Program-made: the position numbers and the translations under genes
Part shown: positions 1 through 64,000 of the stretch, in pieces
How positions within the stretch are numbered: position 1 is the stretch's first letter
How the letters are laid out: each line of letters opens with the position of its first letter
Origin: Candidatus Zixiibacteriota bacterium
GTDB lineage: Bacteria; Zixibacteria; MSB-5A5; GN15; FEB-12
NCBI GenBank assembly: GCA_029860345.1
Contig: JAOUBJ010000005.1
Span: forward strand, 248,001-312,000
Direction: 5' to 3'
DNA: 64,000 nucleotides
The notes under the pieces: model-generated
Database searches by the model: none
The model's input: only the letters and a program-made list of their open reading frames with translations
What the model was told of the DNA's origin: nothing

Positions 1-246
1 CGGCGTGTGTTGCTCAAACGAAAAGAATCGTCGAAAGATGTTGTTCCCCATCTCCTCCTTGTATCGCTCCGCAACGGCGCACTCGATTTCGGCGGTTTCA
101 AACTGAACCCGCCCGAAGCGGCGTTCCAGTGTCTTTAGACAGTCCGAAAGAGCGTCCATCGAAGAATAGATGATCGACAGGATCAGCTTGCCGGGAGGTG
201 GTTCCATCACTCGCGCCATACAGGACAATTCGACGTAAAGCGGCAT
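1..246 (-). CDS. DUF4416 family protein (N-terminal part, cut by window edge)
   Basis: Reading the minus strand from an ATG at 246 gives 82 codons with no stop to base 1, so this is the N-terminal third of a gene that continues outside the window. It starts MPLYVELSCMARVMEPPPGK; the second or third Met could be the true start. The segments GKLILSIIYSS, LERRFGRVQFET and YKEEMGNNIFRRFFSFEQ match the N-terminal pattern of DUF4416 proteins as I remember it (a short strand, a helix, then a YYxxEMG...RxFxSF motif). The family has no established function. It is divergent from the LiaF-like gene that follows. Confidence 0.65.
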   Translation of the reverse strand, partial: MPLYVELSCMARVMEPPPGKLILSIIYSSMDALSDCLKTLERRFGRVQFETAEIECAVAERYKEEMGNNIFRRFFSFEQHTP

Positions 247-408
247 AAATCAACCAAAAAAACTACTGCAAAGCGCAAAAACCCTACTATCGGGCCGATT
301 TCGCGGATAGCCAATCTGTCAATAGCTCAGATAAATCCTTGCCAGAGGCAACCGCTCGGTGGATATTGCGTATCTTACGGGGTATGAACATACCCTGAGA
401 AGCAGCTT

Positions 409-1137
409 ATGAATTTAAGAAAAGCAATACTCGGAATCGCCTTAGTACTTATCGGTCTACTGTTGTTGGCACGGACTACCGGGCTGTTCTGGTTTTCTCA
501 CGATGGTATCTTTAGCCTATTACTGCCGTTCTTGTTGATCGGTGTAGGGATTTGGTTGGTGATTCGCAAACGTCAGCAGGCCTACGACTGTTGCGACATT
601 CACTTTACAGTAGGCACCGACCACGATCGACCGGCCGAGACGCCGCCTGGTGGCAGGACTGACGATCCCGCCAGGTTTGCCGAACGTCAGGCAAGTGACG
701 CTTCGACCGCCTTTGTCGGCGATGCCGGGCCGACGGTTTCACAGGCGCCGCATGTCGACCCGTCGGGCAAAATCAAGTACAGCAAGCTGCTCGGTGACAT
801 GGTGGTCGATCTAAACGGACGCTGCCTGCAGAATGTCGAGATGTCTTTGGGTATCGGCGATCTTGAGATCAGATTGGCCGGGGGGGAGTTGTCGCCTGGT
901 TTGAACCGAGTGGTGATCTCGGGGTTCATTGGTGATGTGCGTGTCTTCGTACCGCCGGACATGCCGTTCTTTGCTTGTTGTTCCAATTTCATCGGGGATG
1001 TCGAACTGACCGACCGGCGTGCTTCCGGGTTCGGAAACAATATCGATTTTCAGACCGCCGACTATGCCTCAGCCGAGCGCAAGCTGTACATCGCCGCGCA
1101 CAACTTCATCGGCGACATCAAAGTGCACAAGGTGTAG
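409..1137 (+). CDS. LiaF-like membrane protein (DUF5668 helices plus cell-wall-stress response C-domain)
   Basis: A 242-residue membrane protein. Residues 1-52 form two hydrophobic helices separated by a short Phe/Trp-rich loop, the pattern of the DUF5668/LiaI-LiaF-like membrane region. Residues 53-120 are a polar linker. Residues 122-242 are a beta-rich domain with repeated FIGD motifs (GFIGDVRVFVPP, NFIGDVELTD, NFIGDIKVHKV), which is characteristic of the C-terminal domain of LiaF / cell-wall-active antibiotic response proteins. In Firmicutes LiaF restrains the LiaRS envelope-stress system. Here no histidine kinase or regulator lies next to it, so a general envelope-associated role is all that can be inferred. 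Confidence 0.75.
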   Translation: MNLRKAILGIALVLIGLLLLARTTGLFWFSHDGIFSLLLPFLLIGVGIWLVIRKRQQAYDCCDIHFTVGTDHDRPAETPPGGRTDDPARFAERQASDASTAFVGDAGPTVSQAPHVDPSGKIKYSKLLGDMVVDLNGRCLQNVEMSLGIGDLEIRLAGGELSPGLNRVVISGFIGDVRVFVPPDMPFFACCSNFIGDVELTDRRASGFGNNIDFQTADYASAERKLYIAAHNFIGDIKVHKV

Positions 1138-1203
1138 ATGGGGGTTAGTGTTTCTGGGTCAGCGGACTGCCAGCCGAGTATAGACTGACTGGTCGGCGAA
1201 GCA

Positions 1204-3006
1204 TCAGTAAATATCAGCTATCACCCTGTCCATATGGGGCGGTTCGTCAGAGCAATCGCAATTGAAGAGCATTTCTCGATAGAGTTCAGGTTCGTGTCGC
1301 TGAGCGTTGACAAGGTCCGGATCCGTTCTTTGGTGTCCACAGAAATTTGCGCCGTTGGCGTCAAAGGCCATCTTGAGAAGATAAATCGATTTCCGTCGCG
1401 ACTCCGGTGTGTTCTGCAACGACCTTACGCAGGCGAGGTTGTAAAACGCGAACCCCAGGTTGGGAGACGGGCTTTCACCTGATTCATCGGATATCCGAAT
1501 GGCATGGGTGAGAGCAACCTCTGCCGAGTCAAGACAGGCGCCGATATCTGCCCCGGGAAGACCACGCTTGATTTCAATCCGGTAATCCGTAAGGATGACT
1601 GCGGCGCGATTGATGTAAAAAGGAGGATACACGTCATTGGAGCGAATGCCCTCCATCAAGATAGAATCGGCTTGTGAGTTCACCCGTCTAGCCTCTTCCA
1701 AATGCTCCTTTTCCAACCACATCTTGGCCAGGGAGTTTTTTGACAGGGCGAAATTGTTGCGTGTTACCGGGCAACTTGAGGATAGCGAAAGGGCAGCCTC
1801 GAACAGTCTATAGGCGCTATCGAAGTATATCATGACATCGGGCATCATAGCCGGTATTTTCATCTCCGTATTCACAGTGTCGCGGTTAGCTACTGTGACT
1901 TCCACGGTATCAGCTATTGAACGAAAAAGGTGCTCACCCTTCCTCATTTCGACAACCGCAGCCGATCTCAGAAAAGCTACCGAGCTGTCAGCTTTGTCCA
2001 ACCCCGAGCCCTTCTCAATGTACTCCTCCGCTAAGCGGTCATGTGTGGGGTCAGTGTCCCACATTCGCTGCACAAGTTGTCGATATGCATCGGCCAATGC
2101 AGCGTAGGCTATCACGAATTCTGCATCATGACTGATTGCAGCCTTGAAATGCTTGATCGCAGATCGGAGGCCGTTTTCATCAAACTTAGCGTATTCTCGA
2201 TAACCCTCGACTAACTCATCGATTGCTTTGTCGTTGGTGCTGTACTTTCGAATGGCAACACGCAAATCGTAGTGTTCAGCCTGCTGCGGCAGGGTGTCGT
2301 CCGGCACATGCTTGACGACAGGATCACTTTGAAACAGTTTGATGTCCCAACCGGCATCGGCTCCCCCGCTTATAGACAGACGCCCCGATTCGCCACGCAT
2401 GAAATCCAAACCTGGTATCTTCGCCGACAGCGCAAACGTTTTAAGATCATTGGCAAACACCGGAACGGCTACCCTTGAGCGACCCGTGACCAAGTCCATG
2501 TTGTTGGCCACTGCCGTGGCGATGCCGGGATCTGGGTTCCAGAAATCGATTGGTCGTCCCTTAACAAATGAATGGACTATTGGTTCGACTTTCAGCCATG
2601 GCGTCAGGTCGGACTTTGTAGCAATTGCAAATTCCTCTATTCTGCCATCGCGCTGTCGATCCACAATGGAGGACAATGAACCATAGCATCCAGACGCAAC
2701 CAAAACAGCGGAAATCGTTACACCGACAAGACGGTAGACATGAGGTCGCCCACGTAAGTATTTGTCACTCAACGAAATCAATAGGGGCAAAGTGCTAGCC
2801 ACGACAGCGAAGCCGATCAAAACCTCGGCAACAATCCAACTATTCCTGTTTATATGTATGATACTGCTTAGATTCATGGAAATATATGCGGCAAGGGCAA
2901 TGAATGCAATCGGGATAATCACCTCCCAAGGCTCAAAGTCATCCAGATTCTCTTTGCTGATCCCCGTAGGGGATCCATCCGCATCCTTTTTCAATGAACT
3001 ATCCAC
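1204..3006 (-). CDS. membrane-anchored protein with TPR-like helical region, function unknown
   Basis: I place the start at a GTG at 3006 (600 residues, MDSSLKKDADG...), because AGGAG lies about 7 bases upstream and the longer reading overlaps the preceding gene. The N-terminus (about residues 25-125) carries three hydrophobic helices. A soluble region follows, and from about residue 270 helical stretches such as RSAIKHFKAAISHDAEFVIAY look like TPR units, continuing to the C-terminus with a Cys-rich end. The upstream membrane protein at 3017-3532 ends 10 bases before this start, so the two are probably co-transcribed and may act together in the envelope. I do not recognise a catalytic motif. 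Confidence 0.7.
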   Translation of the reverse strand: MDSSLKKDADGSPTGISKENLDDFEPWEVIIPIAFIALAAYISMNLSSIIHINRNSWIVAEVLIGFAVVASTLPLLISLSDKYLRGRPHVYRLVGVTISAVLVASGCYGSLSSIVDRQRDGRIEEFAIATKSDLTPWLKVEPIVHSFVKGRPIDFWNPDPGIATAVANNMDLVTGRSRVAVPVFANDLKTFALSAKIPGLDFMRGESGRLSISGGADAGWDIKLFQSDPVVKHVPDDTLPQQAEHYDLRVAIRKYSTNDKAIDELVEGYREYAKFDENGLRSAIKHFKAAISHDAEFVIAYAALADAYRQLVQRMWDTDPTHDRLAEEYIEKGSGLDKADSSVAFLRSAAVVEMRKGEHLFRSIADTVEVTVANRDTVNTEMKIPAMMPDVMIYFDSAYRLFEAALSLSSSCPVTRNNFALSKNSLAKMWLEKEHLEEARRVNSQADSILMEGIRSNDVYPPFYINRAAVILTDYRIEIKRGLPGADIGACLDSAEVALTHAIRISDESGESPSPNLGFAFYNLACVRSLQNTPESRRKSIYLLKMAFDANGANFCGHQRTDPDLVNAQRHEPELYREMLFNCDCSDEPPHMDRVIADIY

Positions 3007-3016
3007 GTAAGCACTC

Positions 3017-3532
3017 CTATTTCTTGAAAAACACAAGGTGCATAAAAAACCCTATCAGCAGCCAATAAGCCGCAAAAAAGATACTGGCTTTCGCCCCCAA
3101 AATCCTTAGCCACGGCCATCCATTGCTACTATCGGCATCGCCTTTGCGGAATTGAGCCTTCGTTTGTTCAATGCGAACACCAATTAACACCAGAAACCCG
3201 AGCAGAAAAATACCGGCAAGAGTCCAGAGTTTCTCGGACGGCAAGGCGTCAGGGGTCCACTGCTCATAGGCAGCAAGACTCAAGAATCGCCAAGCGGAGT
3301 AAAGTGGAAAGGCGACGACACTTAGGGCAGCGGCATATGGCCATGCCCATGCGTTCCTCGAAAGATGACTGGGAACCTCACTTGATCCTCCCTCTAATGT
3401 CTCTACCGAGAACCTCTCACTGAGGCGATACCAGCGAACCACACATATCTTTGAAGCAATTAAGTTGGCCAATAGCAACAAGGGAGGGATGGTGAGCAGT
3501 GCGAGTAATGATACAACCATATGACCGGTCAT
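3017..3532 (-). CDS. small integral membrane protein, function unknown
   Basis: The start chosen is ATG at 3532 (171 residues, MTGHMVVSLL), preceded by GGAGGAG; a longer reading to 3685 would add 51 residues of unlikely composition. Four to five hydrophobic segments are visible (MVVSLLALLTIPPLLLLANL near the N-terminus, WPYAAALSVVAFPLYSAW, LWTLAGIFLLGFLVLIGV, ASIFFAAYWLLIGFFMHLVF at the C-terminus). It ends in FFKK, a short basic tail. It lies directly upstream of the TPR-like membrane protein and probably shares its transcript. No known family was recognised. Confidence 0.6.
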   Translation of the reverse strand: MTGHMVVSLLALLTIPPLLLLANLIASKICVVRWYRLSERFSVETLEGGSSEVPSHLSRNAWAWPYAAALSVVAFPLYSAWRFLSLAAYEQWTPDALPSEKLWTLAGIFLLGFLVLIGVRIEQTKAQFRKGDADSSNGWPWLRILGAKASIFFAAYWLLIGFFMHLVFFKK

Positions 3533-4116
3533 CTTCTCCTCCGTCAGGTTATAGAGACAGCTCCTGCTTTTTCTGAACGGCGGAAGTATAAAACGGCCCC
3601 ATTGACGTGTCAAGTGGTTTGTTGATGTGGAAAACGACAGATCAGCAGGATCAATCGCCAGAGAAACCAAGATGCTGACTTCCACGTTGAACCTCTAAAG
3701 CTGCGAGGCCGGCATGTATACTCGAGAGTTCTCCATGGTGGATCCACTGTCGAAAGCTGCCGAACACCCAACGTTTCTACATTCCCTCTGTCGATGATTG
3801 ACTGACCCGCCTTTCATGATGTTTATACGTCGCAACGGGGCAGCGGTTGCCACTTTTAAACCAGTCGAGTCCGAGGGCCGGTCGCCAAACCACTGCTGTC
3901 GGCCATCAATACTGCACATAGTTCTCATCAACAACTCGAAGACAGGACGTTCCTGCCCTGGTGAATCAACTCGTAAGATACCAGAGCGCAAATGAAGTAA
4001 TTCAGACAAGTCAATATAGCTATTTGGCCGCTAATAGTCAAGGTTTCCCGGCGTTTGGCTTGGCGAACAATCACCGCTCGCATCTTTATTGGCCTTGTGT
4101 ACCAACAACTTCCCCC
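3533..4116. other. 584-bp stretch with no supported gene
   Basis: Short readings exist on both strands here (for example minus 3695-4009 and plus 3798-3995). None has a good ribosome-binding site, a hydrophobic or domain-like pattern, or a plausible neighbour. The stretch lies upstream of the membrane-protein pair and downstream of hslU, so it should hold the promoter for the former and the end of the hslU transcript. I could not find a convincing intrinsic terminator. Confidence 0.5.
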
Positions 4117-5466
4117 CTACAAAATATACCTACTCAAATCCTCATTTTCGAGAATCTCGGATAGGGTCGCCTCGACCTGTTTCTCTGAGATCGTGACTTT
4201 CTTCTTATCAGCCGGAGGTTCGAACAGCAGATCCTCCAAAAGCGTGGTCATGACCGTGTGCAGACGTCGCGCACCGATGTTTTCGTTCTCGGTGTTGACC
4301 CGCTCGGCGTACTCGGCGATTTTCTTGATCGCTCGCTTGTTAAACTCCAATTTGACATTCTCTGCCTGCAATAGCGCCTTGTATTGCGTGATCAATGCAG
4401 CCCGCGGCTCGGTCAGGATGCGCTGGAAATCCTCGGCACTGAGCGAGTCAAGTTCGACGCGGATCGGGAACCGTCCCTGCAGTTCTGGAATCAGGTCCGA
4501 CGGTTTCGCGGCGTGGAAAGCACCGGCGGCGATGAACAAAATGTGATCGGTGTGCACCATGCCATACTTGGTCATGACCGAACAGCCCTCGACGATCGGC
4601 AGGATATCACGCTGAACGCCCTCGCGACTGACATCGGGCCCGCTCTTGTTGCTTTCGCCGACTATTTTGTCGATCTCATCGACGAAAATAATCCCCGCCT
4701 CCTGTACTCGATCCATCGCCTCGGCGATTACCTCATCCATACTAATAAGCTTGTCCAACTCCTCGTGCATGAGGAACCGGCGCGCCTCACCCACCGTCAT
4801 TTTGCGCCGTCTGGTTTTCTGTGGCATGAGTCCTGAGAACATTTCCTGAAAGTTCACCCCCAGCTCCTCCATACCCATGGGCGAGAAAACTTCGACCACC
4901 GGAAACTGTTTGGCCGGTGCATCCAATTCAACGGTGCGGTTGTCCAGTTTGCCGTCTAACAGTTTTTGACGGAGCTTGGCCAGGGTGCGCTTGCGAGAGT
5001 CGGCATCGTCAGCAGGGGCAACTTTACCCTTTACTGGGCGTGGTGCCGGACCGAGCAGCAGTTCGAGGACTCTTTCGATTGCGTTTTGTTCAGCCTCTGA
5101 TTCGCATTCAGTGGATTTTTCGATCTTGACCATGTTGACGGATATGTCGACCAGGTCGCGCACCATCGACTCGACATCGCGCCCAACATACCCCACCTCG
5201 GTGAACTTGGATGCTTCCACTTTGATAAACGGTGCGTGGGCCATTTCGGATAGCCGCCGCGCTATCTCGGTTTTGCCGACACCTGTGGGGCCGATCATGA
5301 TAATGTTGTTCGGCATAATTTCAGCGCGCAGTTCTGCGTCGGCCTGCTGCCTGCGCCAGCGATTGCGCAAGGCTATGGCGACCGACTTCTTGGCATCGGC
5401 TTGACCGATAATGTATTTGTCAAGATGCTCGACGATCTCTTTTGGAGTCGGGAAGTTGTTGTTCAT
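4117..5466 (-). CDS. hslU: HslU, ATPase subunit of the HslUV protease
   Basis: A 449-residue AAA+ unfoldase that feeds proteins into the HslV peptidase in the cytoplasm. Visible: the N-terminal [15 protein letters not shown] box, Walker A GPTGVGKT (59-66), the central-pore GYVG motif (92-95), the intermediate domain at roughly 110-240, Walker B IIFVDEID (259-266), sensor/arginine-finger region GRFPIRVEL, and the C-terminal LSRYIL tail that inserts into HslV. Length is normal for the family. The start overlaps the end of hslV by four bases (5463-5466), so the two are translationally coupled, downstream of xerC. Confidence 0.97.
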
Positions 5467-5999
5467 TTGATCGCTTCCACCGTGATGTTATGATTTGTGT
5501 AGATACAGATATCGGCGGCGATCTCCATCGCCTGCCGGACAATCTTCTCGGCCGTCATTTTGGGATTGGCTTTCATGAAGGCACGCGCCGCTGCCAACGC
5601 AAAGGGTCCACCGGAACCGATTGAGATTATGCCGTCATCCGGCTCGATCACGTCACCGGTACCGGACAACAGAAAAATATGTTCTTTGTCGGTGACGGCG
5701 ATAACCGCTTCGAGCTTCTGCAGCATCTTATCGGTGCGCCATTCTTTGGCCAATTCCACGGCCGCTTTGGGGAGATTGCCGGTGTATTCATCGATCTTTT
5801 TTTCCAGAAGTTCATAGAGCGCCAGAGCGTCGGCAGCCGTTCCGGCAAAACCGGCCAGAATCTTATCGTCGGACATGGTGCGGATCTTGACGGCGTTGTT
5901 TTTCAGCACGGTGTCATCGAAGGTTACCTGACCGTCACCGGCCATGGCCGCCTGGCCTTTGTGTATCAAACCGAGAATTGTGGTCGAACGTGTCTGCAT
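5463..5999 (-). CDS. hslV: HslV, threonine peptidase subunit of HslUV
   Basis: A 178-residue N-terminal-nucleophile peptidase, the proteolytic core of HslUV. The sequence begins [15 protein letters not shown]; maturation should remove the first five residues to expose the catalytic Thr6. [32 protein letters not shown] and the [14 protein letters not shown] block are typical HslV motifs. The gene overlaps hslU by four bases and starts nine bases after the xerC stop. The order xerC-hslV-hslU is the same as in the codY operon region of Firmicutes and recurs in other phyla. Confidence 0.97.
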
Positions 6000-6008
6000 C
6001 TTTGTCCT

Positions 6009-6923
6009 CTATTCTGACGAGCCCGATCTGGGATGGGCTCTACGATATGTTTTCTTCATCGTTTCAGCAGTGACATGCGTGTATTTCTGCGTTGTCGACA
6101 GCGACGAATGCCCTAAAATCTCTTTGATCAACATCAGGTCGGCGCCGTTTTCGAGCAGATGAGTGGCAAAAGAATGCCTCAGAGTGTGCGGTGTGAAATC
6201 AACCCCCTCGCTTCGTGCGAACTTCCCGACCAGCCGATCCACCGATCGGATGCTTAGTCGCTCACCACTACGGTTGAGAAAGAGAGCGACAGTCGCACTC
6301 TCTTTCAATGATGCGAACTCCGTCCGCGCAACCAGATACTGCCTGAGATCCGAAAGCGTCCTGTCGCCAACCGGTACCTGCCGGATTTTGTTCCCTTTGC
6401 CCAACACCGTGATCATTCCGCGCTTCTGATCAATATCGGACAGACTGATTGCGGCCAGTTCTTCCCGGCGGATTCCGGTGACATATAACAGCGACACCAT
6501 AATGAAATCACGGCGGTAGAAGTAGCTTTGTTTGTCCTCGCGTGTACCCCCCTGTTCAAACAGTTTGATGGCATCTTTCTGCGAGATGAAGCGGGGAATA
6601 TCGGCTGAGTATTTCATCTTAGGGATTTTGAACAAGTACGGCTGATACTTCTGGTGTGGTAACATGAATCTCTGAAAACTCGACAGCGCCGACAAAAAAC
6701 GAGCCAGCGAACGATTGGATACGCCGCCTTCGGAACGCTCACGAAGGTAGACGCGCAAGAACAGCGGGTCGTTCTTGGCCGCCGATGGTTGGGCCTTGAA
6801 CTGTCTCTCAAGAAAACCGACCCACGGTGACAGATCGCGACGGTAGGCTTCAACGGTGCGCGCTGCGCGGCCTTTGGTGTCGGTCAGGTCCTTCAGAAAG
6901 CTTTCCAGAGCTTTGGTCAACAT
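6009..6923 (-). CDS. xerC: XerC-type tyrosine recombinase
   Basis: A 304-residue tyrosine recombinase, the likely chromosome-dimer resolution enzyme. All catalytic residues are present: Arg152 (TGIRREEL), Lys176 (GKGNK), His246 and Arg249 (HTLRHSFATHLL), His272 (LGHSSLSTT) and Tyr281 (QKYTHV). Residues 1-95 form the SAM-like core-binding domain. It is the first gene of the xerC-hslV-hslU cluster, with a nine-base gap to hslV. Nothing indicates a phage or integron integrase: there is no adjacent attachment site and length is that of housekeeping XerC. Confidence 0.92.
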   Translation of the reverse strand: MLTKALESFLKDLTDTKGRAARTVEAYRRDLSPWVGFLERQFKAQPSAAKNDPLFLRVYLRERSEGGVSNRSLARFLSALSSFQRFMLPHQKYQPYLFKIPKMKYSADIPRFISQKDAIKLFEQGGTREDKQSYFYRRDFIMVSLLYVTGIRREELAAISLSDIDQKRGMITVLGKGNKIRQVPVGDRTLSDLRQYLVARTEFASLKESATVALFLNRSGERLSIRSVDRLVGKFARSEGVDFTPHTLRHSFATHLLENGADLMLIKEILGHSSLSTTQKYTHVTAETMKKTYRRAHPRSGSSE

Positions 6924-7012
6924 AGGCGGATAATATCCAAAACAACCCTCCCGGTCAATTCATTTGAGGGTGGGAGTGGGTGGCTGAGAAGGATCATTGA
7001 TTATCGCCATGC

Positions 7013-7870
7013 CTACTGACACCCTTCTGGCCCGGCTCCGATAAGCTCGCCGCAGGCGTTGTTGTCGGGAGCGCAGGGTGAGTCGGGTTGTAGCCGCAAA
7101 CCGACGAGGTCCCGGTTACAGTACAGTGGGTCGGCGCTGAGATTGCCGGTTACGCCCGCCTGACTTTCTATATGATCGATCCAGTCGCCGCCGACATTGC
7201 CGTAGAGGTTGCAACACTCCAGCGACGGCACCGAACTGCCCTCGGATACATAGATAGCTTCACCACGGTCGCTGTGTGAGATAACGCAATTCTCCAGTCG
7301 TGGTCTCGACCCGGCTATAAGAAACAGCCCGGCGCCCGACATGGAACTGTTATCGACCATAGTACAGTTTTGTAGCAACGGTGAGGCCGCCTTGCAGCGA
7401 AGGGCACCCCCGCTGATCGTTGCCTCGTTGTTTCTGAAAATACAATTGATAAACCTGGGAGCGGCCGACCGGCAGCGGATCGCACCGTGGCCGGCATAGG
7501 CGCCCCGGAAAGTGATCCCCACGATTCCAATGGTCGACGAAGTACTGTTGAAAGAGAGGTGGAAGTGGTTATCAAACGCTGATCCCCCGCAATCGAATAT
7601 GGTTGTCGCGGGGCCGTTTTCTGACTTGAGAGTAATCGACTTGTCCGGCATCGAGAGGTCTCTGTTTCCCTCACCCCGATAGGTTCCTGGGGCAATCAGA
7701 ATTGTATCGCCGGTGCTTGCCATGTCCAGCGCCTCCTGAAGAGTGAGTGCTTGTGACGGAACTCGGATGATCGGTGGCGGGCGAGGATCGGGCTTACTGT
7801 CGGTTGAGGGATCAGAACAGGCAATCAGTGACAGGACAAGAACACAGCCCATGAAAACTGCAGGCTTCAT
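7013..7870 (-). CDS. lipoprotein with right-handed parallel beta-helix
   Basis: A 285-residue exported protein. The signal peptide ends in the lipobox LIAC with Cys18 as the lipidated residue, followed by a polar linker rich in Asp and Pro. The body begins with LTLQEALDMASTGDTILIAPGTY, the classic opening of pectin-lyase-like beta-helix repeats (DUF1565 type). It continues with ladder-like coils containing IRCRSAAPRFINCIF, LRCKAASPLLQNCTM and FLIAGSRPRLENCVI, which have regular Cys and Asn positions. Such proteins are commonly carbohydrate-active or structural surface proteins; no catalytic site can be assigned. Confidence 0.85.
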   Translation of the reverse strand: MKPAVFMGCVLVLSLIACSDPSTDSKPDPRPPPIIRVPSQALTLQEALDMASTGDTILIAPGTYRGEGNRDLSMPDKSITLKSENGPATTIFDCGGSAFDNHFHLSFNSTSSTIGIVGITFRGAYAGHGAIRCRSAAPRFINCIFRNNEATISGGALRCKAASPLLQNCTMVDNSSMSGAGLFLIAGSRPRLENCVISHSDRGEAIYVSEGSSVPSLECCNLYGNVGGDWIDHIESQAGVTGNLSADPLYCNRDLVGLRLQPDSPCAPDNNACGELIGAGPEGCQ

Positions 7871-7933
7871 CTTATACCACCTTTACACAGATGTATATTA
7901 GCCACCGGCCGACCAATGGTCAAGCAGATATAG

Positions 7934-7964
7934 AAAAGTCAGGAGGGCAAACCTCCTGACTTTT
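7934..7964 (-). terminator. intrinsic terminator behind the OmpA-domain gene
   Basis: A perfect 13-bp inverted repeat, AAAAGTCAGGAGG (7934-7946) and CCTCCTGACTTTT (7952-7964), with a five-base loop. It has T-runs on both strands. It lies 28 bases past the stop of the gene at 7992-10556 and upstream of the beta-helix gene, so it most likely ends the former transcript. The core GTCAGGAGG...CCTCCTGAC recurs at 12411-12433. Confidence 0.85.
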
Positions 7965-7991
7965 CGGGCTATGGCACCAAGTGCTACTCAG

Positions 7992-10556
7992 CTAATCTAC
8001 GAACCTCACAATGACACAACGGTCTCTTCCTTCACCCCGCGGGGGATCCATGAAACCGATGCCTTTGACTCCTGCGATCTGATCTTCCGGGACCCCCATC
8101 TGTTTCAGGTAGTCCGCGACACTCTCTGCTCGGTCATGGGCCAATTGGTACTTATCACCACCCTCGTACTTACAGTAGATCTTATCTACATAGCCGGAAA
8201 GGCACACAGCTTCCCCCGGGTACTTCTTCAGCCTATTGACTACCGTAGTGTCAAGGTAGCGCTCTTGGTCAGTTGAAAGCACAACACTACAAGTGTCAAA
8301 GTACTCAACGATTACATCGTCAGATTCAAAAGGGTAACTATCGAAAACATCTTCCATTTTGACATGGTTGGAGAAATAGTAATCACCGAGTGGTTCGGAT
8401 TTTGTCGAAGTGTCCGGCGTTACGGGTGACAGTTCAAATCCGCATCTGTCTGTCAGACTTGCCAGAGCTTTCCTGTCCTGATCCTTGCCGATCATAATCG
8501 TCACACCCAGACTTGAGGTTTCGCGGTAATCGACCAACTTAGCCAGTGTGTTCTCCCGGTACCTGACATACCCAACCCGGTATTTGCCACTTTCCAATGG
8601 GTAAAGACCCTTCTTTTTAGCTTCTTCGCTTATAACTCTCAATATCTCAGTTTCGACACTTTTTCCATGGATGTAACCCAACAGAGTATCCTTATCCAGC
8701 CAGTTCATGGGCTGTACGTATTCATTGTATCTACCCATGTATGGCTGACCGGCGGGACCGATTGATCGGCCGAGTGGGCCAAGCTCACGAAACTCCGGCT
8801 GTCGTGATAGAGTACTATCCCATCGGTATCCGAAGTATTGGCAACTATCCAGATCGACAAAATGAAACAGAGTATTACTACTGTCCAGATTCTTGACAAT
8901 TGTGTTGCGGTTATCGAAGAGCACAGCGATGAATACACTATCTCGTGCCGAGCCGCCTCTATTCAGCAGTCCGGCTTTGGTGTTAAGCGGGTCCACGTCC
9001 AACCCAAAGTCGAGGTTAATCTTGAAGAACTTGAGGTCCGTGATGTCGCCGACTTTGCTAAGTGGCGGCGGGCACGTATCCAAATACACCGTGTCAGTTG
9101 GCGGGGTGACGCAAGGGGGGTGCCACGAATTGTAGTCGATACAGCTATCCACTACAGAACGTGGCACTTCTGTATCTAAGCCCTCCTCCAAGCCGTACAC
9201 GCGCACCTCTCCGTCGCGCTTTGGCAGATCATCGTCAGTGAGTCGTTCGAAATTCTCGCTGTCAACGGCGTTCGTGCCCCAAGCGCCGGCTCGGGTCACG
9301 ATCGCTCCGCGCGCGGTCAAATGCTCCTTGACTCCCCCGATGGAAACCACGACTCCAACCCGACCCATCCAGTCCTTGAGACCATATTCGTTTTGGATGT
9401 CACTCTGCCAAAAAGTCGGGCCGAAATTGGCATCGAGGGCCACATGTCTTCCCTTACCGACATACAACCTCGACCCATAGTAGACTGATAAACCGCTGCT
9501 GGTGTTGGTTCCCCCGGTCAGCCACTCCTGCTGAAAGCCAACATACGGGTTCAAAACAGACTGTCTGACATCACCGAACAGCCGGAGTTCGGCGCCCACT
9601 CCGATGACGTTGTCATAAGATTCAGTACCCAGCTCTCGACCGTACTCCACGACAGGCGCAAGCGAGACCCCTTTTTTCAGTCTCAGAGGTAGAAGCAGTT
9701 TGCAGCCCAGGGTGTTCAGAGACACGTTTCCAACCAACCCAACCTCAAAGGTTCGCGGCATGGGACTAGCGACAGCCGTCCAATCTACCAGGCTGTGAAC
9801 GTTCAGCCCGGCACCGATGAACCCACCAGGCGGCGAATTATTCCTGAACCCTCCTCGCCAACCTGCTATTCCCAGTTTCAGGTCAAGACTGAGCATATCT
9901 TTGACCAGGAACATCCGGTTCCCCCCGTAAAGATAAAAGCCGTGACCGTCGTCTCCCTGTTCGGGATTGACATAAACAGCAGTGAAGCCAGCCAACAGGT
10001 TAAACAAGTTGCTCTTCGTCGTATCTTTCTTGTCGCGCAAAAGCTCGAGGGTGACGCCGAAGTTAGATGCAGCTTCGACATCCAAATCCACGATCTTGGA
10101 AGTTCCAAAACCGACGAACAGCTTTGCATACAATTCCAGATTCCCGGCTGAATCAAAATCATGAGACCATACCTTGAAGGACCCATTCATAGTATTCAAG
10201 GGATAGTGATACTCAGCACCAAAGTTCCATCTGGCAGTTTTCTGCTTCACTAAATCCCGCTTGGTCTTATATATGCCCAGAGGAGCCAGGCGATAGCCGC
10301 GGCCAACTGTGTCGTACTCTTGATTCAATTCCAGAAGTCTTCGGTCGAACCAATCATGTAGGTCCTTGGCTGTAGCCTCATTCTCGGTCGCGCCTCGTAC
10401 TGTATCACCCTGAGCCTTTAGATACCCAATCAGGGAACCATAACTCAGTGTATCCAAACTAATGGAATCTGACGTCGCATCTTCCGCCTGCACATTCAGG
10501 ATGTAGCCCATATACACAGACATGAGTAACACCAATGACAATACTAGCCTTTTCAT
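7992..10556 (-). CDS. large outer-membrane protein with C-terminal OmpA peptidoglycan-binding domain
   Basis: An 854-residue protein with a signal peptide (MKRLVLSLVLLMSVYMGYIL..., cleavage near VQAED). Residues about 110-420 alternate polar and aromatic residues in strands with Gly-rich turns (FGAEYHYPLN, LYAKLFVGFGTSK, GVGAELRLFG, LYVGKGRHVALDANFGPTFW), typical of a beta-barrel. A middle beta-sandwich-like region follows a Thr/Pro-rich linker. The last about 105 residues form an OmpA domain, with SVVLSTDQERYLDTTVVNRL, LSGYVDK and LAHDRAESVADYLKQMGV matching the fold and its peptidoglycan-contacting Asp/Arg. Likely role: tethering the outer membrane to the wall. A terminator follows directly. 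Confidence 0.85.
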   Translation of the reverse strand: MKRLVLSLVLLMSVYMGYILNVQAEDATSDSISLDTLSYGSLIGYLKAQGDTVRGATENEATAKDLHDWFDRRLLELNQEYDTVGRGYRLAPLGIYKTKRDLVKQKTARWNFGAEYHYPLNTMNGSFKVWSHDFDSAGNLELYAKLFVGFGTSKIVDLDVEAASNFGVTLELLRDKKDTTKSNLFNLLAGFTAVYVNPEQGDDGHGFYLYGGNRMFLVKDMLSLDLKLGIAGWRGGFRNNSPPGGFIGAGLNVHSLVDWTAVASPMPRTFEVGLVGNVSLNTLGCKLLLPLRLKKGVSLAPVVEYGRELGTESYDNVIGVGAELRLFGDVRQSVLNPYVGFQQEWLTGGTNTSSGLSVYYGSRLYVGKGRHVALDANFGPTFWQSDIQNEYGLKDWMGRVGVVVSIGGVKEHLTARGAIVTRAGAWGTNAVDSENFERLTDDDLPKRDGEVRVYGLEEGLDTEVPRSVVDSCIDYNSWHPPCVTPPTDTVYLDTCPPPLSKVGDITDLKFFKINLDFGLDVDPLNTKAGLLNRGGSARDSVFIAVLFDNRNTIVKNLDSSNTLFHFVDLDSCQYFGYRWDSTLSRQPEFRELGPLGRSIGPAGQPYMGRYNEYVQPMNWLDKDTLLGYIHGKSVETEILRVISEEAKKKGLYPLESGKYRVGYVRYRENTLAKLVDYRETSSLGVTIMIGKDQDRKALASLTDRCGFELSPVTPDTSTKSEPLGDYYFSNHVKMEDVFDSYPFESDDVIVEYFDTCSVVLSTDQERYLDTTVVNRLKKYPGEAVCLSGYVDKIYCKYEGGDKYQLAHDRAESVADYLKQMGVPEDQIAGVKGIGFMDPPRGEGRDRCVIVRFVD

Positions 10557-10909
10557 CTGGATGATTCCTCCATTCAGCCCTGCGCCGGGATATAACCTCC
10601 GGAGATCATGGAGCTTATAGTCCTGCCTTGACTGAGCACAATAGTTAAACGACTCCTAAGTTTCCTAACCACAAATCTTGGCATTAAGCTCTTGAATGCC
10701 TAATATGCTACATTCTGAGCTTCCTGTCAAGAGCTGGATGAAATTGGTTTTCATTTAGCCGTCTCGCTTATTCACAACCGATAGTCAGCTGAGACCGTTC
10801 TGTCGTCCGAACGTTGGGAGTTTTCTTGATGACATGTTGCTGACCGGTCCCCAGTGTAGGTTTTGCTTACCCCCTTGCAATCCGAACCCAAGTTGTGTAG
10901 TTTGGGCCC
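10557..10909. other. divergent promoter region between the OmpA gene and the dipeptidase gene
   Basis: A 353-bp non-coding stretch between two divergent genes, so it must hold both promoters. It is locally AT-rich around 10640-10760. I could not pick a confident -35/-10 pair. The plus-strand gene has no strong ribosome-binding site (TTTGGGCCC just before the ATG). Confidence 0.5.
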
Positions 10910-12085
10910 ATGAAAAAACACATCTATTGTCTAATCCTGGCTATCGCGCTGCTCGGCTGCGCTCCGATCGAACGCGATTACCTGGCGCTGCACCGAAAGG
11001 CTCTGGTCGCCGACATGCACTCGGACACGGTGCTGCGCATGAAGAACGGCACCGATATCAGCCTACGTGGCGATGAAGGCCACATGGATATCCCTCGACT
11101 GCAGGAGGGTGGAGTCGACCTGCAGGTTTTCGCCTGCTGGATCAACACCGATACCGAGCGGGACTCCTGCCGACCGAAAATCGATCTGCTGATCGACACC
11201 CTTGAAGCCGCCGCCGACCGTCACTCCGAGGCCATGGCTATCTGCCGCACCGCGGGCGATGCGGAATCGGCAATCGCCTCAGGTAAAATCGCCGCCGTAC
11301 TCGGCATCGAAAACGGCGTGGCCATTGCCGGTGACCTGGACAATATTAAACACTACTACGAACGGGGTGTGCGCTACATGACCCTCACCCACACGGCGTC
11401 AAGCGAATGGGTGACATCTTCAGCCGACACGGCGCCCGCTTTTGATGGTCTGACCGATTTCGGGCGCGATGTTGTCCGCACGATGAACGAACTGGGGATG
11501 ATCGTCGATATCTCGCACGCGTCGGTTGAGGCGGTGGAGCAAGTGTTGAAAGTTGCGACGGCCCCGCTGATTGCCTCGCACTCCGGTGTTCACGCTATCT
11601 ATGAACACGACCGCAACCTGACCGACGAGCAGATCAAAGCGGTCGCGGCCAACGGCGGTGTCATCGGAGTCATCTTCTACAACGGATACATATCTACCGA
11701 ATTCGCCGACCTCGCCGACTCACTGTGGGGTTTACACCGCGCTGAGTTCGATTCGCTGAAGGCGCTTTACGCCGACAACGACAGCCTCTACCGGGTGGCC
11801 CGCAAACCGCTGAGAGACTCTATCTACGCACAGCTTGAAGGGATTGTCGATGTCGGCACCGTGGTCGACCATATCGATTACATCGTCAAGCTGGTTGGCC
11901 CGGACTATGTCGGCCTCGGATCGGACTATGACGGTGTGCCGAGTATGCCCAGTGGATTGGATGACTGTTCAATGATGCCGAACCTCACGAAAGAGCTGAT
12001 CGTGCGGGGGTACAGCGATGAGGACATTGGTAAGATACTCGGCGGCAATTTCATGCGTGTCTTTAAGCAGGTGTGTGGTGGTTGA
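10910..12085 (+). CDS. membrane dipeptidase (peptidase family M19), lipoprotein
   Basis: A 391-residue zinc dipeptidase of the renal dipeptidase family, which hydrolyses dipeptides including some with D-residues. The signal peptide ends at the lipobox LLGC (Cys17), so it is anchored in the membrane facing the periplasm. Metal ligands are visible: His37 and Asp39 (DMHSDT), Glu134 (LGIENG), His203 (IVDISHAS) and His224 (IASHSG). GLGSDYDGV near the C-terminus carries the conserved Asp of the family. Length is normal. It is transcribed alone, divergent from the OmpA gene. Confidence 0.93.
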   Translation: MKKHIYCLILAIALLGCAPIERDYLALHRKALVADMHSDTVLRMKNGTDISLRGDEGHMDIPRLQEGGVDLQVFACWINTDTERDSCRPKIDLLIDTLEAAADRHSEAMAICRTAGDAESAIASGKIAAVLGIENGVAIAGDLDNIKHYYERGVRYMTLTHTASSEWVTSSADTAPAFDGLTDFGRDVVRTMNELGMIVDISHASVEAVEQVLKVATAPLIASHSGVHAIYEHDRNLTDEQIKAVAANGGVIGVIFYNGYISTEFADLADSLWGLHRAEFDSLKALYADNDSLYRVARKPLRDSIYAQLEGIVDVGTVVDHIDYIVKLVGPDYVGLGSDYDGVPSMPSGLDDCSMMPNLTKELIVRGYSDEDIGKILGGNFMRVFKQVCGG

Positions 12086-12410
12086 CTGCCGAGTTGGCTT
12101 CTATTGCCCGGCCCAAAACTGAACGACTGGTGAGTTGACATATCGACGCGTTGAGGGGCGGCCTTATGTCGCCCCGGGTAATATGTCACCCTTCGTCTGC
12201 GCTCAGGAAGACCCAGCCGCCGGAGACAAGCCCCGCCGCTGCCCGAGAGTGAAGCCATACCTGAACCAGTACCAAAGCGGCGTCTGAACCAGACTGGCAG
12301 GAGGTTGATCAATGCAACCTATCGTGTACTGGGCACAGGGGAATAGGCGATTTGCTCTCACGGGACAAGGTCTTAGACGAACAGCCCCGGCGGGAGTGAC
12401 GGATTGGCGA

Positions 12411-12433
12411 GTCAGGAGCACAGGGCTCCTGAC
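12411..12433. repeat. intergenic palindrome GTCAGGAGC / GCTCCTGAC
   Basis: A perfect nine-base inverted repeat (12411-12419 with 12425-12433, loop ACAGG), followed by CTAC. The same GTCAGGAG...CTCCTGAC core forms the terminator at 7934-7964, and a decayed version lies at 39831-39866. It is likely a small dispersed palindromic element of this genome rather than a terminator, since no T-run follows. Confidence 0.6.
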
Positions 12434-12526
12434 CTACTGCTTATCGTTTCAAGTTGTTGTACAATTCGATTACCCCCTAACCGATGTTTAACCCGGCCGG
12501 TTCCGCATAATGAATGACTCAGGAGA

Positions 12527-12545
12527 ATCCCGCCTTGCGCGGGAT
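12527..12545. repeat. short intergenic hairpin ATCCCGC / GCGGGAT
   Basis: A perfect seven-base stem (12527-12533 and 12539-12545) with loop CTTGC, 60 bases past the stop of the minus-strand dehydrogenase gene. No T-run follows on either strand, so a terminator role is doubtful. Confidence 0.45.
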
Positions 12546-12606
12546 GTCAGGACCCGCTCCACTTTTGGACTTGAGGCTGTGAGACGGACCTGCAGATAAC
12601 CGTACA

Positions 12607-13605
12607 TCAATCCTGATCTGTATCGACCACTATCACTGCCGCACCGGTGAGTTGTCCCCGGCGCAGATCGTCCAGCGCCTCGTTGGCCTGATCCAGTCGA
12701 TAGGGATGCACCTTGGTGTGGATAGGTATCTCCGGCGCCAGAGAGAGGAATTCCTCACCGTCGCGTCGGGTCAGGTTGGCCACCGACCGTAGCTGCCGCT
12801 CTCCCCATAGCAGCGAATATGGAAAGGAAGGAATGTCGCTCATGTGGATTCCGGCACAGACCACAACGCCTCCTTTGCGTACCGCCTTCAGAGCTGTCGG
12901 CACCAGATGACCGACCGGCGCAAAAATAACGGCAGCATCCAACATCACCGGCGGCTCCTCTTCAGAATCTCCAGCCCAGATTGCTCCCAATTCACGGGCG
13001 AACGATTGCGACTCCAAGTCGCCCGAGCGGGTGAAGGCATACACTTCTCGTTTCTGATAACATGCCACTTGAGTCAGAATGTGCGCTGCGGCGCCAAAAC
13101 CGTAAAAACCCAGACGCCTGGCCTCACCTGTCATGCGCAAGGATCGGTATCCAATCAGACCGGCGCACAATAGCGGTGCTGCCTGAACGTCGCCGTAATC
13201 TGAAGGTATCTCAAAACAGAAACGCTGATCGGCAAGGCAAAATTCGGCAAAGCCACCGTCCACTTGATAGCCGGTATAACGGGAATCATCGCACAGGTTT
13301 TCCCGTTCGTTTTTGCAGTGGTCACAACATTGACAACTTCCCCCCAGCCAGGGAACACCAACTCTGTCGCCCACCCTGAATCGATCCACCTTGGCCCCAG
13401 TCGCTGCTACTCGACCAACGATCTGATGACCCGGGATCAGGGGCAACTTCGGCTGCGTCAAATCACCGTCGACCACATGAAGATCAGTGCGGCATACACC
13501 GCAGGCGTGCACCTTGATTAACAACTGTTCACCTGAAGCCGTCGGCAGCGGCATATCCAGCAGTTGCAGGGGAGTGCATCGTTGATTGAGAACCATGGCG
13601 CGCAT
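12607..13605 (-). CDS. zinc-dependent alcohol dehydrogenase (adh_fam_2 type)
   Basis: I start at ATG 13605 (332 residues, MRAMVLNQRC), since AAAGGTG lies eight bases upstream and the family starts MRA. It is a medium-chain dehydrogenase/reductase. Catalytic zinc ligands Cys38 and His60 are present (ACGVCRTDLH, PGHQ; the usual GHE Glu is Gln61). Structural zinc ligands are Cys91, Cys94, Cys97 and Cys105. Ligand spacing, LLCAGLIGYRSLR, GFYGFGAAAH and AVIFAPVGHLVP fit the adh_fam_2 subgroup (TIGR02822). The nucleotide-binding motif is GFYGFGAAAH rather than the common GxGGxG. Substrate unknown; probably alcohol/aldehyde interconversion in the cytoplasm. Confidence 0.9.
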   Translation of the reverse strand: MRAMVLNQRCTPLQLLDMPLPTASGEQLLIKVHACGVCRTDLHVVDGDLTQPKLPLIPGHQIVGRVAATGAKVDRFRVGDRVGVPWLGGSCQCCDHCKNERENLCDDSRYTGYQVDGGFAEFCLADQRFCFEIPSDYGDVQAAPLLCAGLIGYRSLRMTGEARRLGFYGFGAAAHILTQVACYQKREVYAFTRSGDLESQSFARELGAIWAGDSEEEPPVMLDAAVIFAPVGHLVPTALKAVRKGGVVVCAGIHMSDIPSFPYSLLWGERQLRSVANLTRRDGEEFLSLAPEIPIHTKVHPYRLDQANEALDDLRRGQLTGAAVIVVDTDQD

Positions 13606-13916
13606 CACTGAACACCTTTCACAAAGAGCCAACAAATCCGTTAACGTATCGGATCGCCTTATCACAAGATGTAACCAGACAGTTATAAGCTGGCAAGAAA
13701 TATCTTGACCGAAAGACTCCTTTGGTTCAGATTGTAGATGCAGGGACGATTGTTGAGAGATGACAAGATACGATTATGCCGTGTCCGGCTGGTGCCTGAA
13801 CCATTCAATCTTGTGTCCACGACCGGCAGTGTCCAAATTGATGGCATATTGATCGGGTCGTTATTATACGGCTGTCTCGACTTCGCAAAGGTCGACCCAA
13901 GAGAGGGAGATTTTGA
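13606..13916. other. divergent promoter region
   Basis: 311 bp between the minus-strand dehydrogenase and the plus-strand two-gene surface operon. Only a short plus-strand reading (13738-13920) is present and it lacks coding character. Promoters for both directions should lie here; GAGGGAG at about 13902-13908 is the ribosome-binding site of the next gene. Confidence 0.5.
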
Positions 13917-15932
13917 ATGAGAACCGATCGGGATTCAGTGGGATTTGATTTGCCCATGAACACGAACAAAGTCAGAGGAACCGGGGCGTTGTACACAAGT
14001 ATCTTCGCGATTCTCGTCGCGCTTTTGGCTGGCGGTGGCACGCTGGCGGCCTCCGATACTCAACTTCAGCAGAGCTTCGATGAGGCCACCCGTCAAGTCA
14101 ACCGCTCTCGCGGATTGACCCTGGCTATCTTGAAACAGATCAAACAACTCGATGCTGCTTGTCGGTCAGGCGATGGATCACCCATATTGAGCCGCACAGC
14201 GGACGCACGCAATCTTATGGCTCGTATCAAACCCTTGGTCGACGGCTTTCATGCCAATGCCGATGAGGCCGAGTCGATGTTGAATGATCTGAATTCTGAG
14301 CTCAGTCAACAGGCAGGCTCTTCGGACTTGGTCGCCGACCTCAGGAACGAGTTGGCCACCATGACCAGCGACTTGGAGAAATACCGGGGACACGTCGGCA
14401 AGTATTGGAACCGATCTATCGACGACTTCGGTCCACCGACCGAGCCTCTCAAACCTACCGCAAGCGTACCGGGTGATCCAGCTGCTCAGATTCACGGCGA
14501 GCTGTCACTGGGGTTGGGGGGCTCAAAGCACACCAGACCAAACGCCGGGCCCGGTATCGATGCCTCTTCAACCGATCTCAGCCTCAGTCTTATGGGACGT
14601 TACACGCCCGGAGCGGCTACCGGTATCGATGCACACTTGAGTCATAAGAAAACCACCATGCGTCGCGAGATCGGCCAGACCAATCTTGGCGCCACCCTGA
14701 CTCACCACCTATCCTCGCAGGTTTCGTTGTCCGGCGGTTTTGATCTGTTCAAATACGATGACAAAAAGTTCGATGTGTTCGACTACAGCCAGACCGGCCT
14801 GTTCGCTCAGGTGGCGGCGCAGACCTCCGGGCACAAGTCCAGCATAGTCTTCCGGCGGGATTCGCGAGGTTACTCGAAAAACAGTGCCGCCGATTACAAC
14901 ACCCTCTCATTCACCGCCGTCGATTTGATGTCGATTGGTGTCGGTCAACTCAAAATGCAATTGCACTACCTGAAGAAGTCGAACGATATCAAAATCTCCG
15001 ATCATACCGAAATGAATCCACGCGTCGTGTATACTTTTTCACCCGGCGGATCGCAGATCGGCGTGAGTTACCAACAGTTCAAAATGCCGAACGCCAATGA
15101 TTCGCCGATGGAAAACAATCGGCTCAAGCTGCATCTTTACTCCGAACGGCGCAGCGCCACCGGCAGCAGGCGTTGGGGGCCTGAAGTACAGATGTACAAG
15201 TATCCCAACCTCGACGATGCCGACAAGACCGATTTCAAATTGAAATACAACTCGACCTCGCGCGGCAAGAAAATGCTCCTGACTCAATTGAGTCTGGTCT
15301 ACCGGATGCACCAGGACACGCTCCGGTTCGATTTTGCCCAGGCCAAGTATCGCCGCAACTCACGTCCTGTCGGGTCCGGGTTTTATCAGCGACTCAGCCT
15401 GGCCGCACGATACTACATCGAAGCCTCGGACAAGGATGACTCGCTTAGGTTCTCCAATGTTCATCCGGCTCACACGGTCGATGTCTATTACCACTTCGGC
15501 TGGTCGCGGTCCTCGAAAGGTTTCCTGCGCACCTTGTCGATAGGACCTATCCTGGGCGCCAAGGCGTTCATTGATACCGAGCGGGCCGACGCCTTCGACG
15601 AGGACATTGTTGACGTCGATTTCCTGCTGCGCAATCCGCGAAACACGGCGCGCATCGGCCTGGACATTGCCGCCGGCCTGGCTATCGATCCCGGTGTTAC
15701 AGGTCAGGCGGAACTCCGCTTTGTGCAGTCAGCTTCGTACAATGCCGACCCCATTCGGAGTAACGGTACTCTTGAGTTGAAGCTCAGATTCACATACCCC
15801 GTCAATCGGGAATGGTTCGTCGATGGCTACGGCAATCTGCACTCGACCCGTGCAGATATCGCCTCCCCGTCCGACCTCGACAAATCACAAGTCGGCGTGC
15901 AGGTTCGCTACCTGTTCGATGTTCGTCCATAG
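13917..15932 (+). CDS. exported protein with N-terminal coiled coil and predicted C-terminal beta-barrel
   Basis: 671 residues. The ATG at 13917 follows a GAGGGAG site; an in-frame Met 13 codons later (MNTNKVRGTG) is the alternative. A hydrophobic signal segment spans about residues 24-44. Residues 45-165 are helical with heptad-like spacing (DTQLQQSFDEATRQ, LNDLNSELSQQ, LRNELATMTSDLEKYR). From about residue 190 to the end, alternating strands (HGELSLGLGG, LSLSLMGRYTPG, SQVSLSGGFDLFKYD, LELKLRFTYPV, VGVQVRYLFDVRP) suggest an outer-membrane barrel ending in an aromatic-rich strand. It is 24 bases upstream of the giant repeat protein, which it may help export or anchor. Confidence 0.65.
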   Translation: MRTDRDSVGFDLPMNTNKVRGTGALYTSIFAILVALLAGGGTLAASDTQLQQSFDEATRQVNRSRGLTLAILKQIKQLDAACRSGDGSPILSRTADARNLMARIKPLVDGFHANADEAESMLNDLNSELSQQAGSSDLVADLRNELATMTSDLEKYRGHVGKYWNRSIDDFGPPTEPLKPTASVPGDPAAQIHGELSLGLGGSKHTRPNAGPGIDASSTDLSLSLMGRYTPGAATGIDAHLSHKKTTMRREIGQTNLGATLTHHLSSQVSLSGGFDLFKYDDKKFDVFDYSQTGLFAQVAAQTSGHKSSIVFRRDSRGYSKNSAADYNTLSFTAVDLMSIGVGQLKMQLHYLKKSNDIKISDHTEMNPRVVYTFSPGGSQIGVSYQQFKMPNANDSPMENNRLKLHLYSERRSATGSRRWGPEVQMYKYPNLDDADKTDFKLKYNSTSRGKKMLLTQLSLVYRMHQDTLRFDFAQAKYRRNSRPVGSGFYQRLSLAARYYIEASDKDDSLRFSNVHPAHTVDVYYHFGWSRSSKGFLRTLSIGPILGAKAFIDTERADAFDEDIVDVDFLLRNPRNTARIGLDIAAGLAIDPGVTGQAELRFVQSASYNADPIRSNGTLELKLRFTYPVNREWFVDGYGNLHSTRADIASPSDLDKSQVGVQVRYLFDVRP

Positions 15933-15956
15933 ATGTCTTGCCAGGAGAATTGAAAG

Positions 15957-18900
15957 ATGAAACGCACACCGTTCATGTTTGCTCTGACCGTTTGGATGTT
16001 GTTCGCCTTTGCATTGCCGACAATGGCTATCGACGACGAGTTCAAAGAAGCTATCCAGCAGACCGAGGACGAATGGAAAGCAGTCCGCAAGACCATGCAG
16101 GAAGGCAAGGGGAAGTTCGACGACTTCCGGGCCAAGTACAAAGAATACCATGATGCTGTCTTCAGTGATTCACCGGAAAAGGGCATAGAGCTGGCCAAGA
16201 AGCTCTTCAACTTGAGCGATGGACAGACCGCCGCCGCCAACGACAAGGTGAACCAGCTTCGTGAGATGTTCAACGAGCTGGACAAAGCCGGATTGTCGGA
16301 CAAACTCGAAAAAGCATCCGGCTATCTTGACAAAGCCGACAAGTATGCAGGCGAAGCGGAGAACCTGTGGGAATTCACCAAAAAGTTCGATCCCGACCAC
16401 GCCAAGGACAATCCCACTTACGGACTTCGTCTGATCGGCGACCTGCTGAAGGAATCGGCCGGCAAATTGGAAAAGATACCGCTGGTGGGACAGATACTCG
16501 GCAAGTGGGTCAAAGCATACGGTGAGGTAGCGGGCGATTTTGCCAACGCCCTCGACCGACTGGGCAAGAAGATAGACGAATTCCGTGGCGGCTCGCTGTG
16601 CGCCCAGTCCGGCTACCGTCAGGATCAACAAACGGCCTTCAAGGCAGCCGGTGGAACGAACTGTCTGGTATACTTTGCCTCGGGTATCTTTCCAAGGATG
16701 CGCGGCGAGACCTACGAAGGCAACTCAGACTATTTCCTGTATGACCCGGGCACCAAGCGCGGATACCTCGCCTCCAAGGAAGCCGAAACCGTCTACCGCT
16801 GGCACGAACTGCTTCTGGAACGTCGCGCCCTTGATCCCGACTGGTTGGCCAGCCGCGCCAACTCACTCAAGCCGGAGATCGTCAGCGAGGCGCGTAGTTA
16901 TTATACTCTGTTCAACGGCTGGAAAAACAAAACCGATCTCGGTTGGATCATCATCGACAAGCTCGGGTTGTATCAGGACGCCTACTTTTACGGACGGCTC
17001 GATGAGGAAACCTTCGTCGCCAATTACGTCCTGACCGACAAGCATCAGGCTGCGGTTAATGCAATAATCAAAGAGTATGAAAAGTACGTCTTGGTCAGAG
17101 GCACCGTCTACGAAGAAGTCGACAACAACACACGCCGTTCAACGGGTGCCAGGGTGGAGTTCACTTTCGGCGGGAAATCATATTCGGAAACAACCGAAGA
17201 CGACGGCCAGTATGAGTTACTGATGGAAGGCAAGGCCAACGAGGCCATCCACGAAAAAGTGTCCAAAGACAAATTCGACACTATCGAACGAGACGGCCGT
17301 CTTCCTCAGAAGGTCACCAGCGGTCTGGATTACACGCTCGGCCAGGGTGCCCTGTCGGCTGTCATCAAAGGCACGGTGACCATCAATACCGACCCCGATC
17401 AGGCGGCTGTCGCCTGCGATGCAGCCACCGTAACGGCCGCCGCGCCGCAAGCATCCGGCCTCGGTAGCGCCACGACTGCTGCCGACGGATCCTACACGCT
17501 CACGGTGCAGATTGCTCAGGGCGTCGATGTAACCTGCACGGCCACCAAGGACGGCTCGGCCGGGTCGGCAACTGTGAAGATCACAGGCGAGAGCCATGCC
17601 GGTGTTGATATCGTCATCGATGCCACTTCAAGCGACAGCGCTGCCGCCGGGCCGGCCTGGATAATCAACGCCACCGTGCTCGATGACAACGGACAGCCTT
17701 TGCAAAACGCTGTGGTGTCATGTTCTCACAATGTTGCTTCGGCCACCACCGGCGCCGACGGCACGGCCGTTGTCGGACCGATTGAAGTTCCCGAAAACTG
17801 GCAGGAGGAAGCGTTCAGCGTGACACTCACACCCACGGTGGTGGCGCAAGGTGGCATAAAAGTCGGCGGGAGCGCCGCCTCCGTCACCTATGAAGGAGCA
17901 TCGCCCAGCGCCGTTACCCTGAGTATCCCGGTCATTATCCCCACCGCTGTGACGGTCAGCGGTAGAGTCACCGATGCCAACGGGGTTAGTGTCGTTGGCG
18001 CCGTTGCGACCGGTGGAGGTCTGGCCGTCACTGTGGCTGCCGGTGGATCGTTCAGCATCGGACCCTTCATGTTGATCAAAGATTCGTCGATCACCCTCAT
18101 GGCTACGCTCACCGACGGCGCCAATACCTACGGCGGCGCACCCCAGACGGTTGCTTTTGACGGCGCCAACGCCACTATCTCAGGTGTGGTGATAGCACTC
18201 GATATTGAAACCGAAACCGATGTCACAATCTCCGGCTACGTTCACGATCTGGACGGCAAAGGACTGCCCAACACAACCGTTACCGTGCCCTCCGGTGGCT
18301 CCGCCGTCACCGATGGCGCCGGGCATTACACTCTGCCACCTTTTCAACACAAGTTGGGCACACCGGTTACAATCAGCGCGTCGCTTACCGACCACCAGGG
18401 CACACCGGTGGCCGGGACGGCTGTCTGCACACCGCTGGCCGACGCGGCAACGGCGCCGACCATCGTACTTCAAGTGCAGCAGGAAAAAGTGCACGACGTG
18501 ACCATCTCCGGAAGCGTTGTCGACGAACAAGGCACCGGTATCGCAGGCGCGGTGGTCACCAGCGGCAGCGTCTCGACCAGCACCGATGGTTCCGGCAGCT
18601 TTGCATTGCCGCCGGTTGAACTTGCCGCCAACGAATCGGCCGCTGTGAGCGCCACCCACACCGATGGCTCGACCCAACTCTCCGGCGGGCCGGTCACGGT
18701 CACGTTCGACGGCACCACCACGGCTATCGGTGGTGTTGTGATAACCATGAGTGCCGGCACCTCACCGGTCACGGTCACCGGCACGGTCAACTCCTCCGAC
18801 GGCAATCCAATCAGCGGCGCCTCGGTAGCAGGGGGCGGCGCCACGGCTACAACCGACGCCGGAGGTGCTTTCTCGTTGGGACCTATCGACCATGAATTGA

Positions 18901-19997
18901 ACACGCCCTTGTCGCTGTCGGCAAACGTGGCTCTGCCGGACGGTAGCAGTGCCGGCGGCAATGCAACCGTGACGCCGACCTCAGGCAGCGTGAGTGCCAG
19001 TATTTCGATTGATATGAGTGGAGCCTCCGACGAAGAGGATAGTGAGATCGATGATGACATCGATGACGTTGAGGACGATGGCGAGGATGTCGTCGACTAT
19101 GACGCTCTTCTGGCCGAGTTTGTTTTGTCGGTGGCCGAGCTTGACGGCGTGGCCGCCGAGTTTGCCGGTATGGCTGAGTTCTTCGATCAACGTCTGCGCG
19201 AACTGCGTGAGGAGGCTTGCAACTCAAGCGACGTATCTTATGCCTTGACCAACTCCAAGAGTCAGGTCGAATTGTATTCGCTCTACCTGACCGGTCTCTA
19301 TGGAGTGTACGGTGAGATCATTGCCGCTCAGGCGACCGATCCGGAGAATCGCAGCCTCGGCAACGTGGAATCGGAGTTTACCCGATGTGTTGACCAGGAG
19401 GCCACTCTCGAAAATCGCCGCGAGAGCATGAGCACCGCCTACGGTACCTACCAGTGCGATGAAGATGAAGCCGAAACCGACGAAGGCGACCGCGCCAACG
19501 ACGACGCCGACCCGGACGACGTTGAAAGTGGGGCCGGCGACGGTGGTGGTGTGGAGGTGTGCGGTGACGGCATCGACAACGACGGCGACGACGAGATCGA
19601 TGAATGCGACGCCGGTTGTTGTGACAAGAATGTGCAGATCACGGTTACCGATTGCGGCACAGCCGACGACGACATATTCCTGGTCGCCGTCGATGGCGGC
19701 GATGTGGGAGTAACGCCCAAGGGTGCGGCCAACACCTTCAACGTCGAGTTGACACCGGGCGATCACTCCATTACCGTCACCTGTCTTGATGACGGCGGTG
19801 ATCCACTGGGCACCGATATTGGTACCGCCTGTGTCACGGTCGTAGTCTTTGGCGAAAGTCAGGCTATCGGCGGGGGTGAAATGGGCATACCGTATGGCGG
19901 CTCGCAGACGATCAGTTTCTATGTGTCGGAGGGACCGGTCTCGGCCAAGATAAACCGCACTTTCAACGGCGCTTCGTTGCGTGGACTGGAAAAATAG
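15957..19997 (+). CDS. giant secreted protein with tandem carboxypeptidase-regulatory-like/Ig-like repeats
   Basis: 1346 residues with a signal peptide (MKRTPFMFALTVWMLFAFALPTMA). The AGGAG site fixes the start. Residues 25-220 are helical and charged. About 375-430 is a carboxypeptidase-regulatory-like fold (VRGTVYEEV...GARVEF...DDGQYELLMEG). About 455-1020 holds at least six beta-sandwich repeats of the type VTISGxVxDxxGxGLxxAxV...TDGxGxFxLPP (for example VTISGYVHDLDGKGLPNTTV, VTISGSVVDEQGTGIAGAVV). An acidic linker (EEDSEIDDDIDDVEDDGED) and a helical segment follow. At about 1201-1222 is CGDGIDNDGDDEIDECDAGC, a calcium-binding-like motif found in surface proteins of several phyla. Likely a cell-surface adhesin or stalk. 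Confidence 0.75.
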   Translation: MKRTPFMFALTVWMLFAFALPTMAIDDEFKEAIQQTEDEWKAVRKTMQEGKGKFDDFRAKYKEYHDAVFSDSPEKGIELAKKLFNLSDGQTAAANDKVNQLREMFNELDKAGLSDKLEKASGYLDKADKYAGEAENLWEFTKKFDPDHAKDNPTYGLRLIGDLLKESAGKLEKIPLVGQILGKWVKAYGEVAGDFANALDRLGKKIDEFRGGSLCAQSGYRQDQQTAFKAAGGTNCLVYFASGIFPRMRGETYEGNSDYFLYDPGTKRGYLASKEAETVYRWHELLLERRALDPDWLASRANSLKPEIVSEARSYYTLFNGWKNKTDLGWIIIDKLGLYQDAYFYGRLDEETFVANYVLTDKHQAAVNAIIKEYEKYVLVRGTVYEEVDNNTRRSTGARVEFTFGGKSYSETTEDDGQYELLMEGKANEAIHEKVSKDKFDTIERDGRLPQKVTSGLDYTLGQGALSAVIKGTVTINTDPDQAAVACDAATVTAAAPQASGLGSATTAADGSYTLTVQIAQGVDVTCTATKDGSAGSATVKITGESHAGVDIVIDATSSDSAAAGPAWIINATVLDDNGQPLQNAVVSCSHNVASATTGADGTAVVGPIEVPENWQEEAFSVTLTPTVVAQGGIKVGGSAASVTYEGASPSAVTLSIPVIIPTAVTVSGRVTDANGVSVVGAVATGGGLAVTVAAGGSFSIGPFMLIKDSSITLMATLTDGANTYGGAPQTVAFDGANATISGVVIALDIETETDVTISGYVHDLDGKGLPNTTVTVPSGGSAVTDGAGHYTLPPFQHKLGTPVTISASLTDHQGTPVAGTAVCTPLADAATAPTIVLQVQQEKVHDVTISGSVVDEQGTGIAGAVVTSGSVSTSTDGSGSFALPPVELAANESAAVSATHTDGSTQLSGGPVTVTFDGTTTAIGGVVITMSAGTSPVTVTGTVNSSDGNPISGASVAGGGATATTDAGGAFSLGPIDHELNTPLSLSANVALPDGSSAGGNATVTPTSGSVSASISIDMSGASDEEDSEIDDDIDDVEDDGEDVVDYDALLAEFVLSVAELDGVAAEFAGMAEFFDQRLRELREEACNSSDVSYALTNSKSQVELYSLYLTGLYGVYGEIIAAQATDPENRSLGNVESEFTRCVDQEATLENRRESMSTAYGTYQCDEDEAETDEGDRANDDADPDDVESGAGDGGGVEVCGDGIDNDGDDEIDECDAGCCDKNVQITVTDCGTADDDIFLVAVDGGDVGVTPKGAANTFNVELTPGDHSITVTCLDDGGDPLGTDIGTACVTVVVFGESQAIGGGEMGIPYGGSQTISFYVSEGPVSAKINRTFNGASLRGLEK

Positions 19998-20027
19998 ACT
20001 CGACGAGATAGACTGTAGATTCGCTTT

Positions 20028-20060
20028 GAAGCGGTCGGTGTCACTTATGCCGACCGCTTC
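20028..20060 (+). terminator. hairpin at the end of the surface-protein operon
   Basis: Perfect 11-bp stem GAAGCGGTCGG (20028-20038) and CCGACCGCTTC (20050-20060), 11-base loop, followed on the plus strand by TTTGG. It lies 31 bases past the plus-strand stop and overlaps the last codons of the convergent glycosyltransferase gene. The T-run is short, so strength is uncertain. Confidence 0.55.
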
Positions 20061-21210
20061 TTTGGCCGGCCAGAATCTGGTCGTACACCTTGAGATAATC
20101 TTGAGCCATATTCTCAAGTGTCAGGTGCTCCTCGGCGAATCTTCGACATGCGGCATGATCGTCGAACCTCTGAAGGCGCATGATGCTGTCAACGAATCCG
20201 GATTGATCCTCAAACAGACAGGCAACCGACGCCGACTGGAGAATATCGGCGAAATGGCCCCTGTTGAACGACGCGACCGGCGTGCCCGAAGCCAATGCCT
20301 CGGCCACTACCAACCCGAAAGGTTCTACCCAGCGTGAATCCTCCATGCCCGAGGGAAAGAGCAAAGCAGCGGCATGACTCAGCAGCAATCGCTTCTGCCC
20401 TTCGTTCACCTCACCGACATGGACAATCTTGCCGGTATACTCGTCCACGTCACTGCTGCACACCCGTTTGATGGTTGCATCCAGGTCATCCGGTACGACA
20501 GTAATGTCGAAGAACTCCTGTTGTAATCTTTCCACATAGTCCCGATCACTCCCCGGCATCGCCTTACCGGCCACGATCAGGCTGGCACCGGCAGAGCGAA
20601 CGGCTCGGCAAGCCGAGAGCACGGCTTTTCTGGGCAGCAAGTCGCCAATATAGAGCATGAACCGACGACGCTCACATGATGCATCAAAACTCCGAACATC
20701 GATACCGTTGAGTGTGGTAAATATAGTGTCCGGACCGCCGGCCGCTTTGAGTTGCTCGACATGGCCGGGAGAAACTCCCGAGAAGTGCAGGCGTTCGTGC
20801 CGGGTCGACGTCAGTTCGGCGAAAGACTCTGTCAGGTACGGCAAGGTATGTATCGTCACAAGAACCGGCGCGTTCAACTTCAGCAGGCGGCGTACCAGGG
20901 CGGCATCTTCGAAATGCGTGTTGATGATATCGTAATCGCCGCCGACCAGCCCGACCACAATGTTGTCGATGATGCCTTCAAGCTCGGCATGGTAATCGTC
21001 TATCGAAAAATGCTCATACTTTTCGACCAACGGTTGATCGAGATAGCTCACACAGTCGACACCTTCAAGAGTGCCGCCCGGTTTGAACAAGGTAAACGAA
21101 ACATCACGCTGCCGGAAGGCCGACGAAAGATTGTACAAGACACGTTCGACACCGCCATAGCCGACCGGAGGAATATCGAGAAAGGGATATGCAACAAGTG
21201 CCACTCTCAT
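20041..21210 (-). CDS. GT4-family glycosyltransferase
   Basis: A 389-residue GT-B glycosyltransferase. The N-terminal domain opens MRVALVAYPFLDIPPVGYGGVERV, with the Gly-rich acceptor loop typical of GT4. The C-terminal domain contains FMLYIGDLLPRKAV, LIVAGKAMPGSD and the E-x7-E motif EPFGLVVAEALASGTPV that binds the sugar nucleotide. It is cytoplasmic or membrane-associated and probably acts on a surface glycan. Its start overlaps the stop of the upstream radical SAM gene by four bases (21207-21210), implying coupled expression. Confidence 0.88.
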   Translation of the reverse strand: MRVALVAYPFLDIPPVGYGGVERVLYNLSSAFRQRDVSFTLFKPGGTLEGVDCVSYLDQPLVEKYEHFSIDDYHAELEGIIDNIVVGLVGGDYDIINTHFEDAALVRRLLKLNAPVLVTIHTLPYLTESFAELTSTRHERLHFSGVSPGHVEQLKAAGGPDTIFTTLNGIDVRSFDASCERRRFMLYIGDLLPRKAVLSACRAVRSAGASLIVAGKAMPGSDRDYVERLQQEFFDITVVPDDLDATIKRVCSSDVDEYTGKIVHVGEVNEGQKRLLLSHAAALLFPSGMEDSRWVEPFGLVVAEALASGTPVASFNRGHFADILQSASVACLFEDQSGFVDSIMRLQRFDDHAACRRFAEEHLTLENMAQDYLKVYDQILAGQRSGRHK

Positions 21211-22907
21211 GTAGACGTCCCAGGTTCGGTCTTGAGTGCATGCCTAAAGAGCAAGTAGCGATTGTGCGACAGTGAACTTCGAATGGCCAGAGGATAGTAT
21301 TCCTCCGAATAGATCTTCAACAGATCGGACGAATCGATCAGCCGTTCGTTGAGCCGGGAGACAAAACGACATCGATCATCGGTATCGCATGAGACCACTC
21401 CAAAATGAGAAGGCTCGCGACCGATATCGGAGTTCGGTTCGAGACGATAGGGACCGACGAAGGCCGCGTCGATCACAGCAGACACCTCTGATAGTTTCTG
21501 CATGTCATCTTGAAGTTCATCTTTGGTTTGAGTCGGGAATCCGCTTATCAACCAGATAGCCTGTCTCAAACGGGCGGTGTGAGTGTCTTTCAAAACACGC
21601 TCTACCAGTTCAGGACTGGTGCCCTTCTTCATCAGCCGCATAAGCCGCCGGTTAAAAGTCTCCACACCGTAGAGAACCAAACGGCATCCCCGCAGGTAGG
21701 TATCACGCAACAAGGCAGGTGTCAGGGCCTTGTCGATTCGCAGATAGCTGAACCATCGCAGCCTGGTTTCCGGATCAGTCGAGGCCAGGGACGCCACCAA
21801 CCGGCTCAACCAATCCGGCTTGAGCGCTTCATCGACAAACTGAAACTGCCCGGTCTGATGGCGATGTCGCAGTTCGGTGAGTTCCCGGGCGACTTTGGTT
21901 GCATCTTTTTCGCGGTAGTGCGTTCGATATCCTTCCTCATGATCGCAAAAACTGCACAACCCCCAATAGCATCCGCGTGATGCCTGATAAGGCAGCAGAG
22001 GTTGCGCCATGAGGTATCCATCGTCAATGGGTAAGCCATCGAATGAGGGCGGTTCCAGATCATCGAGTTTCTCAAAGCGTCCATAGCTCACGCTTACCCT
22101 GCCGACGTCCGAGGACGCGATAACATTGTCCGGTAAGCGACGGCCGGACGCTTCTTCCTCGACGCTCCACGAAGCCAATTCGGAAAGGGCCACTTCTCCC
22201 TCACCGAGTACAAACTGATCGACCAACGGTTGCCACCAAACGTCCTGTGATGTCGATAGCTTTCGCAGGATGTTCCCAATCAAAGAGCCACCCCACACGA
22301 TTCGACCGGCATACTCCCGACGCAACTTAGCTGAACAGATCACGGCCGCGGCCAGTTGATCACTCCCGGAGATCGAGAAACCAACCACGCTCGGCCGCTC
22401 ATGGTTGATCTCGCGCAGGCAGTGAAGCTCAAAGAGGCGTGTCAATTCGCATACGGTGTTTGTCGCGCACGCCTCGGATTCTATCAACTCGTTCAACGCA
22501 CGGCCTTGGCGCACGAAGTAGCCGTAGTGAATCAGAGCATCCACGACATTCAGGCCAGGCAGGTCCCACTTGTCAATTCCCGATCGAATGTCATTGAAAG
22601 TCAGATTTGCTTCGGTCAGACCCACTGCAGCCAGGGGATCGGGTCGGAACTCGCCTCCGGTAAGCACAACCCGGTGCTCAAAGGGGAGAGTGTTTTGAAA
22701 AGCCGTCTGGTTGCAAGCGTCATCGAGAGCATCATGCAGGACTTCTTCGCAGATGCTTTTGAAATAAGCCTGGTTCAAATCGAACTGCCGACAGGCAATG
22801 TCATGCTGCCTCATGTAGGCCGTCAGCGATGCGGTCGCGGCCGGTGGGGCGTACATATCCCACAAAGGTGGGTGAATCAAGTATACTGAGGGATGCCGAT
22901 TATCCAC
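21207..22907 (-). CDS. B12-binding-type radical SAM enzyme
   Basis: 566 residues. The opening VYLIHPPLWDMYAPPAATASLTAYMRQ is the start of cobalamin-binding-like domains in class B radical SAM proteins, but the usual DxHxxG B12 contact is not evident. VVGFSISGSDQLAAAV and VVWGGS-like strands follow. The radical SAM core has the cluster motif GCYWGLCSFCDH near residue 310, with spacing C-x4-C-x2-C, as in several uncharacterised B12-type subfamilies; the common form is C-x3-C-x2-C. QFQFVDEALKPDWL and LRWFSYLRID continue the barrel. The coupled glycosyltransferase suggests modification of a sugar, lipid or peptide; substrate unknown. Confidence 0.85.
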   Translation of the reverse strand: MDNRHPSVYLIHPPLWDMYAPPAATASLTAYMRQHDIACRQFDLNQAYFKSICEEVLHDALDDACNQTAFQNTLPFEHRVVLTGGEFRPDPLAAVGLTEANLTFNDIRSGIDKWDLPGLNVVDALIHYGYFVRQGRALNELIESEACATNTVCELTRLFELHCLREINHERPSVVGFSISGSDQLAAAVICSAKLRREYAGRIVWGGSLIGNILRKLSTSQDVWWQPLVDQFVLGEGEVALSELASWSVEEEASGRRLPDNVIASSDVGRVSVSYGRFEKLDDLEPPSFDGLPIDDGYLMAQPLLPYQASRGCYWGLCSFCDHEEGYRTHYREKDATKVARELTELRHRHQTGQFQFVDEALKPDWLSRLVASLASTDPETRLRWFSYLRIDKALTPALLRDTYLRGCRLVLYGVETFNRRLMRLMKKGTSPELVERVLKDTHTARLRQAIWLISGFPTQTKDELQDDMQKLSEVSAVIDAAFVGPYRLEPNSDIGREPSHFGVVSCDTDDRCRFVSRLNERLIDSSDLLKIYSEEYYPLAIRSSLSHNRYLLFRHALKTEPGTST

Positions 22908-22995
22908 GCGCAGTTGTTCTCATCGTAAAGACCATAACCAATATACGATCAATTGGCCAACATCGCAATGCCGGCAACGTTTGGACAGTGCAAAC

Positions 22996-23011
22996 CGGCG
23001 ACCGGTCGCCG
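22996..23011. promoter_or_regulatory. perfect 16-bp palindrome between divergent genes
   Basis: CGGCGACCGGTCGCCG is its own reverse complement. It lies 89 bases upstream of the radical SAM gene start and 68 bases upstream of the site-2 protease gene start, a position expected for an operator serving one or both. No regulator gene is adjacent, and a structural or chance role cannot be excluded. Confidence 0.4.
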
Positions 23012-23078
23012 ACCGATAGTTGGCAAAAAACAAAAAAAACTGGGGAACAGAGCAGTATTCGGTTAGATTCCGGGTGAT

Positions 23079-24173
23079 ATGGAACAGCAGGAACGAAAAG
23101 TACGCGTAATCATGTCCCTCTTGCAGGACCTGTTTGAGATTTCGGCCGTATATCGTCAGAACCAGCGCTTGGTATTCAGTTTGAATTGCCGCTACCAGCG
23201 CGAACGGTCGGTCAAGATGATCACTGATCGGCTGCAAACCGCCGGTTACCGTTTTCGTCTGGACAACGATGGTGACATGCTTCTATTGAACATAGATCCC
23301 AGAGCGCGGGTGAGGATTCCGCCTTTGAATATCATCCTGTTCCTGGCTACGCTGTTTACGGTATATGTCGTATCAGTGTTTTTCCGTTTCATCCTGTCGG
23401 CGCCAAGCTTCGAGGCGGCTGTGGACGGCGCCCTGCAAGCGTTGTCCCGGGGTGCAGGATTGGTGTTCACCCTGGCCTTGATGTCGATACTCATTGTGCA
23501 CGAGATGGGTCATTATATAGCCAGTCGACGTCGCAATATTGTAACAACCTGGCCCTATTTCATTCCCGCACCGACGTTGATAGGCACCTTTGGCGCCGTG
23601 ATAAAATCCAAATCACCATTTTGGAACCGGCGCGACCTGATCGAGGTCGGGGCGGCCGGGCCTATTGCCGGATGGCTGGTGGCTCTGGCCTGGTTGTGGT
23701 ACGGACTCTCGCAAACGGGAACGATCGCACCCGACGTACTTGAGCCGGGAGCCATACCTTTCGGGATGGAGGGTGAGTCGATCCTGATGCGTCTGTCCAC
23801 CTGGCTGCTGGTTGGACCGGCACCGGCAGGCCATGTTTACTCATTGAGCGAGGCCGCCTTTGCAGGCTGGGTGGGGTTGCTGGTCACGGCCATCAATATG
23901 CTGCCCATCGGTATGCTCGATGGCGGCCATGTCGTCTATGGCTTGTTGAAACGACGCCAGCATCTGTTGGGGAAACTGGCCGTTCTGGGCCTGTTGGCTC
24001 TCGGCTTCCAGACTCCGATGTGGTGGTTGTTCGCAGGCTTCGGGCTATTCCTGGGGATGAATCATCCGCCTACTCTGAACGATGGTCGCCCCCTGAGTAG
24101 GGCTGCGAAAATTATGGGGTGGGTGGCGCTGGTGATATTGGCGCTGTCGTTTACACCGATGCCTTTTCGCTAA
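23079..24173 (+). CDS. site-2 protease family intramembrane metallopeptidase (M50)
   Basis: 364 residues with about seven to eight hydrophobic segments. The zinc motif HEMGH (His141, Glu142, His145) sits in LIVHEMGHYIASRRRN. The second motif NMLPIGMLDGGH supplies the third ligand, Asp281. FGAVIKSKSPFWNRRDLIEVGAAGPIAG matches the EGY1/archaeal-like S2P group. An N-terminal soluble stretch of about 75 residues precedes the first helix. The start at 23079 is tentative; ATG 23112 is an alternative. Likely role: cleavage of membrane-anchored regulators. Its 3' end overlaps the convergent HD-GYP gene by 23 bases. Confidence 0.88.
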   Translation: MEQQERKVRVIMSLLQDLFEISAVYRQNQRLVFSLNCRYQRERSVKMITDRLQTAGYRFRLDNDGDMLLLNIDPRARVRIPPLNIILFLATLFTVYVVSVFFRFILSAPSFEAAVDGALQALSRGAGLVFTLALMSILIVHEMGHYIASRRRNIVTTWPYFIPAPTLIGTFGAVIKSKSPFWNRRDLIEVGAAGPIAGWLVALAWLWYGLSQTGTIAPDVLEPGAIPFGMEGESILMRLSTWLLVGPAPAGHVYSLSEAAFAGWVGLLVTAINMLPIGMLDGGHVVYGLLKRRQHLLGKLAVLGLLALGFQTPMWWLFAGFGLFLGMNHPPTLNDGRPLSRAAKIMGWVALVILALSFTPMPFR

Positions 24174-25668
24174 CCTTAAGAGCAGCGATTTTACTTACAT
24201 CCATTTCCCGGCCGTACTTGGCGGCGAAATCGATCTCCCCTTGCCGCAACAGGTCCAACAAGACATCCACAATGGCCGGATCGAACTGGGTCGATCTGTA
24301 TTTGACAAGCTCGTTGACGGCCACCTCAAGATCAGCTCCTTTTCGGTAAGGTCGATCGGACAAGATAGCATCCAGCGTATCGGCAACCGTCAGCAGTCGA
24401 CCCTCAATCGGTATTCCCTCCCCCTTGAGGCCACGCGGGTAGCCGCTACCGTCATACCATTCATGGTGTGCTATGATGTACGGTACGGCTGGACGGAAGA
24501 GATCAATGCCATCGATTATCTTTAGTCCCAGTTCCGGATGGGTTTGCATCTTGCGGCGTTCTTCGTCGGTCAGTCGATCCGGCTTGTTGAGAATACCGTC
24601 GGGGACGCCCAGCTTACCTATATCGTGCAGAGTGCAACCCATGATGAGATGCTCGATGCGACGTTCGTCCCAACCAAGCTGCCGGGCGATCAGTTCGGCC
24701 AGCTTGGTAACACGATCGGTATGACCGGCTGTGTATTGATCGCGTGCTTCAATGGCGTTGGCCAGCCCTTTGATGGCCTGAAGGTAGGATGTGTGCAAGT
24801 CCTCGTAATGGCGATAATTGGCAATAGCGGCCGCCGCTGAGTTAGCCAGGATAGCCAACACATCGATCTCCCCCGGCGTCAAACGGTCGAATCGAGATTC
24901 GATCAACAGATTGATGACACCATGGAACCGTCGCCTGACAAAAATCGGTTGTGATATCCAGATCCGTGTTCGCGTCTCACCGTCTGCGTCTATCTCATCT
25001 TTGGAAATGCTCGGCTTACTACTGCGCGTGTAGGTGAATTTATCGACAGTGGCGTTGTCGAGTACGCCGTCCGGTGGAAGTTCCTCTTCGCCTGCGTATA
25101 TCTTCCGCACCACCTCTTTGGTTTGCGGATCTGTCTCGATTATGCCGACCGCGGTGGCATCCATTTCTTTGCGACAGGAGCGAGCTACCATGGCCAGAAA
25201 ATCATCGATTTCAATATCGGCATTGGCCGCACCGGCGACTTTCAAGAACTCCACTTGACCTTTTAGATGCAGGTTTTCACGAACCACCTGTTGATGCTCC
25301 AAACCGCGTTTGATGGTCGCCTTGAGCAACTCCAGACGAAACGGCTTCACCAGAAAGTCATAAGCACCTTTGCGCAAGACTGAGATGGCAGTCTGGACAG
25401 TCGGGTGGGCAGTCATCAGAATCACCGTGGCGTCGCCGTGGCTGGCCAGTGCGGTCTCAAGCACCTGGACACCGGTATGCTCGCCCATTACCAAATCGGT
25501 CAGCACCAGATCGACGGGATTCTGTTCTATATGAGTAAGAGCCAAAGCCGGGTCGGAGAATGCCCGGACGTCGTACTTCTCCGACGACAAAGCCTCGACG
25601 ATGATGTTACATATATACTTTTCGTCGTCGACGACAACAATACTTATGGGTTGGTTTCTGGTCATCAT
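24151..25668 (-). CDS. response regulator with REC, GAF and HD-GYP domains
   Basis: 505 residues. REC domain 1-125: acidic pair Asp14-Asp15, phospho-acceptor Asp58 (LVLTDLVMG), conserved Lys in DFLVKPF. A GAF-like domain occupies about 160-300 (ATAVGIIETDPQT, FHGVINLLIESRFD). HD-GYP domain 305-490: GHTDRVTKLAELIARQLG, HDIGKLGVPDGIL, HHEWYDGSGYPRGL and ADTLDAILSDRPYRK, all key metal and GYP residues present. It should hydrolyse cyclic di-GMP or a related dinucleotide in response to a kinase signal. No cognate kinase is adjacent. Confidence 0.95.
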   Translation of the reverse strand: MMTRNQPISIVVVDDEKYICNIIVEALSSEKYDVRAFSDPALALTHIEQNPVDLVLTDLVMGEHTGVQVLETALASHGDATVILMTAHPTVQTAISVLRKGAYDFLVKPFRLELLKATIKRGLEHQQVVRENLHLKGQVEFLKVAGAANADIEIDDFLAMVARSCRKEMDATAVGIIETDPQTKEVVRKIYAGEEELPPDGVLDNATVDKFTYTRSSKPSISKDEIDADGETRTRIWISQPIFVRRRFHGVINLLIESRFDRLTPGEIDVLAILANSAAAAIANYRHYEDLHTSYLQAIKGLANAIEARDQYTAGHTDRVTKLAELIARQLGWDERRIEHLIMGCTLHDIGKLGVPDGILNKPDRLTDEERRKMQTHPELGLKIIDGIDLFRPAVPYIIAHHEWYDGSGYPRGLKGEGIPIEGRLLTVADTLDAILSDRPYRKGADLEVAVNELVKYRSTQFDPAIVDVLLDLLRQGEIDFAAKYGREMDVSKIAALKVSEKASV

Positions 25669-25713
25669 AACTATTCTCTTACCACCATCTCATCTATCGG
25701 ACGATCAAAGGGA

Positions 25714-25735
25714 AAGCCCACCGGACGGTGGGCTT
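25714..25735 (-). terminator. intrinsic terminator of lipA
   Basis: Stem AAGCCCACC (25714-25722) and GGTGGGCTT (25727-25735) with a four-base loop. Read on the minus strand it is followed by TTCCCTTT. It lies 33 bases past the lipA stop and before the HD-GYP gene, which therefore probably has its own promoter. Confidence 0.7.
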
Positions 25736-25767
25736 CTGTTTAATAATTGGACTTGTGATTTGTGCGC

Positions 25768-26625
25768 TTACAGATTCACGTATTCTTCAGCCCGATAAGA
25801 GGACCTGACCAACGGTGCCGAGACGACTTTGGGTATACCGGCCATCATAGCTTGCTCCCCCAACGATGTAAACTCCTCCGGCGGTACATATCGAACAACC
25901 GGCAGATGGGATTTCGATGGAGCCAGGTACTGGCCGATCGTGAGCATGGAAACCTCAATGGACGCGAGATCATCAAAGACTCTTCGCAGTTCCTCGGCCG
26001 TTTCGCCAAGCCCCAGCATTAATCCCGACTTGGTGACGATCTGAGATCGGCGGCCTACCTCTCTAAGGAGGTCCAACGAACGTTGGTACACGGCGCCGGG
26101 CCGAACTCGACGATAGAGTCGCGGCACTGTCTCTACGTTGTGGTTGAAAACTTCCGGGCGGGCATCAATGATTATGTCGATAGCTTGGGGAGCATTTCGA
26201 AAATCGGGCGTCAGTATCTCAATGGAAGCGGTGGGTAGTTCTTTTCTGATCGCTTCAATAGTTCTGGCAAAATGAGTCGCCCCGCCATCGGGCAGATCAT
26301 CTCGATTAACCGAAGTTACCACGACATGATTCAGCTTGAGTTCTGCTACCATCTGAGCCAACCGGGCCGGTTCATCAGGATCAACCGGCTGCGGCTTGCC
26401 GGTACCGATATTGCAAAAACGACAGCCACGGGTACACAGTGGCCCCAGGATCAAAAAAGTTGCCGTGCCTCGATTGAAACATTCGCCCCGGTTGGGACAA
26501 CCGGCTGCCTGGCAGACGGTGTTGAGCTTGAGATGGTTCAACATACGGTCAACGCGGCGATATCCGACGCCCGTGAATCCGCTTACCTTCAGCCACTTAG
26601 GCTTTTGAATTGTCTGTACTGCCAT
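25768..26625 (-). CDS. lipA: lipoyl synthase LipA
   Basis: 285 residues. LipA inserts two sulfurs into octanoyl groups on the E2 subunits of 2-oxoacid dehydrogenases and on GcvH. The auxiliary cluster ligands are Cys38, Cys43 and Cys49 (VCQAAGCPNRGEC). The radical SAM cluster ligands are Cys64, Cys68 and Cys71 (CTRGCRFC). VNRDDLPDGGATHFA, FNHNVETVPRLY and MLGLGETAEE are family hallmarks. The C-terminal RSSY motif, whose Ser binds the auxiliary cluster, is present. Length is standard. lipB is not in the window. Confidence 0.97.
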   Translation of the reverse strand: MAVQTIQKPKWLKVSGFTGVGYRRVDRMLNHLKLNTVCQAAGCPNRGECFNRGTATFLILGPLCTRGCRFCNIGTGKPQPVDPDEPARLAQMVAELKLNHVVVTSVNRDDLPDGGATHFARTIEAIRKELPTASIEILTPDFRNAPQAIDIIIDARPEVFNHNVETVPRLYRRVRPGAVYQRSLDLLREVGRRSQIVTKSGLMLGLGETAEELRRVFDDLASIEVSMLTIGQYLAPSKSHLPVVRYVPPEEFTSLGEQAMMAGIPKVVSAPLVRSSYRAEEYVNL

Positions 26626-26816
26626 GCTCCGAGTCTATCTTTGGCGGTCTCTGTTTCCGACCGGTTTCAACTTCTGTTTTCACTCACCTTCTAACACCCG
26701 AAGGCATAAACTTGTTCGCACCAATTCAATTGGCCTGCCGGGCGGCTAATAATATAAGGGGATAGGCCGATAATCAAGAGAAACAAGGGAATAGCTAGCT
26801 ATAGAGGAGTATGCGC

Positions 26817-28910
26817 ATGTCATGCCGGACGATACTATCGATCTTTCTGTTAATACCCATTCTGGCCGCTTCGGTTCTGCCTGCCCAAAAGCAGACGGCG
26901 CAGGTTGCGCCGGTCAAATATAGTTCCGTCAAGAACCTACGTCAGTCCACCGGTCTGGCTCTGGCCGATACATGCTTTCTCGACAATGCCGATACTCTCA
27001 CCTGGTCCGTTACCGGCTGGATCATCGGTGATGAACTATACAAGGTCTACCTTGATCCGGCTCAGGGTTGCGAAAATCCATATCCCTTCACTATCACGGA
27101 AGTGCATATAATACTGACTTTCGCCGACACCACCACTTTGATCTACGAAGGCGACATCGAAGCAATCGACTGGAGTGATCCCAGTTGCCCCCTGCCGGAC
27201 ACCCTGATTGCGATCTCGCCAACCTATCAGGATTACGTGCCGGGCCCCGACGCCTACGACATTTGGGTCGAACTGGACCCGCCGGTGGTTGTCGACGGAC
27301 CGTTTTTTGCCGGCTTCTATCTCGGCAGCGGCATATACCCGGGTTCTGATCCGGCCATCGTAACCGACAATCACCCCCAACTGTGCAACTCGTATAACAT
27401 CTGGGACGAGTCTATCGGCTGGGTCGATATGATGAATACCGGCGGCGAGTTCAATTTCCCGGGCCGTATGGCCATGTATGTCCTTGGCATCGCCGGCGGC
27501 AGCGGCGGCACTCATCCTGAACCGGAACTAACGCTGGTGGCCCCCTCAGACAACAGCACACTTTTCGGTTCCGGGAACATCTGGGCGTCCGAATCATCGG
27601 GATCGGGCATCATCGATTACGTCTCCTTCGAATACTCCTCAGGAGGCGGCTTCGTTGAAATCGGTAGAGATTTCGACGGCAGCACTCCCTTGCGTGACGG
27701 CACCAATTCTGTCAGCGGCGGCAACGGCTTCAGCTACGACTGGGACTTCTCTGCTCTCAGCGAAGGGAACTACACTTTGCGAGCAACGGCTGTCGACACA
27801 CTCGGTCGCAGCTCTGCCGATAGCGTCGCCGTTTATCTTGAACCAACGCCGCCGACACCGACAATTCTGAGCCCTGAAAACGCAGAGGTTTTTTGCGACA
27901 CGTTGAACCTCTTGATGTCCGTCAATGACGAAGACATTGCCTACATCGACATCAAAAGACGCCCCGGCAGCGTCGGCTATTCAGCCGGTCTGACCACCGT
28001 GGACGTATCGTCGGTCGGCAACCATCTGGTGGCGCCGGGGGCTGCGGCGCTGGCTACCTACTTGTGGGGCGGGCGAGGTTACGAATTTCTCATCAAGGAA
28101 GGCACAGCCGTTCTCTCAGTGCTTGAACTGACCGACAGACTGGCAACCTCGTTTGACACCTACGACAACAACGGCACCTATGATGAAGACATGTTGGCGG
28201 GGCTCGATGCGTATTTTCGCGCCATCGGCAACGCTCTCGAATTCGACTATCGACGCAATCCCAGCTACTTCGACCTGCGAATCTGGCTTGAGGAACAGGA
28301 GCGCGCCGTCATTATTGCGTTGAGCGGCGACCCCGGCACCTGGCTGGCCGTCGACGGATTCCCCGGCTGGACCCAGGGCGACGGCAGTTACCTGATCCGG
28401 GTATCGAATCCGCTGACCGGGGCAATGGCTGATATACCGATGCGCAACAGCGTCGGTATCAACCAGGTCAACCTGAACGGCAGTTGGCAGAATATTGACT
28501 TGATGGTGTCCCTGCTGCCGAAAGATTACGTCGTCAATCGCGTCACGGTCGGGGCCGACTTCTCGGGCGGCGACGGCTGGTTCTTTGGATGGGCACCGTT
28601 CAACCTGGACGAAGACAGTCTGTATTACTTCACGGCCAATGGTCATGATGGCTCGGGGCATCAGGATGCCACTACCGTTCTGTTGCAGTATGCCTGTCAA
28701 GGTTTCTACGTAAAGGGAGATTACGACGGCAACCAAAATGCCAACATTTCCGATCTGGTCTGGCTGATAGACTTTCTCACCGCGGCCGGACCGGCACCCG
28801 TCGGTGGCGCCGAGCGGGCCGACGCCAACTGCGATGGCTTTGTCAATATCGCTGACATTGTCTACTACATGAACTTTACTTTTGGAGTGGCTGATCCCCC
28901 CTGCCACTAA
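26817..28910 (+). CDS. secreted protein with C-terminal type I dockerin
   Basis: 697 residues from ATG 26817. The ATG two codons earlier lies only one base from GAGGAG, while 26817 has a seven-base spacer. Signal peptide MSCRTILSIFLLIPILAASVLPA. The middle contains Ig-like beta-sandwich stretches (ELTLVAPSDNSTLFGSGNIW..., TPTILSPENAEVFCD). The last about 65 residues have two calcium-binding dockerin loops, GDYDGNQNANISDLVWLIDF and ADANCDGFVNIADIVYYMNF. Such modules bind cohesins in cellulosomes, but in Zixibacteria-like genomes they are often found as C-terminal ends of secreted proteins without visible scaffoldins. A strong terminator follows. Confidence 0.85.
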   Translation: MSCRTILSIFLLIPILAASVLPAQKQTAQVAPVKYSSVKNLRQSTGLALADTCFLDNADTLTWSVTGWIIGDELYKVYLDPAQGCENPYPFTITEVHIILTFADTTTLIYEGDIEAIDWSDPSCPLPDTLIAISPTYQDYVPGPDAYDIWVELDPPVVVDGPFFAGFYLGSGIYPGSDPAIVTDNHPQLCNSYNIWDESIGWVDMMNTGGEFNFPGRMAMYVLGIAGGSGGTHPEPELTLVAPSDNSTLFGSGNIWASESSGSGIIDYVSFEYSSGGGFVEIGRDFDGSTPLRDGTNSVSGGNGFSYDWDFSALSEGNYTLRATAVDTLGRSSADSVAVYLEPTPPTPTILSPENAEVFCDTLNLLMSVNDEDIAYIDIKRRPGSVGYSAGLTTVDVSSVGNHLVAPGAAALATYLWGGRGYEFLIKEGTAVLSVLELTDRLATSFDTYDNNGTYDEDMLAGLDAYFRAIGNALEFDYRRNPSYFDLRIWLEEQERAVIIALSGDPGTWLAVDGFPGWTQGDGSYLIRVSNPLTGAMADIPMRNSVGINQVNLNGSWQNIDLMVSLLPKDYVVNRVTVGADFSGGDGWFFGWAPFNLDEDSLYYFTANGHDGSGHQDATTVLLQYACQGFYVKGDYDGNQNANISDLVWLIDFLTAAGPAPVGGAERADANCDGFVNIADIVYYMNFTFGVADPPCH

Positions 28911-28973
28911 GAGCCATGTCTCCACTCCCCATGGCTGGGTCATTTCGGCTGGGGGTGATCCGCAGAACTTCTC

Positions 28974-29003
28974 AAAAAGGCCGCCCAAGTTGGCGGCCTT
29001 TTT
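28974..29003. terminator. bidirectional terminator between convergent genes
   Basis: Perfect 12-bp stem AAAAAGGCCGCC (28974-28985) and GGCGGCCTTTTT (28992-29003), six-base loop. T-runs occur on both strands. It separates the plus-strand dockerin gene from the minus-strand cluster that ends at 29046, so it can stop both. Confidence 0.92.
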
Positions 29004-29045
29004 CACACTGACAATTCCTTGATGCTATCTACGTTCGGCCGCCAG

Positions 29046-30227
29046 CTACCAGGTCAGACGCCAACTGGTCGAGTCCGGCACAGTCAGTCGCTGCCTGAGA
29101 ATTGTTCCATCGCGTAGACTGATCGTAAACTCATATTTTGTCCCGGACGGTATCAGTGAGTCCGCCGGCACCAGATCCAGATAAAAATACCCGGTGCTGT
29201 CGCTGGTCGTGCTCACAGGCGATGGCGAGATTACGGTCATGCCGAATCGAGCCACCCCCGAAGGCAGCCAGGCGCTGACAGCCGCATCCTCTTCAGCCAC
29301 ACCATCGGCCGTGAAAAGATGCCCATAAACCCGACACAAAGTCGGGAAGGCCGGAGCGCCGGGATCAAATTGGTCACAGAAGATAGTGTCCACACCCGCG
29401 CCCGACACTACGACAGTGTCATATCCGCCAAAAACGTAACCCGAAGCTGAAGCCACGACCAGAAAACTGTCGGCATCCAGATTAAAAGCGACCTGCCCCA
29501 GATTGTCGGACCGGCCAACCGCAACCAACGATGACTGGTCAACACTTCGCACACCCAGCGATGCGTAAGGTATGGCCAACCCCACGCCGGAATCGTATGT
29601 TTGTATCGTGAACGAATAAGCTCCCGAGCCGGACGATACTCCCGACACCTCGGTGTCGAGGTACTTGCCGAAACTGCCCGAGGTGGTGTGACCACTCTGC
29701 TGAGTGTTCCACACCCAGCCGGCCGTGGTGGCCGAGTCGCCGCCCAATTCGGTACGATTGGAATCCACCGCCCCGCCCTTGACATTGACCGAGTCGTCAA
29801 TCAAAGCCAATTGGTCGGAGAGTTCGTCGCCGATAATCTGAAATGAATAGACGTTCGGCGTCAACAGACCACCCGTGTTTTTTTTGGCAAGAATGGTCAT
29901 ACAGTAGGACCCTGCGTCGCCGCTGCCGTCGAGGTTGGACACCTGATCTTTGAATGAATAAAACTGTTTTGCTCGAATAGTAACCGAGCTCACCCGGCTA
30001 TCGGAAATTGCAGCCGAATCCTTGTAGGCTACATCACCCGAAGGACCACTCACCAAAACGTAGAACGAGTCAGCCGTTGTGGCATTGCCCAGACTGTCCA
30101 CCGAGTAAAACAAAAACGACAAAGAATCTTCGGCCGTCGGTGTCGATGTCGAGTTGTTGACAATACCACCGAACAGCGACGCCGCTGATAAAAGACCGAC
30201 TCCCAACAGTAATAGTTTACGCATCAT
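29046..30227 (-). CDS. exported beta-rich protein at the end of the capsid cluster
   Basis: 393 residues from ATG 30227 (ATG 30224 is equally possible; AGGAAGGGAG lies upstream). Signal peptide MMRKLLLLGVGLLSAASLFGG. The body is rich in Ser, Thr, Asp and Val. It has strands typical of beta-sandwich domains: DSFYVLVSGPSGDVAYKD, then a carboxypeptidase-regulatory-like end (CRVYGHLFTADGVAEEDAAV, STTSDSTGYFYLDLVPAD). The C-terminal part therefore resembles the repeats of the giant protein at 15957. It is the last minus-strand gene before the terminator at 28974. A phage neck or fibre role is possible, but the signal peptide argues for a surface protein of the host. Confidence 0.65.
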   Translation of the reverse strand: MMRKLLLLGVGLLSAASLFGGIVNNSTSTPTAEDSLSFLFYSVDSLGNATTADSFYVLVSGPSGDVAYKDSAAISDSRVSSVTIRAKQFYSFKDQVSNLDGSGDAGSYCMTILAKKNTGGLLTPNVYSFQIIGDELSDQLALIDDSVNVKGGAVDSNRTELGGDSATTAGWVWNTQQSGHTTSGSFGKYLDTEVSGVSSGSGAYSFTIQTYDSGVGLAIPYASLGVRSVDQSSLVAVGRSDNLGQVAFNLDADSFLVVASASGYVFGGYDTVVVSGAGVDTIFCDQFDPGAPAFPTLCRVYGHLFTADGVAEEDAAVSAWLPSGVARFGMTVISPSPVSTTSDSTGYFYLDLVPADSLIPSGTKYEFTISLRDGTILRQRLTVPDSTSWRLTW

Positions 30228-30362
30228 ACTCCCTTCCTGGCAAAAATGTGTCTGTGGGCGGCAGTTGGACGCCACTTGTGGCTGTCCCCGTCTTCCCCAA
30301 TACAAACGTGGCGCACGAGGACGTACACCAGGCACAAATCACACTCCGCATCATACTCCCTT
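30220..30362. repeat. 16-bp direct repeat carrying a ribosome-binding site and ATGATG
   Basis: The 16 bases at 30220-30235 recur at 30347-30362. On the minus strand both read AAGGGAGTATGATGCG. The first is the translation start region of the exported protein at 29046-30227. The second opens a minus-strand frame of about 46 codons beginning MMRSVICAWC that runs into the first. This looks like duplication of a gene start. Confidence 0.6.
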
Positions 30363-30376
30363 GCCCGCTTTAGTTT

Positions 30377-31141
30377 CTAATCTCTCAAGAGCGACCGAAC
30401 CACCTTCGAACGTCGCACCTGCGTTGTATCGGCCGTATATAAGAGCAGTAACGGATAATACCCGGCGCCACTTTCCGATGATTTGATCACTTTGCGGCTA
30501 AGGTTCACCGGTGGGTCGTTGCTGTTTACCAACATGAAGCCGTAGTTACTGCCCGAGGTATCCCAATAGGTCAGCATACGGTTGAAGTTCTTCATAGTGA
30601 AGTACTGTCCGGTGCCGGTGACGTTGACGCTGCACGCCACCGCCGTATTGTAGTCACCACCGGCCGAGGTCCAACTGACCGAGTCGCCGTCGCCGACATC
30701 CAGATAGGCATGCAGCCAGGTGGCGCCTGAGTCCGGGTCCGGATAGTCACCCAGATTGTGTTTGTTCTCGCTGCCCTCGAAAGTCTCCTTGGTCAAAGGG
30801 TAAGCGATCAATTGTCGGGCCAGAATACCGCTCTGGATGTAGCAGTATACTTTCAACTCCGAAGAATCCGGAATTGTATCGTTCCATCCCGGAAGCTTGA
30901 AGACTACCCGTAGCTCGTCGCAACATCCGCCGTTTCCAACACCCATATTGATCACACGGCCGCCGTTGAAGCGTGTGCAATCTTCACCTGTTTCTTCCGG
31001 GTCGCAATTGGCATACGAGTATATCAGGCAGTCCTCAATGTCGGAGGTATCCTTCAGCGTGTCTACCCTTGCCGACACCGATGCGGTAACCATGAACCCA
31101 ATCATGACAGCCACACCCACTTTGTGGAGCGCGCTTCTCAC
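30377..31141 (-). CDS. exported protein, DNRLRE-like beta domain
   Basis: 254 residues with a GTG start at 31141, preceded by AGGAAGAG and overlapping the upstream stop by four bases (GTGA), so it is translationally coupled to the capsid-cluster genes. Signal peptide about 1-25 (VGVAVMIGFMVTASVSA). The body DTSDIEDCLIYSYANCDPEETG, LRVVFKLPGW, TWLHAYLDVGDGDSVSWTSAGGDY and the Gly/Tyr-rich end YYPLLLLYT resemble DNRLRE-type beta-sandwich domains of secreted surface proteins. Cys are several, consistent with oxidation outside the cytoplasm. A secreted protein translationally coupled to phage head genes is unusual. Confidence 0.7.
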   Translation of the reverse strand: MRSALHKVGVAVMIGFMVTASVSARVDTLKDTSDIEDCLIYSYANCDPEETGEDCTRFNGGRVINMGVGNGGCCDELRVVFKLPGWNDTIPDSSELKVYCYIQSGILARQLIAYPLTKETFEGSENKHNLGDYPDPDSGATWLHAYLDVGDGDSVSWTSAGGDYNTAVACSVNVTGTGQYFTMKNFNRMLTYWDTSGSNYGFMLVNSNDPPVNLSRKVIKSSESGAGYYPLLLLYTADTTQVRRSKVVRSLLRD

Positions 31142-31422
31142 TTGCTCTTCCTGGAGGTCGTTGTTTTCGTTCGTGTCGTTTTCTTAGCCGGCTTCTTTTC
31201 GGGGATGCCCTGGCGAATCTCATCCACAAGTTTCCAAAACCGTTTCTGATCAGCGCCGCCCGGTGTCAGTTTATGCCTTAGTTCAACCATTTTGATCAGG
31301 TCTCCCAATTTGGCGTTTTCTTCAGCATGCTTAATGATTTCACGGTAGTACCTTTCGATGAGTTCATCAAACAGCTTCAACCAGGGAGAACCGTCGGGTG
31401 GTTTCCCTGCGTTTCGTTTCAC
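31138..31422 (-). CDS. small helical protein with Lys/Arg/Thr-rich tail
   Basis: About 94 residues from GTG 31422 (a TTG at 31440 would give 100). It is helical (WLKLFDELIERYYREIIKHAEENAKLGDLIKMVELRHKL) followed by a very basic tail (KKPAKKTTRTKTTTSRKSK) suited to binding DNA. It starts directly after the stop of the gene at 31424 and its end overlaps the next gene by four bases. The size and charge could suit a small terminase or a head-completion protein; neither can be shown. Confidence 0.6.
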   Translation of the reverse strand: MKRNAGKPPDGSPWLKLFDELIERYYREIIKHAEENAKLGDLIKMVELRHKLTPGGADQKRFWKLVDEIRQGIPEKKPAKKTTRTKTTTSRKSK

Positions 31423-31423
31423 G

Positions 31424-31798
31424 TTAATCGCCCATCTCAATTATCAACAGATCAACCAGCACCGGACCGGATGCATCCGGGTCGCGTGCTATCTTGAAGC
31501 CCTCAGTCGACTCCTCACCCACAACGAAGGCCGTCTCAACACTGCGCGGTCGAACAATTACCCGTGGCGATGACAACGATTGAGGTAGCTGGTTACCGCG
31601 ATGGTCGGTGAGATTGGCAAACGTTACTTGTTGAGCGACATCTCCAATATCGATAGTCCCATACAGAACCGATGTGGTACTCTGCACTTGTTCCTGGACA
31701 ACAAACTCGATCTCGCTCCACCCGGCCAACCCCCAGGCTGAAAACTCGGGAACAAACCATACCCGATGCGACTTGGCTCTTTCCAATCCTGATATCAT
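31424..31798 (-). CDS. small beta-rich protein of the capsid cluster
   Basis: 124 residues from ATG 31798, with GGGAG about six bases upstream; a longer reading to 31873 would overlap the previous gene. The sequence (ISGLERAKSHRVWFVPEF, VLYGTIDIGDVAQQVTFANL, PRVIVRPRSVETAFVVGEE, VLVDLLIIEMGD) alternates strands and turns, like small neck or tail-completion proteins. No family recognised. It lies ten bases after the connector-like gene. Confidence 0.6.
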   Translation of the reverse strand: MISGLERAKSHRVWFVPEFSAWGLAGWSEIEFVVQEQVQSTTSVLYGTIDIGDVAQQVTFANLTDHRGNQLPQSLSSPRVIVRPRSVETAFVVGEESTEGFKIARDPDASGPVLVDLLIIEMGD

Positions 31799-31808
31799 AT
31801 CATCTCCC

Positions 31809-32621
31809 TTAGCTGTGTACCGGCGCCGACGGACCCTGGGCCGGTGGGCGGAATCGGTTAAGGAGTTGCTCACTACCGGCTGCGTATTGATCGGATAGTT
31901 TCATCCAGGCCAGTGCAGTACGATCCTCGCCGCGACGACTGGACAACTCCCGTGCGGCAGCGGTGCGACAAACAATCGCCAGCGCGCGCTGAGTGGCCGC
32001 CGCCTGCAAAGTACGGTCAGCACCGAACTGTCCGTCCGGGTCCACCTCCTGCTCGACCAGACTGTTGGCCTCAGCCACCGCGTTGTTCAGCACATCATCA
32101 TTGAAACTGTCATAAATCGGTGAGTAGTCCAGAAAGACCGTTTCGCCGTCGATGATTTCGCCGGATACCACTCTTTTGATCTCGCCGGAGTCGACTCTTA
32201 CTTGATAGTCTGCGCCATCGGTGTACGTCGCAAACGTCTGATACCATACCGTCACCGCCTGGCCGACACTTAGCGACCCGCCCGACTTGACCGCGATGGT
32301 TCCCACACTGTAGTCGATGGCATAGTCTGTGTTCTCCACATACAACGTACCCATCGAACTATCGCTTGCCACCACCACCGAGCCCGGCGCAATCGGCGAG
32401 GCCGCCACGCTTACCGGACTGCTGCCCAGGGTAATACTCGAGCGCGACAAGCTGTTGCTCTTGAGCGTCTTCACCTTGAGCACCGAACCGTCGATAGCGC
32501 CGTTGAAAAACGGCAGGTAGTCATCCCCCTTGAAATACAGAGCTTGGTTGACCACCTGTTCGGCCGTTGGAAAGGCACTGACCAGGTGGTGACGAATCAG
32601 TTCCACATTAGTATATGACAT
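31809..32621 (-). CDS. putative head-tail connector-like protein
   Basis: 270 residues with a GAGGAGG ribosome-binding site. The N-terminus (TNVELIRHHLVSAFPTAEQV) and C-terminus (NNAVAEANSLVEQEVDP...LQAAATQRALAIVCRTAAARELS...AWMKLSDQYAAGSEQLLNRF) together look like the helical gp6/DUF1320-type head-tail connector fold. A beta-rich insertion of about 100 residues (SVLKVKTLKSNSLSRSSITLG, YVENTDYAIDYSVGTIAV) lies between. It is two bases downstream of the beta-propeller gene, so clearly in the same operon. The assignment rests on pattern and position. Confidence 0.55.
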   Translation of the reverse strand: MSYTNVELIRHHLVSAFPTAEQVVNQALYFKGDDYLPFFNGAIDGSVLKVKTLKSNSLSRSSITLGSSPVSVAASPIAPGSVVVASDSSMGTLYVENTDYAIDYSVGTIAVKSGGSLSVGQAVTVWYQTFATYTDGADYQVRVDSGEIKRVVSGEIIDGETVFLDYSPIYDSFNDDVLNNAVAEANSLVEQEVDPDGQFGADRTLQAAATQRALAIVCRTAAARELSSRRGEDRTALAWMKLSDQYAAGSEQLLNRFRPPAQGPSAPVHS

Positions 32622-32623
32622 CC

Positions 32624-34039
32624 CTACCTCCTCACGATAACCGCACCGGCGTTGGAAATCGATGTTATCTGACTGCCCACCGGACCGGTGCTGAAGCCGG
32701 TCGTTACCTGTATTTGCACCCAGTAACGTTCATCATCGCCCAGCGCTTCTTTCTGCCAGTCGTCGGGCGTAGCGTCGTAGTCGTTCCACAAGAGCAACTC
32801 CTTGTCCGAAGCATCGAAATCGTAGGCGCCGCCCGCCGGCGTGAACGCAATCCAGGCCGAGCCATCCCAATAGGAGTACTTAAGGACTCCACCCACACCA
32901 ACCGTTGACAGGAGTATGCGAAGATAACGGAATCGACGATCCATCCCGATATGCACAGTATCCCCGAGAATTTTCAACAATGTGGAGCTACTGGAATGAT
33001 AGACGTCCGCTGGCGTGCCACTGGCCGCAGCGGCCGTAAGATCATTGTAGCTGGATGACCCGATGTCATAAACCAGGACTTCGTCAAAAGCTCCCGCACC
33101 CGAGTCCAGAGGTTCAGGTGTCACAAAGCTACCCGTCTCACGGCTGGTGTACATCAATTGCTCCTGCCCTGTTGCGTACTGCGACAGGTACACCACCACC
33201 GGTACGTTCACGTTAAACAACACCTGCGGGCTATTGCCCTCGGCCGCATCCAGGTCCACCACCGGACTCCAAACGGCCCCATCGTACTCACGATACTTCA
33301 AGGCCGCCTGATCATAGGCCACAGCCAGTAGTCCGTTGTCCGAGACGGCCACGTCGAAGTGATCATCGATATTGCTGGCGCTTGAAGCCAGATCAACGGC
33401 CGTCGTCCAACTGCCGCCCACGATCGGACGAGAACGCACCGACAACGTTGAGCCGTCGTAACTGTAGACGATGAATATGTCACTGGTACCTATGACGACC
33501 TTGCTGTAAAGCTCCGACGCGGCATTGCTGAGTTCATCACCATCGTCGGCCGGACCGCTGCCCCAGGTCGCTCCCGAATCGGTCGAGGATTTTGCGTGAA
33601 GGTAGTATGACCCGGTATTGAGATGCGACCAACTCACCCACAAAGTCCCCGCGGCTTCAATCGTCACCGACGGATTGTACGCCTCGGCGCCGTTGAATAC
33701 GGTCACCTTCGAACCGATCGACCAACTACCGCCCGAGAAAGAGAGCTTCTTCGTCACCAGATACTTGGTCGTGACCTCGCTGTAGACAACATGAATGTTG
33801 CCGTTGGTGTCCATCAAACAGTCACACGGTTCGTCGGCTGCATCGGACGCGATGGTCGCAGGGGTCGACCACGTCCCGTAGGGCCGGTCTGCCCAACTGT
33901 ACTCGATATCGCCGGACGCCGTTTGCACGACAGCCACCAGCCGCCCGCGGTATTGTCCCGATGCCACCTTTAACAGTTTCCTGGAAGGGGGCAGGCCGAC
34001 CGGATAGGTAGCACTTGATTCAGTTATCTTCTTTTGCAT
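32624..34039 (-). CDS. sialidase-like beta-propeller protein in the capsid cluster
   Basis: 471 residues without a signal peptide. It contains at least five repeated blades with BNR/sialidase-like character: DIEYSWADRPYGTWSTPATI, YLHAKSSTDSGATWGSGP, SVRSRPIVGGSWTTAVDL, YREYDGAVWSPVVDL, LMYTSRETGSFVTPEPL. The C-terminal about 130 residues (FRYLRILLSTVGVGGVLKYSYWDGSAWIAF...DERYWVQIQVT) are a separate beta domain like those of phage baseplate or fibre proteins. A sialidase active site cannot be confirmed. It could be a receptor-binding or decoration protein of the particle. It starts 51 bases after the capsid gene. Confidence 0.65.
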   Translation of the reverse strand: MQKKITESSATYPVGLPPSRKLLKVASGQYRGRLVAVVQTASGDIEYSWADRPYGTWSTPATIASDAADEPCDCLMDTNGNIHVVYSEVTTKYLVTKKLSFSGGSWSIGSKVTVFNGAEAYNPSVTIEAAGTLWVSWSHLNTGSYYLHAKSSTDSGATWGSGPADDGDELSNAASELYSKVVIGTSDIFIVYSYDGSTLSVRSRPIVGGSWTTAVDLASSASNIDDHFDVAVSDNGLLAVAYDQAALKYREYDGAVWSPVVDLDAAEGNSPQVLFNVNVPVVVYLSQYATGQEQLMYTSRETGSFVTPEPLDSGAGAFDEVLVYDIGSSSYNDLTAAAASGTPADVYHSSSSTLLKILGDTVHIGMDRRFRYLRILLSTVGVGGVLKYSYWDGSAWIAFTPAGGAYDFDASDKELLLWNDYDATPDDWQKEALGDDERYWVQIQVTTGFSTGPVGSQITSISNAGAVIVRR

Positions 34040-34090
34040 CGTTCTCTCATTCAGCGGGGGGACCGCCCCGGGCGATCCCCCGGCAGGGTA

Positions 34091-35194
34091 TTAGGTCCAA
34101 ACGCTGTCCATCACCACCGACGCTTCTTTGATGACCTTGGCATAGGTCACCGACTCGGAAATCACGGCTTCCTCGAAACGCTGTTCGATGACTTTGTCGT
34201 ATTCGATAGTCAACGGCTGAGTGATCACTTCCTCGACCGCAAAGCGGCTGTCGAGACCGAGAACATAGTCGGTTGGAACGTCATCACAACGAACCAAACG
34301 AGCGCCCAAAGGACTGAACAGATCGCCGGTGTTCTGAAAACGATAACCGGCCATCGGGTCCTTGAACTCAGCCAGGGTCAGGATCGTCTTCATCTGATCG
34401 ATATGGCAGACAATCGTGTTCATTTCAAACGGCGAGAACTGCGCCCACAGACTGATCAAGTCGTCGTAATCCAGGGTGGCGCTGACAGCCGTATTGACCA
34501 CCGTAGCGCCGTTTGAGTTACCGTCACCGTTGATAATGGTGTCAACGACCAAGGCGATTTTGTCGCTCTGAATTCTGAAACCGATGTACCACAACAATAC
34601 GCGGAACTGCGAACTGCTGCGATAACGAAGCGCCTTGTAGCTGGTCTTGAGAGCCAAACCGTAGTCGGCTACCTTGACCGCATGGTTCTGTTCCGTTACC
34701 AAAAGCTGCGGCACATCGGCGCCGTCACCGATAGGACGAAGCGAAAACTTGGTGTCGTCCGAGGTATCGATGAAAAACGGCGTGTAACTGTTGGATGCCA
34801 CGCTGGTCGAGTTGGCAATCAAACGACCCAATTCCGGCCGCATGGCTTGACCCTTCTTCACCTCGCGCAACATGAACTCCGGCAACAAAGCCGGCGCCTG
34901 CTGATAGAACTGCTCCACCGTGGTCGGCGACTTGCCGCCGAGCCGGACACCGGCCAGGGCCAGCTGCCGTTCAAAAGCATCAAGCGGACAACCGGTCGGC
35001 GTCGGATCATACTCCTCGCACTCCAGCAGTTCTGAGAGCGTAAGCCCGCGGCTCTCCGCTTCCGTGTAAAGATCGCGTCCTACTTCAACCGCCGTCGCCC
35101 TGGTCAGATCCACCGGAATCTCCGTTGTCGCTTGTTCGATCTCTCGGTTCAAATTGACAAAGGCGGCCGAATTCAAAAACTGATTGAAATTCAT
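34091..35194 (-). CDS. major capsid protein-like, HK97-type fold
   Basis: 367 residues. The N-terminus is helical (FVNLNREIEQATTEIPVDLTRA). The body has the sequence style of HK97-fold coat proteins: FFIDTSDDTKFSLRPIGDGADVP, VKVADYGLALKTSYKALRY, DKIALVVDTIINGDGNSNG (the long spine-helix region), LDYDDLISLWAQFSPFEMNTIVCH, DLFSPLGARLVRCDDVPTDYVLGLD, and a C-terminal strand set (LTIEYDKVIEQRFEEAVISESVTYA). Position between a decoration-like gene and neck genes supports it. The ribosome-binding site is AAGGA. A catalytic role is not expected. Confidence 0.75.
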   Translation of the reverse strand: MNFNQFLNSAAFVNLNREIEQATTEIPVDLTRATAVEVGRDLYTEAESRGLTLSELLECEEYDPTPTGCPLDAFERQLALAGVRLGGKSPTTVEQFYQQAPALLPEFMLREVKKGQAMRPELGRLIANSTSVASNSYTPFFIDTSDDTKFSLRPIGDGADVPQLLVTEQNHAVKVADYGLALKTSYKALRYRSSSQFRVLLWYIGFRIQSDKIALVVDTIINGDGNSNGATVVNTAVSATLDYDDLISLWAQFSPFEMNTIVCHIDQMKTILTLAEFKDPMAGYRFQNTGDLFSPLGARLVRCDDVPTDYVLGLDSRFAVEEVITQPLTIEYDKVIEQRFEEAVISESVTYAKVIKEASVVMDSVWT

Positions 35195-35207
35195 CTTCGG
35201 TCCTTTC

Positions 35208-35627
35208 TTAGTTAAGCAGAATGACGCAGTCGGTTGTACCGTTCACTTCAAGTACCGTCCCGCGTGCCACGTTGCCACCGGCCGGATCGGAGGCCACCGT
35301 CGGAGCCTGCTTGACCGTTCCGCTGGCGCCACAGACCACCCGATTACCCACTACGGGATAGGTAGTGGTAATAGCCAGGCGGCAGACCCCGCCGACCTGC
35401 ACCGAAGCCAGCCGGTCGCCGTCGTCACCGTCGTTTAACGTCAAACTGATTAGCCTGCCCAACAGTTGGTCGCCGTCACCACACGGTCCCACTTCGCCGT
35501 CGTCTGTCAGTATCACCGGCTCGCCTATGTTGGTATCTTTCAGATCATCGACACTGGCCGTCTGCTTGATCGTAAAGGTGGCCAGCACCGGCGCTACCGC
35601 ATCCAGGTTCTGATCTCTTACTGCCAT
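35208..35627 (-). CDS. capsid decoration-like protein
   Basis: 139 residues rich in Val, Thr, Gly and Asp: TASVDDLKDTNIGEPVILTDDGEVGPCGDGDQLLGRL and VQVGGVCRLAITTTYPVVGNRVVC resemble DUF2190/gp-type head-decoration or stabiliser proteins, usually encoded just upstream of the capsid gene, as here (14-base gap). AAAGGAAAC precedes the ATG. It probably coats or stabilises the shell. Confidence 0.6.
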   Translation of the reverse strand: MAVRDQNLDAVAPVLATFTIKQTASVDDLKDTNIGEPVILTDDGEVGPCGDGDQLLGRLISLTLNDGDDGDRLASVQVGGVCRLAITTTYPVVGNRVVCGASGTVKQAPTVASDPAGGNVARGTVLEVNGTTDCVILLN

Positions 35628-35730
35628 CTCGTTTCCTTTTGTTCATTGAAAGTTGAAATACTTCGGCCGGGAGCGAATCCCACAAGGCCGGGACTTATGA
35701 GCTTGTTGACAAACGTCTCATGCAGAGGTG

Positions 35731-35754
35731 GTGTAGGGCGACCCCGCCCGACAC
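35731..35754. repeat. intergenic hairpin GTGTAGGGCG / CGCCCGACAC
   Basis: An imperfect ten-base stem (9 of 10 matched) with loop ACCC, followed by CTAC. A related sequence beginning GGTGTAGGGC and ending GACACCTAC is at about 37399-37427, and GTAGGGCGGGTCC...CGCCCGC lies near 39717. It appears to be another short dispersed intergenic element. Confidence 0.5.
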
Positions 35755-35865
35755 CTACCTCAAAATCCACAGACAGTCAGGCCAGTCACCCAACTGCACC
35801 GGCGCCTGGAGGCGCTTCGGTTCGCAGAAGAGAAGTCAATCAACACTTCCATAAATCCCTCCGGT

Positions 35866-36276
35866 TCATTTGTAAAGCTCGGGGTCCATCGACCGCCGTC
35901 GAGTTGAATACCAACCGGTGCCGCTGAAACTGGCCGGAAAGGCATCACGAAAACGGGCCGACGTTCGACGATATTGACGGACCAGCTCCTGGGCAGTCAT
36001 TTGAGGCAGCGCCTCGAGATAGTCGGCGATACTCTCAAGACCCGAGTCGGATCGTGTAACCGCCGCCACCGCTTTCATCATACCGCTGATACGACCCACT
36101 ATGTCTTCGCGCAACGTTGCACATTCATCCTGCAACCGCCCAATGTCCGACAGCACAGGCGCCACATCGCAAAGCCACTGTCTCAACTCGTCGAAATCGA
36201 TCAGCGCCATGCCGTCATCGGTTAGACTGGTCGTCACTCGATCGATGTATTCCTGGTGAGGATTGTTCGTCTCCAA
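35866..36276 (-). CDS. small helical protein, TTG start
   Basis: 136 residues. The start is TTG at 36276 with AGGAG six bases upstream; it overlaps the end of the previous gene by 61 bases. The sequence is largely helical (ALIDFDELRQWLCDVAPVL, RLQDECATLREDIVGRISGMMKAV, IADYLEALPQMTAQELVRQY) with a polar C-terminus. In size and position it could be a scaffolding or head-morphogenesis protein. No family recognised. Confidence 0.55.
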   Translation of the reverse strand: METNNPHQEYIDRVTTSLTDDGMALIDFDELRQWLCDVAPVLSDIGRLQDECATLREDIVGRISGMMKAVAAVTRSDSGLESIADYLEALPQMTAQELVRQYRRTSARFRDAFPASFSGTGWYSTRRRSMDPELYK

Positions 36277-36571
36277 TGTTCTCTCCTGGTTTATTGATGA
36301 GGTGATACTCGATTCGGGCGAGCCTTGCCTCGATCTCTTTCGAAAAACGATAGAACGTCTCTTTATCTACCACCCCTTGCTTCAGAATCACCTCAAAACC
36401 GGCCAGTTTCTTGTCCAGCGTTTCTACAACCGCCGCTTCAGCCTTGGCGGCCAGCTCGATCTTCAACGATTGGATAGTGAGAAAATAGCCGGCTGCGATC
36501 CCAAATACGACCGTCACGAATCGAAGTAACGGACCGTTCAAACGAATGCCACCACTGTGCTCGTCAGCCAC
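36215..36571 (-). CDS. small membrane protein with coiled coil
   Basis: 118 residues from GTG 36571, chosen because AAGGAG lies six bases upstream and this clears the divergent gene at 36625. One membrane helix (LLRFVTVVFGIAAGYFLTI) is followed by a long heptad-like helix (LKIELAAKAEAAVVETLDKKLAGFEVILK...FSKEIEARLARIEYHLI) and a polar tail. Single-helix anchors of this kind occur as holin-like or spanin-like proteins, but no such role can be demonstrated. Confidence 0.55.
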   Translation of the reverse strand: MADEHSGGIRLNGPLLRFVTVVFGIAAGYFLTIQSLKIELAAKAEAAVVETLDKKLAGFEVILKQGVVDKETFYRFSKEIEARLARIEYHLINKPGENIGDEQSSPGIHRSSDDQSNR

Positions 36572-36624
36572 CTTTTGCTCCTTTTTTTGTTGACCGCCAT
36601 CCCGGCCCGCTGGATCTTGGTCGC

Positions 36625-37347
36625 ATGTCTGATGAACGTCCATATATTGCCGTCCTGTTTATTCGGCTGCTTCTGGTTGGTCTGTTCGCCGCCGGCTTTC
36701 TGATCGGTTGCGGTGAAGAAGGCGGTCCCTCAGGTTCATCGGGAGGGGCTCTCGATGGCCTTGACCTGCTTGGTCTGGAAGACGGACGTTCACTGGTCTA
36801 TATCCGTATAGACTCCATTCGAGACAGCTCCTTCAATCTCTATGTCAGCACCAGCTACGACACCTTTACCATCACCGGCGACCTGGAGGACTGGGCCATC
36901 GGCAACAACCACCAGCCGATCATCAGCCTGAAAGTCAGTGATCAATCGGTCATTCAGAATGGATATTGGCCGCTCACCGTCGGTACACCCCAGATCACAT
37001 ACCTGCCGGTGCCACCGGTAATGATGCCGCGCCAACTTTCGGCCACGGATTCGTGGGGTGGGTACGTACCGCTTTTGCAGGTCGGACTCGAAGACGTGCA
37101 GCATCTTTTCTATTACTCATACTTCGGTTTTCACCATTCCAAGTCGTATGTCGCGCATCCCCAGGTTACCGTCCCGGCCGGATCGTTCGGTGCTTATCAA
37201 TTCGATGTCCGCTTGTACCAGCGCTACGACGACACCGACCCCGTCGCCATCGTGCGGGAGTACTATGTCCCCAACATAGGACTCGTCCGACTTGACATCT
37301 CAGGCGGCTCCTTCAAGCGCGTCCTCAGTCTCATCAGTTACCAGTAA
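36625..37347 (+). CDS. lipoprotein inserted on the opposite strand of the capsid cluster
   Basis: 240 residues. Signal peptide with lipobox LIGC (Cys29) and a Gly/Ser-rich linker after it. The body is a beta-rich domain: SLVYIRIDSIRDSSFNLYV, DTFTITGDLEDWAIGNNHQP, YVAHPQVTVPAGSFGAYQF, VREYYVPNIGLVRLDISGG. The last motif, YYVPNIGLVRLD, is common in bacterial lipoproteins that end WYAPGVGLVK-like. It is host-like rather than phage-like and is transcribed against all of its neighbours. No obvious ribosome-binding site precedes the ATG. Confidence 0.75.
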   Translation: MSDERPYIAVLFIRLLLVGLFAAGFLIGCGEEGGPSGSSGGALDGLDLLGLEDGRSLVYIRIDSIRDSSFNLYVSTSYDTFTITGDLEDWAIGNNHQPIISLKVSDQSVIQNGYWPLTVGTPQITYLPVPPVMMPRQLSATDSWGGYVPLLQVGLEDVQHLFYYSYFGFHHSKSYVAHPQVTVPAGSFGAYQFDVRLYQRYDDTDPVAIVREYYVPNIGLVRLDISGGSFKRVLSLISYQ

Positions 37348-37497
37348 CTACCCGCCGAAACCTGTGGGCGGCAAATGTCCTCATCTGCCCCAATAAATGG
37401 TGTAGGGCCACCTCGCAAGACACCTACGGCGGTACCCCCAAGCAGTCGGGCGAGTCGCCAGACCGCACCTGCCAGCCAACAGTACAGGCAGCGTTTA

Positions 37498-39021
37498 TCA
37501 ACTGACACTCCGACGGTAGAACAAAAAGCGCGTCCGCCCCTCCAACTTGATCCTGCGCAGAGCAAACCAGCCTTCCAACGCTCCCGACAGCCTCAGCAGG
37601 TAGCCCCCATCCTGCCGCGACAGCTCCACCAACCGACCACTCGCCATGGTGGAGAGTTCTTCAAAAGTTACATCCTCCACCGGAACTTCGTCGGCCACAA
37701 ACCGTGCCCCTCTGGCCAGGCGCGCTTGATTCCCTTGTCGAACCACAAACCTCCCCCGCTCACCCTCGTGAGCAAATATGAAGGTCAAATCGTCGCTGCC
37801 GGTTGACATCCCGTCCAGCCAGGCCGGGCGACACACTCGATAACTACCCAGCGACTGCTTACCGCCATGGGGACAATATCGATATCCCAAAGATTGCGGC
37901 GGAAGTTCGTCGAGGCTCCACACCCGGACACCATCCCGTGTCATTACAGAACGCGCGGCTTCGTCTACCTGCGTGGAAGCGACAACCTCGTGTCGTAACA
38001 CTCGGATACGATCCGGCCTGCCGTTCCTGGACAGATTCGACGGGTCCAACCCATTCTGCGGAACCAGTTTCAGCTCCAGTCGAGATGCATGTGATGGTTG
38101 TCCGCTCAGTAGTTTGCTTAAAGCCGACAGTTTCAACCGCTCCTTACCGCGATACGGCACCAACAACCCACACAACTCTTCATACTCCGCGAGTTGATCA
38201 AGATCAAACCGATTGCAGAATTCCTCCCCAAGCAACTCCCCGTCGAGGCGGCACAGTCTCATCTGGCCGTCGACCATGCTGACTCTCACCATCAGTCCAT
38301 CGTAGTACGGCGTCACCAGACATTGAGATGCATCACTCAGCTCAGACAGGTCCTTCAACTCGGCAGGCACCTCTGCCGACAGGGACTGGCCGGCGACGTC
38401 AGCCGCCTCGGCCTTCAACTCTTTGGACACCGAGGTATCGTTGACCGCACCCCGGTAGACCAGCGAGGTCTCCAGCACCCGTTCAATCTTGCGATAATTA
38501 AAATGGCAGGATACCTGTTCGCCGTCGACTTCATACTCAGCCAGCGGCTCATGTTCACAGGTGCGGATGTCCTTCTTGCAGACCGAGCACTCCGGCATCA
38601 GAAAAGTAAAGCCGATCGAACACTCCTTGTAAATCCCGCCGTCGATATTTTCACGCAGATTGTCGGCGCCTTGGGCGCTCTTCAGCCAATAGAAATAGCT
38701 CTTAACCCACTGACGATTTTCACGCTCCACCGTCCCGGCATGGAAATTCCGCGCGATCGGCAGTTTGTCCTTGCGATGCCCGACCATCACCGGCGAGTCG
38801 ATCAGAAGTTCAACCAGCCGCTTATGCTCCTCGACAGGAAACCGCCCACCGAAGCTGTTGACTTCATCAGACACGATATACATTGCCCGCACAAAGACGT
38901 CATCAGCCACTATCGGCGTCGGAGGGTTCACGTTTTTGTTTATCAATTCAACCAGATCGGCACTCACCTGTTCAGCCGGCTCGGCCAGCTTGGCGGTGAC
39001 ACGGCCAAGACTTGCGCTCAT
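37498..39021 (-). CDS. prohead protease-like protein with a ligase-like C-terminal half
   Basis: 507 residues from ATG 39021 (GGAGG upstream). Residues 1-200 resemble prohead proteases of the XkdF/S78 type: VMVGHRKDKLPIARNFHAGT, SYFYWLKSAQGADNLRENID, GGIYKECSIGFTF, ETSLVYRGAVNDTSV. They contain a Cys pair (CSVCKKDIRTC) that may bind zinc. From about 230 on, YYDGLMVRVSMVDGQMRLC and LCGLLVPYRGKERLKLSAL recall the nucleotidyltransferase domain of ATP-dependent DNA ligases, but the KxDG lysine is replaced (YYDG). The end GYLLRLSGALEGWFALRR recalls the LigD phosphoesterase motif. The second half is inference only. Position between terminase and capsid genes fits a protease. Confidence 0.6.
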   Translation of the reverse strand: MSASLGRVTAKLAEPAEQVSADLVELINKNVNPPTPIVADDVFVRAMYIVSDEVNSFGGRFPVEEHKRLVELLIDSPVMVGHRKDKLPIARNFHAGTVERENRQWVKSYFYWLKSAQGADNLRENIDGGIYKECSIGFTFLMPECSVCKKDIRTCEHEPLAEYEVDGEQVSCHFNYRKIERVLETSLVYRGAVNDTSVSKELKAEAADVAGQSLSAEVPAELKDLSELSDASQCLVTPYYDGLMVRVSMVDGQMRLCRLDGELLGEEFCNRFDLDQLAEYEELCGLLVPYRGKERLKLSALSKLLSGQPSHASRLELKLVPQNGLDPSNLSRNGRPDRIRVLRHEVVASTQVDEAARSVMTRDGVRVWSLDELPPQSLGYRYCPHGGKQSLGSYRVCRPAWLDGMSTGSDDLTFIFAHEGERGRFVVRQGNQARLARGARFVADEVPVEDVTFEELSTMASGRLVELSRQDGGYLLRLSGALEGWFALRRIKLEGRTRFLFYRRSVS

Positions 39022-39265
39022 TTTACCTCCATTTGCTTTACCAACCGACCCATGCAATCCAATTGCAACAAATCACCGACCCTAATGCGCAATTTGTTGC
39101 TAAGAACACACCAGATTATGGCCGGTCAAACAGCACGCCGAACCACCTAATCGACTGTCTCACAGACTGGTACATAAAGCCCCCCCACTTTGTCTTAAGT
39201 GGGCATTACCTTTGCTTTTAGACTGAGTGGTTGGAAACGTAGACAGAAAACTTGAGGTAATTGTT

Positions 39266-39607
39266 ATGACCGTTTACAAGAACAAGAAGAGCCACAGTAT
39301 GAAATGGCTGATCGCCTTGGTGATCTTTGTGCTCGGTATGACCATCACCTGGTCCTCAGTGGAAGGCGCCGAGGTCTCGTCCACCATGAGTATTCACAAG
39401 GCCCACACCGCCCACGCCTCCTTTGGACGCAGCCGCTTTCATCCCAACTGGTTCCCCGGCTTTTTGAAACCCCCGAGGACTATCCTGGCCTCTGCCACAC
39501 TTCGTTTGGACGTTTCAGATAACAGAGTTCTTGATGTCAAAAAGGCGAAGTTGGATCAGTTAGATACTTCGCCTACTCTGCGGACGGGTTACATCAGCCA
39601 AAGCTAG
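39266..39607 (+). CDS. small exported or membrane-anchored protein, unknown
   Basis: 113 residues from ATG 39266, with GAGGT seven bases upstream. A basic N-terminus (MTVYKNKKSHSMKW) leads into a hydrophobic segment (LIALVIFVLGMTITW) with a possible cleavage site after VEGA. The rest is short and polar (HKAHTAHASFGRSRFHPNWF, ILDVKKAKLDQLDTSP). It lies alone on the plus strand between the terminase and protease genes and is followed by a terminator. Function unknown. Confidence 0.55.
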   Translation: MTVYKNKKSHSMKWLIALVIFVLGMTITWSSVEGAEVSSTMSIHKAHTAHASFGRSRFHPNWFPGFLKPPRTILASATLRLDVSDNRVLDVKKAKLDQLDTSPTLRTGYISQS

Positions 39608-39640
39608 ATTCCCCTACGTTCCCAACCCTTCCGCCCTCTC

Positions 39641-39678
39641 GCGCCCTTTGAGATCCTCCCCTTGAAGGGCGCTCTTTT
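39641..39678 (+). terminator. probable terminator of the small plus-strand gene
   Basis: Stem GCGCCCTT (39641-39648) and AAGGGCGC (39665-39672), 16-base loop, followed by TCTTTT. It starts 34 bases past the stop of the gene at 39266-39607. Confidence 0.6.
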
Positions 39679-40238
39679 GTGCCTCAGTATCTTCAGTCGA
39701 ACGACCATCTGCTTTTGTAGGGCGGGTCCGTCTTCGCCCGCGCGCCGCGGCGTGAACCCGCCTTTGTTCTGGTGCCGTCATTCCACCCCGAGTGTTTTGT
39801 ACCGTTGTGCGACCCCGCGCGACGGCTCTTGTAGGTCAGACCGCAGCCGCGGATTGCGCTCCTGACAAATCCAACTTGAGCGCTGTCGAAGGATGGGATG
39901 GCTTGTGCCCACGTGATCTTCAGATCGCGTGAACTGCACCGAGAAGAGGGCGCCTTGCGTCGCCCCGTTGAGCGCCGATTGTGACTAATCTAGCCCTATA
40001 GTAAGCCCGGGTGGCCGAGGGCTTGCCCTGGGATTAGATGAATCCTTGGGCTATATAGAAAACTTTCCATGTTCCACAGCTGCCTATCATGCCATGAGCA
40101 ATCGTAGCTCTTACACGAAACCAACAACTACAACAAGAAACCCACCGTAAACGGATGGGCTACCCGATCACAATGGCTCATGCTTCGACTCCGCTCGGCA
40201 TGACAGTAGCAACGCGCGAAGCGCGAAAGAGTGATTTA
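39679..40238. other. 560-bp non-coding stretch with repeat-like fragments
   Basis: No supported gene. It contains a GTAGGGCGGGTCC...CGCCCGC hairpin-like sequence near 39717-39745, a decayed GTAGGTCAG...CTCCTGAC element (39831-39866), and CTTCGACTCCGCTCGGCATGAC near 40183, a phrase common in intergenic repeats of uncultivated bacteria. It interrupts the capsid operon between protease and terminase, so the operon has been opened by repeat insertion or gene loss. Confidence 0.5.
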
Positions 40239-41549
40239 TCACACCTTCCCAACTCTTGCCTGGATGGTCGGTTCACACCGGCGCCTGAGCGGCCACAAAG
40301 CCAGCGCCAGGGCCATAAGCGAATCGCACTCGTTGTTGTCATCCCAACGGGCCGAACGTAACTCATCCTCAAACGACCAGACCTTCCCCGGCCCGTCGGG
40401 CAGTGGCCATCGTTCATAGCTGATCCGCTCGGTAGCATGAAACAGCTCGACGTTGGTCAGCATCTCAGCCTTGGACGCGGCCGTGAAAATCACGGCCACC
40501 GGATTGAACTCTCTCAGTTGCTCAACAACTACGTCCCCCAGCCCGGTAGCGTCCACGATCAGTTCACCGGGGTATCTCACTTGCCGCTGTTTGATTTTCT
40601 CCACAACGACGTTCCAATCAAATTGCTTAAACCTCTCCAGCGCCACCACTCGGGCTACGCCGTCGACCACTTCAACCGTGACCCCCACCGTGGCTGTCTT
40701 CTTCCGGGCAAGGTCCCAACCTGAGATGAATCTCTTTGTGTCTCCGGGCGCGGTCATGACATCCGTGTCATGTTCCAAGGCACAAAAAGATGCCAGCGCC
40801 CGATCGACATAGGACCCTTTGAGAATCTCCCCACCGGAGTCCACAAACTGCCCCATGATGTTTTGTTGCACCCTATGTTCGGAGAAATGCGTCAACCGTT
40901 CTTTCAGAAAGTCCTGCGAAATGTACACATTTTCACGACTATCGCCCGACTGAAAGTACCCGTTGCGAGAACCTTTGGTCACCTCACGCGCCCGCCGGTA
41001 AAACCAGTTGCGACCGTTGGGTGTGCTGACCAGGTCGAGTTTCCCCTCGCGGTCGGCCAACCGCATCTGAATCACTTCTTCTACTACATACTCCGGGTCC
41101 GGCTCAAACGCCACCTCATCGAAGATGAACAGATCGTAGTCATGCCCCAGCAGGTACTCGCCGCGATTCTGCGTCGAACGCGCTTCGATCACGGCGCCGT
41201 TACCGAATGACATGCGTGGATAAGGCGTTCGCACCAGCGTTGTCATCAGAGCTTCCAGCCATGGCAGCCCGCGCACTATCCGCACCACCTGGTCGAAAAT
41301 GATATTGGCTTGATCCTGAGTGATCGACGCCGTCACAATGTGATACCGTCCACACCGGTCAAACTCCAGTTTTCGCAGCCGATAGATAGCTCGGTGCAGG
41401 ATCTTCACGGCCGCTGCGAAAGACTTCCCCCAACGATTCCCGGTCACCAGAACGTTCTCAGCCTTAGTAGAATTCTCCAGCCATTCTCGCTGCCCCTTGT
41501 GCAATTCAATCCCGAGCGCGGCGGAAGCGAAATAGGCCGGATCGGCCAT
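40239..41549 (-). CDS. phage terminase large subunit
   Basis: 436 residues. The ATPase domain has a Walker A-like VTGNRWGKS (35-43), Walker B LFIFDEVAFE (Asp144, Glu145) and motif III VSTPNGRNWF. The nuclease domain has the three acidic residues expected of an RNase H-like fold: Asp in SGWDLARKKT (near 284), Asp in IVDATGLGDVV (near 336) and Asp in ECDSLMALALAL (near 418). All key residues are present, so the DNA-packaging motor may be functional. It lies 35 bases after the portal gene; no small terminase gene was recognised next to it. Confidence 0.9.
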   Translation of the reverse strand: MADPAYFASAALGIELHKGQREWLENSTKAENVLVTGNRWGKSFAAAVKILHRAIYRLRKLEFDRCGRYHIVTASITQDQANIIFDQVVRIVRGLPWLEALMTTLVRTPYPRMSFGNGAVIEARSTQNRGEYLLGHDYDLFIFDEVAFEPDPEYVVEEVIQMRLADREGKLDLVSTPNGRNWFYRRAREVTKGSRNGYFQSGDSRENVYISQDFLKERLTHFSEHRVQQNIMGQFVDSGGEILKGSYVDRALASFCALEHDTDVMTAPGDTKRFISGWDLARKKTATVGVTVEVVDGVARVVALERFKQFDWNVVVEKIKQRQVRYPGELIVDATGLGDVVVEQLREFNPVAVIFTAASKAEMLTNVELFHATERISYERWPLPDGPGKVWSFEDELRSARWDDNNECDSLMALALALWPLRRRCEPTIQARVGKV

Positions 41550-41584
41550 CCCGCGCCGCCAGTCGATAACCGATGTCAGGCCGG

Positions 41585-42859
41585 CTATAGCAGGTCACCA
41601 ACTTTTGTCCGGGCACTCGCTTCGTCGATCAAACCCGCTTGGTAGGCTTTGAGCAGGGAGTCTACCTCCGTGGCGCGCACCGATGCCAGTTCCGTCGCTT
41701 GATATGAAAAATTGTTATCGAACACGAAACGACACTCGGCGTTCAGTCCGCTCAGGGCCAGATCGATATTGCCGATCCACTCAAGAAGCTGCGTTGCCTC
41801 GGCCTGCACCGAACGAACCTGTCGCATGACAACGTCAAACTTGAAAGCCGACCAGCTGGTAGTATCGCCGTAGGAATAACCCAACAGAAACGGCGCCAGA
41901 TGGGTTCCGGCGCAAACCTCCTCGATTATGGCCCGATGCTGGAAAAACCACTGGTTGTTTCCGGATCGTCCGCCCGGTTGTGGCCCGATATACTCGATGC
42001 CGACATTGTCCCAGGTCACCGGGTTGTCGTCAATCTCGCATGAACGAATCATCGACACGGTCGAATCGAAATAGCTGTTGATCCGGTCGGTGAAAGCTGA
42101 GTCGGACTCGCCCGACATCCGCTCCGGCGGCGTGATCTTGACATGCAACCGATGAAACCCGGCATTGTGGCTGGACCGCCTCATGTCGTCGATCAGTTGT
42201 TGCTCGATATAGGACACGAATGGTATAGCGTGCAGGATGGATTGGCCCAGCGGTTTTGATATGCCGGGGTTGAAGGCCAGATGACGAAAGTCAGGCCGGG
42301 ACAAATCGATCTGCTTGTCATCGGATTCCAGAATCAGGCGCGGTCGCCCCCGGCTTTCATCGACCGCAATGTCGATCGAATCCACCGGAATAAACCGATG
42401 CACGCCCGAACCGTCCGGCTGCACCGTCACAAATCCGCCAAAGACACCGTCCCTGAACAAACAGCGAAACATATCCACCAAAAAAGCAGGCGTACCCGAT
42501 GTCTGACCGGACGGGTCAACGTAGATTCTACGAGCCAGATCATCCAGCCGCTGCTGAGCAGAAGCACTGTCGGCGCCCTGACCGTTCTCGACCACCTTGA
42601 ACACGCCCGGCGCCGCGGCCAGCCGGCTCCATGTCCAAATAACCGAGTTCACCACCGGAATGTTGTCACAGAGAAACCGGTACAACATTGATCGATAGCG
42701 ACCGGTCTTCACATCACCGGACGACATTTTCAACATCGCTCTGATGCGGTCCGTTGTTTGATACGAGTCTTTTGACACCGCCCTAGTCCGGGTGGCAAGT
42801 CTCAAATCGCGCTCGGGTCGGTTTTTCGTCGATACTTTCCTGCGTCTGAGGAATTTCAT
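41585..42859 (-). CDS. phage portal protein
   Basis: 424 residues from ATG 42859, with AGGAG five bases upstream. Portal proteins form the dodecameric ring through which DNA enters the head. Visible: a basic N-terminus (MKFLRRRKVSTKNRPERDLR), IPVVNSVIWTWSRLAA, HLAFNPGISKPLGQSILHAIPF, and a C-terminal block ICAGTHLAPFLLGYSYGDT-like with FKFDVVMRQVRSVQAEATQLLEW and the DEASARTKVGDLL end, typical of portal clip/crown regions. It is first in the cluster and adjacent to the large terminase, the usual order. Confidence 0.85.
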   Translation of the reverse strand: MKFLRRRKVSTKNRPERDLRLATRTRAVSKDSYQTTDRIRAMLKMSSGDVKTGRYRSMLYRFLCDNIPVVNSVIWTWSRLAAAPGVFKVVENGQGADSASAQQRLDDLARRIYVDPSGQTSGTPAFLVDMFRCLFRDGVFGGFVTVQPDGSGVHRFIPVDSIDIAVDESRGRPRLILESDDKQIDLSRPDFRHLAFNPGISKPLGQSILHAIPFVSYIEQQLIDDMRRSSHNAGFHRLHVKITPPERMSGESDSAFTDRINSYFDSTVSMIRSCEIDDNPVTWDNVGIEYIGPQPGGRSGNNQWFFQHRAIIEEVCAGTHLAPFLLGYSYGDTTSWSAFKFDVVMRQVRSVQAEATQLLEWIGNIDLALSGLNAECRFVFDNNFSYQATELASVRATEVDSLLKAYQAGLIDEASARTKVGDLL

Positions 42860-43300
42860 ACTTTCTCCTTTTTTCAAACCATTACCGGCTGACAAAACCC
42901 ACGATCCTGTAATGTTTTTGAACGCTGCCGTACACAATCGGACGAACTTGCACGCAAAGTTTGCGCATCCAAGTCACGCCGCAACAAAACAGCGACCGAT
43001 GCGTCCTTATAAACAGAAGAACCGCCCGAAGAGAGGCTCGATTGGCCTGCCGGCTGTTCCGGGACAGATCGGGCCGCTCGGAGACATTGCGAAACTGGTA
43101 TTATAGAACGTAACGAGGTTGCCTTCGTTGTGGGTCCGGGTCGTTGAAACCTGCTGCCTTCTCACCGTTTCGATCCGCATCAACTGCTTCGCGCTCTGAA
43201 CACTGACACCTGACGTCCTCGTCTTAACGTTTCAAATTTCAGGTGCCTCAGACAAGGGTGGAGTCTGTCCACGAGCGAATGCCGCGTCGTGCACTCAAAG
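42860..43300. other. divergent region between portal and GT-C genes
   Basis: 441 bp without a supported gene. It should hold the promoter of the capsid cluster (minus) and of the glycosyltransferase gene (plus). TTGCGAAACTGGTATTATAG near 43087-43106 looks like a partial plus-strand promoter (spacer too short to be certain). Nothing else is apparent. Confidence 0.45.
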
Positions 43301-45082
43301 ATGCAACAGCTTACGAACCAAAGACAGCCTTCGCTCGTCAAGCAGTGGACCACCTGGGGACAAGTACGTCCCTCCCGTCTGTGGGCGTTCGCGCTGGTCG
43401 TGATACTGGCCGGCTACTTTGCTCATGCCTGGTCCTACCATCATTATGTCAACGATGATGCCTATATCACGTTTCGCTACAGCCGCTCCCTGGCCGACGG
43501 ACTCGGTCCGTTTTTTAACCTCGACGAGTCGGTAGAGGGGTACACAAGTTTTTCCATGATGGTAATTGTTGCCGGGGCTATTCGTGTCCTCGGTGAACAA
43601 GCAGCCGCACCTGCCGCCAAAGCTATCGGTGTTTTGTCCGGCGCCTTATCAATCATAATCATCTTCTGGTTCACTCGCTTTCTGGCCGCCGGTAAAGGCT
43701 CAGCATCATCGGCCACCTGGTGGGCAATCATCGCCGCGACTCTGGTCGCCCTTAATCCCTGCTTCGCTCTCAACTCAACCAGCGGCCTGGAGACGACCCT
43801 GTTCGCCTTTCTGCTCACTGCCGCGGTCGTACTCGCGACTATAGAGACAACCAAACGGCGTTGGTATGGATCGGGATTTTTGTTCGCAGCCGGCTGCCTG
43901 ACCAGACCCGAAGGTCTCATCCTCTGGTCAGTCTTTGTGGTTGTGCAATTGTTGTTGATCACCGTCGCACCGAAACGTCCAGTTCCACAGGGTTCAGTCG
44001 CGCCTACCGGGCGAGTATCCCTCGCTCGTCTGGTTCTTTCGAACGGAATCATCACACTAAGCGTTATCGTTGCCCATGTTTCCTGGCGTCTGGCGGTGTA
44101 CGAAGGTGAGTGGCTGCCCAACACCTATTACGCAAAACTGGGCGGGTTCCTTCACGAGGGAACCTGGTCATACATAGCTGAAGGTATGCTGCCGGCCGTG
44201 CTCGGCCCGGTCGGACTGATTATCACGTTAGTCGGACTTGGTCTTGGCCGGCGGCTCCTTAAGGAAATGGCCCCGATGATAGCAGTGGCCACTACCGGCT
44301 GTCTGCTACCTCTCGTTACCGGCAAAGACTGGATGCCCGGCTATCGATTGCTGATTCCTTACCTTCCTCTGGTCGCCTGTTCGGTGGCCGTTGGCTGGGG
44401 GACACTCTTTGAACGATTCGCTGAGGGCAAGGCCTGGTTCCGACCGGCCGTTGTACTGAGCATCTGTCTGGCCCTGTGGCTGTTCCACGGCGATCTAAGA
44501 CAGAACCACCGTGAATATGTCGACATCCGATCATCAGGTTACCAAACCGGGCACATCGCCTTAGCCCAATGGCTCAACAGCGACACCCACGATCCCGCCC
44601 GCCCCGTCGCGCTCATGGACATCGGTCTGATCGGCTACCTCTGTCCACAACGCGACATCATCGACATCACCGGCCTGACCGATCGCTTCATCGCCAAGTG
44701 TGAGGGTGGCTTCCTCGACAAGAGATATGACCCCCGATACATCCTTGATCGGCGGCCGGAGTTTGTGGTTCTCACTTTCACCGCACCGGGCGATACCAAA
44801 GCACCTTTGTCACCGCAAGCAGAGCTGTCGTTCTGGACACCTATCGAACGACGCATCTATTATAGCTCTTCCTTCCAAAGCACTTTTGTCAGCCATGATC
44901 TCCCGGAAGCATCAGACGACAACCTCCACCGCCTGGCTCACCGGATCGGCGCCGAACAGGTTTTTGAGCATACCCATCCCGATGCACGCTACCTGCTGGC
45001 CGTCTTCCGCAACCAGGAATTGGCCCAAGGCGGCGAGCAGCATGTATCGAAAACAGAATCCCAGGAGCTGAACCAGCTATAG
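43301..45082 (+). CDS. GT-C family membrane glycosyltransferase
   Basis: 593 residues from ATG 43301 (a GTG at 43289 is possible). Ten or more hydrophobic helices occupy about 25-430. The first periplasmic loop carries NDDAYITFRYSRSLADG and the following VEGYTSFSMM, the signature of GT-C enzymes that use polyprenyl-phosphate sugars (compare DDAYITFR of arabinofuranosyl- and mannosyl-transferases); the Asp pair is the catalytic/metal site. The C-terminal about 170 residues are a soluble periplasmic domain. Substrate unknown; it probably glycosylates a surface lipid or protein. It is chromosomal in style and flanked on the right by the insertion array. Confidence 0.85.
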   Translation: MQQLTNQRQPSLVKQWTTWGQVRPSRLWAFALVVILAGYFAHAWSYHHYVNDDAYITFRYSRSLADGLGPFFNLDESVEGYTSFSMMVIVAGAIRVLGEQAAAPAAKAIGVLSGALSIIIIFWFTRFLAAGKGSASSATWWAIIAATLVALNPCFALNSTSGLETTLFAFLLTAAVVLATIETTKRRWYGSGFLFAAGCLTRPEGLILWSVFVVVQLLLITVAPKRPVPQGSVAPTGRVSLARLVLSNGIITLSVIVAHVSWRLAVYEGEWLPNTYYAKLGGFLHEGTWSYIAEGMLPAVLGPVGLIITLVGLGLGRRLLKEMAPMIAVATTGCLLPLVTGKDWMPGYRLLIPYLPLVACSVAVGWGTLFERFAEGKAWFRPAVVLSICLALWLFHGDLRQNHREYVDIRSSGYQTGHIALAQWLNSDTHDPARPVALMDIGLIGYLCPQRDIIDITGLTDRFIAKCEGGFLDKRYDPRYILDRRPEFVVLTFTAPGDTKAPLSPQAELSFWTPIERRIYYSSSFQSTFVSHDLPEASDDNLHRLAHRIGAEQVFEHTHPDARYLLAVFRNQELAQGGEQHVSKTESQELNQL

Positions 45083-45109
45083 AGTTTTTCTAAGGGTTGC
45101 TACGGGCGA

Positions 45110-45146
45110 TCCCACCAAAAAAAGGATGACCCGTGTAATCCGACTG
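45110..45146. repeat. left-most copy of the insertion-boundary motif
   Basis: CCCACCAAAAAAAGGATGACCCGTGTAATCC, 30 bases after the GT-C stop. It resembles the motif at 46727, 47995 and 49265 (CCCAC...AAAAAAATGACCC.TGTAA). I take it as the left edge of the accreted DNA that extends to tRNA-Glu; the copy is more diverged than the others. Confidence 0.45.
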
Positions 45147-45197
45147 GTGGGCGTGCTAAGAGACGAGATGTGGTCCTGATTTTTCGATGGTAAGGAG

Positions 45198-46265
45198 CTA
45201 CTCCCAAAGTTTTGCCCTTAAAGCGTTTTTGAACACCTTGATATTTGGTTTTTGGGGGATTGGCATTGATTCGTGGTCCGGCTTGAAGACCCACTTTTTT
45301 AAGTCAATCCGTTCCCATCCATACTTTAAGGCAAAACTCCCTCCACTTTCATTGACCAAGTTCCACTTGTAGGTCGGAGTTCTGTATACAATAGGATAAA
45401 TACTCACCAACCATCTTAGGCAAGGGCTTCTCCAGTTTCTCCAACGGACGGTGTAAACCACGCACTCGATTGAAATCAATTGGTTCTTGTCTTCATTGCC
45501 TTCCGTATTAGCTTCTAAACTGGCCTTTGGTGAAAACTCATCAATCATCTTGCTTACATTAGTAACACCCGATATTTCTACTTGGGCCTGAAGAGTCCAT
45601 ATCCACCCTCCGCAATAGGCACCTTCATCTGACTTAAACTGCTTTCGCTCCCCGTTACTCAATACGAATTCGATAATCACAATACCAAGAGCATCTGTAT
45701 CACTAAGGTTGTGCAAGTGGGGGCGAATTGTAAGCCCAGTAGGGATTCCATGCTGAGGATTGGGGATAAGATTGAACTTGATGATCGGCTTTGTCTTTTG
45801 TCGATAAGTGATGAATGCGACAAGAAAAGTAAGGAACAGCACGATGGACGTGAAGTCGGGCAACAGTTCACCTATATCTGTATCCCACCAATCACTAATC
45901 AACGCTGGGATTGATTTGGATTCGTCCTTAACATTTTGCTCGGAATCCGTCAGCGATAGTTCTGGCATAGGAGACGTATCTACCGGTTCGGTCTCGGCGC
46001 CAAATGCGCTGTCTGGACCTGATTCATGGAGCAATGTAGAGTCGAGGATTGTACTGGTCCCCGATGCAAGCTCCTCGTGTAGAGCGAAGGTGCGGCTTGT
46101 ATCAATGCTGTCTGTTCCCGTAGATTCGCTGATCGTATCAGGGTTTTTTCTAACTGTAGAGTCTTGAATTCCGTCTGGTGCCGATCCCGGTGCAATATCC
46201 TGACCCGCAACACTCCTTGACATGAAAAGACCAATCGTAACTATGATCACTGTCATCAGCCGCAT
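45198..46265 (-). CDS. exported protein with one internal membrane helix, unknown
   Basis: 355 residues from ATG 46265 (AGGAGG five bases upstream). Signal-type N-terminus MRLMTVIIVTIGLFMSRSVA. Then a Ser/Thr/Asp/Glu-rich disordered stretch of about 110 residues, a membrane helix (LPDFTSIVLFLTFLVAFITYRQ), and a C-terminal domain of about 200 residues with beta character (IIKFNLIPNPQHGIPTGLTI, LGIVIIEFVLSNGER, SIECVVYTVRWRNWRSPC). It lies between two boundary motifs (45110 and 46727) and may be cargo of the left-most insertion. Function unknown. Confidence 0.6.
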   Translation of the reverse strand: MRLMTVIIVTIGLFMSRSVAGQDIAPGSAPDGIQDSTVRKNPDTISESTGTDSIDTSRTFALHEELASGTSTILDSTLLHESGPDSAFGAETEPVDTSPMPELSLTDSEQNVKDESKSIPALISDWWDTDIGELLPDFTSIVLFLTFLVAFITYRQKTKPIIKFNLIPNPQHGIPTGLTIRPHLHNLSDTDALGIVIIEFVLSNGERKQFKSDEGAYCGGWIWTLQAQVEISGVTNVSKMIDEFSPKASLEANTEGNEDKNQLISIECVVYTVRWRNWRSPCLRWLVSIYPIVYRTPTYKWNLVNESGGSFALKYGWERIDLKKWVFKPDHESMPIPQKPNIKVFKNALRAKLWE

Positions 46266-46559
46266 GGGTTCCTCCTGCTCATCCAAAAATGGTACACCAA
46301 AATATGAAACCTAGAGGGGACTATCAACGATAATCGATCCAGGGCGGATCAGTGACACAAGCGGTTGGTCGAACAGTGACTCTGAACCGCTGTGGATTTC
46401 CGATACGTAGCGCATGGATGGGGGCATCGACCCGGTTCAGACTACGGGTCAGAGAAGTTATCCTCAGTGATTAGAATAATCCGACCGTCATTTGACCGGC
46501 GTCCGCACCTTCTGTTCGGTCGTAAGCAAATTGAAGAACTTTTAATCTCGCCGACCCCA

Positions 46560-46587
46560 ATTAAAGGATAAAGCCTTATCCTTTAAT
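46560..46587. repeat. perfect 12-bp inverted repeat, four-base loop
   Basis: ATTAAAGGATAA (46560-46571) and TTATCCTTTAAT (46576-46587) with loop AGCC. It lies in the 460-bp gene-free stretch upstream of the exported-protein gene and 140 bases before the first tandem unit. AT-rich and perfect, it could be a protein-binding site, a recombination site or a hairpin; no T-run of terminator type follows the stem. Confidence 0.55.
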
Positions 46588-47109
46588 CCAAAAAAATCGT
46601 CCCGGATAGCCCCAGAACATAACTTATGGCATAACAATATGTTAACTGGCCCAGCGGATTTTAGCGGCTTACGCTATGTCCAACCTCTCAGCACCCGGCT
46701 GGTCTGGTTGCCGCAACAGATCCTACCCACAAAAAAATGACCCATGTAACCGAGAATTGGAACCAAGTGGCCACCGATTTGATCCAGATGCGCAAGATAA
46801 GCGCCCTCATGTCAACTGGATAGACGCAATCCACGTCGTTCGTTGGGGACGAACCAGTACGGCTGGCGGGTTCCGTGTGGTTCCTCACAGGACCGACATT
46901 TTCTACTGGCCGAAGAGGGTTATTCTCCTGATTGTCAGTAGCCGGTGACGGTCCTTCGTGTTCTTTTCTGCTCACATTACCAGTCCAGTCTGAGGCAGAG
47001 ACGCCTATCGTATCCCCACTCTTTATTCTAATACTCTTGTGATCGAAGCAACGGTCTAACGAAATGACTGCCTGAACGCGGGTTTCCACTGATACGATCT
47101 GTCAGTGGG

Positions 47110-47151
47110 GTGTGGTATTCTGACGGCTAGAATCGGTCAGGGATACCACAC
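47110..47151. promoter_or_regulatory. inverted repeat just upstream of the lipoprotein promoter
   Basis: GTGTGGTATTCTGAC (47110-47124) faces GTCAGGGATACCACAC (47136-47151), a near-perfect inverted repeat with an 11-base centre, ending seven bases before the -35 box. A smaller hairpin (CCACTGA 47086-47092 / TCAGTGG 47102-47108) lies directly upstream. The pair could be an operator; the same arrangement is at 48356-48421 in copy 2. Confidence 0.5.
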
Positions 47152-47158
47152 GGGACGC

Positions 47159-47186
47159 TTGACAAACGGCGATGGAGTGGTATACT
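47159..47186 (+). promoter_or_regulatory. sigma70-type promoter of lipoprotein gene, copy 1
   Basis: TTGACA (47159-47164), 16-base spacer, TATACT (47181-47186), about 40 bases before the ATG at 47228. GGAGG (47215-47219) is the ribosome-binding site. Confidence 0.75.
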
Positions 47187-47227
47187 CTCATGAACGCTAA
47201 GAGACAACTTTACCGGAGGAACAGGCC

Positions 47228-47851
47228 ATGCGACGCTGTCCGATAGTCTTGGCAATCTTGCTCGCACTGTGTGGCTGTGCCACCACGAGCATGCACTCAC
47301 GTCGTAACCGAGAGTTCCGGGATGCAGCCTACAAGAACCTACTGGTAATCGCAGCCTTCGGCGATCTGAGCCTACAAGAGGCGTTGGAGCGTAAAATCCG
47401 TGATGAGCTTGCACTCCTACACGTCAGGTGTGAAATGGGTCACGAAGTCATATTCCCGGGGAAGAGTTACACCGCGGAAGAATACAGCGAATTGATAGAT
47501 TCACTATGGGTCAGGGGCGTATTGATTATTACATCATCTGGATCGGGCTACTCAAAAACCTACATCCCACCGAGTACAAGAACAAAAACGAAGGGGACCG
47601 CGACCCGCACATACGGGGGTGGCTTCAGGTATAACGAGAAGTCTAAGACAACAACGTCAGGTGGTTACAACATCCATAAACCTTGGGCAAGTTTCGTGGC
47701 CGAACTTTACGATGTCAATACGGGTGAGCCGGTCTGGTATGCCACGGCGTCAACGAGGGGTAATGCTTTTGCGAATTTCAAGAACGTGGTCCGATCCATG
47801 GGCGAAAAGACTGTAACAATGCTAGCCAAAGATAGTCTTCTTATTAGGTAG
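47228..47851 (+). CDS. small lipoprotein (DUF4136/CsgG-like style), copy 1
   Basis: 207 residues. Signal peptide MRRCPIVLAILLALCGC with Cys17 in the lipobox. The body KNLLVIAAFGDLSLQEALERKIRDEL, AEEYSELIDSLWVRGVLII, then a Thr/Ser/Gly-rich loop (TKTKGTATRTYGGGFRYNEK) and WASFVAELYDVNTGEPVWYATA...FKNVVRSMGEKTVTMLAKDSLL resembles periplasmic lipoproteins whose fold has two strands around a helix and that end with an xVWxA-type strand. Outer-membrane or periplasmic, function unknown. It has its own promoter and is duplicated exactly at 48498-49121, so dosage is doubled. It is the only intact gene of the repeat unit. Confidence 0.8.
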   Translation: MRRCPIVLAILLALCGCATTSMHSRRNREFRDAAYKNLLVIAAFGDLSLQEALERKIRDELALLHVRCEMGHEVIFPGKSYTAEEYSELIDSLWVRGVLIITSSGSGYSKTYIPPSTRTKTKGTATRTYGGGFRYNEKSKTTTSGGYNIHKPWASFVAELYDVNTGEPVWYATASTRGNAFANFKNVVRSMGEKTVTMLAKDSLLIR

Positions 47852-47915
47852 ACTTCCCGCTGAGGAATTTCGTTGTCTGTCCTGAGTGCCAAGGTCCGGT
47901 AACGGGCAGCGGCTC
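47850..47915 (+). pseudogene. scar of serine recombinase gene (zinc-ribbon segment), copy 1
   Basis: These 66 bases match 61676-61741 inside the intact recombinase gene with four mismatches. They encode the same peptide DFPLRNFxVCPECQGPVTG in frame, starting two bases before the lipoprotein stop ends. After SGS the similarity is lost, though the frame stays open to a SVPTT peptide that also occurs in the recombinase. It is a remnant of a related recombinase. Confidence 0.85.
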
Positions 47916-48428
47916 TAATGTAACACCTTACCGACACCTGCAATCGCCGTTGGCAATTTGCTCTGAGGCTGTGTTTGTCATGAGTGTTCCCACCACCCCA
48001 AAAAAAATGACCCATGTAACCGAGAATTGGAACCAAGTGGCCACCGATTTGATCCAGATGCGCAAGATAAGCGCCCTCATGTCAACTGGATAGACGCAAT
48101 CCACGTCGTTCGTTGGGGACGAACCAGTACGGCTGGCGGGTTCCGTGTGGTTCCTCACAGGACCGACATTTTCTACTGGCCGAAGAGGGTTATTCTCCTG
48201 ATTGTCAGTAGCCGGTGACGGTCCTTCGTGTTCTTTTCTGCTCACATTACCAGTCCAGTCTGAGGCAGAGACGCCTATCGTATCCCCACTCTTTATTCTA
48301 ATACTCTTGTGATCGAAGCAACGGTCTAACGAAATGACTGCCTGAACGCGGGTTTCCACTGATACGATCTGTCAGTGGGGTGTGGTATTCTGACGGCTAG
48401 AATCGGTCAGGGATACCACACGGGACGC

Positions 48429-48456
48429 TTGACAAACGGCGATGGAGTGGTATACT
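48429..48456 (+). promoter_or_regulatory. sigma70-type promoter of lipoprotein gene, copy 2
   Basis: Same TTGACA-16-TATACT as at 47159-47186, shifted by 1270 bases. Confidence 0.75.
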
Positions 48457-48497
48457 CTCATGAACGCTAAGAGACAACTTTACCGGAGGAACAGGCC

Positions 48498-49121
48498 ATG
48501 CGACGCTGTCCGATAGTCTTGGCAATCTTGCTCGCACTGTGTGGCTGTGCCACCACGAGCATGCACTCACGTCGTAACCGAGAGTTCCGGGATGCAGCCT
48601 ACAAGAACCTACTGGTAATCGCAGCCTTCGGCGATCTGAGCCTACAAGAGGCGTTGGAGCGTAAAATCCGTGATGAGCTTGCACTCCTACACGTCAGGTG
48701 TGAAATGGGTCACGAAGTCATATTCCCGGGGAAGAGTTACACCGCGGAAGAATACAGCGAATTGATAGATTCACTATGGGTCAGGGGCGTATTGATTATT
48801 ACATCATCTGGATCGGGCTACTCAAAAACCTACATCCCACCGAGTACAAGAACAAAAACGAAGGGGACCGCGACCCGCACATACGGGGGTGGCTTCAGGT
48901 ATAACGAGAAGTCTAAGACAACAACGTCAGGTGGTTACAACATCCATAAACCTTGGGCAAGTTTCGTGGCCGAACTTTACGATGTCAATACGGGTGAGCC
49001 GGTCTGGTATGCCACGGCGTCAACGAGGGGTAATGCTTTTGCGAATTTCAAGAACGTGGTCCGATCCATGGGCGAAAAGACTGTAACAATGCTAGCCAAA
49101 GATAGTCTTCTTATTAGGTAG
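48498..49121 (+). CDS. small lipoprotein, copy 2 (identical to copy 1)
   Basis: 207 residues identical to the product of 47228-47851, with the same lipobox (Cys17), promoter, inverted repeats and ribosome-binding site. No difference was found between the copies, so neither has begun to diverge. See copy 1 for domain description. Confidence 0.8.
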   Translation: MRRCPIVLAILLALCGCATTSMHSRRNREFRDAAYKNLLVIAAFGDLSLQEALERKIRDELALLHVRCEMGHEVIFPGKSYTAEEYSELIDSLWVRGVLIITSSGSGYSKTYIPPSTRTKTKGTATRTYGGGFRYNEKSKTTTSGGYNIHKPWASFVAELYDVNTGEPVWYATASTRGNAFANFKNVVRSMGEKTVTMLAKDSLLIR

Positions 49122-49185
49122 ACTTCCCGCTGAGGAATTTCGTTGTCTGTCCTGAGTGCCAAGGTCCGGTAACGGGCAGCGGCTC
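49120..49185 (+). pseudogene. scar of serine recombinase gene, copy 2
   Basis: Exact repeat of 47850-47915, corresponding to 61676-61741 of the intact recombinase gene. Confidence 0.85.
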
Positions 49186-49270
49186 TAATGTAACACCTTA
49201 CCGACACCTGCAATCGCCGTTGGCAATTTGCTCTGAGGCTGTGTTTGTCATGAGTGTTCCCACCACCCCA

Positions 49271-49560
49271 AAAAAAATGACCCCCAAGTAGCTGAGAACT
49301 GGAACCAGATCGTGACCGACATTGCCCGCTTGCACGAGATAAGCGTCACAACATCAATAGGATAGAGGTGTGTTCATAGCTGTACGTCACTTCAGCCGGA
49401 GATTCCAGGCAGTTAATCGCTGGTTCGGGTAGAACTTCTCCTCGGTTGGTGTTACTGGCTGTTGTACGCAAAGGAAGCGGGTTTGCCGCGGCCACGAAAA
49501 TGAAAAGCTCGGACTCTTTTGGCGTTCCGATACGGTGCATCCCCCTCAGTTTATTCCAAG
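49271..49560 (+). repeat. diverged third beginning of the tandem unit
   Basis: AAAAAAATGACCC is followed by sequence that is only partly conserved with 48001-48290. In one frame the unit reads VTENWNQVATDLIQMRKIS and this copy reads VAENWNQIVTDIARLHEIS, a pattern of conservative change that suggests both descend from a translated sequence. No lipoprotein gene follows here. The stretch up to 49652 holds no supported gene. Confidence 0.65.
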
Positions 49561-49652
49561 TCTATTGATTAGATGCGCCACGAACAATTGGACATTGTCA
49601 ATTAGGCATACTCAGTTCGGCAGTGAGATTTAGCGTCCAACTAAGCCGGAGA

Positions 49653-51269
49653 CTATGAAATATCACTTCCGTACTGAGCTGCGATCTGATCGACGATACT
49701 CAACACTGACGGATCATTTTGGAGAACACGTTCTCTAAGGATGTCCGAATCCACCATTTCTGGCAGGGCTTTGTTTAGAGCCTTATCATAACAGATTATT
49801 CGGTGACATAGTTGTCCTTGCTCGATTTCGGTGGCGTCGAACAATATATCGATGAATTCAGAGCCCGATTCAGCCACCTTGCCGGATGCTCTCCATAGAA
49901 ACCGAGGCGTGCTCTCCACAAGCACCGACTTCTTCTCCTCCATTGGAATATCATCTCTTTTTAGTATCTCCGACTTCAGATCTCCGACGCGAATGAGGTA
50001 AACATCCCAATCGATACCTTTTGGAACATCATAGATGCTCTCAGAACTAATCCATCGAATGAGCCCGTCGAATTTCAATACCAAATCATGAATTGTCTCA
50101 AACGGAATCCTGATCTTTTGATATAGGGGTGCGATCAGAATGTCTGGGACTGCCCGTCCCTTATCGGGAGTTCCATCCTCGCCCTGCCAAGACGAGGACA
50201 ACGATAGAACACTCTCGACTGCACCGTTCTCTTCTATCGAAACCGCCTCTCCGTCAAATTCCATTCGAGCAAACGGACCAACCTGATCGTCGTGAGCGTA
50301 AAGCCCATTGATTCTCGAGGCCACCAACTGGAAACTTGTATCGCCATAGGGTTGAATCATATCGCTTCCCAGCCTGAACCCTGTGATCGTCACACCGTGA
50401 TAACCGATGTATATGGCCTTCTCTCCTTGATTGTCATATATCGAGAAAATCATCAGAAGTGGTATCCCTGCTTTCAAATATCCATACACCGTACTTTTCA
50501 ATACATGCTCTTCGGACGCGTTTACCCTGAATGGCTCGAGGCCAACTGCTCTAATGGCATGAAAAATCTGTCGGGTAGACAATCCGCGGTTGGGCATGGC
50601 TCGAGGCTCCAATTCGGATTCCACGAGGTAAGCGAACTTCGTGATTTCTATGGGAGGCGGTATATTGTGCTGAAAGAGCTTTCCCGTTGCCTGGAATGCA
50701 GACCACAAGGCACTCGTGGCACAAGCAGACACTACCTGATCCTGCTCTTGAAACGCGAGTGTACTCACCGAAAGCTCGATTCCAAAAAGATTGACGTCGT
50801 AAGTCCGCTTGTTTGGATAGCTCCTCGGTGTGCCAGCCTCTTCATATGTCCTCAAACATGTGCGACCGACTACAGTGTACGGAATCGGCTTAGCTACGAG
50901 GAAGCCCAGATATGAGCCTTTGTCCTTCAGCTGATTCAGCAATTGATCAGCATTCCCCATAAGCACTGATTCGAATTCTTGCTCACTAAACTCAATAGAA
51001 AAGAAATGTAAACGAGCACAATGTCGACTGTATTTCCTGAAGCAGCGAGCGTAGTAACCCGCGTAGTCGAGCAAAAAATCCCTATCCACATAATTATACT
51101 CCACCACAACGGTCTTAGCATTCACACCCTTTTGGGAAAAATACTCTTCGAAATAGCGGCTATGGTTCTTCTTTTGTAGAAGTTCAAGAGGAGTACGAGA
51201 GTGTTCCGCGAGGAATCTTAGCAAGTCATCAATGGTGTAGGACCACGAGCAGAAATCTTTCTCAGTCAA
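49653..51269 (-). CDS. papain/C39-like cysteine peptidase-type protein, unknown system
   Basis: 538 residues, no signal peptide or membrane helix. QDQVVSACATSALW places a candidate nucleophile Cys183 with Gln178 as oxyanion residue. YHGVTITGFR supplies His291, and YAHDDQVGPF (Asp327 or Asp328) may complete a triad; the order Gln-Cys-His-Asp and spacing fit C39/papain-like peptidases. The N-terminal 170 residues (KTVVVEYNYVDRDFLLDYAGYY, YLGFLVAKPIPYTVVGRTCL) precede the catalytic domain, and about 200 residues follow it. A 57-residue gene lies 23 bases upstream. Its place in an island of restriction genes suggests defence or conflict; substrate unknown. Confidence 0.6.
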   Translation of the reverse strand: MTEKDFCSWSYTIDDLLRFLAEHSRTPLELLQKKNHSRYFEEYFSQKGVNAKTVVVEYNYVDRDFLLDYAGYYARCFRKYSRHCARLHFFSIEFSEQEFESVLMGNADQLLNQLKDKGSYLGFLVAKPIPYTVVGRTCLRTYEEAGTPRSYPNKRTYDVNLFGIELSVSTLAFQEQDQVVSACATSALWSAFQATGKLFQHNIPPPIEITKFAYLVESELEPRAMPNRGLSTRQIFHAIRAVGLEPFRVNASEEHVLKSTVYGYLKAGIPLLMIFSIYDNQGEKAIYIGYHGVTITGFRLGSDMIQPYGDTSFQLVASRINGLYAHDDQVGPFARMEFDGEAVSIEENGAVESVLSLSSSWQGEDGTPDKGRAVPDILIAPLYQKIRIPFETIHDLVLKFDGLIRWISSESIYDVPKGIDWDVYLIRVGDLKSEILKRDDIPMEEKKSVLVESTPRFLWRASGKVAESGSEFIDILFDATEIEQGQLCHRIICYDKALNKALPEMVDSDILRERVLQNDPSVLSIVDQIAAQYGSDIS

Positions 51270-51292
51270 ACTTTGTCCCCCACTTGCAATAA

Positions 51293-51466
51293 CTAATGAG
51301 TTATTATTTTATCGAATTTTTTGGGGTCGATTTGTCTGGCCTTTTTCAGGCGTTCTGTCTGCTTTTGCGTCTGACTCAAAACCAGATCAAGGGCTTCTTT
51401 GCCTGCTTCGCTTTGAATCCACCGAGAAAGTGGCTTTTCCTTTTTGCCGTTGCCATCATTTGTCAT
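51293..51466 (-). CDS. 57-residue charged protein upstream of the peptidase-like gene
   Basis: ATG 51466 with GGAG seven bases upstream (an upstream in-frame Met would add seven residues). The sequence MTNDGNGKKEKPLSRWIQSE...LVLSQTQKQTERLKKARQID is one charged amphipathic helix. It ends 23 bases before the peptidase-like gene, so the two are probably co-transcribed. It might be a regulator, an inhibitor or a substrate of the peptidase; nothing in the sequence decides. Confidence 0.55.
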   Translation of the reverse strand: MTNDGNGKKEKPLSRWIQSEAGKEALDLVLSQTQKQTERLKKARQIDPKKFDKIITH

Positions 51467-51852
51467 TATAATTCTCCAATGCCGCACAAAAACAGATTAA
51501 TGGTCAGTATACAACCTCACAGCGACAAAGTCAACAGGTTTCAATTGACCGTTGGTCACAATGACCCTCAAAGAGAAGTTCAAATACACTCAAGAACAGT
51601 ATCGACGCCAATTTGAACGAACTTTCGCAAGCCAGTCAACAAAAAAGTGCGGCTTAGACTCATTACAAGACAACAACTTGGGAAGACGTCACGACTTCCT
51701 CGAGATGATACCTTAAGTGAGAGTGGCGGAGTTTCGAGCTCTCCGTTTGCGAGATTGGATACCGATTTCCCTGTGTTCAGATACGCTCCAACTACATGGC
51801 TATACCCCTAATATCAAAACGCCCAGCATAAAGGTCAGGTCGTCAATGTTAG
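51467..51852. other. 386-bp gene-free stretch in the island
   Basis: No supported gene; a plus-strand reading at 51717-52007 runs opposite to a better gene and lacks a start signal. It should contain the promoter of the two-gene peptidase operon and the 3' end of the gene at 51853. Confidence 0.45.
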
Positions 51853-52443
51853 CTATCGATACGACTTCAGAGCCTTCCATATTTTGGCAACCCTTTTCAC
51901 CGACTGTAACTCATTGTACCCTTTCAGCGCATACTCCACCGCTGTATAAGCTCGGATGTTGTCGTTCATGTACTCCGCTGAGATTTTTTCGGCAGCCTCT
52001 GATATGATTAGGAAAACCTCTCTTAGCTTGGCAAATGCATCTTCGACACTACTGTCAACTAATTTGACATTCTTGTTGAGTATGGTCCCTTCCCCATCTT
52101 CAGATTCGCCGAATACGGATAGCATTGGCAAATATTGAGTTGAATCTATCCCAAAATCGTCAAGCAGTTCTCTGTTTTCAGCAGGCTCCTTCCACACCGG
52201 CACCATCATGCTCACGGTCTCACGGGGCACTCTGGGCATTCTGTGGGAACCCTGCTTCGCCTTGATGGCATAAATGCACCAAAGCGGCCCAGAAATGTCG
52301 TCAAGCGCTGTCCAATAGTCGTCGTCTCCCAGAAGTTTCTTAACATGAGGATTTGCATCCGTATATAGGATTACGCCGTGGAGATTTGCTCCTCCACTCT
52401 TGTGTTTGTAAATCCGCGCCAGTTCCACAGCCCAGTTCACCAT
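51853..52443 (-). CDS. hypothetical cytoplasmic protein
   Basis: 196 residues. LHGVILYTDANPHVKKLLGDDDYWTALDDISGPLWCIYAIKA looks like the start of an alpha/beta domain with a strand, helix, strand order. The C-terminal part (SSVEDAFAKLREVFLIISEAAEKIS, AVEYALKGYNELQSVKRVAKIW) is helical. No motif or family recognised. It lies 103 bases downstream of the helicase gene on the same strand and may belong to the restriction operon. Confidence 0.55.
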   Translation of the reverse strand: MVNWAVELARIYKHKSGGANLHGVILYTDANPHVKKLLGDDDYWTALDDISGPLWCIYAIKAKQGSHRMPRVPRETVSMMVPVWKEPAENRELLDDFGIDSTQYLPMLSVFGESEDGEGTILNKNVKLVDSSVEDAFAKLREVFLIISEAAEKISAEYMNDNIRAYTAVEYALKGYNELQSVKRVAKIWKALKSYR

Positions 52444-52546
52444 AACTTAGCCTCTCTTATTGTTACCGTACCGCAGCAGACTTGGGCAGTCACCCATTTG
52501 TAAGCAAACCTATGATCTCAATCTCTAATGGCCTTAGCCCGACTTC

Positions 52547-55060
52547 TCATTGAACTGACTCCACATTCTCAAAGACCGCCTGGTCTTCGGGGCTCAGAAC
52601 AGTGTCGAAGAGACCAATATCTTCGCCCTCGTGCTTATTGATGCCCGTGTAGCTCAGACTGGCATCTTCGTATCGTTTGAACTTATAGACTGCGTCATTC
52701 ATCCTTGCGCTGTTAAAGACTCCGAGACTGACCAGTAATTCAAAGTCCTTCACGCTCAAACGAGTTACCTTCTTGAACAGTCCTGGCTCCAGTTGCGTAA
52801 TCACATCTTTGAGGCATCGCTCTCGGTAATCGGTCAGATACATGAAAATCGGCACGCGGGTGGCAAACTTGATCAGCTTTTCCTGAATCTGCTTACGCTT
52901 GCTTTTGTATTCCTTTTCCTCTTCAGTGAGTTCCTTTTTCTCTTTCTTAGTCAGTTCCTCGTCGTTCTTTTCTTTCCGTGTCTTTTTCACAGCGTCCGAT
53001 TTGTTGATGATGGTCTCTATATCCTGATTGAGATTTCTGAATCCCTCAATACCCATTAGCGCATTCATTGCCTGTTCGTTGGCCATGAGTCGCTTCAGAG
53101 TATCGTTATCCACGTTTACCAGCAGGGCACTTTCCCATCGTCGTGCAAGAAGTGTCGCAGAGGTTCCACTCATGGCTATATCCAGAATGCTTGCGGCATC
53201 AATCTGCTTCATGGAACTTCCGTCATAGGCCAGCACTGGCAGGAAGCTGATAAACTCCTCTACCTTTTTCTCGGGGTTCGACTCATCGACATTTAGGCGG
53301 CAACTGTACTCTTGAATCTGTCGCAATGCCCGGTCCGGCGCAAAATCGAGAACATAACATTCTCTTTTGACAATATCCTCGCGGTTCGGCGTTGCGTTAT
53401 CAGGGTTCATCAATGTCCACGGGGATTGAACACGGAAGGCAGCTTGAAAATAGGTCTCCGGGGTAGATGAATTGCGCAGCATGAATATTCCAGTCCACGG
53501 CCTCACCGTCACTCCGGTAGTCAGCTTCCCGCATGATAGAGTGATAGTCTTCGTCTGCAGAGGGTCGTCCATTGCATCCAGGACAGGGGGTAGAGCGTCA
53601 ACACCAATCCCGGCGGCACGCCCTGCCGCAACTATTACCTGATAGTCACGATAAAAGCGATTCTGTTTCTTCCACAGCAGTTTCCGCATGGCATAACACG
53701 AAGCTACACTCGGCAGAAACCAGAAGGTGTGGGACAATACATTAAGCAACCGGACATCTGAAAAAGGCATAGGTGGTTTCTTCGCCCCTAACTTCAGATT
53801 ATCGATTGTTGCAGCCTGAAAAGCGCCTCGAATCAAATCCAGCCACTTCTGCACTTCATCCTGATATTTGAACTTCGCGTTCTCGCCGGTTCCTTCTGCG
53901 GAGAAGAATACATTTAGGTCAAACTCGTCGTATTCCCCCTGCATAGCGATGTCTTTAATGTCATCGGGCATTTGATACGTCATCAAGACCATTCGGGGGA
54001 GCGACGCATAAGGGTTGTCTTCATCCTGCCAATCCTGCTTGGCCCGTTGTTCATCTGAATAGGTCCAGTTGAAAATCTGCTCCTCGATGAACTCCCCTGA
54101 TGTAATAGCTCGGAACGGCGTACCGGAGAGATAAAGATAACCGTTCGTCGTGATCGGCATGATCTCTTCGTCAAAATACTCAATGCCTTCCCCCTCGCCG
54201 AATTCGACCTCCTTCTTGTCCTCCGCCTCGAACAGATCCTTGGCGCTTTCGCGCCAGGCGCCGTAGTGGTACTCGTCGAGAATCACGCAATCCCAGTGGG
54301 TCGTATGGACCCATTCGTTCTTGGTCTTGATGCCACCCGTGCTTTTGTTCTTCCCCAGATGGTCCTGAAACGATCCAAAATAGACTAACGGCTTCTTCTT
54401 GTCGGCCTCTTCGTAGCTCAGGCCGCCGGGCTTGATGAACTGCCAGCCCTTGAAATCAATGTGTTGCTTCAAATCGTCTTCCCAGGCATTCCGCACCGCT
54501 GGTTTGAAAGTTAGAACCAGCACCTTCCGCCAATTCATCTTTTTTGCCAATCGATAGGCGGCAAAGGTCTTGCCGAAGCGCATCTTCGCGTTCCACAAGA
54601 AATGCGGTGTTTTGTCAGGGTCGTCCTTTTGGGCACTCTTGAGATAAGCCGCAGTCTTTTCCACAGCCGCTTTTTGCTCGGGGCGCATAGTGAAATCGAG
54701 CGTGCGATTTCCCTCGTTCCATTCCCCCGTCCGCACCGCAACCACCGCTGCCCTGACATCATCTACAGTACACTTGAACCACTCGCCGTCTGGGTTTTTC
54801 ACTCCCGCGCTTTTCAGGGAACGATGCACGTCATGATCGGTAAAGGCCGTGCCGTCATTGCGCATTGCCGACTCTTCGAGCACAATCTTGTAGGGTGGCT
54901 TGCCGGGTTTCTTAGTCGGATACTGCTGCGCCACACGACCTTGAACATCCACTGTAGTGTAACCCACTTTCAAGAGGCCATCATATTGAGGATTTGTATC
55001 TTCGTAGGCGTAGATGGTCGGATTAGAGTCAGGCCGTGGTGGAAAAAACTCTTTACTCAT
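52547..55060 (-). CDS. GIY-YIG-like nuclease fused to a superfamily 2 helicase (restriction subunit)
   Basis: 837 residues. Residues 14-110 resemble the T5orf172/GIY-YIG fold: TIYAYED, then [27 protein letters not shown] and [18 protein letters not shown]. The helicase follows: Q-motif [10 protein letters not shown], motif [10 protein letters not shown] (158-166), motif II LDEYH (261-265, a DExH form), motif [11 protein letters not shown], and a motif VI-like [10 protein letters not shown] near 575. The C-terminal 250 residues are charged and helical. It is the last gene of a three-gene operon, overlapping the methyltransferase gene by eight bases, and is probably the DNA-cleaving translocase of that system. 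Confidence 0.8.
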
Positions 55061-56609
55061 TGTGCAGTTCCATTGGGCGAATCATTGATTCGATGAACTC
55101 AGCTTCTTCTCGGTTGATTCCGTATCGTTTGTACAGTTTGTCGTCCGTCCACTGCCTGGTCCACTTCTGGATCGGCACGAAAGTATAGACCCTCCGGGTT
55201 GTGTTTTGAGACGGCTTGTGTAGCTGAATCAGAAAGCGAGTCAATCGACAGGATAGATAGGACAATACGCTCTCGGCCTGATGTTTTGAGTCCAGCGGGC
55301 CGATGCACAGATACGTCTCGGACGAGATGCTTCCTGGCTCCCCGATGAATGGGGTGCTGATGACCCTGTTCGGATAGGTGTCCTTATTGCCGGTGCCTGG
55401 AGCGGCGAAGCCGACAAAGACCTTCCACTTATCGATGAGATGTTTACCGGTGTTAATGGACTTTCTTGGCGTGTACCCCGGTCCTCCTTTTTGATGGACG
55501 AGAACGTTTCCAGTAGCCTTGGTAGCCTTGCCCTTGAACATGGAATCAAGACCGAACGGCCGCCTGGTACTCACCAACCGATCGAAACGCTTGCTTTCGG
55601 GTAGTGACAACGAGCTCGATGAAACACTCTCGCGAGCCATAACCTTCTTCAGAATTGACAGACCTTCGTTGTAGCGGATGAACACGTCCACACCTTCTTC
55701 AAGAAGCAAACGATGGGCTGTCGAAACAGGCCAGTCCTTGAAATGGGTGGTGACTCGGCAGGCTCCGCGATTGTCCCGGTCCCAGAGGAAGTAGCAAACG
55801 CCACCCTTGAGGGCCACCCCTGGGAAGACGTCCGACGCCATGAGGTAGTCGTCGATCGAGCGCAGCCGATCATCCGTGAGCATAGATTCTCTGAACTCAT
55901 CAAGCCCCTTGCCACCGGTAAACCAGCGTGACGGAATGATCATCACAAGATAGCGCGGTGCCAGTTTCTTCGCCTGGTCAACGAACCGGTTGTAGATCGG
56001 GGTAGCAGATTTACCGCTGCCCCCACCGTCCGACAACTGGTACGGCGGATTGCCGATGATGACGTCGAATTTCATCTTGAATAACTCCTCGGGATTGTCT
56101 GTATGTATGAACCGGTATGCATGGGTTTCAAGGTCCTGACCGCGCTCATAGTTGGCTTCGTTCGCACCACAAAAGGCGCAGCGGCCATGTTCCCAGGTAT
56201 GCCGAATTCGCTCAAAGCGAATTCCGCCCTGCGGATCGTCAAAAGTTTCGCAAACCGAGTATCTGCCGTCCGCCGTCTTGGAGCAATACACAGAACGACG
56301 GGAAAGCAGCGAGGTCAACTCAGTGATAGCGAGGCCATAGAGTTGCTTGCTAAAAATGTGGTTGATGCGATCCTGCTTGTTGGGGATTTCCTTTTCCAAC
56401 CCGGCATCGAGCCGTTTGGCAATCTCGCGCAGAAAGACTCCAGACTTGCAGACCGGGTCCAGAAATCGGACGTTCTTGTCACTCCAGATTTGCGGGGGGA
56501 GCAGATCGAGTAATGCGTTGGCTATCTTCGGGGGCGTGAAGACCTCGTCGCTGCTCAGGTTGGCCAGACAGGTCAGTACATCGGGATTGTAGTTAGGACT
56601 GTTGTGCAT
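55053..56609 (-). CDS. Eco57I-type adenine-specific DNA methyltransferase
   Basis: 518 residues. SAM-binding motif I is [16 protein letters not shown] (49-64). The catalytic motif IV is GNPPY (186-190), expected of N6-adenine methyltransferases. Between them lies a Cys pair ([10 protein letters not shown]) that may bind metal. [20 protein letters not shown] and [27 protein letters not shown] are typical of the target-recognition half of Eco57I-like enzymes. It overlaps the helicase gene by eight bases and the upstream gene by 17, so the three are translationally coupled. It probably protects host DNA or works with the helicase in modification and restriction. Confidence 0.88.
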
Positions 56610-57267
56610 CGGCGACCTTCATGAAATGTATGAGTGGATGCTCTTTTACCGGCGTAGGGATGAAGACATCCTCTCCAAGGTCAGAAAAGAGTGGTGTGCT
56701 CTTGTATGCCTCATGATCAAGTAATCCTTGGAAGGCAAAATCACGACGTTTCAGTTTACTCCCCCTGACCAGTGACCATTCCGAAAACACAATCGGTTGT
56801 GGGTTCTTTCCCACGGTCTTAAGGGTTAGGGCATCGCCACAGATTAAGTTGCGCTCAAGGATGTATCGAACCGCCTCACGGCAATTGTTCTTGGTCCGCT
56901 TCTTGAAAAGGTCTTCATAATTCCACTCGAAAACACCGAAGAGCCTATGGCGACACTGCTGCACGTTGTCCTCAAGTATATCGATCCCGTAGATACTGGA
57001 GATAGCAAGTACGGCATTCCGTTCGTATTCAAGTTGACTCTTGCGGTATCGGTTTTCTACTACACTTAGTTTTCTTTTCAAAATCTCTGTGAGAAAGTTC
57101 CCTGTACCACAGGCAGGCTCAAGGAATCGGGAGTCAATCCGCTCTGTCTCCTGCTTGACCAGATCGAGCATGCCGTTGACTTCTCGTTGGCGAGTATAGA
57201 CCTCGCCATGATCCGCGACACGTTGTTTTGAGACGACTTGCTTTTCCATATAATGGGCTTGTTTCAT
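56593..57267 (-). CDS. methyltransferase-like protein with motif I but no NPPY
   Basis: About 224 residues from ATG 57267 (Met at 57249 or 57339 also possible; none has a strong ribosome-binding site). [21 protein letters not shown] and [20 protein letters not shown] form the start and SAM-binding motif I of N6-adenine methyltransferases. Instead of NPPY, the later region reads [24 protein letters not shown] followed by KRRDF. It is the first gene of the three-gene operon. It could be a partner subunit of the adjacent methyltransferase, using SAM or only binding it. Confidence 0.75.
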
Positions 57268-57667
57268 TGACCCGGCTTGCATCTTCCCATTGTGTAAATG
57301 AGACTGACTAATAATAGCACGATACGGCCTTGGAGGCAATCCCTATACGCGAAAAAGTAGAGTAGTCCATAGGTGAGGATAGGAGTCCCGCACCGGCAAC
57401 TGTCGATGACTTCCCGTGTGATGTCCTCCGGTATGGGCATTGACCCTCTTTGCAGTGGTCGATCATACAATGTCGGGGCATGGGGCTGCGGAGTCAATGG
57501 TATGGCAAGATAGCGGTTGCCAATACGGAGTGATGAAGTTATGTTGTTTCTGGGAATAGGTTACTTTTCAACAAGAGAGGCGGACAATGATGTTTGCCGA
57601 GCTATGAGCAGAGGTACTGGAATGCCAGAGTTCATGTTGGCAACAACAGAATTCAGGAGGTCAAGCT
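57268..57667. other. divergent promoter region of the island
   Basis: 400 bp between the minus-strand restriction operon and the plus-strand nuclease gene. Short readings on both strands lack coding signs. AGGAGG at about 57655-57660 serves the next gene. Confidence 0.5.
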
Positions 57668-58123
57668 ATGGCACGCACCCCACAATGGATCAAGAAACTC
57701 GGCGGCCACGCAGGAGAACTTTACGTTGCTGCGGAGTTGTCGAAGCGGGGCATCCCGAATGCACTGCTGCCTGAGAACTTCTCTGACGATGACATTCTCG
57801 TCGGCAAGAAGGATGGTGCTAATATGGGATTTGTCCAAGTCAAGTCCTGTCACCCTGATAGGTCAAAGAGTTTTATACTTCGAGACTCGCACGAGGCATG
57901 GGTCGAGGCACCTGAGAATCAATTCGTCGCGTTCGTTTGGCTGGGATCGCCATCGACAAACGATTCACCAAGGTTTTGGATAGCACCCAAGAGCAACGTG
58001 GGCGATGATTGCGTTGCCCACAGGGCTCACGGTACGGATAACTGGGAACGAAGATTTCACCTGAACGAACTCCGAACAGACTGGGAGAATAATTGGGAGG
58101 TTTTTGCGGAGTTCATGCCATAG
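57668..58123 (+). CDS. PD-(D/E)XK-type nuclease-like protein (DUF4365 style)
   Basis: 151 residues with an AGGAGG ribosome-binding site. GGHAGELYVAAELSKRG (Glu17), DDDILV (Asp42) and FVQVKS (Gln57-x-Lys59) reproduce the E...D...QxK layout of small PD-(D/E)XK endonucleases related to Holliday-junction resolvases and DUF4365. The C-terminal half (QFVAFVWLGS, PRFWIAPKSNVGDD) continues the fold. It is the first gene of the plus-strand set leading to the recombinase. A role in defence or in element maintenance is likely; no target can be named. Confidence 0.7.
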   Translation: MARTPQWIKKLGGHAGELYVAAELSKRGIPNALLPENFSDDDILVGKKDGANMGFVQVKSCHPDRSKSFILRDSHEAWVEAPENQFVAFVWLGSPSTNDSPRFWIAPKSNVGDDCVAHRAHGTDNWERRFHLNELRTDWENNWEVFAEFMP

Positions 58124-58301
58124 GTTTCTCTGGCACCTCAGTTAGCCCTTGAGACGCACCAACCGGGACTATCACCACGATTTGAGGTTGATATAGAACT
58201 ACCTTGACATACAACTCAAATGTGCACTATATTTCGCGCGAGTGATGGTAAGGTGGCTATGGGGTGTTACCAAGCAAGGCTCCGAAAAGGGAGTTGGCCG
58301 C

Positions 58302-58703
58302 GTGAAGAAACAGCAGTGCAAGCAGATCAAAATTGACGGTAAGCGGTGCCGAGGCAGGGCGGTGACTGGCTCCAAGTTCTGTTTCTTTCACGATCCGAAA
58401 AGAGCCAAGCAGCGGCAAGCAGCGCAGCGAAAGGGTGGCATCAATCGGCTTAGGCCGGATAAGGTGACGGTGCTGCCCAGCAATACTCTCGATGCCGTTC
58501 TAAGAACAGCCGATGATGTTTGTCAATTGTTGAGTGACACGATCAACCAAGTGCGAAAAGGTGTGCTTGACGTAAAGATAGCCAACTCGGTAGGCTACCT
58601 GGCCGGTGTTATTTTGAAAGCTCGATCTCAGGGTGAACTGGAGGATCGCATTGTCGAGATCGAGGAGCACATAGCTAAGGAGCGAACTGGACATGGCCGG
58701 TAG
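58302..58703 (+). CDS. small zinc-finger-like protein of the island
   Basis: 133 residues from GTG 58302, chosen because AGGGAG lies eight bases upstream; the longer reading from 58242 lacks one. The N-terminus QCKQIKIDGKRCRGRAVTG and SKFCFFHDP has a Cys/Cys/Cys/His set like the DUF5763-type finger often found in genes of mobile elements. The rest is helical (AVLRTADDVCQLLSDTINQVRKG, LEDRIVEIEEHIAKER). It overlaps the next gene by 11 bases. Probably a DNA- or RNA-binding accessory protein. Confidence 0.65.
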   Translation: MKKQQCKQIKIDGKRCRGRAVTGSKFCFFHDPKRAKQRQAAQRKGGINRLRPDKVTVLPSNTLDAVLRTADDVCQLLSDTINQVRKGVLDVKIANSVGYLAGVILKARSQGELEDRIVEIEEHIAKERTGHGR

Positions 58704-59157
58704 CCAGCGGCAGCGAATTGAAAAGGCAACGGACGCATTGGTCATAACCGACGATCGTCGGCGCTACGAGGCGTTGAAGCGTGAATACTACAATACGCCT
58801 CAGGTGAGTACCGAAAGCCTGATAGTGAAGGTCTGTGCGCTTCTGGGCGGCTTTGAATGGCCACCCTGGGTCACTGCGGAGTTTGACGCGCCCATTCCCG
58901 CAGATGCCCCGGCTTGGCTTGAGAAGGAATCCGAGTTCCTCGCGCGGGCACGAAGGCATGAAGTCGACAGACAAATGAGAGCCTCTGAGACAGAGGCGTC
59001 GATAGACGAGATATTGACCGAGGTCAAAAGGGCGCATCTACCGCTGCTGTCTTGGCTCGTGGGTGTCACCCTCAAATCGGTGGAAGATGTGCACAGATGG
59101 TGTGAGGGTGAGGGCAAAGATCACCGGCCCCGCGAGCTTTGTGGAAAGGGACTGTGA
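58693..59157 (+). CDS. hypothetical protein of the island
   Basis: 154 residues, mostly helical and charged (RQRIEKATDALVITDDRRRYEALKREYY, FLARARRHEVDRQMRASETEASI). It starts inside the last 11 bases of the zinc-finger-like gene, so it is translationally coupled. No domain recognised. In size and position it could be a packaging or replication accessory protein of an element. Confidence 0.5.
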   Translation: MAGSQRQRIEKATDALVITDDRRRYEALKREYYNTPQVSTESLIVKVCALLGGFEWPPWVTAEFDAPIPADAPAWLEKESEFLARARRHEVDRQMRASETEASIDEILTEVKRAHLPLLSWLVGVTLKSVEDVHRWCEGEGKDHRPRELCGKGL

Positions 59158-59244
59158 AACGACAAAGCTAAACCGCGTACCGGCCACGTGACGGGTCTTC
59201 GGATATGAGCAGCAGCACAGCTATCCGGGAGTTGTAGAAGCACA

Positions 59245-59547
59245 ATGTCTCAGAAAACCAGAGTCGACAAGTTGCACGACCGTACGCTGCGAAAAGAGGC
59301 TGACTCACGCGAAAGCCGGGAGTCTTTCGATATGCGCGTGGAACGGCTTCAACACGCCCTATCCAAGTTCGGCTACAACGTAACCCACGAACAAGCCACC
59401 TTTGAGGCGTACCGGTGGGCTACGGAGAGACCGAACTTCCGTGGCTTTGCGTTCGATCTGGCGGAGGTGGGTCTGGTGGTTGGAGACGATTCTGAGATCG
59501 CACGGTATTGTGTCAGCCCTAAAGACAACCGAAGTGCACAGCGTTAA
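59245..59547 (+). CDS. hypothetical small protein of the island
   Basis: 100 residues: charged N-terminus (MSQKTRVDKLHDRTLRKEAD), then VERLQHALSKFGYNVTHEQATFEAYRWAT, a compact helical pattern. There is no strong ribosome-binding site before the ATG. No family recognised; it is kept because it is collinear with the neighbours and has a coding-like composition. Confidence 0.4.
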   Translation: MSQKTRVDKLHDRTLRKEADSRESRESFDMRVERLQHALSKFGYNVTHEQATFEAYRWATERPNFRGFAFDLAEVGLVVGDDSEIARYCVSPKDNRSAQR

Positions 59548-59716
59548 TCCAGAAAAACCTAAGCCCAGAGGCCACCGCATGTATCCTCTTTCTATCTGCT
59601 GTGAGGGGTTAGTTTTCTCAAAAAAAACCGAGAATTTAATGGATACTACTTGACAAGGGGTACGACTTCCACATATACTACCCCCAAGAATCGTAACCTT
59701 TATTTTGAGGTTTACA

Positions 59717-60163
59717 ATGAATGATAGTGATTTCATAACAACTCTCAAGAGAAAGAAAGACAGTCACTTATCTGAAATTCGACGATTGACTCGTCTTGTT
59801 GAGAGTATTGATAATCTGATGCGTGAGTATTCCAATGGCACAAAACCACTTACGCAGACGGAGATTCCGATGGTTTCTGGCCCTCCGCCCTCAACAGAGA
59901 TTGATCTGACAGGTCTTAATCTTACGGAAGCTATACTGCAAGTCATGGGACTAAAGCCGAGCTATGGTTGGCGTGGGGCGGAGATTACCAAAAGACTCCG
60001 AGACTTAGGATACAAATTGAACAATCTGGGCCAGAAAGTGTCTGCACGCCTGATTGAACGGACGAAGTCCGACAATGCCCGTTGGGAAAGGCTGGAAAAG
60101 AAAGAAACGGATAAGTATCCGAAGTACAGATTGAAAGGTGCGCTTGAAAACACACAGAATTAG
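59717..60163 (+). CDS. small protein with coiled coil and winged-helix-like C-terminus
   Basis: 148 residues from ATG 59717 (TGAGG six bases upstream; an earlier Met at 59705 lacks it). The N-terminus is a charged helix (LKRKKDSHLSEIRRLTRLVESIDNL). The C-terminal half (LTEAILQVMGLKPSYGWRGAEITKRLRDLGYKLNNLGQKVSARL...WERLEKK...YRLKG) has the helix-turn-helix plus wing layout of winged-helix proteins, often found in predicted regulators of defence systems. Its codon use is more AT-rich than that of the flanking chromosome. Confidence 0.6.
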   Translation: MNDSDFITTLKRKKDSHLSEIRRLTRLVESIDNLMREYSNGTKPLTQTEIPMVSGPPPSTEIDLTGLNLTEAILQVMGLKPSYGWRGAEITKRLRDLGYKLNNLGQKVSARLIERTKSDNARWERLEKKETDKYPKYRLKGALENTQN

Positions 60164-60172
60164 GCGCAAAGA

Positions 60173-60196
60173 AGCCAGGCGCGGCAACGCCTGGCT
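60173..60196 (+). terminator. hairpin after the winged-helix-like gene
   Basis: Stem AGCCAGGCG (60173-60181) and CGCCTGGCT (60188-60196), six-base loop, starting ten bases past the stop. No T-run follows, so it may protect the mRNA end or end transcription weakly. Confidence 0.5.
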
Positions 60197-60672
60197 CAAA
60201 CTGGAATCAACCATGCGTTTCTTTAACAGGGTGTTCCTTTGTTAGTATATATCAAAACTCTGCTCGCGTCAATACCCAACTTACGGCCCAGGCCACCACC
60301 ACCCGAGGCAGAAAGCTTACTGGTGGCGGGGCCTACATTGGCCCCGCCCCGTGCTATTCTAAGAAGCCAACAATTAGCTGCGAGAATTCCGCGTCTAAGC
60401 GATGACGCGTATAATATCCAGCTTTCATGAAGGTAATATGTATTGATGCCGGTGGCAATAGTATGGACGAAAAAACAATTGGCGGTTATTCGGATAAAAG
60501 AAGGCACTTTATTGTTTGGAGGTAACTTGCGGTCTTTTCTTAAGTCAAAACCAAAGTGTGGGTATGTGAAAGACCCTTTGGTTCGTAAGGGTTGTGGCTC
60601 AGATGCTGTTCCGTTTTCGGAAGGTTCGTCTACTCTCGAAACAGAATCCTGTAGTGATGGGGGTGGCCCATC
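60197..60672. other. gene-free stretch with a GC-rich hairpin
   Basis: It includes a perfect nine-base stem GGCGGGGCC (60325-60333) and GGCCCCGCC (60340-60348) with loop TACATT. A plus-strand reading of 112 codons (60443-60781) overlaps a better small gene in another frame and has odd composition, so it is not accepted. The promoter of the recombinase operon probably lies here. Confidence 0.5.
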
Positions 60673-60831
60673 ATGCTACCTCTTGATAAATGCCGGAAGA
60701 TTCTCAATCAGCCCAACTTGGAAGATGATGCTGTCGATAAGATTCGCAATCAATTATATGCTATTGCCGAATTGCTGGTGAGTGACTTTCTTAAGAACAA
60801 ACAAGTGGACGAACTGGAGTCCGACCCTTAA
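60673..60831 (+). CDS. 52-residue protein directly upstream of the recombinase
   Basis: ATG 60673 to TAA 60831: MLPLDKCRKILNQPNLEDDA...KIRNQLYAIAELLVSDFLKN, a compact helical peptide. GGGGGTGG precedes the start. It ends 14 bases before the recombinase start and is probably co-transcribed. Short helical proteins with a KCRKIL...IRxxLYxIAELL pattern are common immediately upstream of large serine recombinases in mobile elements, as I recall; function unknown, perhaps a directionality factor or regulator. Confidence 0.7.
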   Translation: MLPLDKCRKILNQPNLEDDAVDKIRNQLYAIAELLVSDFLKNKQVDELESDP

Positions 60832-60845
60832 GCCAGGAGTTTGTG

Positions 60846-62363
60846 ATGATGGATAAGCCGAAGAAGGCGATAATCTACTGCCGGGTTTCGTCTAAAGAGC
60901 AAACCTCGGGATATAGCCTGAAGAACCAAGAGGTTGCGTGCAAGGCGTTTGCGGAACGAAGCGGCTACGCCGTAAAGCGGGTTTTCGTTAATCACGAAGG
61001 TGAATCAGCCAAAACGAAGAATCGACCTGTCCTCAAAACGATGTGGGAATATGTAGCCAAAGAACATCGTAGTATTGACGCGCTGATTGTATGGAAAATC
61101 GACCGCCTTTCACGGAACATGGCCGATCTCCTGGACATGCATCAGGAATTAAAGAAGCTCGGGATAGATGTTCGTTCAGCCACAGAGCAGACCGATGACA
61201 CTTCTACGGGTAAACTGATGCGAAACATCATCGGGTCGTTTGCTCAGTTCGAGAACGATGTCAAGTCGGAACGCACAGTAGCCGGTATGCGAAAGGCAGT
61301 GGAAGAGGGTCGTTGGGTCTGGAAACCACCTCTTGGTTATCGGATGGGCGAAGATAACTACGGTAAGAAGACTCTAATTACAGACGAGAATGCGACGTTT
61401 GTGACTGAGGCTTTTCAGCTTGCGGCAAAAGGTCTTCACACGCAGGTGGAGATTTGTCGCCGACTTAGGCTTAAAGGATTTCCCATGTACGAGCAGAGAT
61501 TGAACCGCCTGCTGCGCAGTCCGATTTACGCGGGTCTGATCGTCAAGCCTGAATGGACTCCTGAACCGATCAAGGGCGTTCATGACCCTCTGGTCACTGT
61601 CGAATTGTTCAATAAGGTCCAGCAGATTCTGGACGGAAAGAAAGTTTCGCTTCGACCCCGTAGACGCAACCACCCAGACTTCCCGCTGAGGAATTTTATT
61701 GTCTGTCCTGAGTGCCAGGGTCCGGTGACGGGCAGCGGCTCAATAGGCAGGCGCGGCAAACGCTACACTTACTATCACTGTGGAGGAAACAGGTGTGGAT
61801 TCGGCAGTGTTCCGACTACGAGGCTTCACGTTCAGTTTGCAAAGCTCCTCACCGCGGTTAAGCCCACGGATGAAAACTTGCGTTTGTTTGAAGCCATAGT
61901 GGGAGATGTGTGGGGTTCTCGCCATCAGCTTCGCATAAGCCAAGAGCGTCGCGTCCGTTCCCAAATCCATAAACTTGAGGAGCGAGGCCGCAAGGCCCGG
62001 AACTTGCTTCTCAAGGGCACTCTAAGCGAGGATGACTACTTGGACGAGTCGGACACTATTCGCGACCAGATCGGTGGTCTACAGGCAGAATTGGATGAAT
62101 TACAGGTATCCCTGGAGGGCATTGAGCCTTGTGTGAGCTATTGTTGTGATCTACTGAAAAAACCTGCGGAGTTTTGGGTGTCTGCAAGTCTTGACAACAA
62201 GCAGAGGTTCCAAAACTTCGTATTTCCGACTGGAATAACGTATTTCGGCGGCTCTTTTGGAACCGCCGAAACCTCCATAATTTTCAACGTCTTAGGGGGA
62301 AAGAACGCTGAAAAATCAAATTTGGTGACCCCTACGGGAGTCGAACCCGTGTTTGCGCCGTGA
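60846..62363 (+). CDS. large serine recombinase (integrase of the island)
   Basis: 505 residues from ATG 60846 (AGGAG six bases upstream; GTG 60843 and ATG 60849 are alternatives). The catalytic domain has IIYCRVSSKEQTSG with nucleophile Ser15, IDALIVWKIDRLSRN and GSFAQFENDVKSERT. A recombinase domain follows (WVWKPPLGYRM...LNRLLRSPIYAGLIV), then a zinc ribbon (CPECQGPVTG...YYHCGGNRCGF) and a coiled coil (RVRSQIHKLEERGRKARNLL). The last residues NLVTPTGVEPVFAP are encoded by the tRNA-Glu gene read in the opposite direction, a sign of site-specific integration there. It shares its zinc-ribbon DNA with the scars at 47850 and 49120. Confidence 0.92.
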   Translation: MMDKPKKAIIYCRVSSKEQTSGYSLKNQEVACKAFAERSGYAVKRVFVNHEGESAKTKNRPVLKTMWEYVAKEHRSIDALIVWKIDRLSRNMADLLDMHQELKKLGIDVRSATEQTDDTSTGKLMRNIIGSFAQFENDVKSERTVAGMRKAVEEGRWVWKPPLGYRMGEDNYGKKTLITDENATFVTEAFQLAAKGLHTQVEICRRLRLKGFPMYEQRLNRLLRSPIYAGLIVKPEWTPEPIKGVHDPLVTVELFNKVQQILDGKKVSLRPRRRNHPDFPLRNFIVCPECQGPVTGSGSIGRRGKRYTYYHCGGNRCGFGSVPTTRLHVQFAKLLTAVKPTDENLRLFEAIVGDVWGSRHQLRISQERRVRSQIHKLEERGRKARNLLLKGTLSEDDYLDESDTIRDQIGGLQAELDELQVSLEGIEPCVSYCCDLLKKPAEFWVSASLDNKQRFQNFVFPTGITYFGGSFGTAETSIIFNVLGGKNAEKSNLVTPTGVEPVFAP

Positions 62364-62398
62364 AAGGGCGCCGTCCTAGGCCACTGGACGAAGGGGTC
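62323..62398 (-). tRNA. tRNA-Glu (UUC), CCA encoded
   Basis: Minus strand, 5' end at 62398. Acceptor stem GACCCCT pairs with AGGGGTC, discriminator A, then encoded CCA (62323-62325). The D-arm reads GTCCAGTGGCCTAGGAC. The anticodon arm has GCGCC/GGCGC around CTTTCAC, giving anticodon TTC (Glu). The T-arm is ACGGG TTCGACT CCCGT. Total 76 nt with CCA. The recombinase gene ends inside its 3' half, marking it as the integration target; the tRNA itself looks intact. Confidence 0.95.
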
Positions 62399-62537
62399 AT
62401 AAACCGATCTGTCGGTCGTCTATAATATACCTTTTGCCGCCCCTGTCAAGCAATATCAGAAAACTGAAATGATAACAAAACCACCCCTCGGGCACCGGGC
62501 GAAAAGTGGCTTAGTCGAAGATCAGCAAGCAAACACT

Positions 62538-64000
62538 CTAAGTCGTCTCGTCGGCGTATTGGGTAGCCAAAATCTCTCGAGCCCGATTCCGCACGAAGGC
62601 ATAACTCAAGCTGTTGACCGAATTGAACTCGGCCACCCGCACACACATCTCTTTAGCTCTTTCGTGATCGTTAAGCCCCTGATAAGCCAGCATCATGCGA
62701 AAATGGGTATAGGGACTCTGCTGGTCGGCCCGCGTCAGTTCTTCAATGGCTCGCCCATACATCTTCTCTTCAAGCGCAATTATCGCCATCAACTGATGCG
62801 CGTTGGTTATCAAACCGTTGTTTTCCAGGGCCTGAGCTTCTTTCTGATACGCCCGTGCTTTAGCTTTGGCGGTGGCCAGGTCCTTCTTCATAAGAGCAAT
62901 GCGAGACGAAAGAAACTGGTATAACCGCTCGCTGTTCTTCTTGACCGGCTTGGACAGCTCTGAGTTCTCAATCAACTTCAGCGCTTTTTTGTACACTTTG
63001 CGCGCCTTATCCGGCTCACCCGCTTCCAGAAAAACACCCCCCATAGATGTCAGATCAGCGGCCATAGCACCAACGTCCCAACCCTCCTCGGCCAACTCAT
63101 ATTGGCTGTGAAGCGCAGCTATTGCCTCCTCGAAACGTCTCTCGTAGGCATAAGTAACAGCTATAGCATTGTACCCTTGGCGACGAGCGCCCACATCAGT
63201 GGTCCCATCCACCATATGCGTCTGCAGTCGTTCCCTCGCCTTATCGTATTCGTCCTTGAAACAGAGATTGGTGGCAATCCCGATGTGCGAGAAATTGAAT
63301 TCCGAATTCTGCGCCAACGCCTTTTCATACATCTCTATAGACTCATCATACTTACCCATTTTCATCAGCAGTTCGGCGTATGAGTCGTAAGGGTTGGGAT
63401 CATCCGGAATCAACTCAATGTACTTCTTGAAAGCCCTTTCAGCGGCGTCAAAGCGGCTCAAAGCCCGGTAGGCATATCCCATCTGGTTGTATGGTGTCGA
63501 ATAGGTCGAGTCTAATTCAAGTACGCGAACATAGAACCGGATAGCCCGCTCGTAGTTCTGGCCGCCGAAGTAAAAATTGGCCAACCTGATTAGCGCCCGT
63601 GGATCGTTGGGGTGCAACTCGACCAACTGCTGCAAGTATTCCTGTGTTGAGGCCTGATCGTTGTCACTGCCGGCTTTGAAAGCCAGGATCATCAGCCGCT
63701 CACCCTCGGACACTTTGTCCACCTGCGCCACAGCCTTATTCAGATGCTCGAAGAAACCCTTGTTAGTCCCGACCGCAACTGCATACTCCATGTGAGCCAT
63801 GGCAAAGTCCGGATCAAGCTTGAGCGCTTGCTCAAAGTAGGGCCGGGAATCTACAATACGCAGTTTCTCCTGTAAGTCCCGCCCGGCAAGATAGGCCTCG
63901 CGTGCTTCCTGCGACGTAGTTGTTATCGGCACGTTTTCAGCCGACTGTTTGGTGCAGCCCACCATCAGTGCTGTCATTACGGTTAAAACCGCTATCAGTA
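62538..64000 (-). CDS. TPR-repeat lipoprotein (N-terminus outside the window)
   Basis: The frame remains open to the window edge. Codons beyond the first in-frame ATG (63977) read LIAVLTV before MTALMVGC, so that ATG is internal to a lipoprotein signal peptide with lipobox MVGC and the true start lies past base 64000. The body is about 470 residues of TPR units: ARPYFEQALKLDPDFAMAH-like, YERAIRFYVRVLELDSTYSTPYNQMGYAY, FDAAERAFKKYIELIPDDPNPYDSYAEL, YDESIEMYEKALAQNSEFNF. It probably scaffolds proteins at the envelope. It lies 140 bases beyond tRNA-Glu. Confidence 0.88.
   Translation of the reverse strand, partial: LIAVLTVMTALMVGCTKQSAENVPITTTSQEAREAYLAGRDLQEKLRIVDSRPYFEQALKLDPDFAMAHMEYAVAVGTNKGFFEHLNKAVAQVDKVSEGERLMILAFKAGSDNDQASTQEYLQQLVELHPNDPRALIRLANFYFGGQNYERAIRFYVRVLELDSTYSTPYNQMGYAYRALSRFDAAERAFKKYIELIPDDPNPYDSYAELLMKMGKYDESIEMYEKALAQNSEFNFSHIGIATNLCFKDEYDKARERLQTHMVDGTTDVGARRQGYNAIAVTYAYERRFEEAIAALHSQYELAEEGWDVGAMAADLTSMGGVFLEAGEPDKARKVYKKALKLIENSELSKPVKKNSERLYQFLSSRIALMKKDLATAKAKARAYQKEAQALENNGLITNAHQLMAIIALEEKMYGRAIEELTRADQQSPYTHFRMMLAYQGLNDHERAKEMCVRVAEFNSVNSLSYAFVRNRAREILATQYADETT

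Follow-up and report, generated by a model that had tools for sequence, protein, structure and literature searches.

The window analysed here, meaning the whole 64-kb stretch of DNA under study (G000:C5:248001-312000, from a genome of 4.76 Mb), has Candidatus Zixiibacteriota MAGs as its nearest named matches and carries on its minus strand a block of phage-derived head and packaging genes together with genes for exported proteins. The portal protein (41585..42937; match to phrog_30703, E 3e-10) is single copy class-wide and always paired with the large terminase, TerL (40239..41549; phrog_2, E 1e-33, and PF03237). They are followed by an XkdF-type head maturation protease with a C-terminal extension (37498..39057), which matches phrog_16951 (3e-16), phrog_80 and the profile of an XkdF-like protein (E 1e-17). 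The gene s1 (36215..36643) encodes a small protein with one transmembrane (TM) helix and a coiled coil, conserved class-wide; its true start is likely internal to the annotated frame and it may be a lysis or scaffold accessory, its function being otherwise unassigned. A small helical protein, s2 (35866..36276), precedes the capsid decoration gene (35208..35627; phrog_4588, E 5e-8), and the latter is followed by the major capsid protein of HK97 fold (MCP, 34091..35194; phrog_3922, E 5e-62).

Downstream of the MCP, bnr (32624..34039) encodes a sialidase/lectin-like beta-propeller with a C-terminal domain (model pLDDT 94), possibly a nozzle or a glycan-binding part. A candidate connector or neck protein, g7 (31809..32621), has beta domains and then a helical bundle, and is also present in the second clade described below; g8 (31424..31873), a small beta protein with a conserved start at ~31804-31795, is a further neck candidate. 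The small basic helical protein g9 (31138..31440) is a small-terminase candidate: profile searches gave no significant family match, and some families have g9-like genes in the interval from portal to TerL. The first exported protein, ex1 (30377..31141), has a signal-peptide-like N-terminus and a basic C-terminus, and its gene overlaps g9 by the four bases GTGA (31141-31138). The second, ex2 (29046..30335), contains a carboxypeptidase-regulatory-like domain, is kept class-wide and has its true start near 30227. A strong terminator-like GC hairpin with a T run (~28975..29003, minus strand) closes the gene run after ex2.

Two opposite-strand genes, at 39227-39607 and 36625-37347, break the upstream half of the block, which thus does not form a single continuous operon; the unbroken run goes from s1 to ex2 (~36643-29046). 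A sequence-only reading of this locus had proposed a single operon, which is therefore only partly upheld. Its other claims on gene content stood: portal, terminase, protease-like, decoration, capsid and connector genes are all present on the minus strand (the connector remaining a candidate), the terminase catalytic residues are kept, the four-base overlap precedes the first exported protein, and two proteins carry signal peptides according to a hydropathy rule.

The terminase motor is intact. Across 47 relatives there is little or no variation in its Walker A motif (GNRWGK), in D144-E145 of Walker B or in the nuclease residues D279, D333 and D409, so that one criterion for a gene transfer agent (GTA), phage-derived head and packaging genes with an intact terminase, is fulfilled. 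From what is known of these families, we infer that a capsid, a protease, a portal and a catalytically intact terminase together imply a head filled with DNA. An encapsulin nanocompartment, that is, a capsid without portal or terminase, was rejected since portal and TerL are kept class-wide. The complete genome G094 retains portal and MCP; no TerL was found in a search of that genome, and the gene adjoining its portal, considered as a candidate, turned out to be a sugar dehydrogenase.

Vertical inheritance and purifying selection across the class

MCP, TerL and portal served as queries against 146 genomes, 132 of which belong to the class. Within the class, MCP was present in 111 of the 132 genomes, TerL in 115 (including two weak matches, G010 and G124) and portal in 112, nearly always as a single copy. 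Only 8 of the 132 genomes lack all three genes, and six of these eight are less than 90% complete; G024 and G041 are otherwise good genomes without any of them. The matches in relatives are almost everywhere free of in-frame stops.

Identity of the MCP to that of the window decreases from ~90% within the genus to 74% within the family, 67% within the order and 60% within the class, the corresponding values for rpoB in the same genomes being ~86%, 77%, 71% and 67%. In an MCP tree of 41 rows each multi-member GTDB family falls on one branch, and the 15 family labels require 14 changes, the minimum possible. Distances agree as well (Mantel r of 0.88 for MCP and 0.90 for TerL, both against rpoB), and by slope the MCP evolves at ~1.3x the rate of rpoB. 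The dockerin gene next to the block is the same within the order, and lipA is often a neighbour as well.

Median dN/dS within the genus is low for MCP (0.066), g8 (0.066), decoration (0.082) and ex2 (0.089), and higher for ex1 (0.2) and the protease (0.28). For some genes these estimates rest on few pairs or approach saturation, and portal and TerL were unusable. No integrase or replication gene is found in the block. These results show that the module is inherited vertically across the class under purifying selection, and a second GTA criterion, cell-like vertical inheritance and purifying selection without genes for self-mobility, is met.

In at least 12 genomes of several families (G013, G074, G080, G089, G096, G101, G103, G107, G108, G121, G122 and G129) the portal-TerL pair is detached from the MCP block, either distant from it or on another contig, and the MCP locus is retained too. 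Beside the detached pair there is no other conserved phage-like family, except for a small g9-like gene in some genomes. Co-retention of the separated loci is thus shown, and it fits selection on a joint function better than hitch-hiking. The distribution of genes over several loci is a further GTA criterion that the detached pair meets, and such a multi-locus pattern has been described for GTAs (PMC12946183, PMC11841831).

Lysis genes, exported proteins and the tail question

No lysis gene was recognised in the window. In G082 the block ends with ex2, an Amidase_2 gene (PF01510, 1e-13) that overlaps ex2 by four bases, and a gene of 60 aa that is called holin-like on size and position, without a profile match. 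Part of a similar amidase follows in G091, at the contig end, and in G138, a member of the second clade, an amidase with a holin match adjoins the portal. In many other families the block is closed by a TM protein of ~100 aa (c12), to which profile searches gave no family assignment and which was not found after ex2 in the window. An endolysin remains unrecognised in most families, this genome included. For release through lysis, a trait of GTAs, candidate genes are thus limited to lineages such as G082 and the second clade.

The slot between g9 and ex2 is a recurring feature. Signal-peptide-like starts, scored with a hydropathy rule and not with SignalP, were found in 34 of its 36 genes versus 210 of the 492 other locus proteins, and an arginine-rich tail ends 23 of the 36 proteins versus 70 of the 492 others. 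TerL, protease, MCP, propeller, g7, g8 and g9 show no such starts. The slot proteins are diverse, one of them being CBM96/Disaggr-repeat-like, unlike ex2, which is conserved. Exported genes are also found inside the module of the second clade and of KSB1. While the recurrence of this exported slot is shown, its role can only be inferred; the proteins may work on the surface of the cell, one option being glycan-binding docking.

Reading frames were clustered at 40 MCP and 20 TerL loci, and no tube, tape-measure, baseplate or fibre family was recognised among the clusters, only part of which were profiled. Of 61 genomes, four carry the tape-measure family PF10145 and two the sheath family PF04984; both are absent from G000. 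A conserved long tail is therefore lacking. A very short tail may still exist: the matches of the bnr model include a single phage portal-tail chain, from the LME-1 complex (9efk_M, E 4e-11), and sialidases and lectins match it equally well. The g7 model has a connector-like layout with weak neck and tail matches, among them an HRP29 tail chain (probability 0.69). Profiles of g7, g8 and the propeller compared with PDB sequences gave nothing convincing.

Related modules and known gene transfer agents

A second clade, from another phylum (G138 and G146-G183; families f26 and f34-f40), keeps the same kind of module vertically, with a single-copy MCP in 34 of ~39 genomes. Like the Zixibacteria, this clade and KSB1 (L060) have homologous portal, XkdF protease, decoration, MCP and g7 genes (1e-123 for MCP, 1e-75 for g7), with exported genes following the protease or the MCP and an amidase in some cases. 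Unlike the Zixibacteria, they have another TerL, no propeller and a different gene order; homology of the second-clade TerL had been suggested by a weak BLAST label and was ruled out by profile search.

Homologous portal, XkdF protease, decoration and MCP genes (E 1e-8 to 1e-90) are also shared by PBSX/XkdF clusters of Clostridia, which we compared using IMG/VR regions of 10-15 kb and a plasmid prophage of Tepidibacter (NZ_CP120734). These clusters are of the contractile type and carry sheath, tape-measure and/or baseplate genes, whereas the Zixibacteria module has none of these, and no match was found in them for the Zixibacteria TerL, g7, g8, g9 or propeller. In this sense, the module cannot be classified as a PBSX-type element, its homologous head genes notwithstanding. 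PBSX packages host DNA. It has been described as GTA-like (PMC12946183). The likely history is that a PBSX-like head lineage lost its tail and was then domesticated.

The nearest published case is the FpGTA of Faecalibacterium, in which electron microscopy shows no tail; its particles seem tail-less but may carry short tails (PMC12946183). Like the Zixibacteria module, FpGTA is a chromosomal capsid-packaging cluster, near-ubiquitous in its genus, and its structural and lysis genes lie at separate loci (PMC12946183). It differs in belonging to Bacillota and in having a second operon with baseplate, tail-fibre and receptor-binding genes (PMC12946183). No exported slot is described for FpGTA, and the Zixibacteria module is class-wide and supported by computational evidence only; no homology between the two is implied. 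By analogy, and without any claim of sequence kinship, the alphaproteobacterial RcGTA type shares vertical inheritance, a multi-locus arrangement, purifying selection and, for the lineages with lysis cassettes, a link to lysis, as taken from PMC11841831 and from what is generally known of these agents. It differs in the siphovirus-like tail inside its cluster, and RcGTA is not known to have an exported slot.

A probable GTA-like particle and rival explanations

The module likely encodes a domesticated GTA-like particle, tail-less or with a very short tail. In its vertical inheritance, dispersed loci and lysis cassettes the module resembles GTAs (PMC11841831), and in the literature searched we found no paper linking Zixibacteria to gene transfer agents or capsids. 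In this view, an ancient phage structural cluster would have been domesticated and kept by the cell; its HK97-type icosahedral capsid, with portal, protease and terminase, would fill with DNA in the cytoplasm; the producer cell would lyse, through amidase and holin in some lineages and unidentified genes in others, and release the particle; and delivery would rely on a very short tail built of g7, g8 and the propeller, or on no tail at all, with the exported proteins of the same gene run acting as putative docking factors. That host DNA is packaged, that lysis releases the particle and that transfer takes place are inferences, as is the part played by the exported proteins. Against this reading, there is as yet no observation of a particle, of packaged DNA or of transfer, and purifying selection would likewise result from a role other than DNA transfer. 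The unrecognised endolysin of most families, the TerL not found in G094 and the absence of all three genes from G024 and G041 also weigh against it. A GTA would package and transfer random pieces of host DNA that cannot accommodate the entire cluster, and membership among the GTAs cannot be claimed before packaged host DNA and transfer are observed.

Such a non-transfer role is a rival that we consider unlikely: a domesticated capsid would package DNA or other cargo for storage, disposal, matrix extracellular DNA or as a decoy, and the exported proteins would be surface or matrix factors. The lack of a recognisable tail, the unidentified endolysin of most families, the exported glycan-binding-like proteins in the same gene run and the capsid kept in G094 without a detectable TerL speak for it. 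However, almost all genomes retain portal and TerL, including those in which the pair is detached, and this speaks for DNA packaging and exit; lysis cassettes also occur in G082 and the second clade. A podovirus-like GTA, in which bnr, g7 and g8 form a short DNA-injecting tail, would be a sub-case of the GTA-like reading. The matches to the LME-1 and HRP29 chains and the possible short tails of FpGTA (PMC12946183) favour it, but the propeller is matched equally by sialidases and lectins and neither the second clade nor KSB1 has one, and on balance we lean slightly against it.

A degraded or defective prophage remnant would account for the absence of integrase, replication, repressor and tail genes and for the small TM gene not found after ex2 in the window; yet it is contradicted by the vertical tree, single copies, low dN/dS, and intact frames and catalytic residues throughout the class, and is very unlikely. 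The same low standing applies to an active virus or satellite without a tail of its own, spreading horizontally with helper tails. Its tail-free head genes would resemble those of capsid-only satellites, but there are no integrase or replication genes, the MCP tree lacks a horizontal signal, and the neighbouring lipA and dockerin genes are conserved within the order. A functional prophage was discarded as integrase, replication, tail and lysis genes were not found with the head genes.

The sequence-only reading had favoured a domesticated particle rather than a normal prophage, a choice that the results support. The recurrence of gene order and exported proteins under purifying selection, which it had proposed as a check, came out as predicted, with the refinement that the expected unrelated loci gave way to vertical inheritance across the class. 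Neither outcome that it had named as refuting was encountered: relatives show almost no in-frame stops and no relaxed selection, and no complete prophage flanks the block in sister genomes. Its statement that tail genes are missing held beside either locus, a podovirus-like short tail not being excluded, while that on lysis genes holds for the window only, since in some relatives ex2 is followed by a small TM protein or by a cassette of an amidase and a holin-like gene; lysis genes are thus part of the system in certain lineages.

GTAs are confirmed in few lineages only, and all well-studied ones have particles with tails. A capsid-packaging module retained throughout a class of uncultured bacteria, with an MCP only ~1.3x more divergent than rpoB, would rank among the viral domestications with the widest known conservation. 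The exported proteins pose a new question, namely by what means a particle that lacks a recognisable tail encounters and enters its recipient. A bolder and less likely possibility is that the DNA-packaging particle has no tail whatsoever, was domesticated ahead of the phylum's deep radiation and also exists, in parallel or shared form, in one or more other phyla; co-made secreted glycan-binding proteins would then replace the tail for delivery or docking.

A phylum-level route of DNA exchange, if real, could be tested on viromes that already exist. Viral contigs searched with the MCP of the window alone gave no matches, and a search with a diverse MCP alignment (A4) gave 210 relatives, 80 of which were kept. 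Five faecal matches labelled 'Bacteriophage sp.' seemed at first to be phages; MT835508 proved to be a piece of clostridial chromosome with ribosomal genes. The relatives that we inspected were clostridial PBSX-like clusters of 10-15 kb and one Zixibacteria-like contig (L212).

Relatives in deposited records and a reduced genome

Zixibacteria-like modules were found on contigs titled Thermoplasmata archaeon (L027) and Flavobacteriaceae (L039), with major capsid protein (MCP) identities of 77% and 72%, respectively, and these titles likely reflect mislabelling or misbinning. MT835508 (L163), deposited as a human-faecal 'Bacteriophage sp.', is a piece of clostridial chromosome with ribosomal and rnf genes, which carries a TerS-TerL-portal-protease-MCP set with no tail genes nearby. 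Many of the IMG/VR MCP relatives (L214-L291) are 10-15 kb regions, several out of isolate genomes, and the few inspected are PBSX-like, clostridial-type clusters. It is possible that these clusters are unrecognised gene transfer agents. In the complete reduced genome G094 (L161), a distance of about 10 kb separates the retained portal gene from that for MCP; the large terminase was looked for there and not found.

Lipoprotein-like gene and exported slot

Between the protease gene and s1, a lipoprotein-like gene (36625-37347, plus strand) runs opposite to the module, and this position is conserved in several families. Among the exported-slot proteins (L062-L100), otherwise unrelated members share short arginine-rich C-terminal tails (RRR), which might constitute a sorting or docking signal.

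Direct repeat

The window also contains a 300-nt direct repeat with 99% identity (46725-47024 and 47995-48294), in which the same minus-strand reading frame is present twice (46688-47089 and 47928-48359, respectively).
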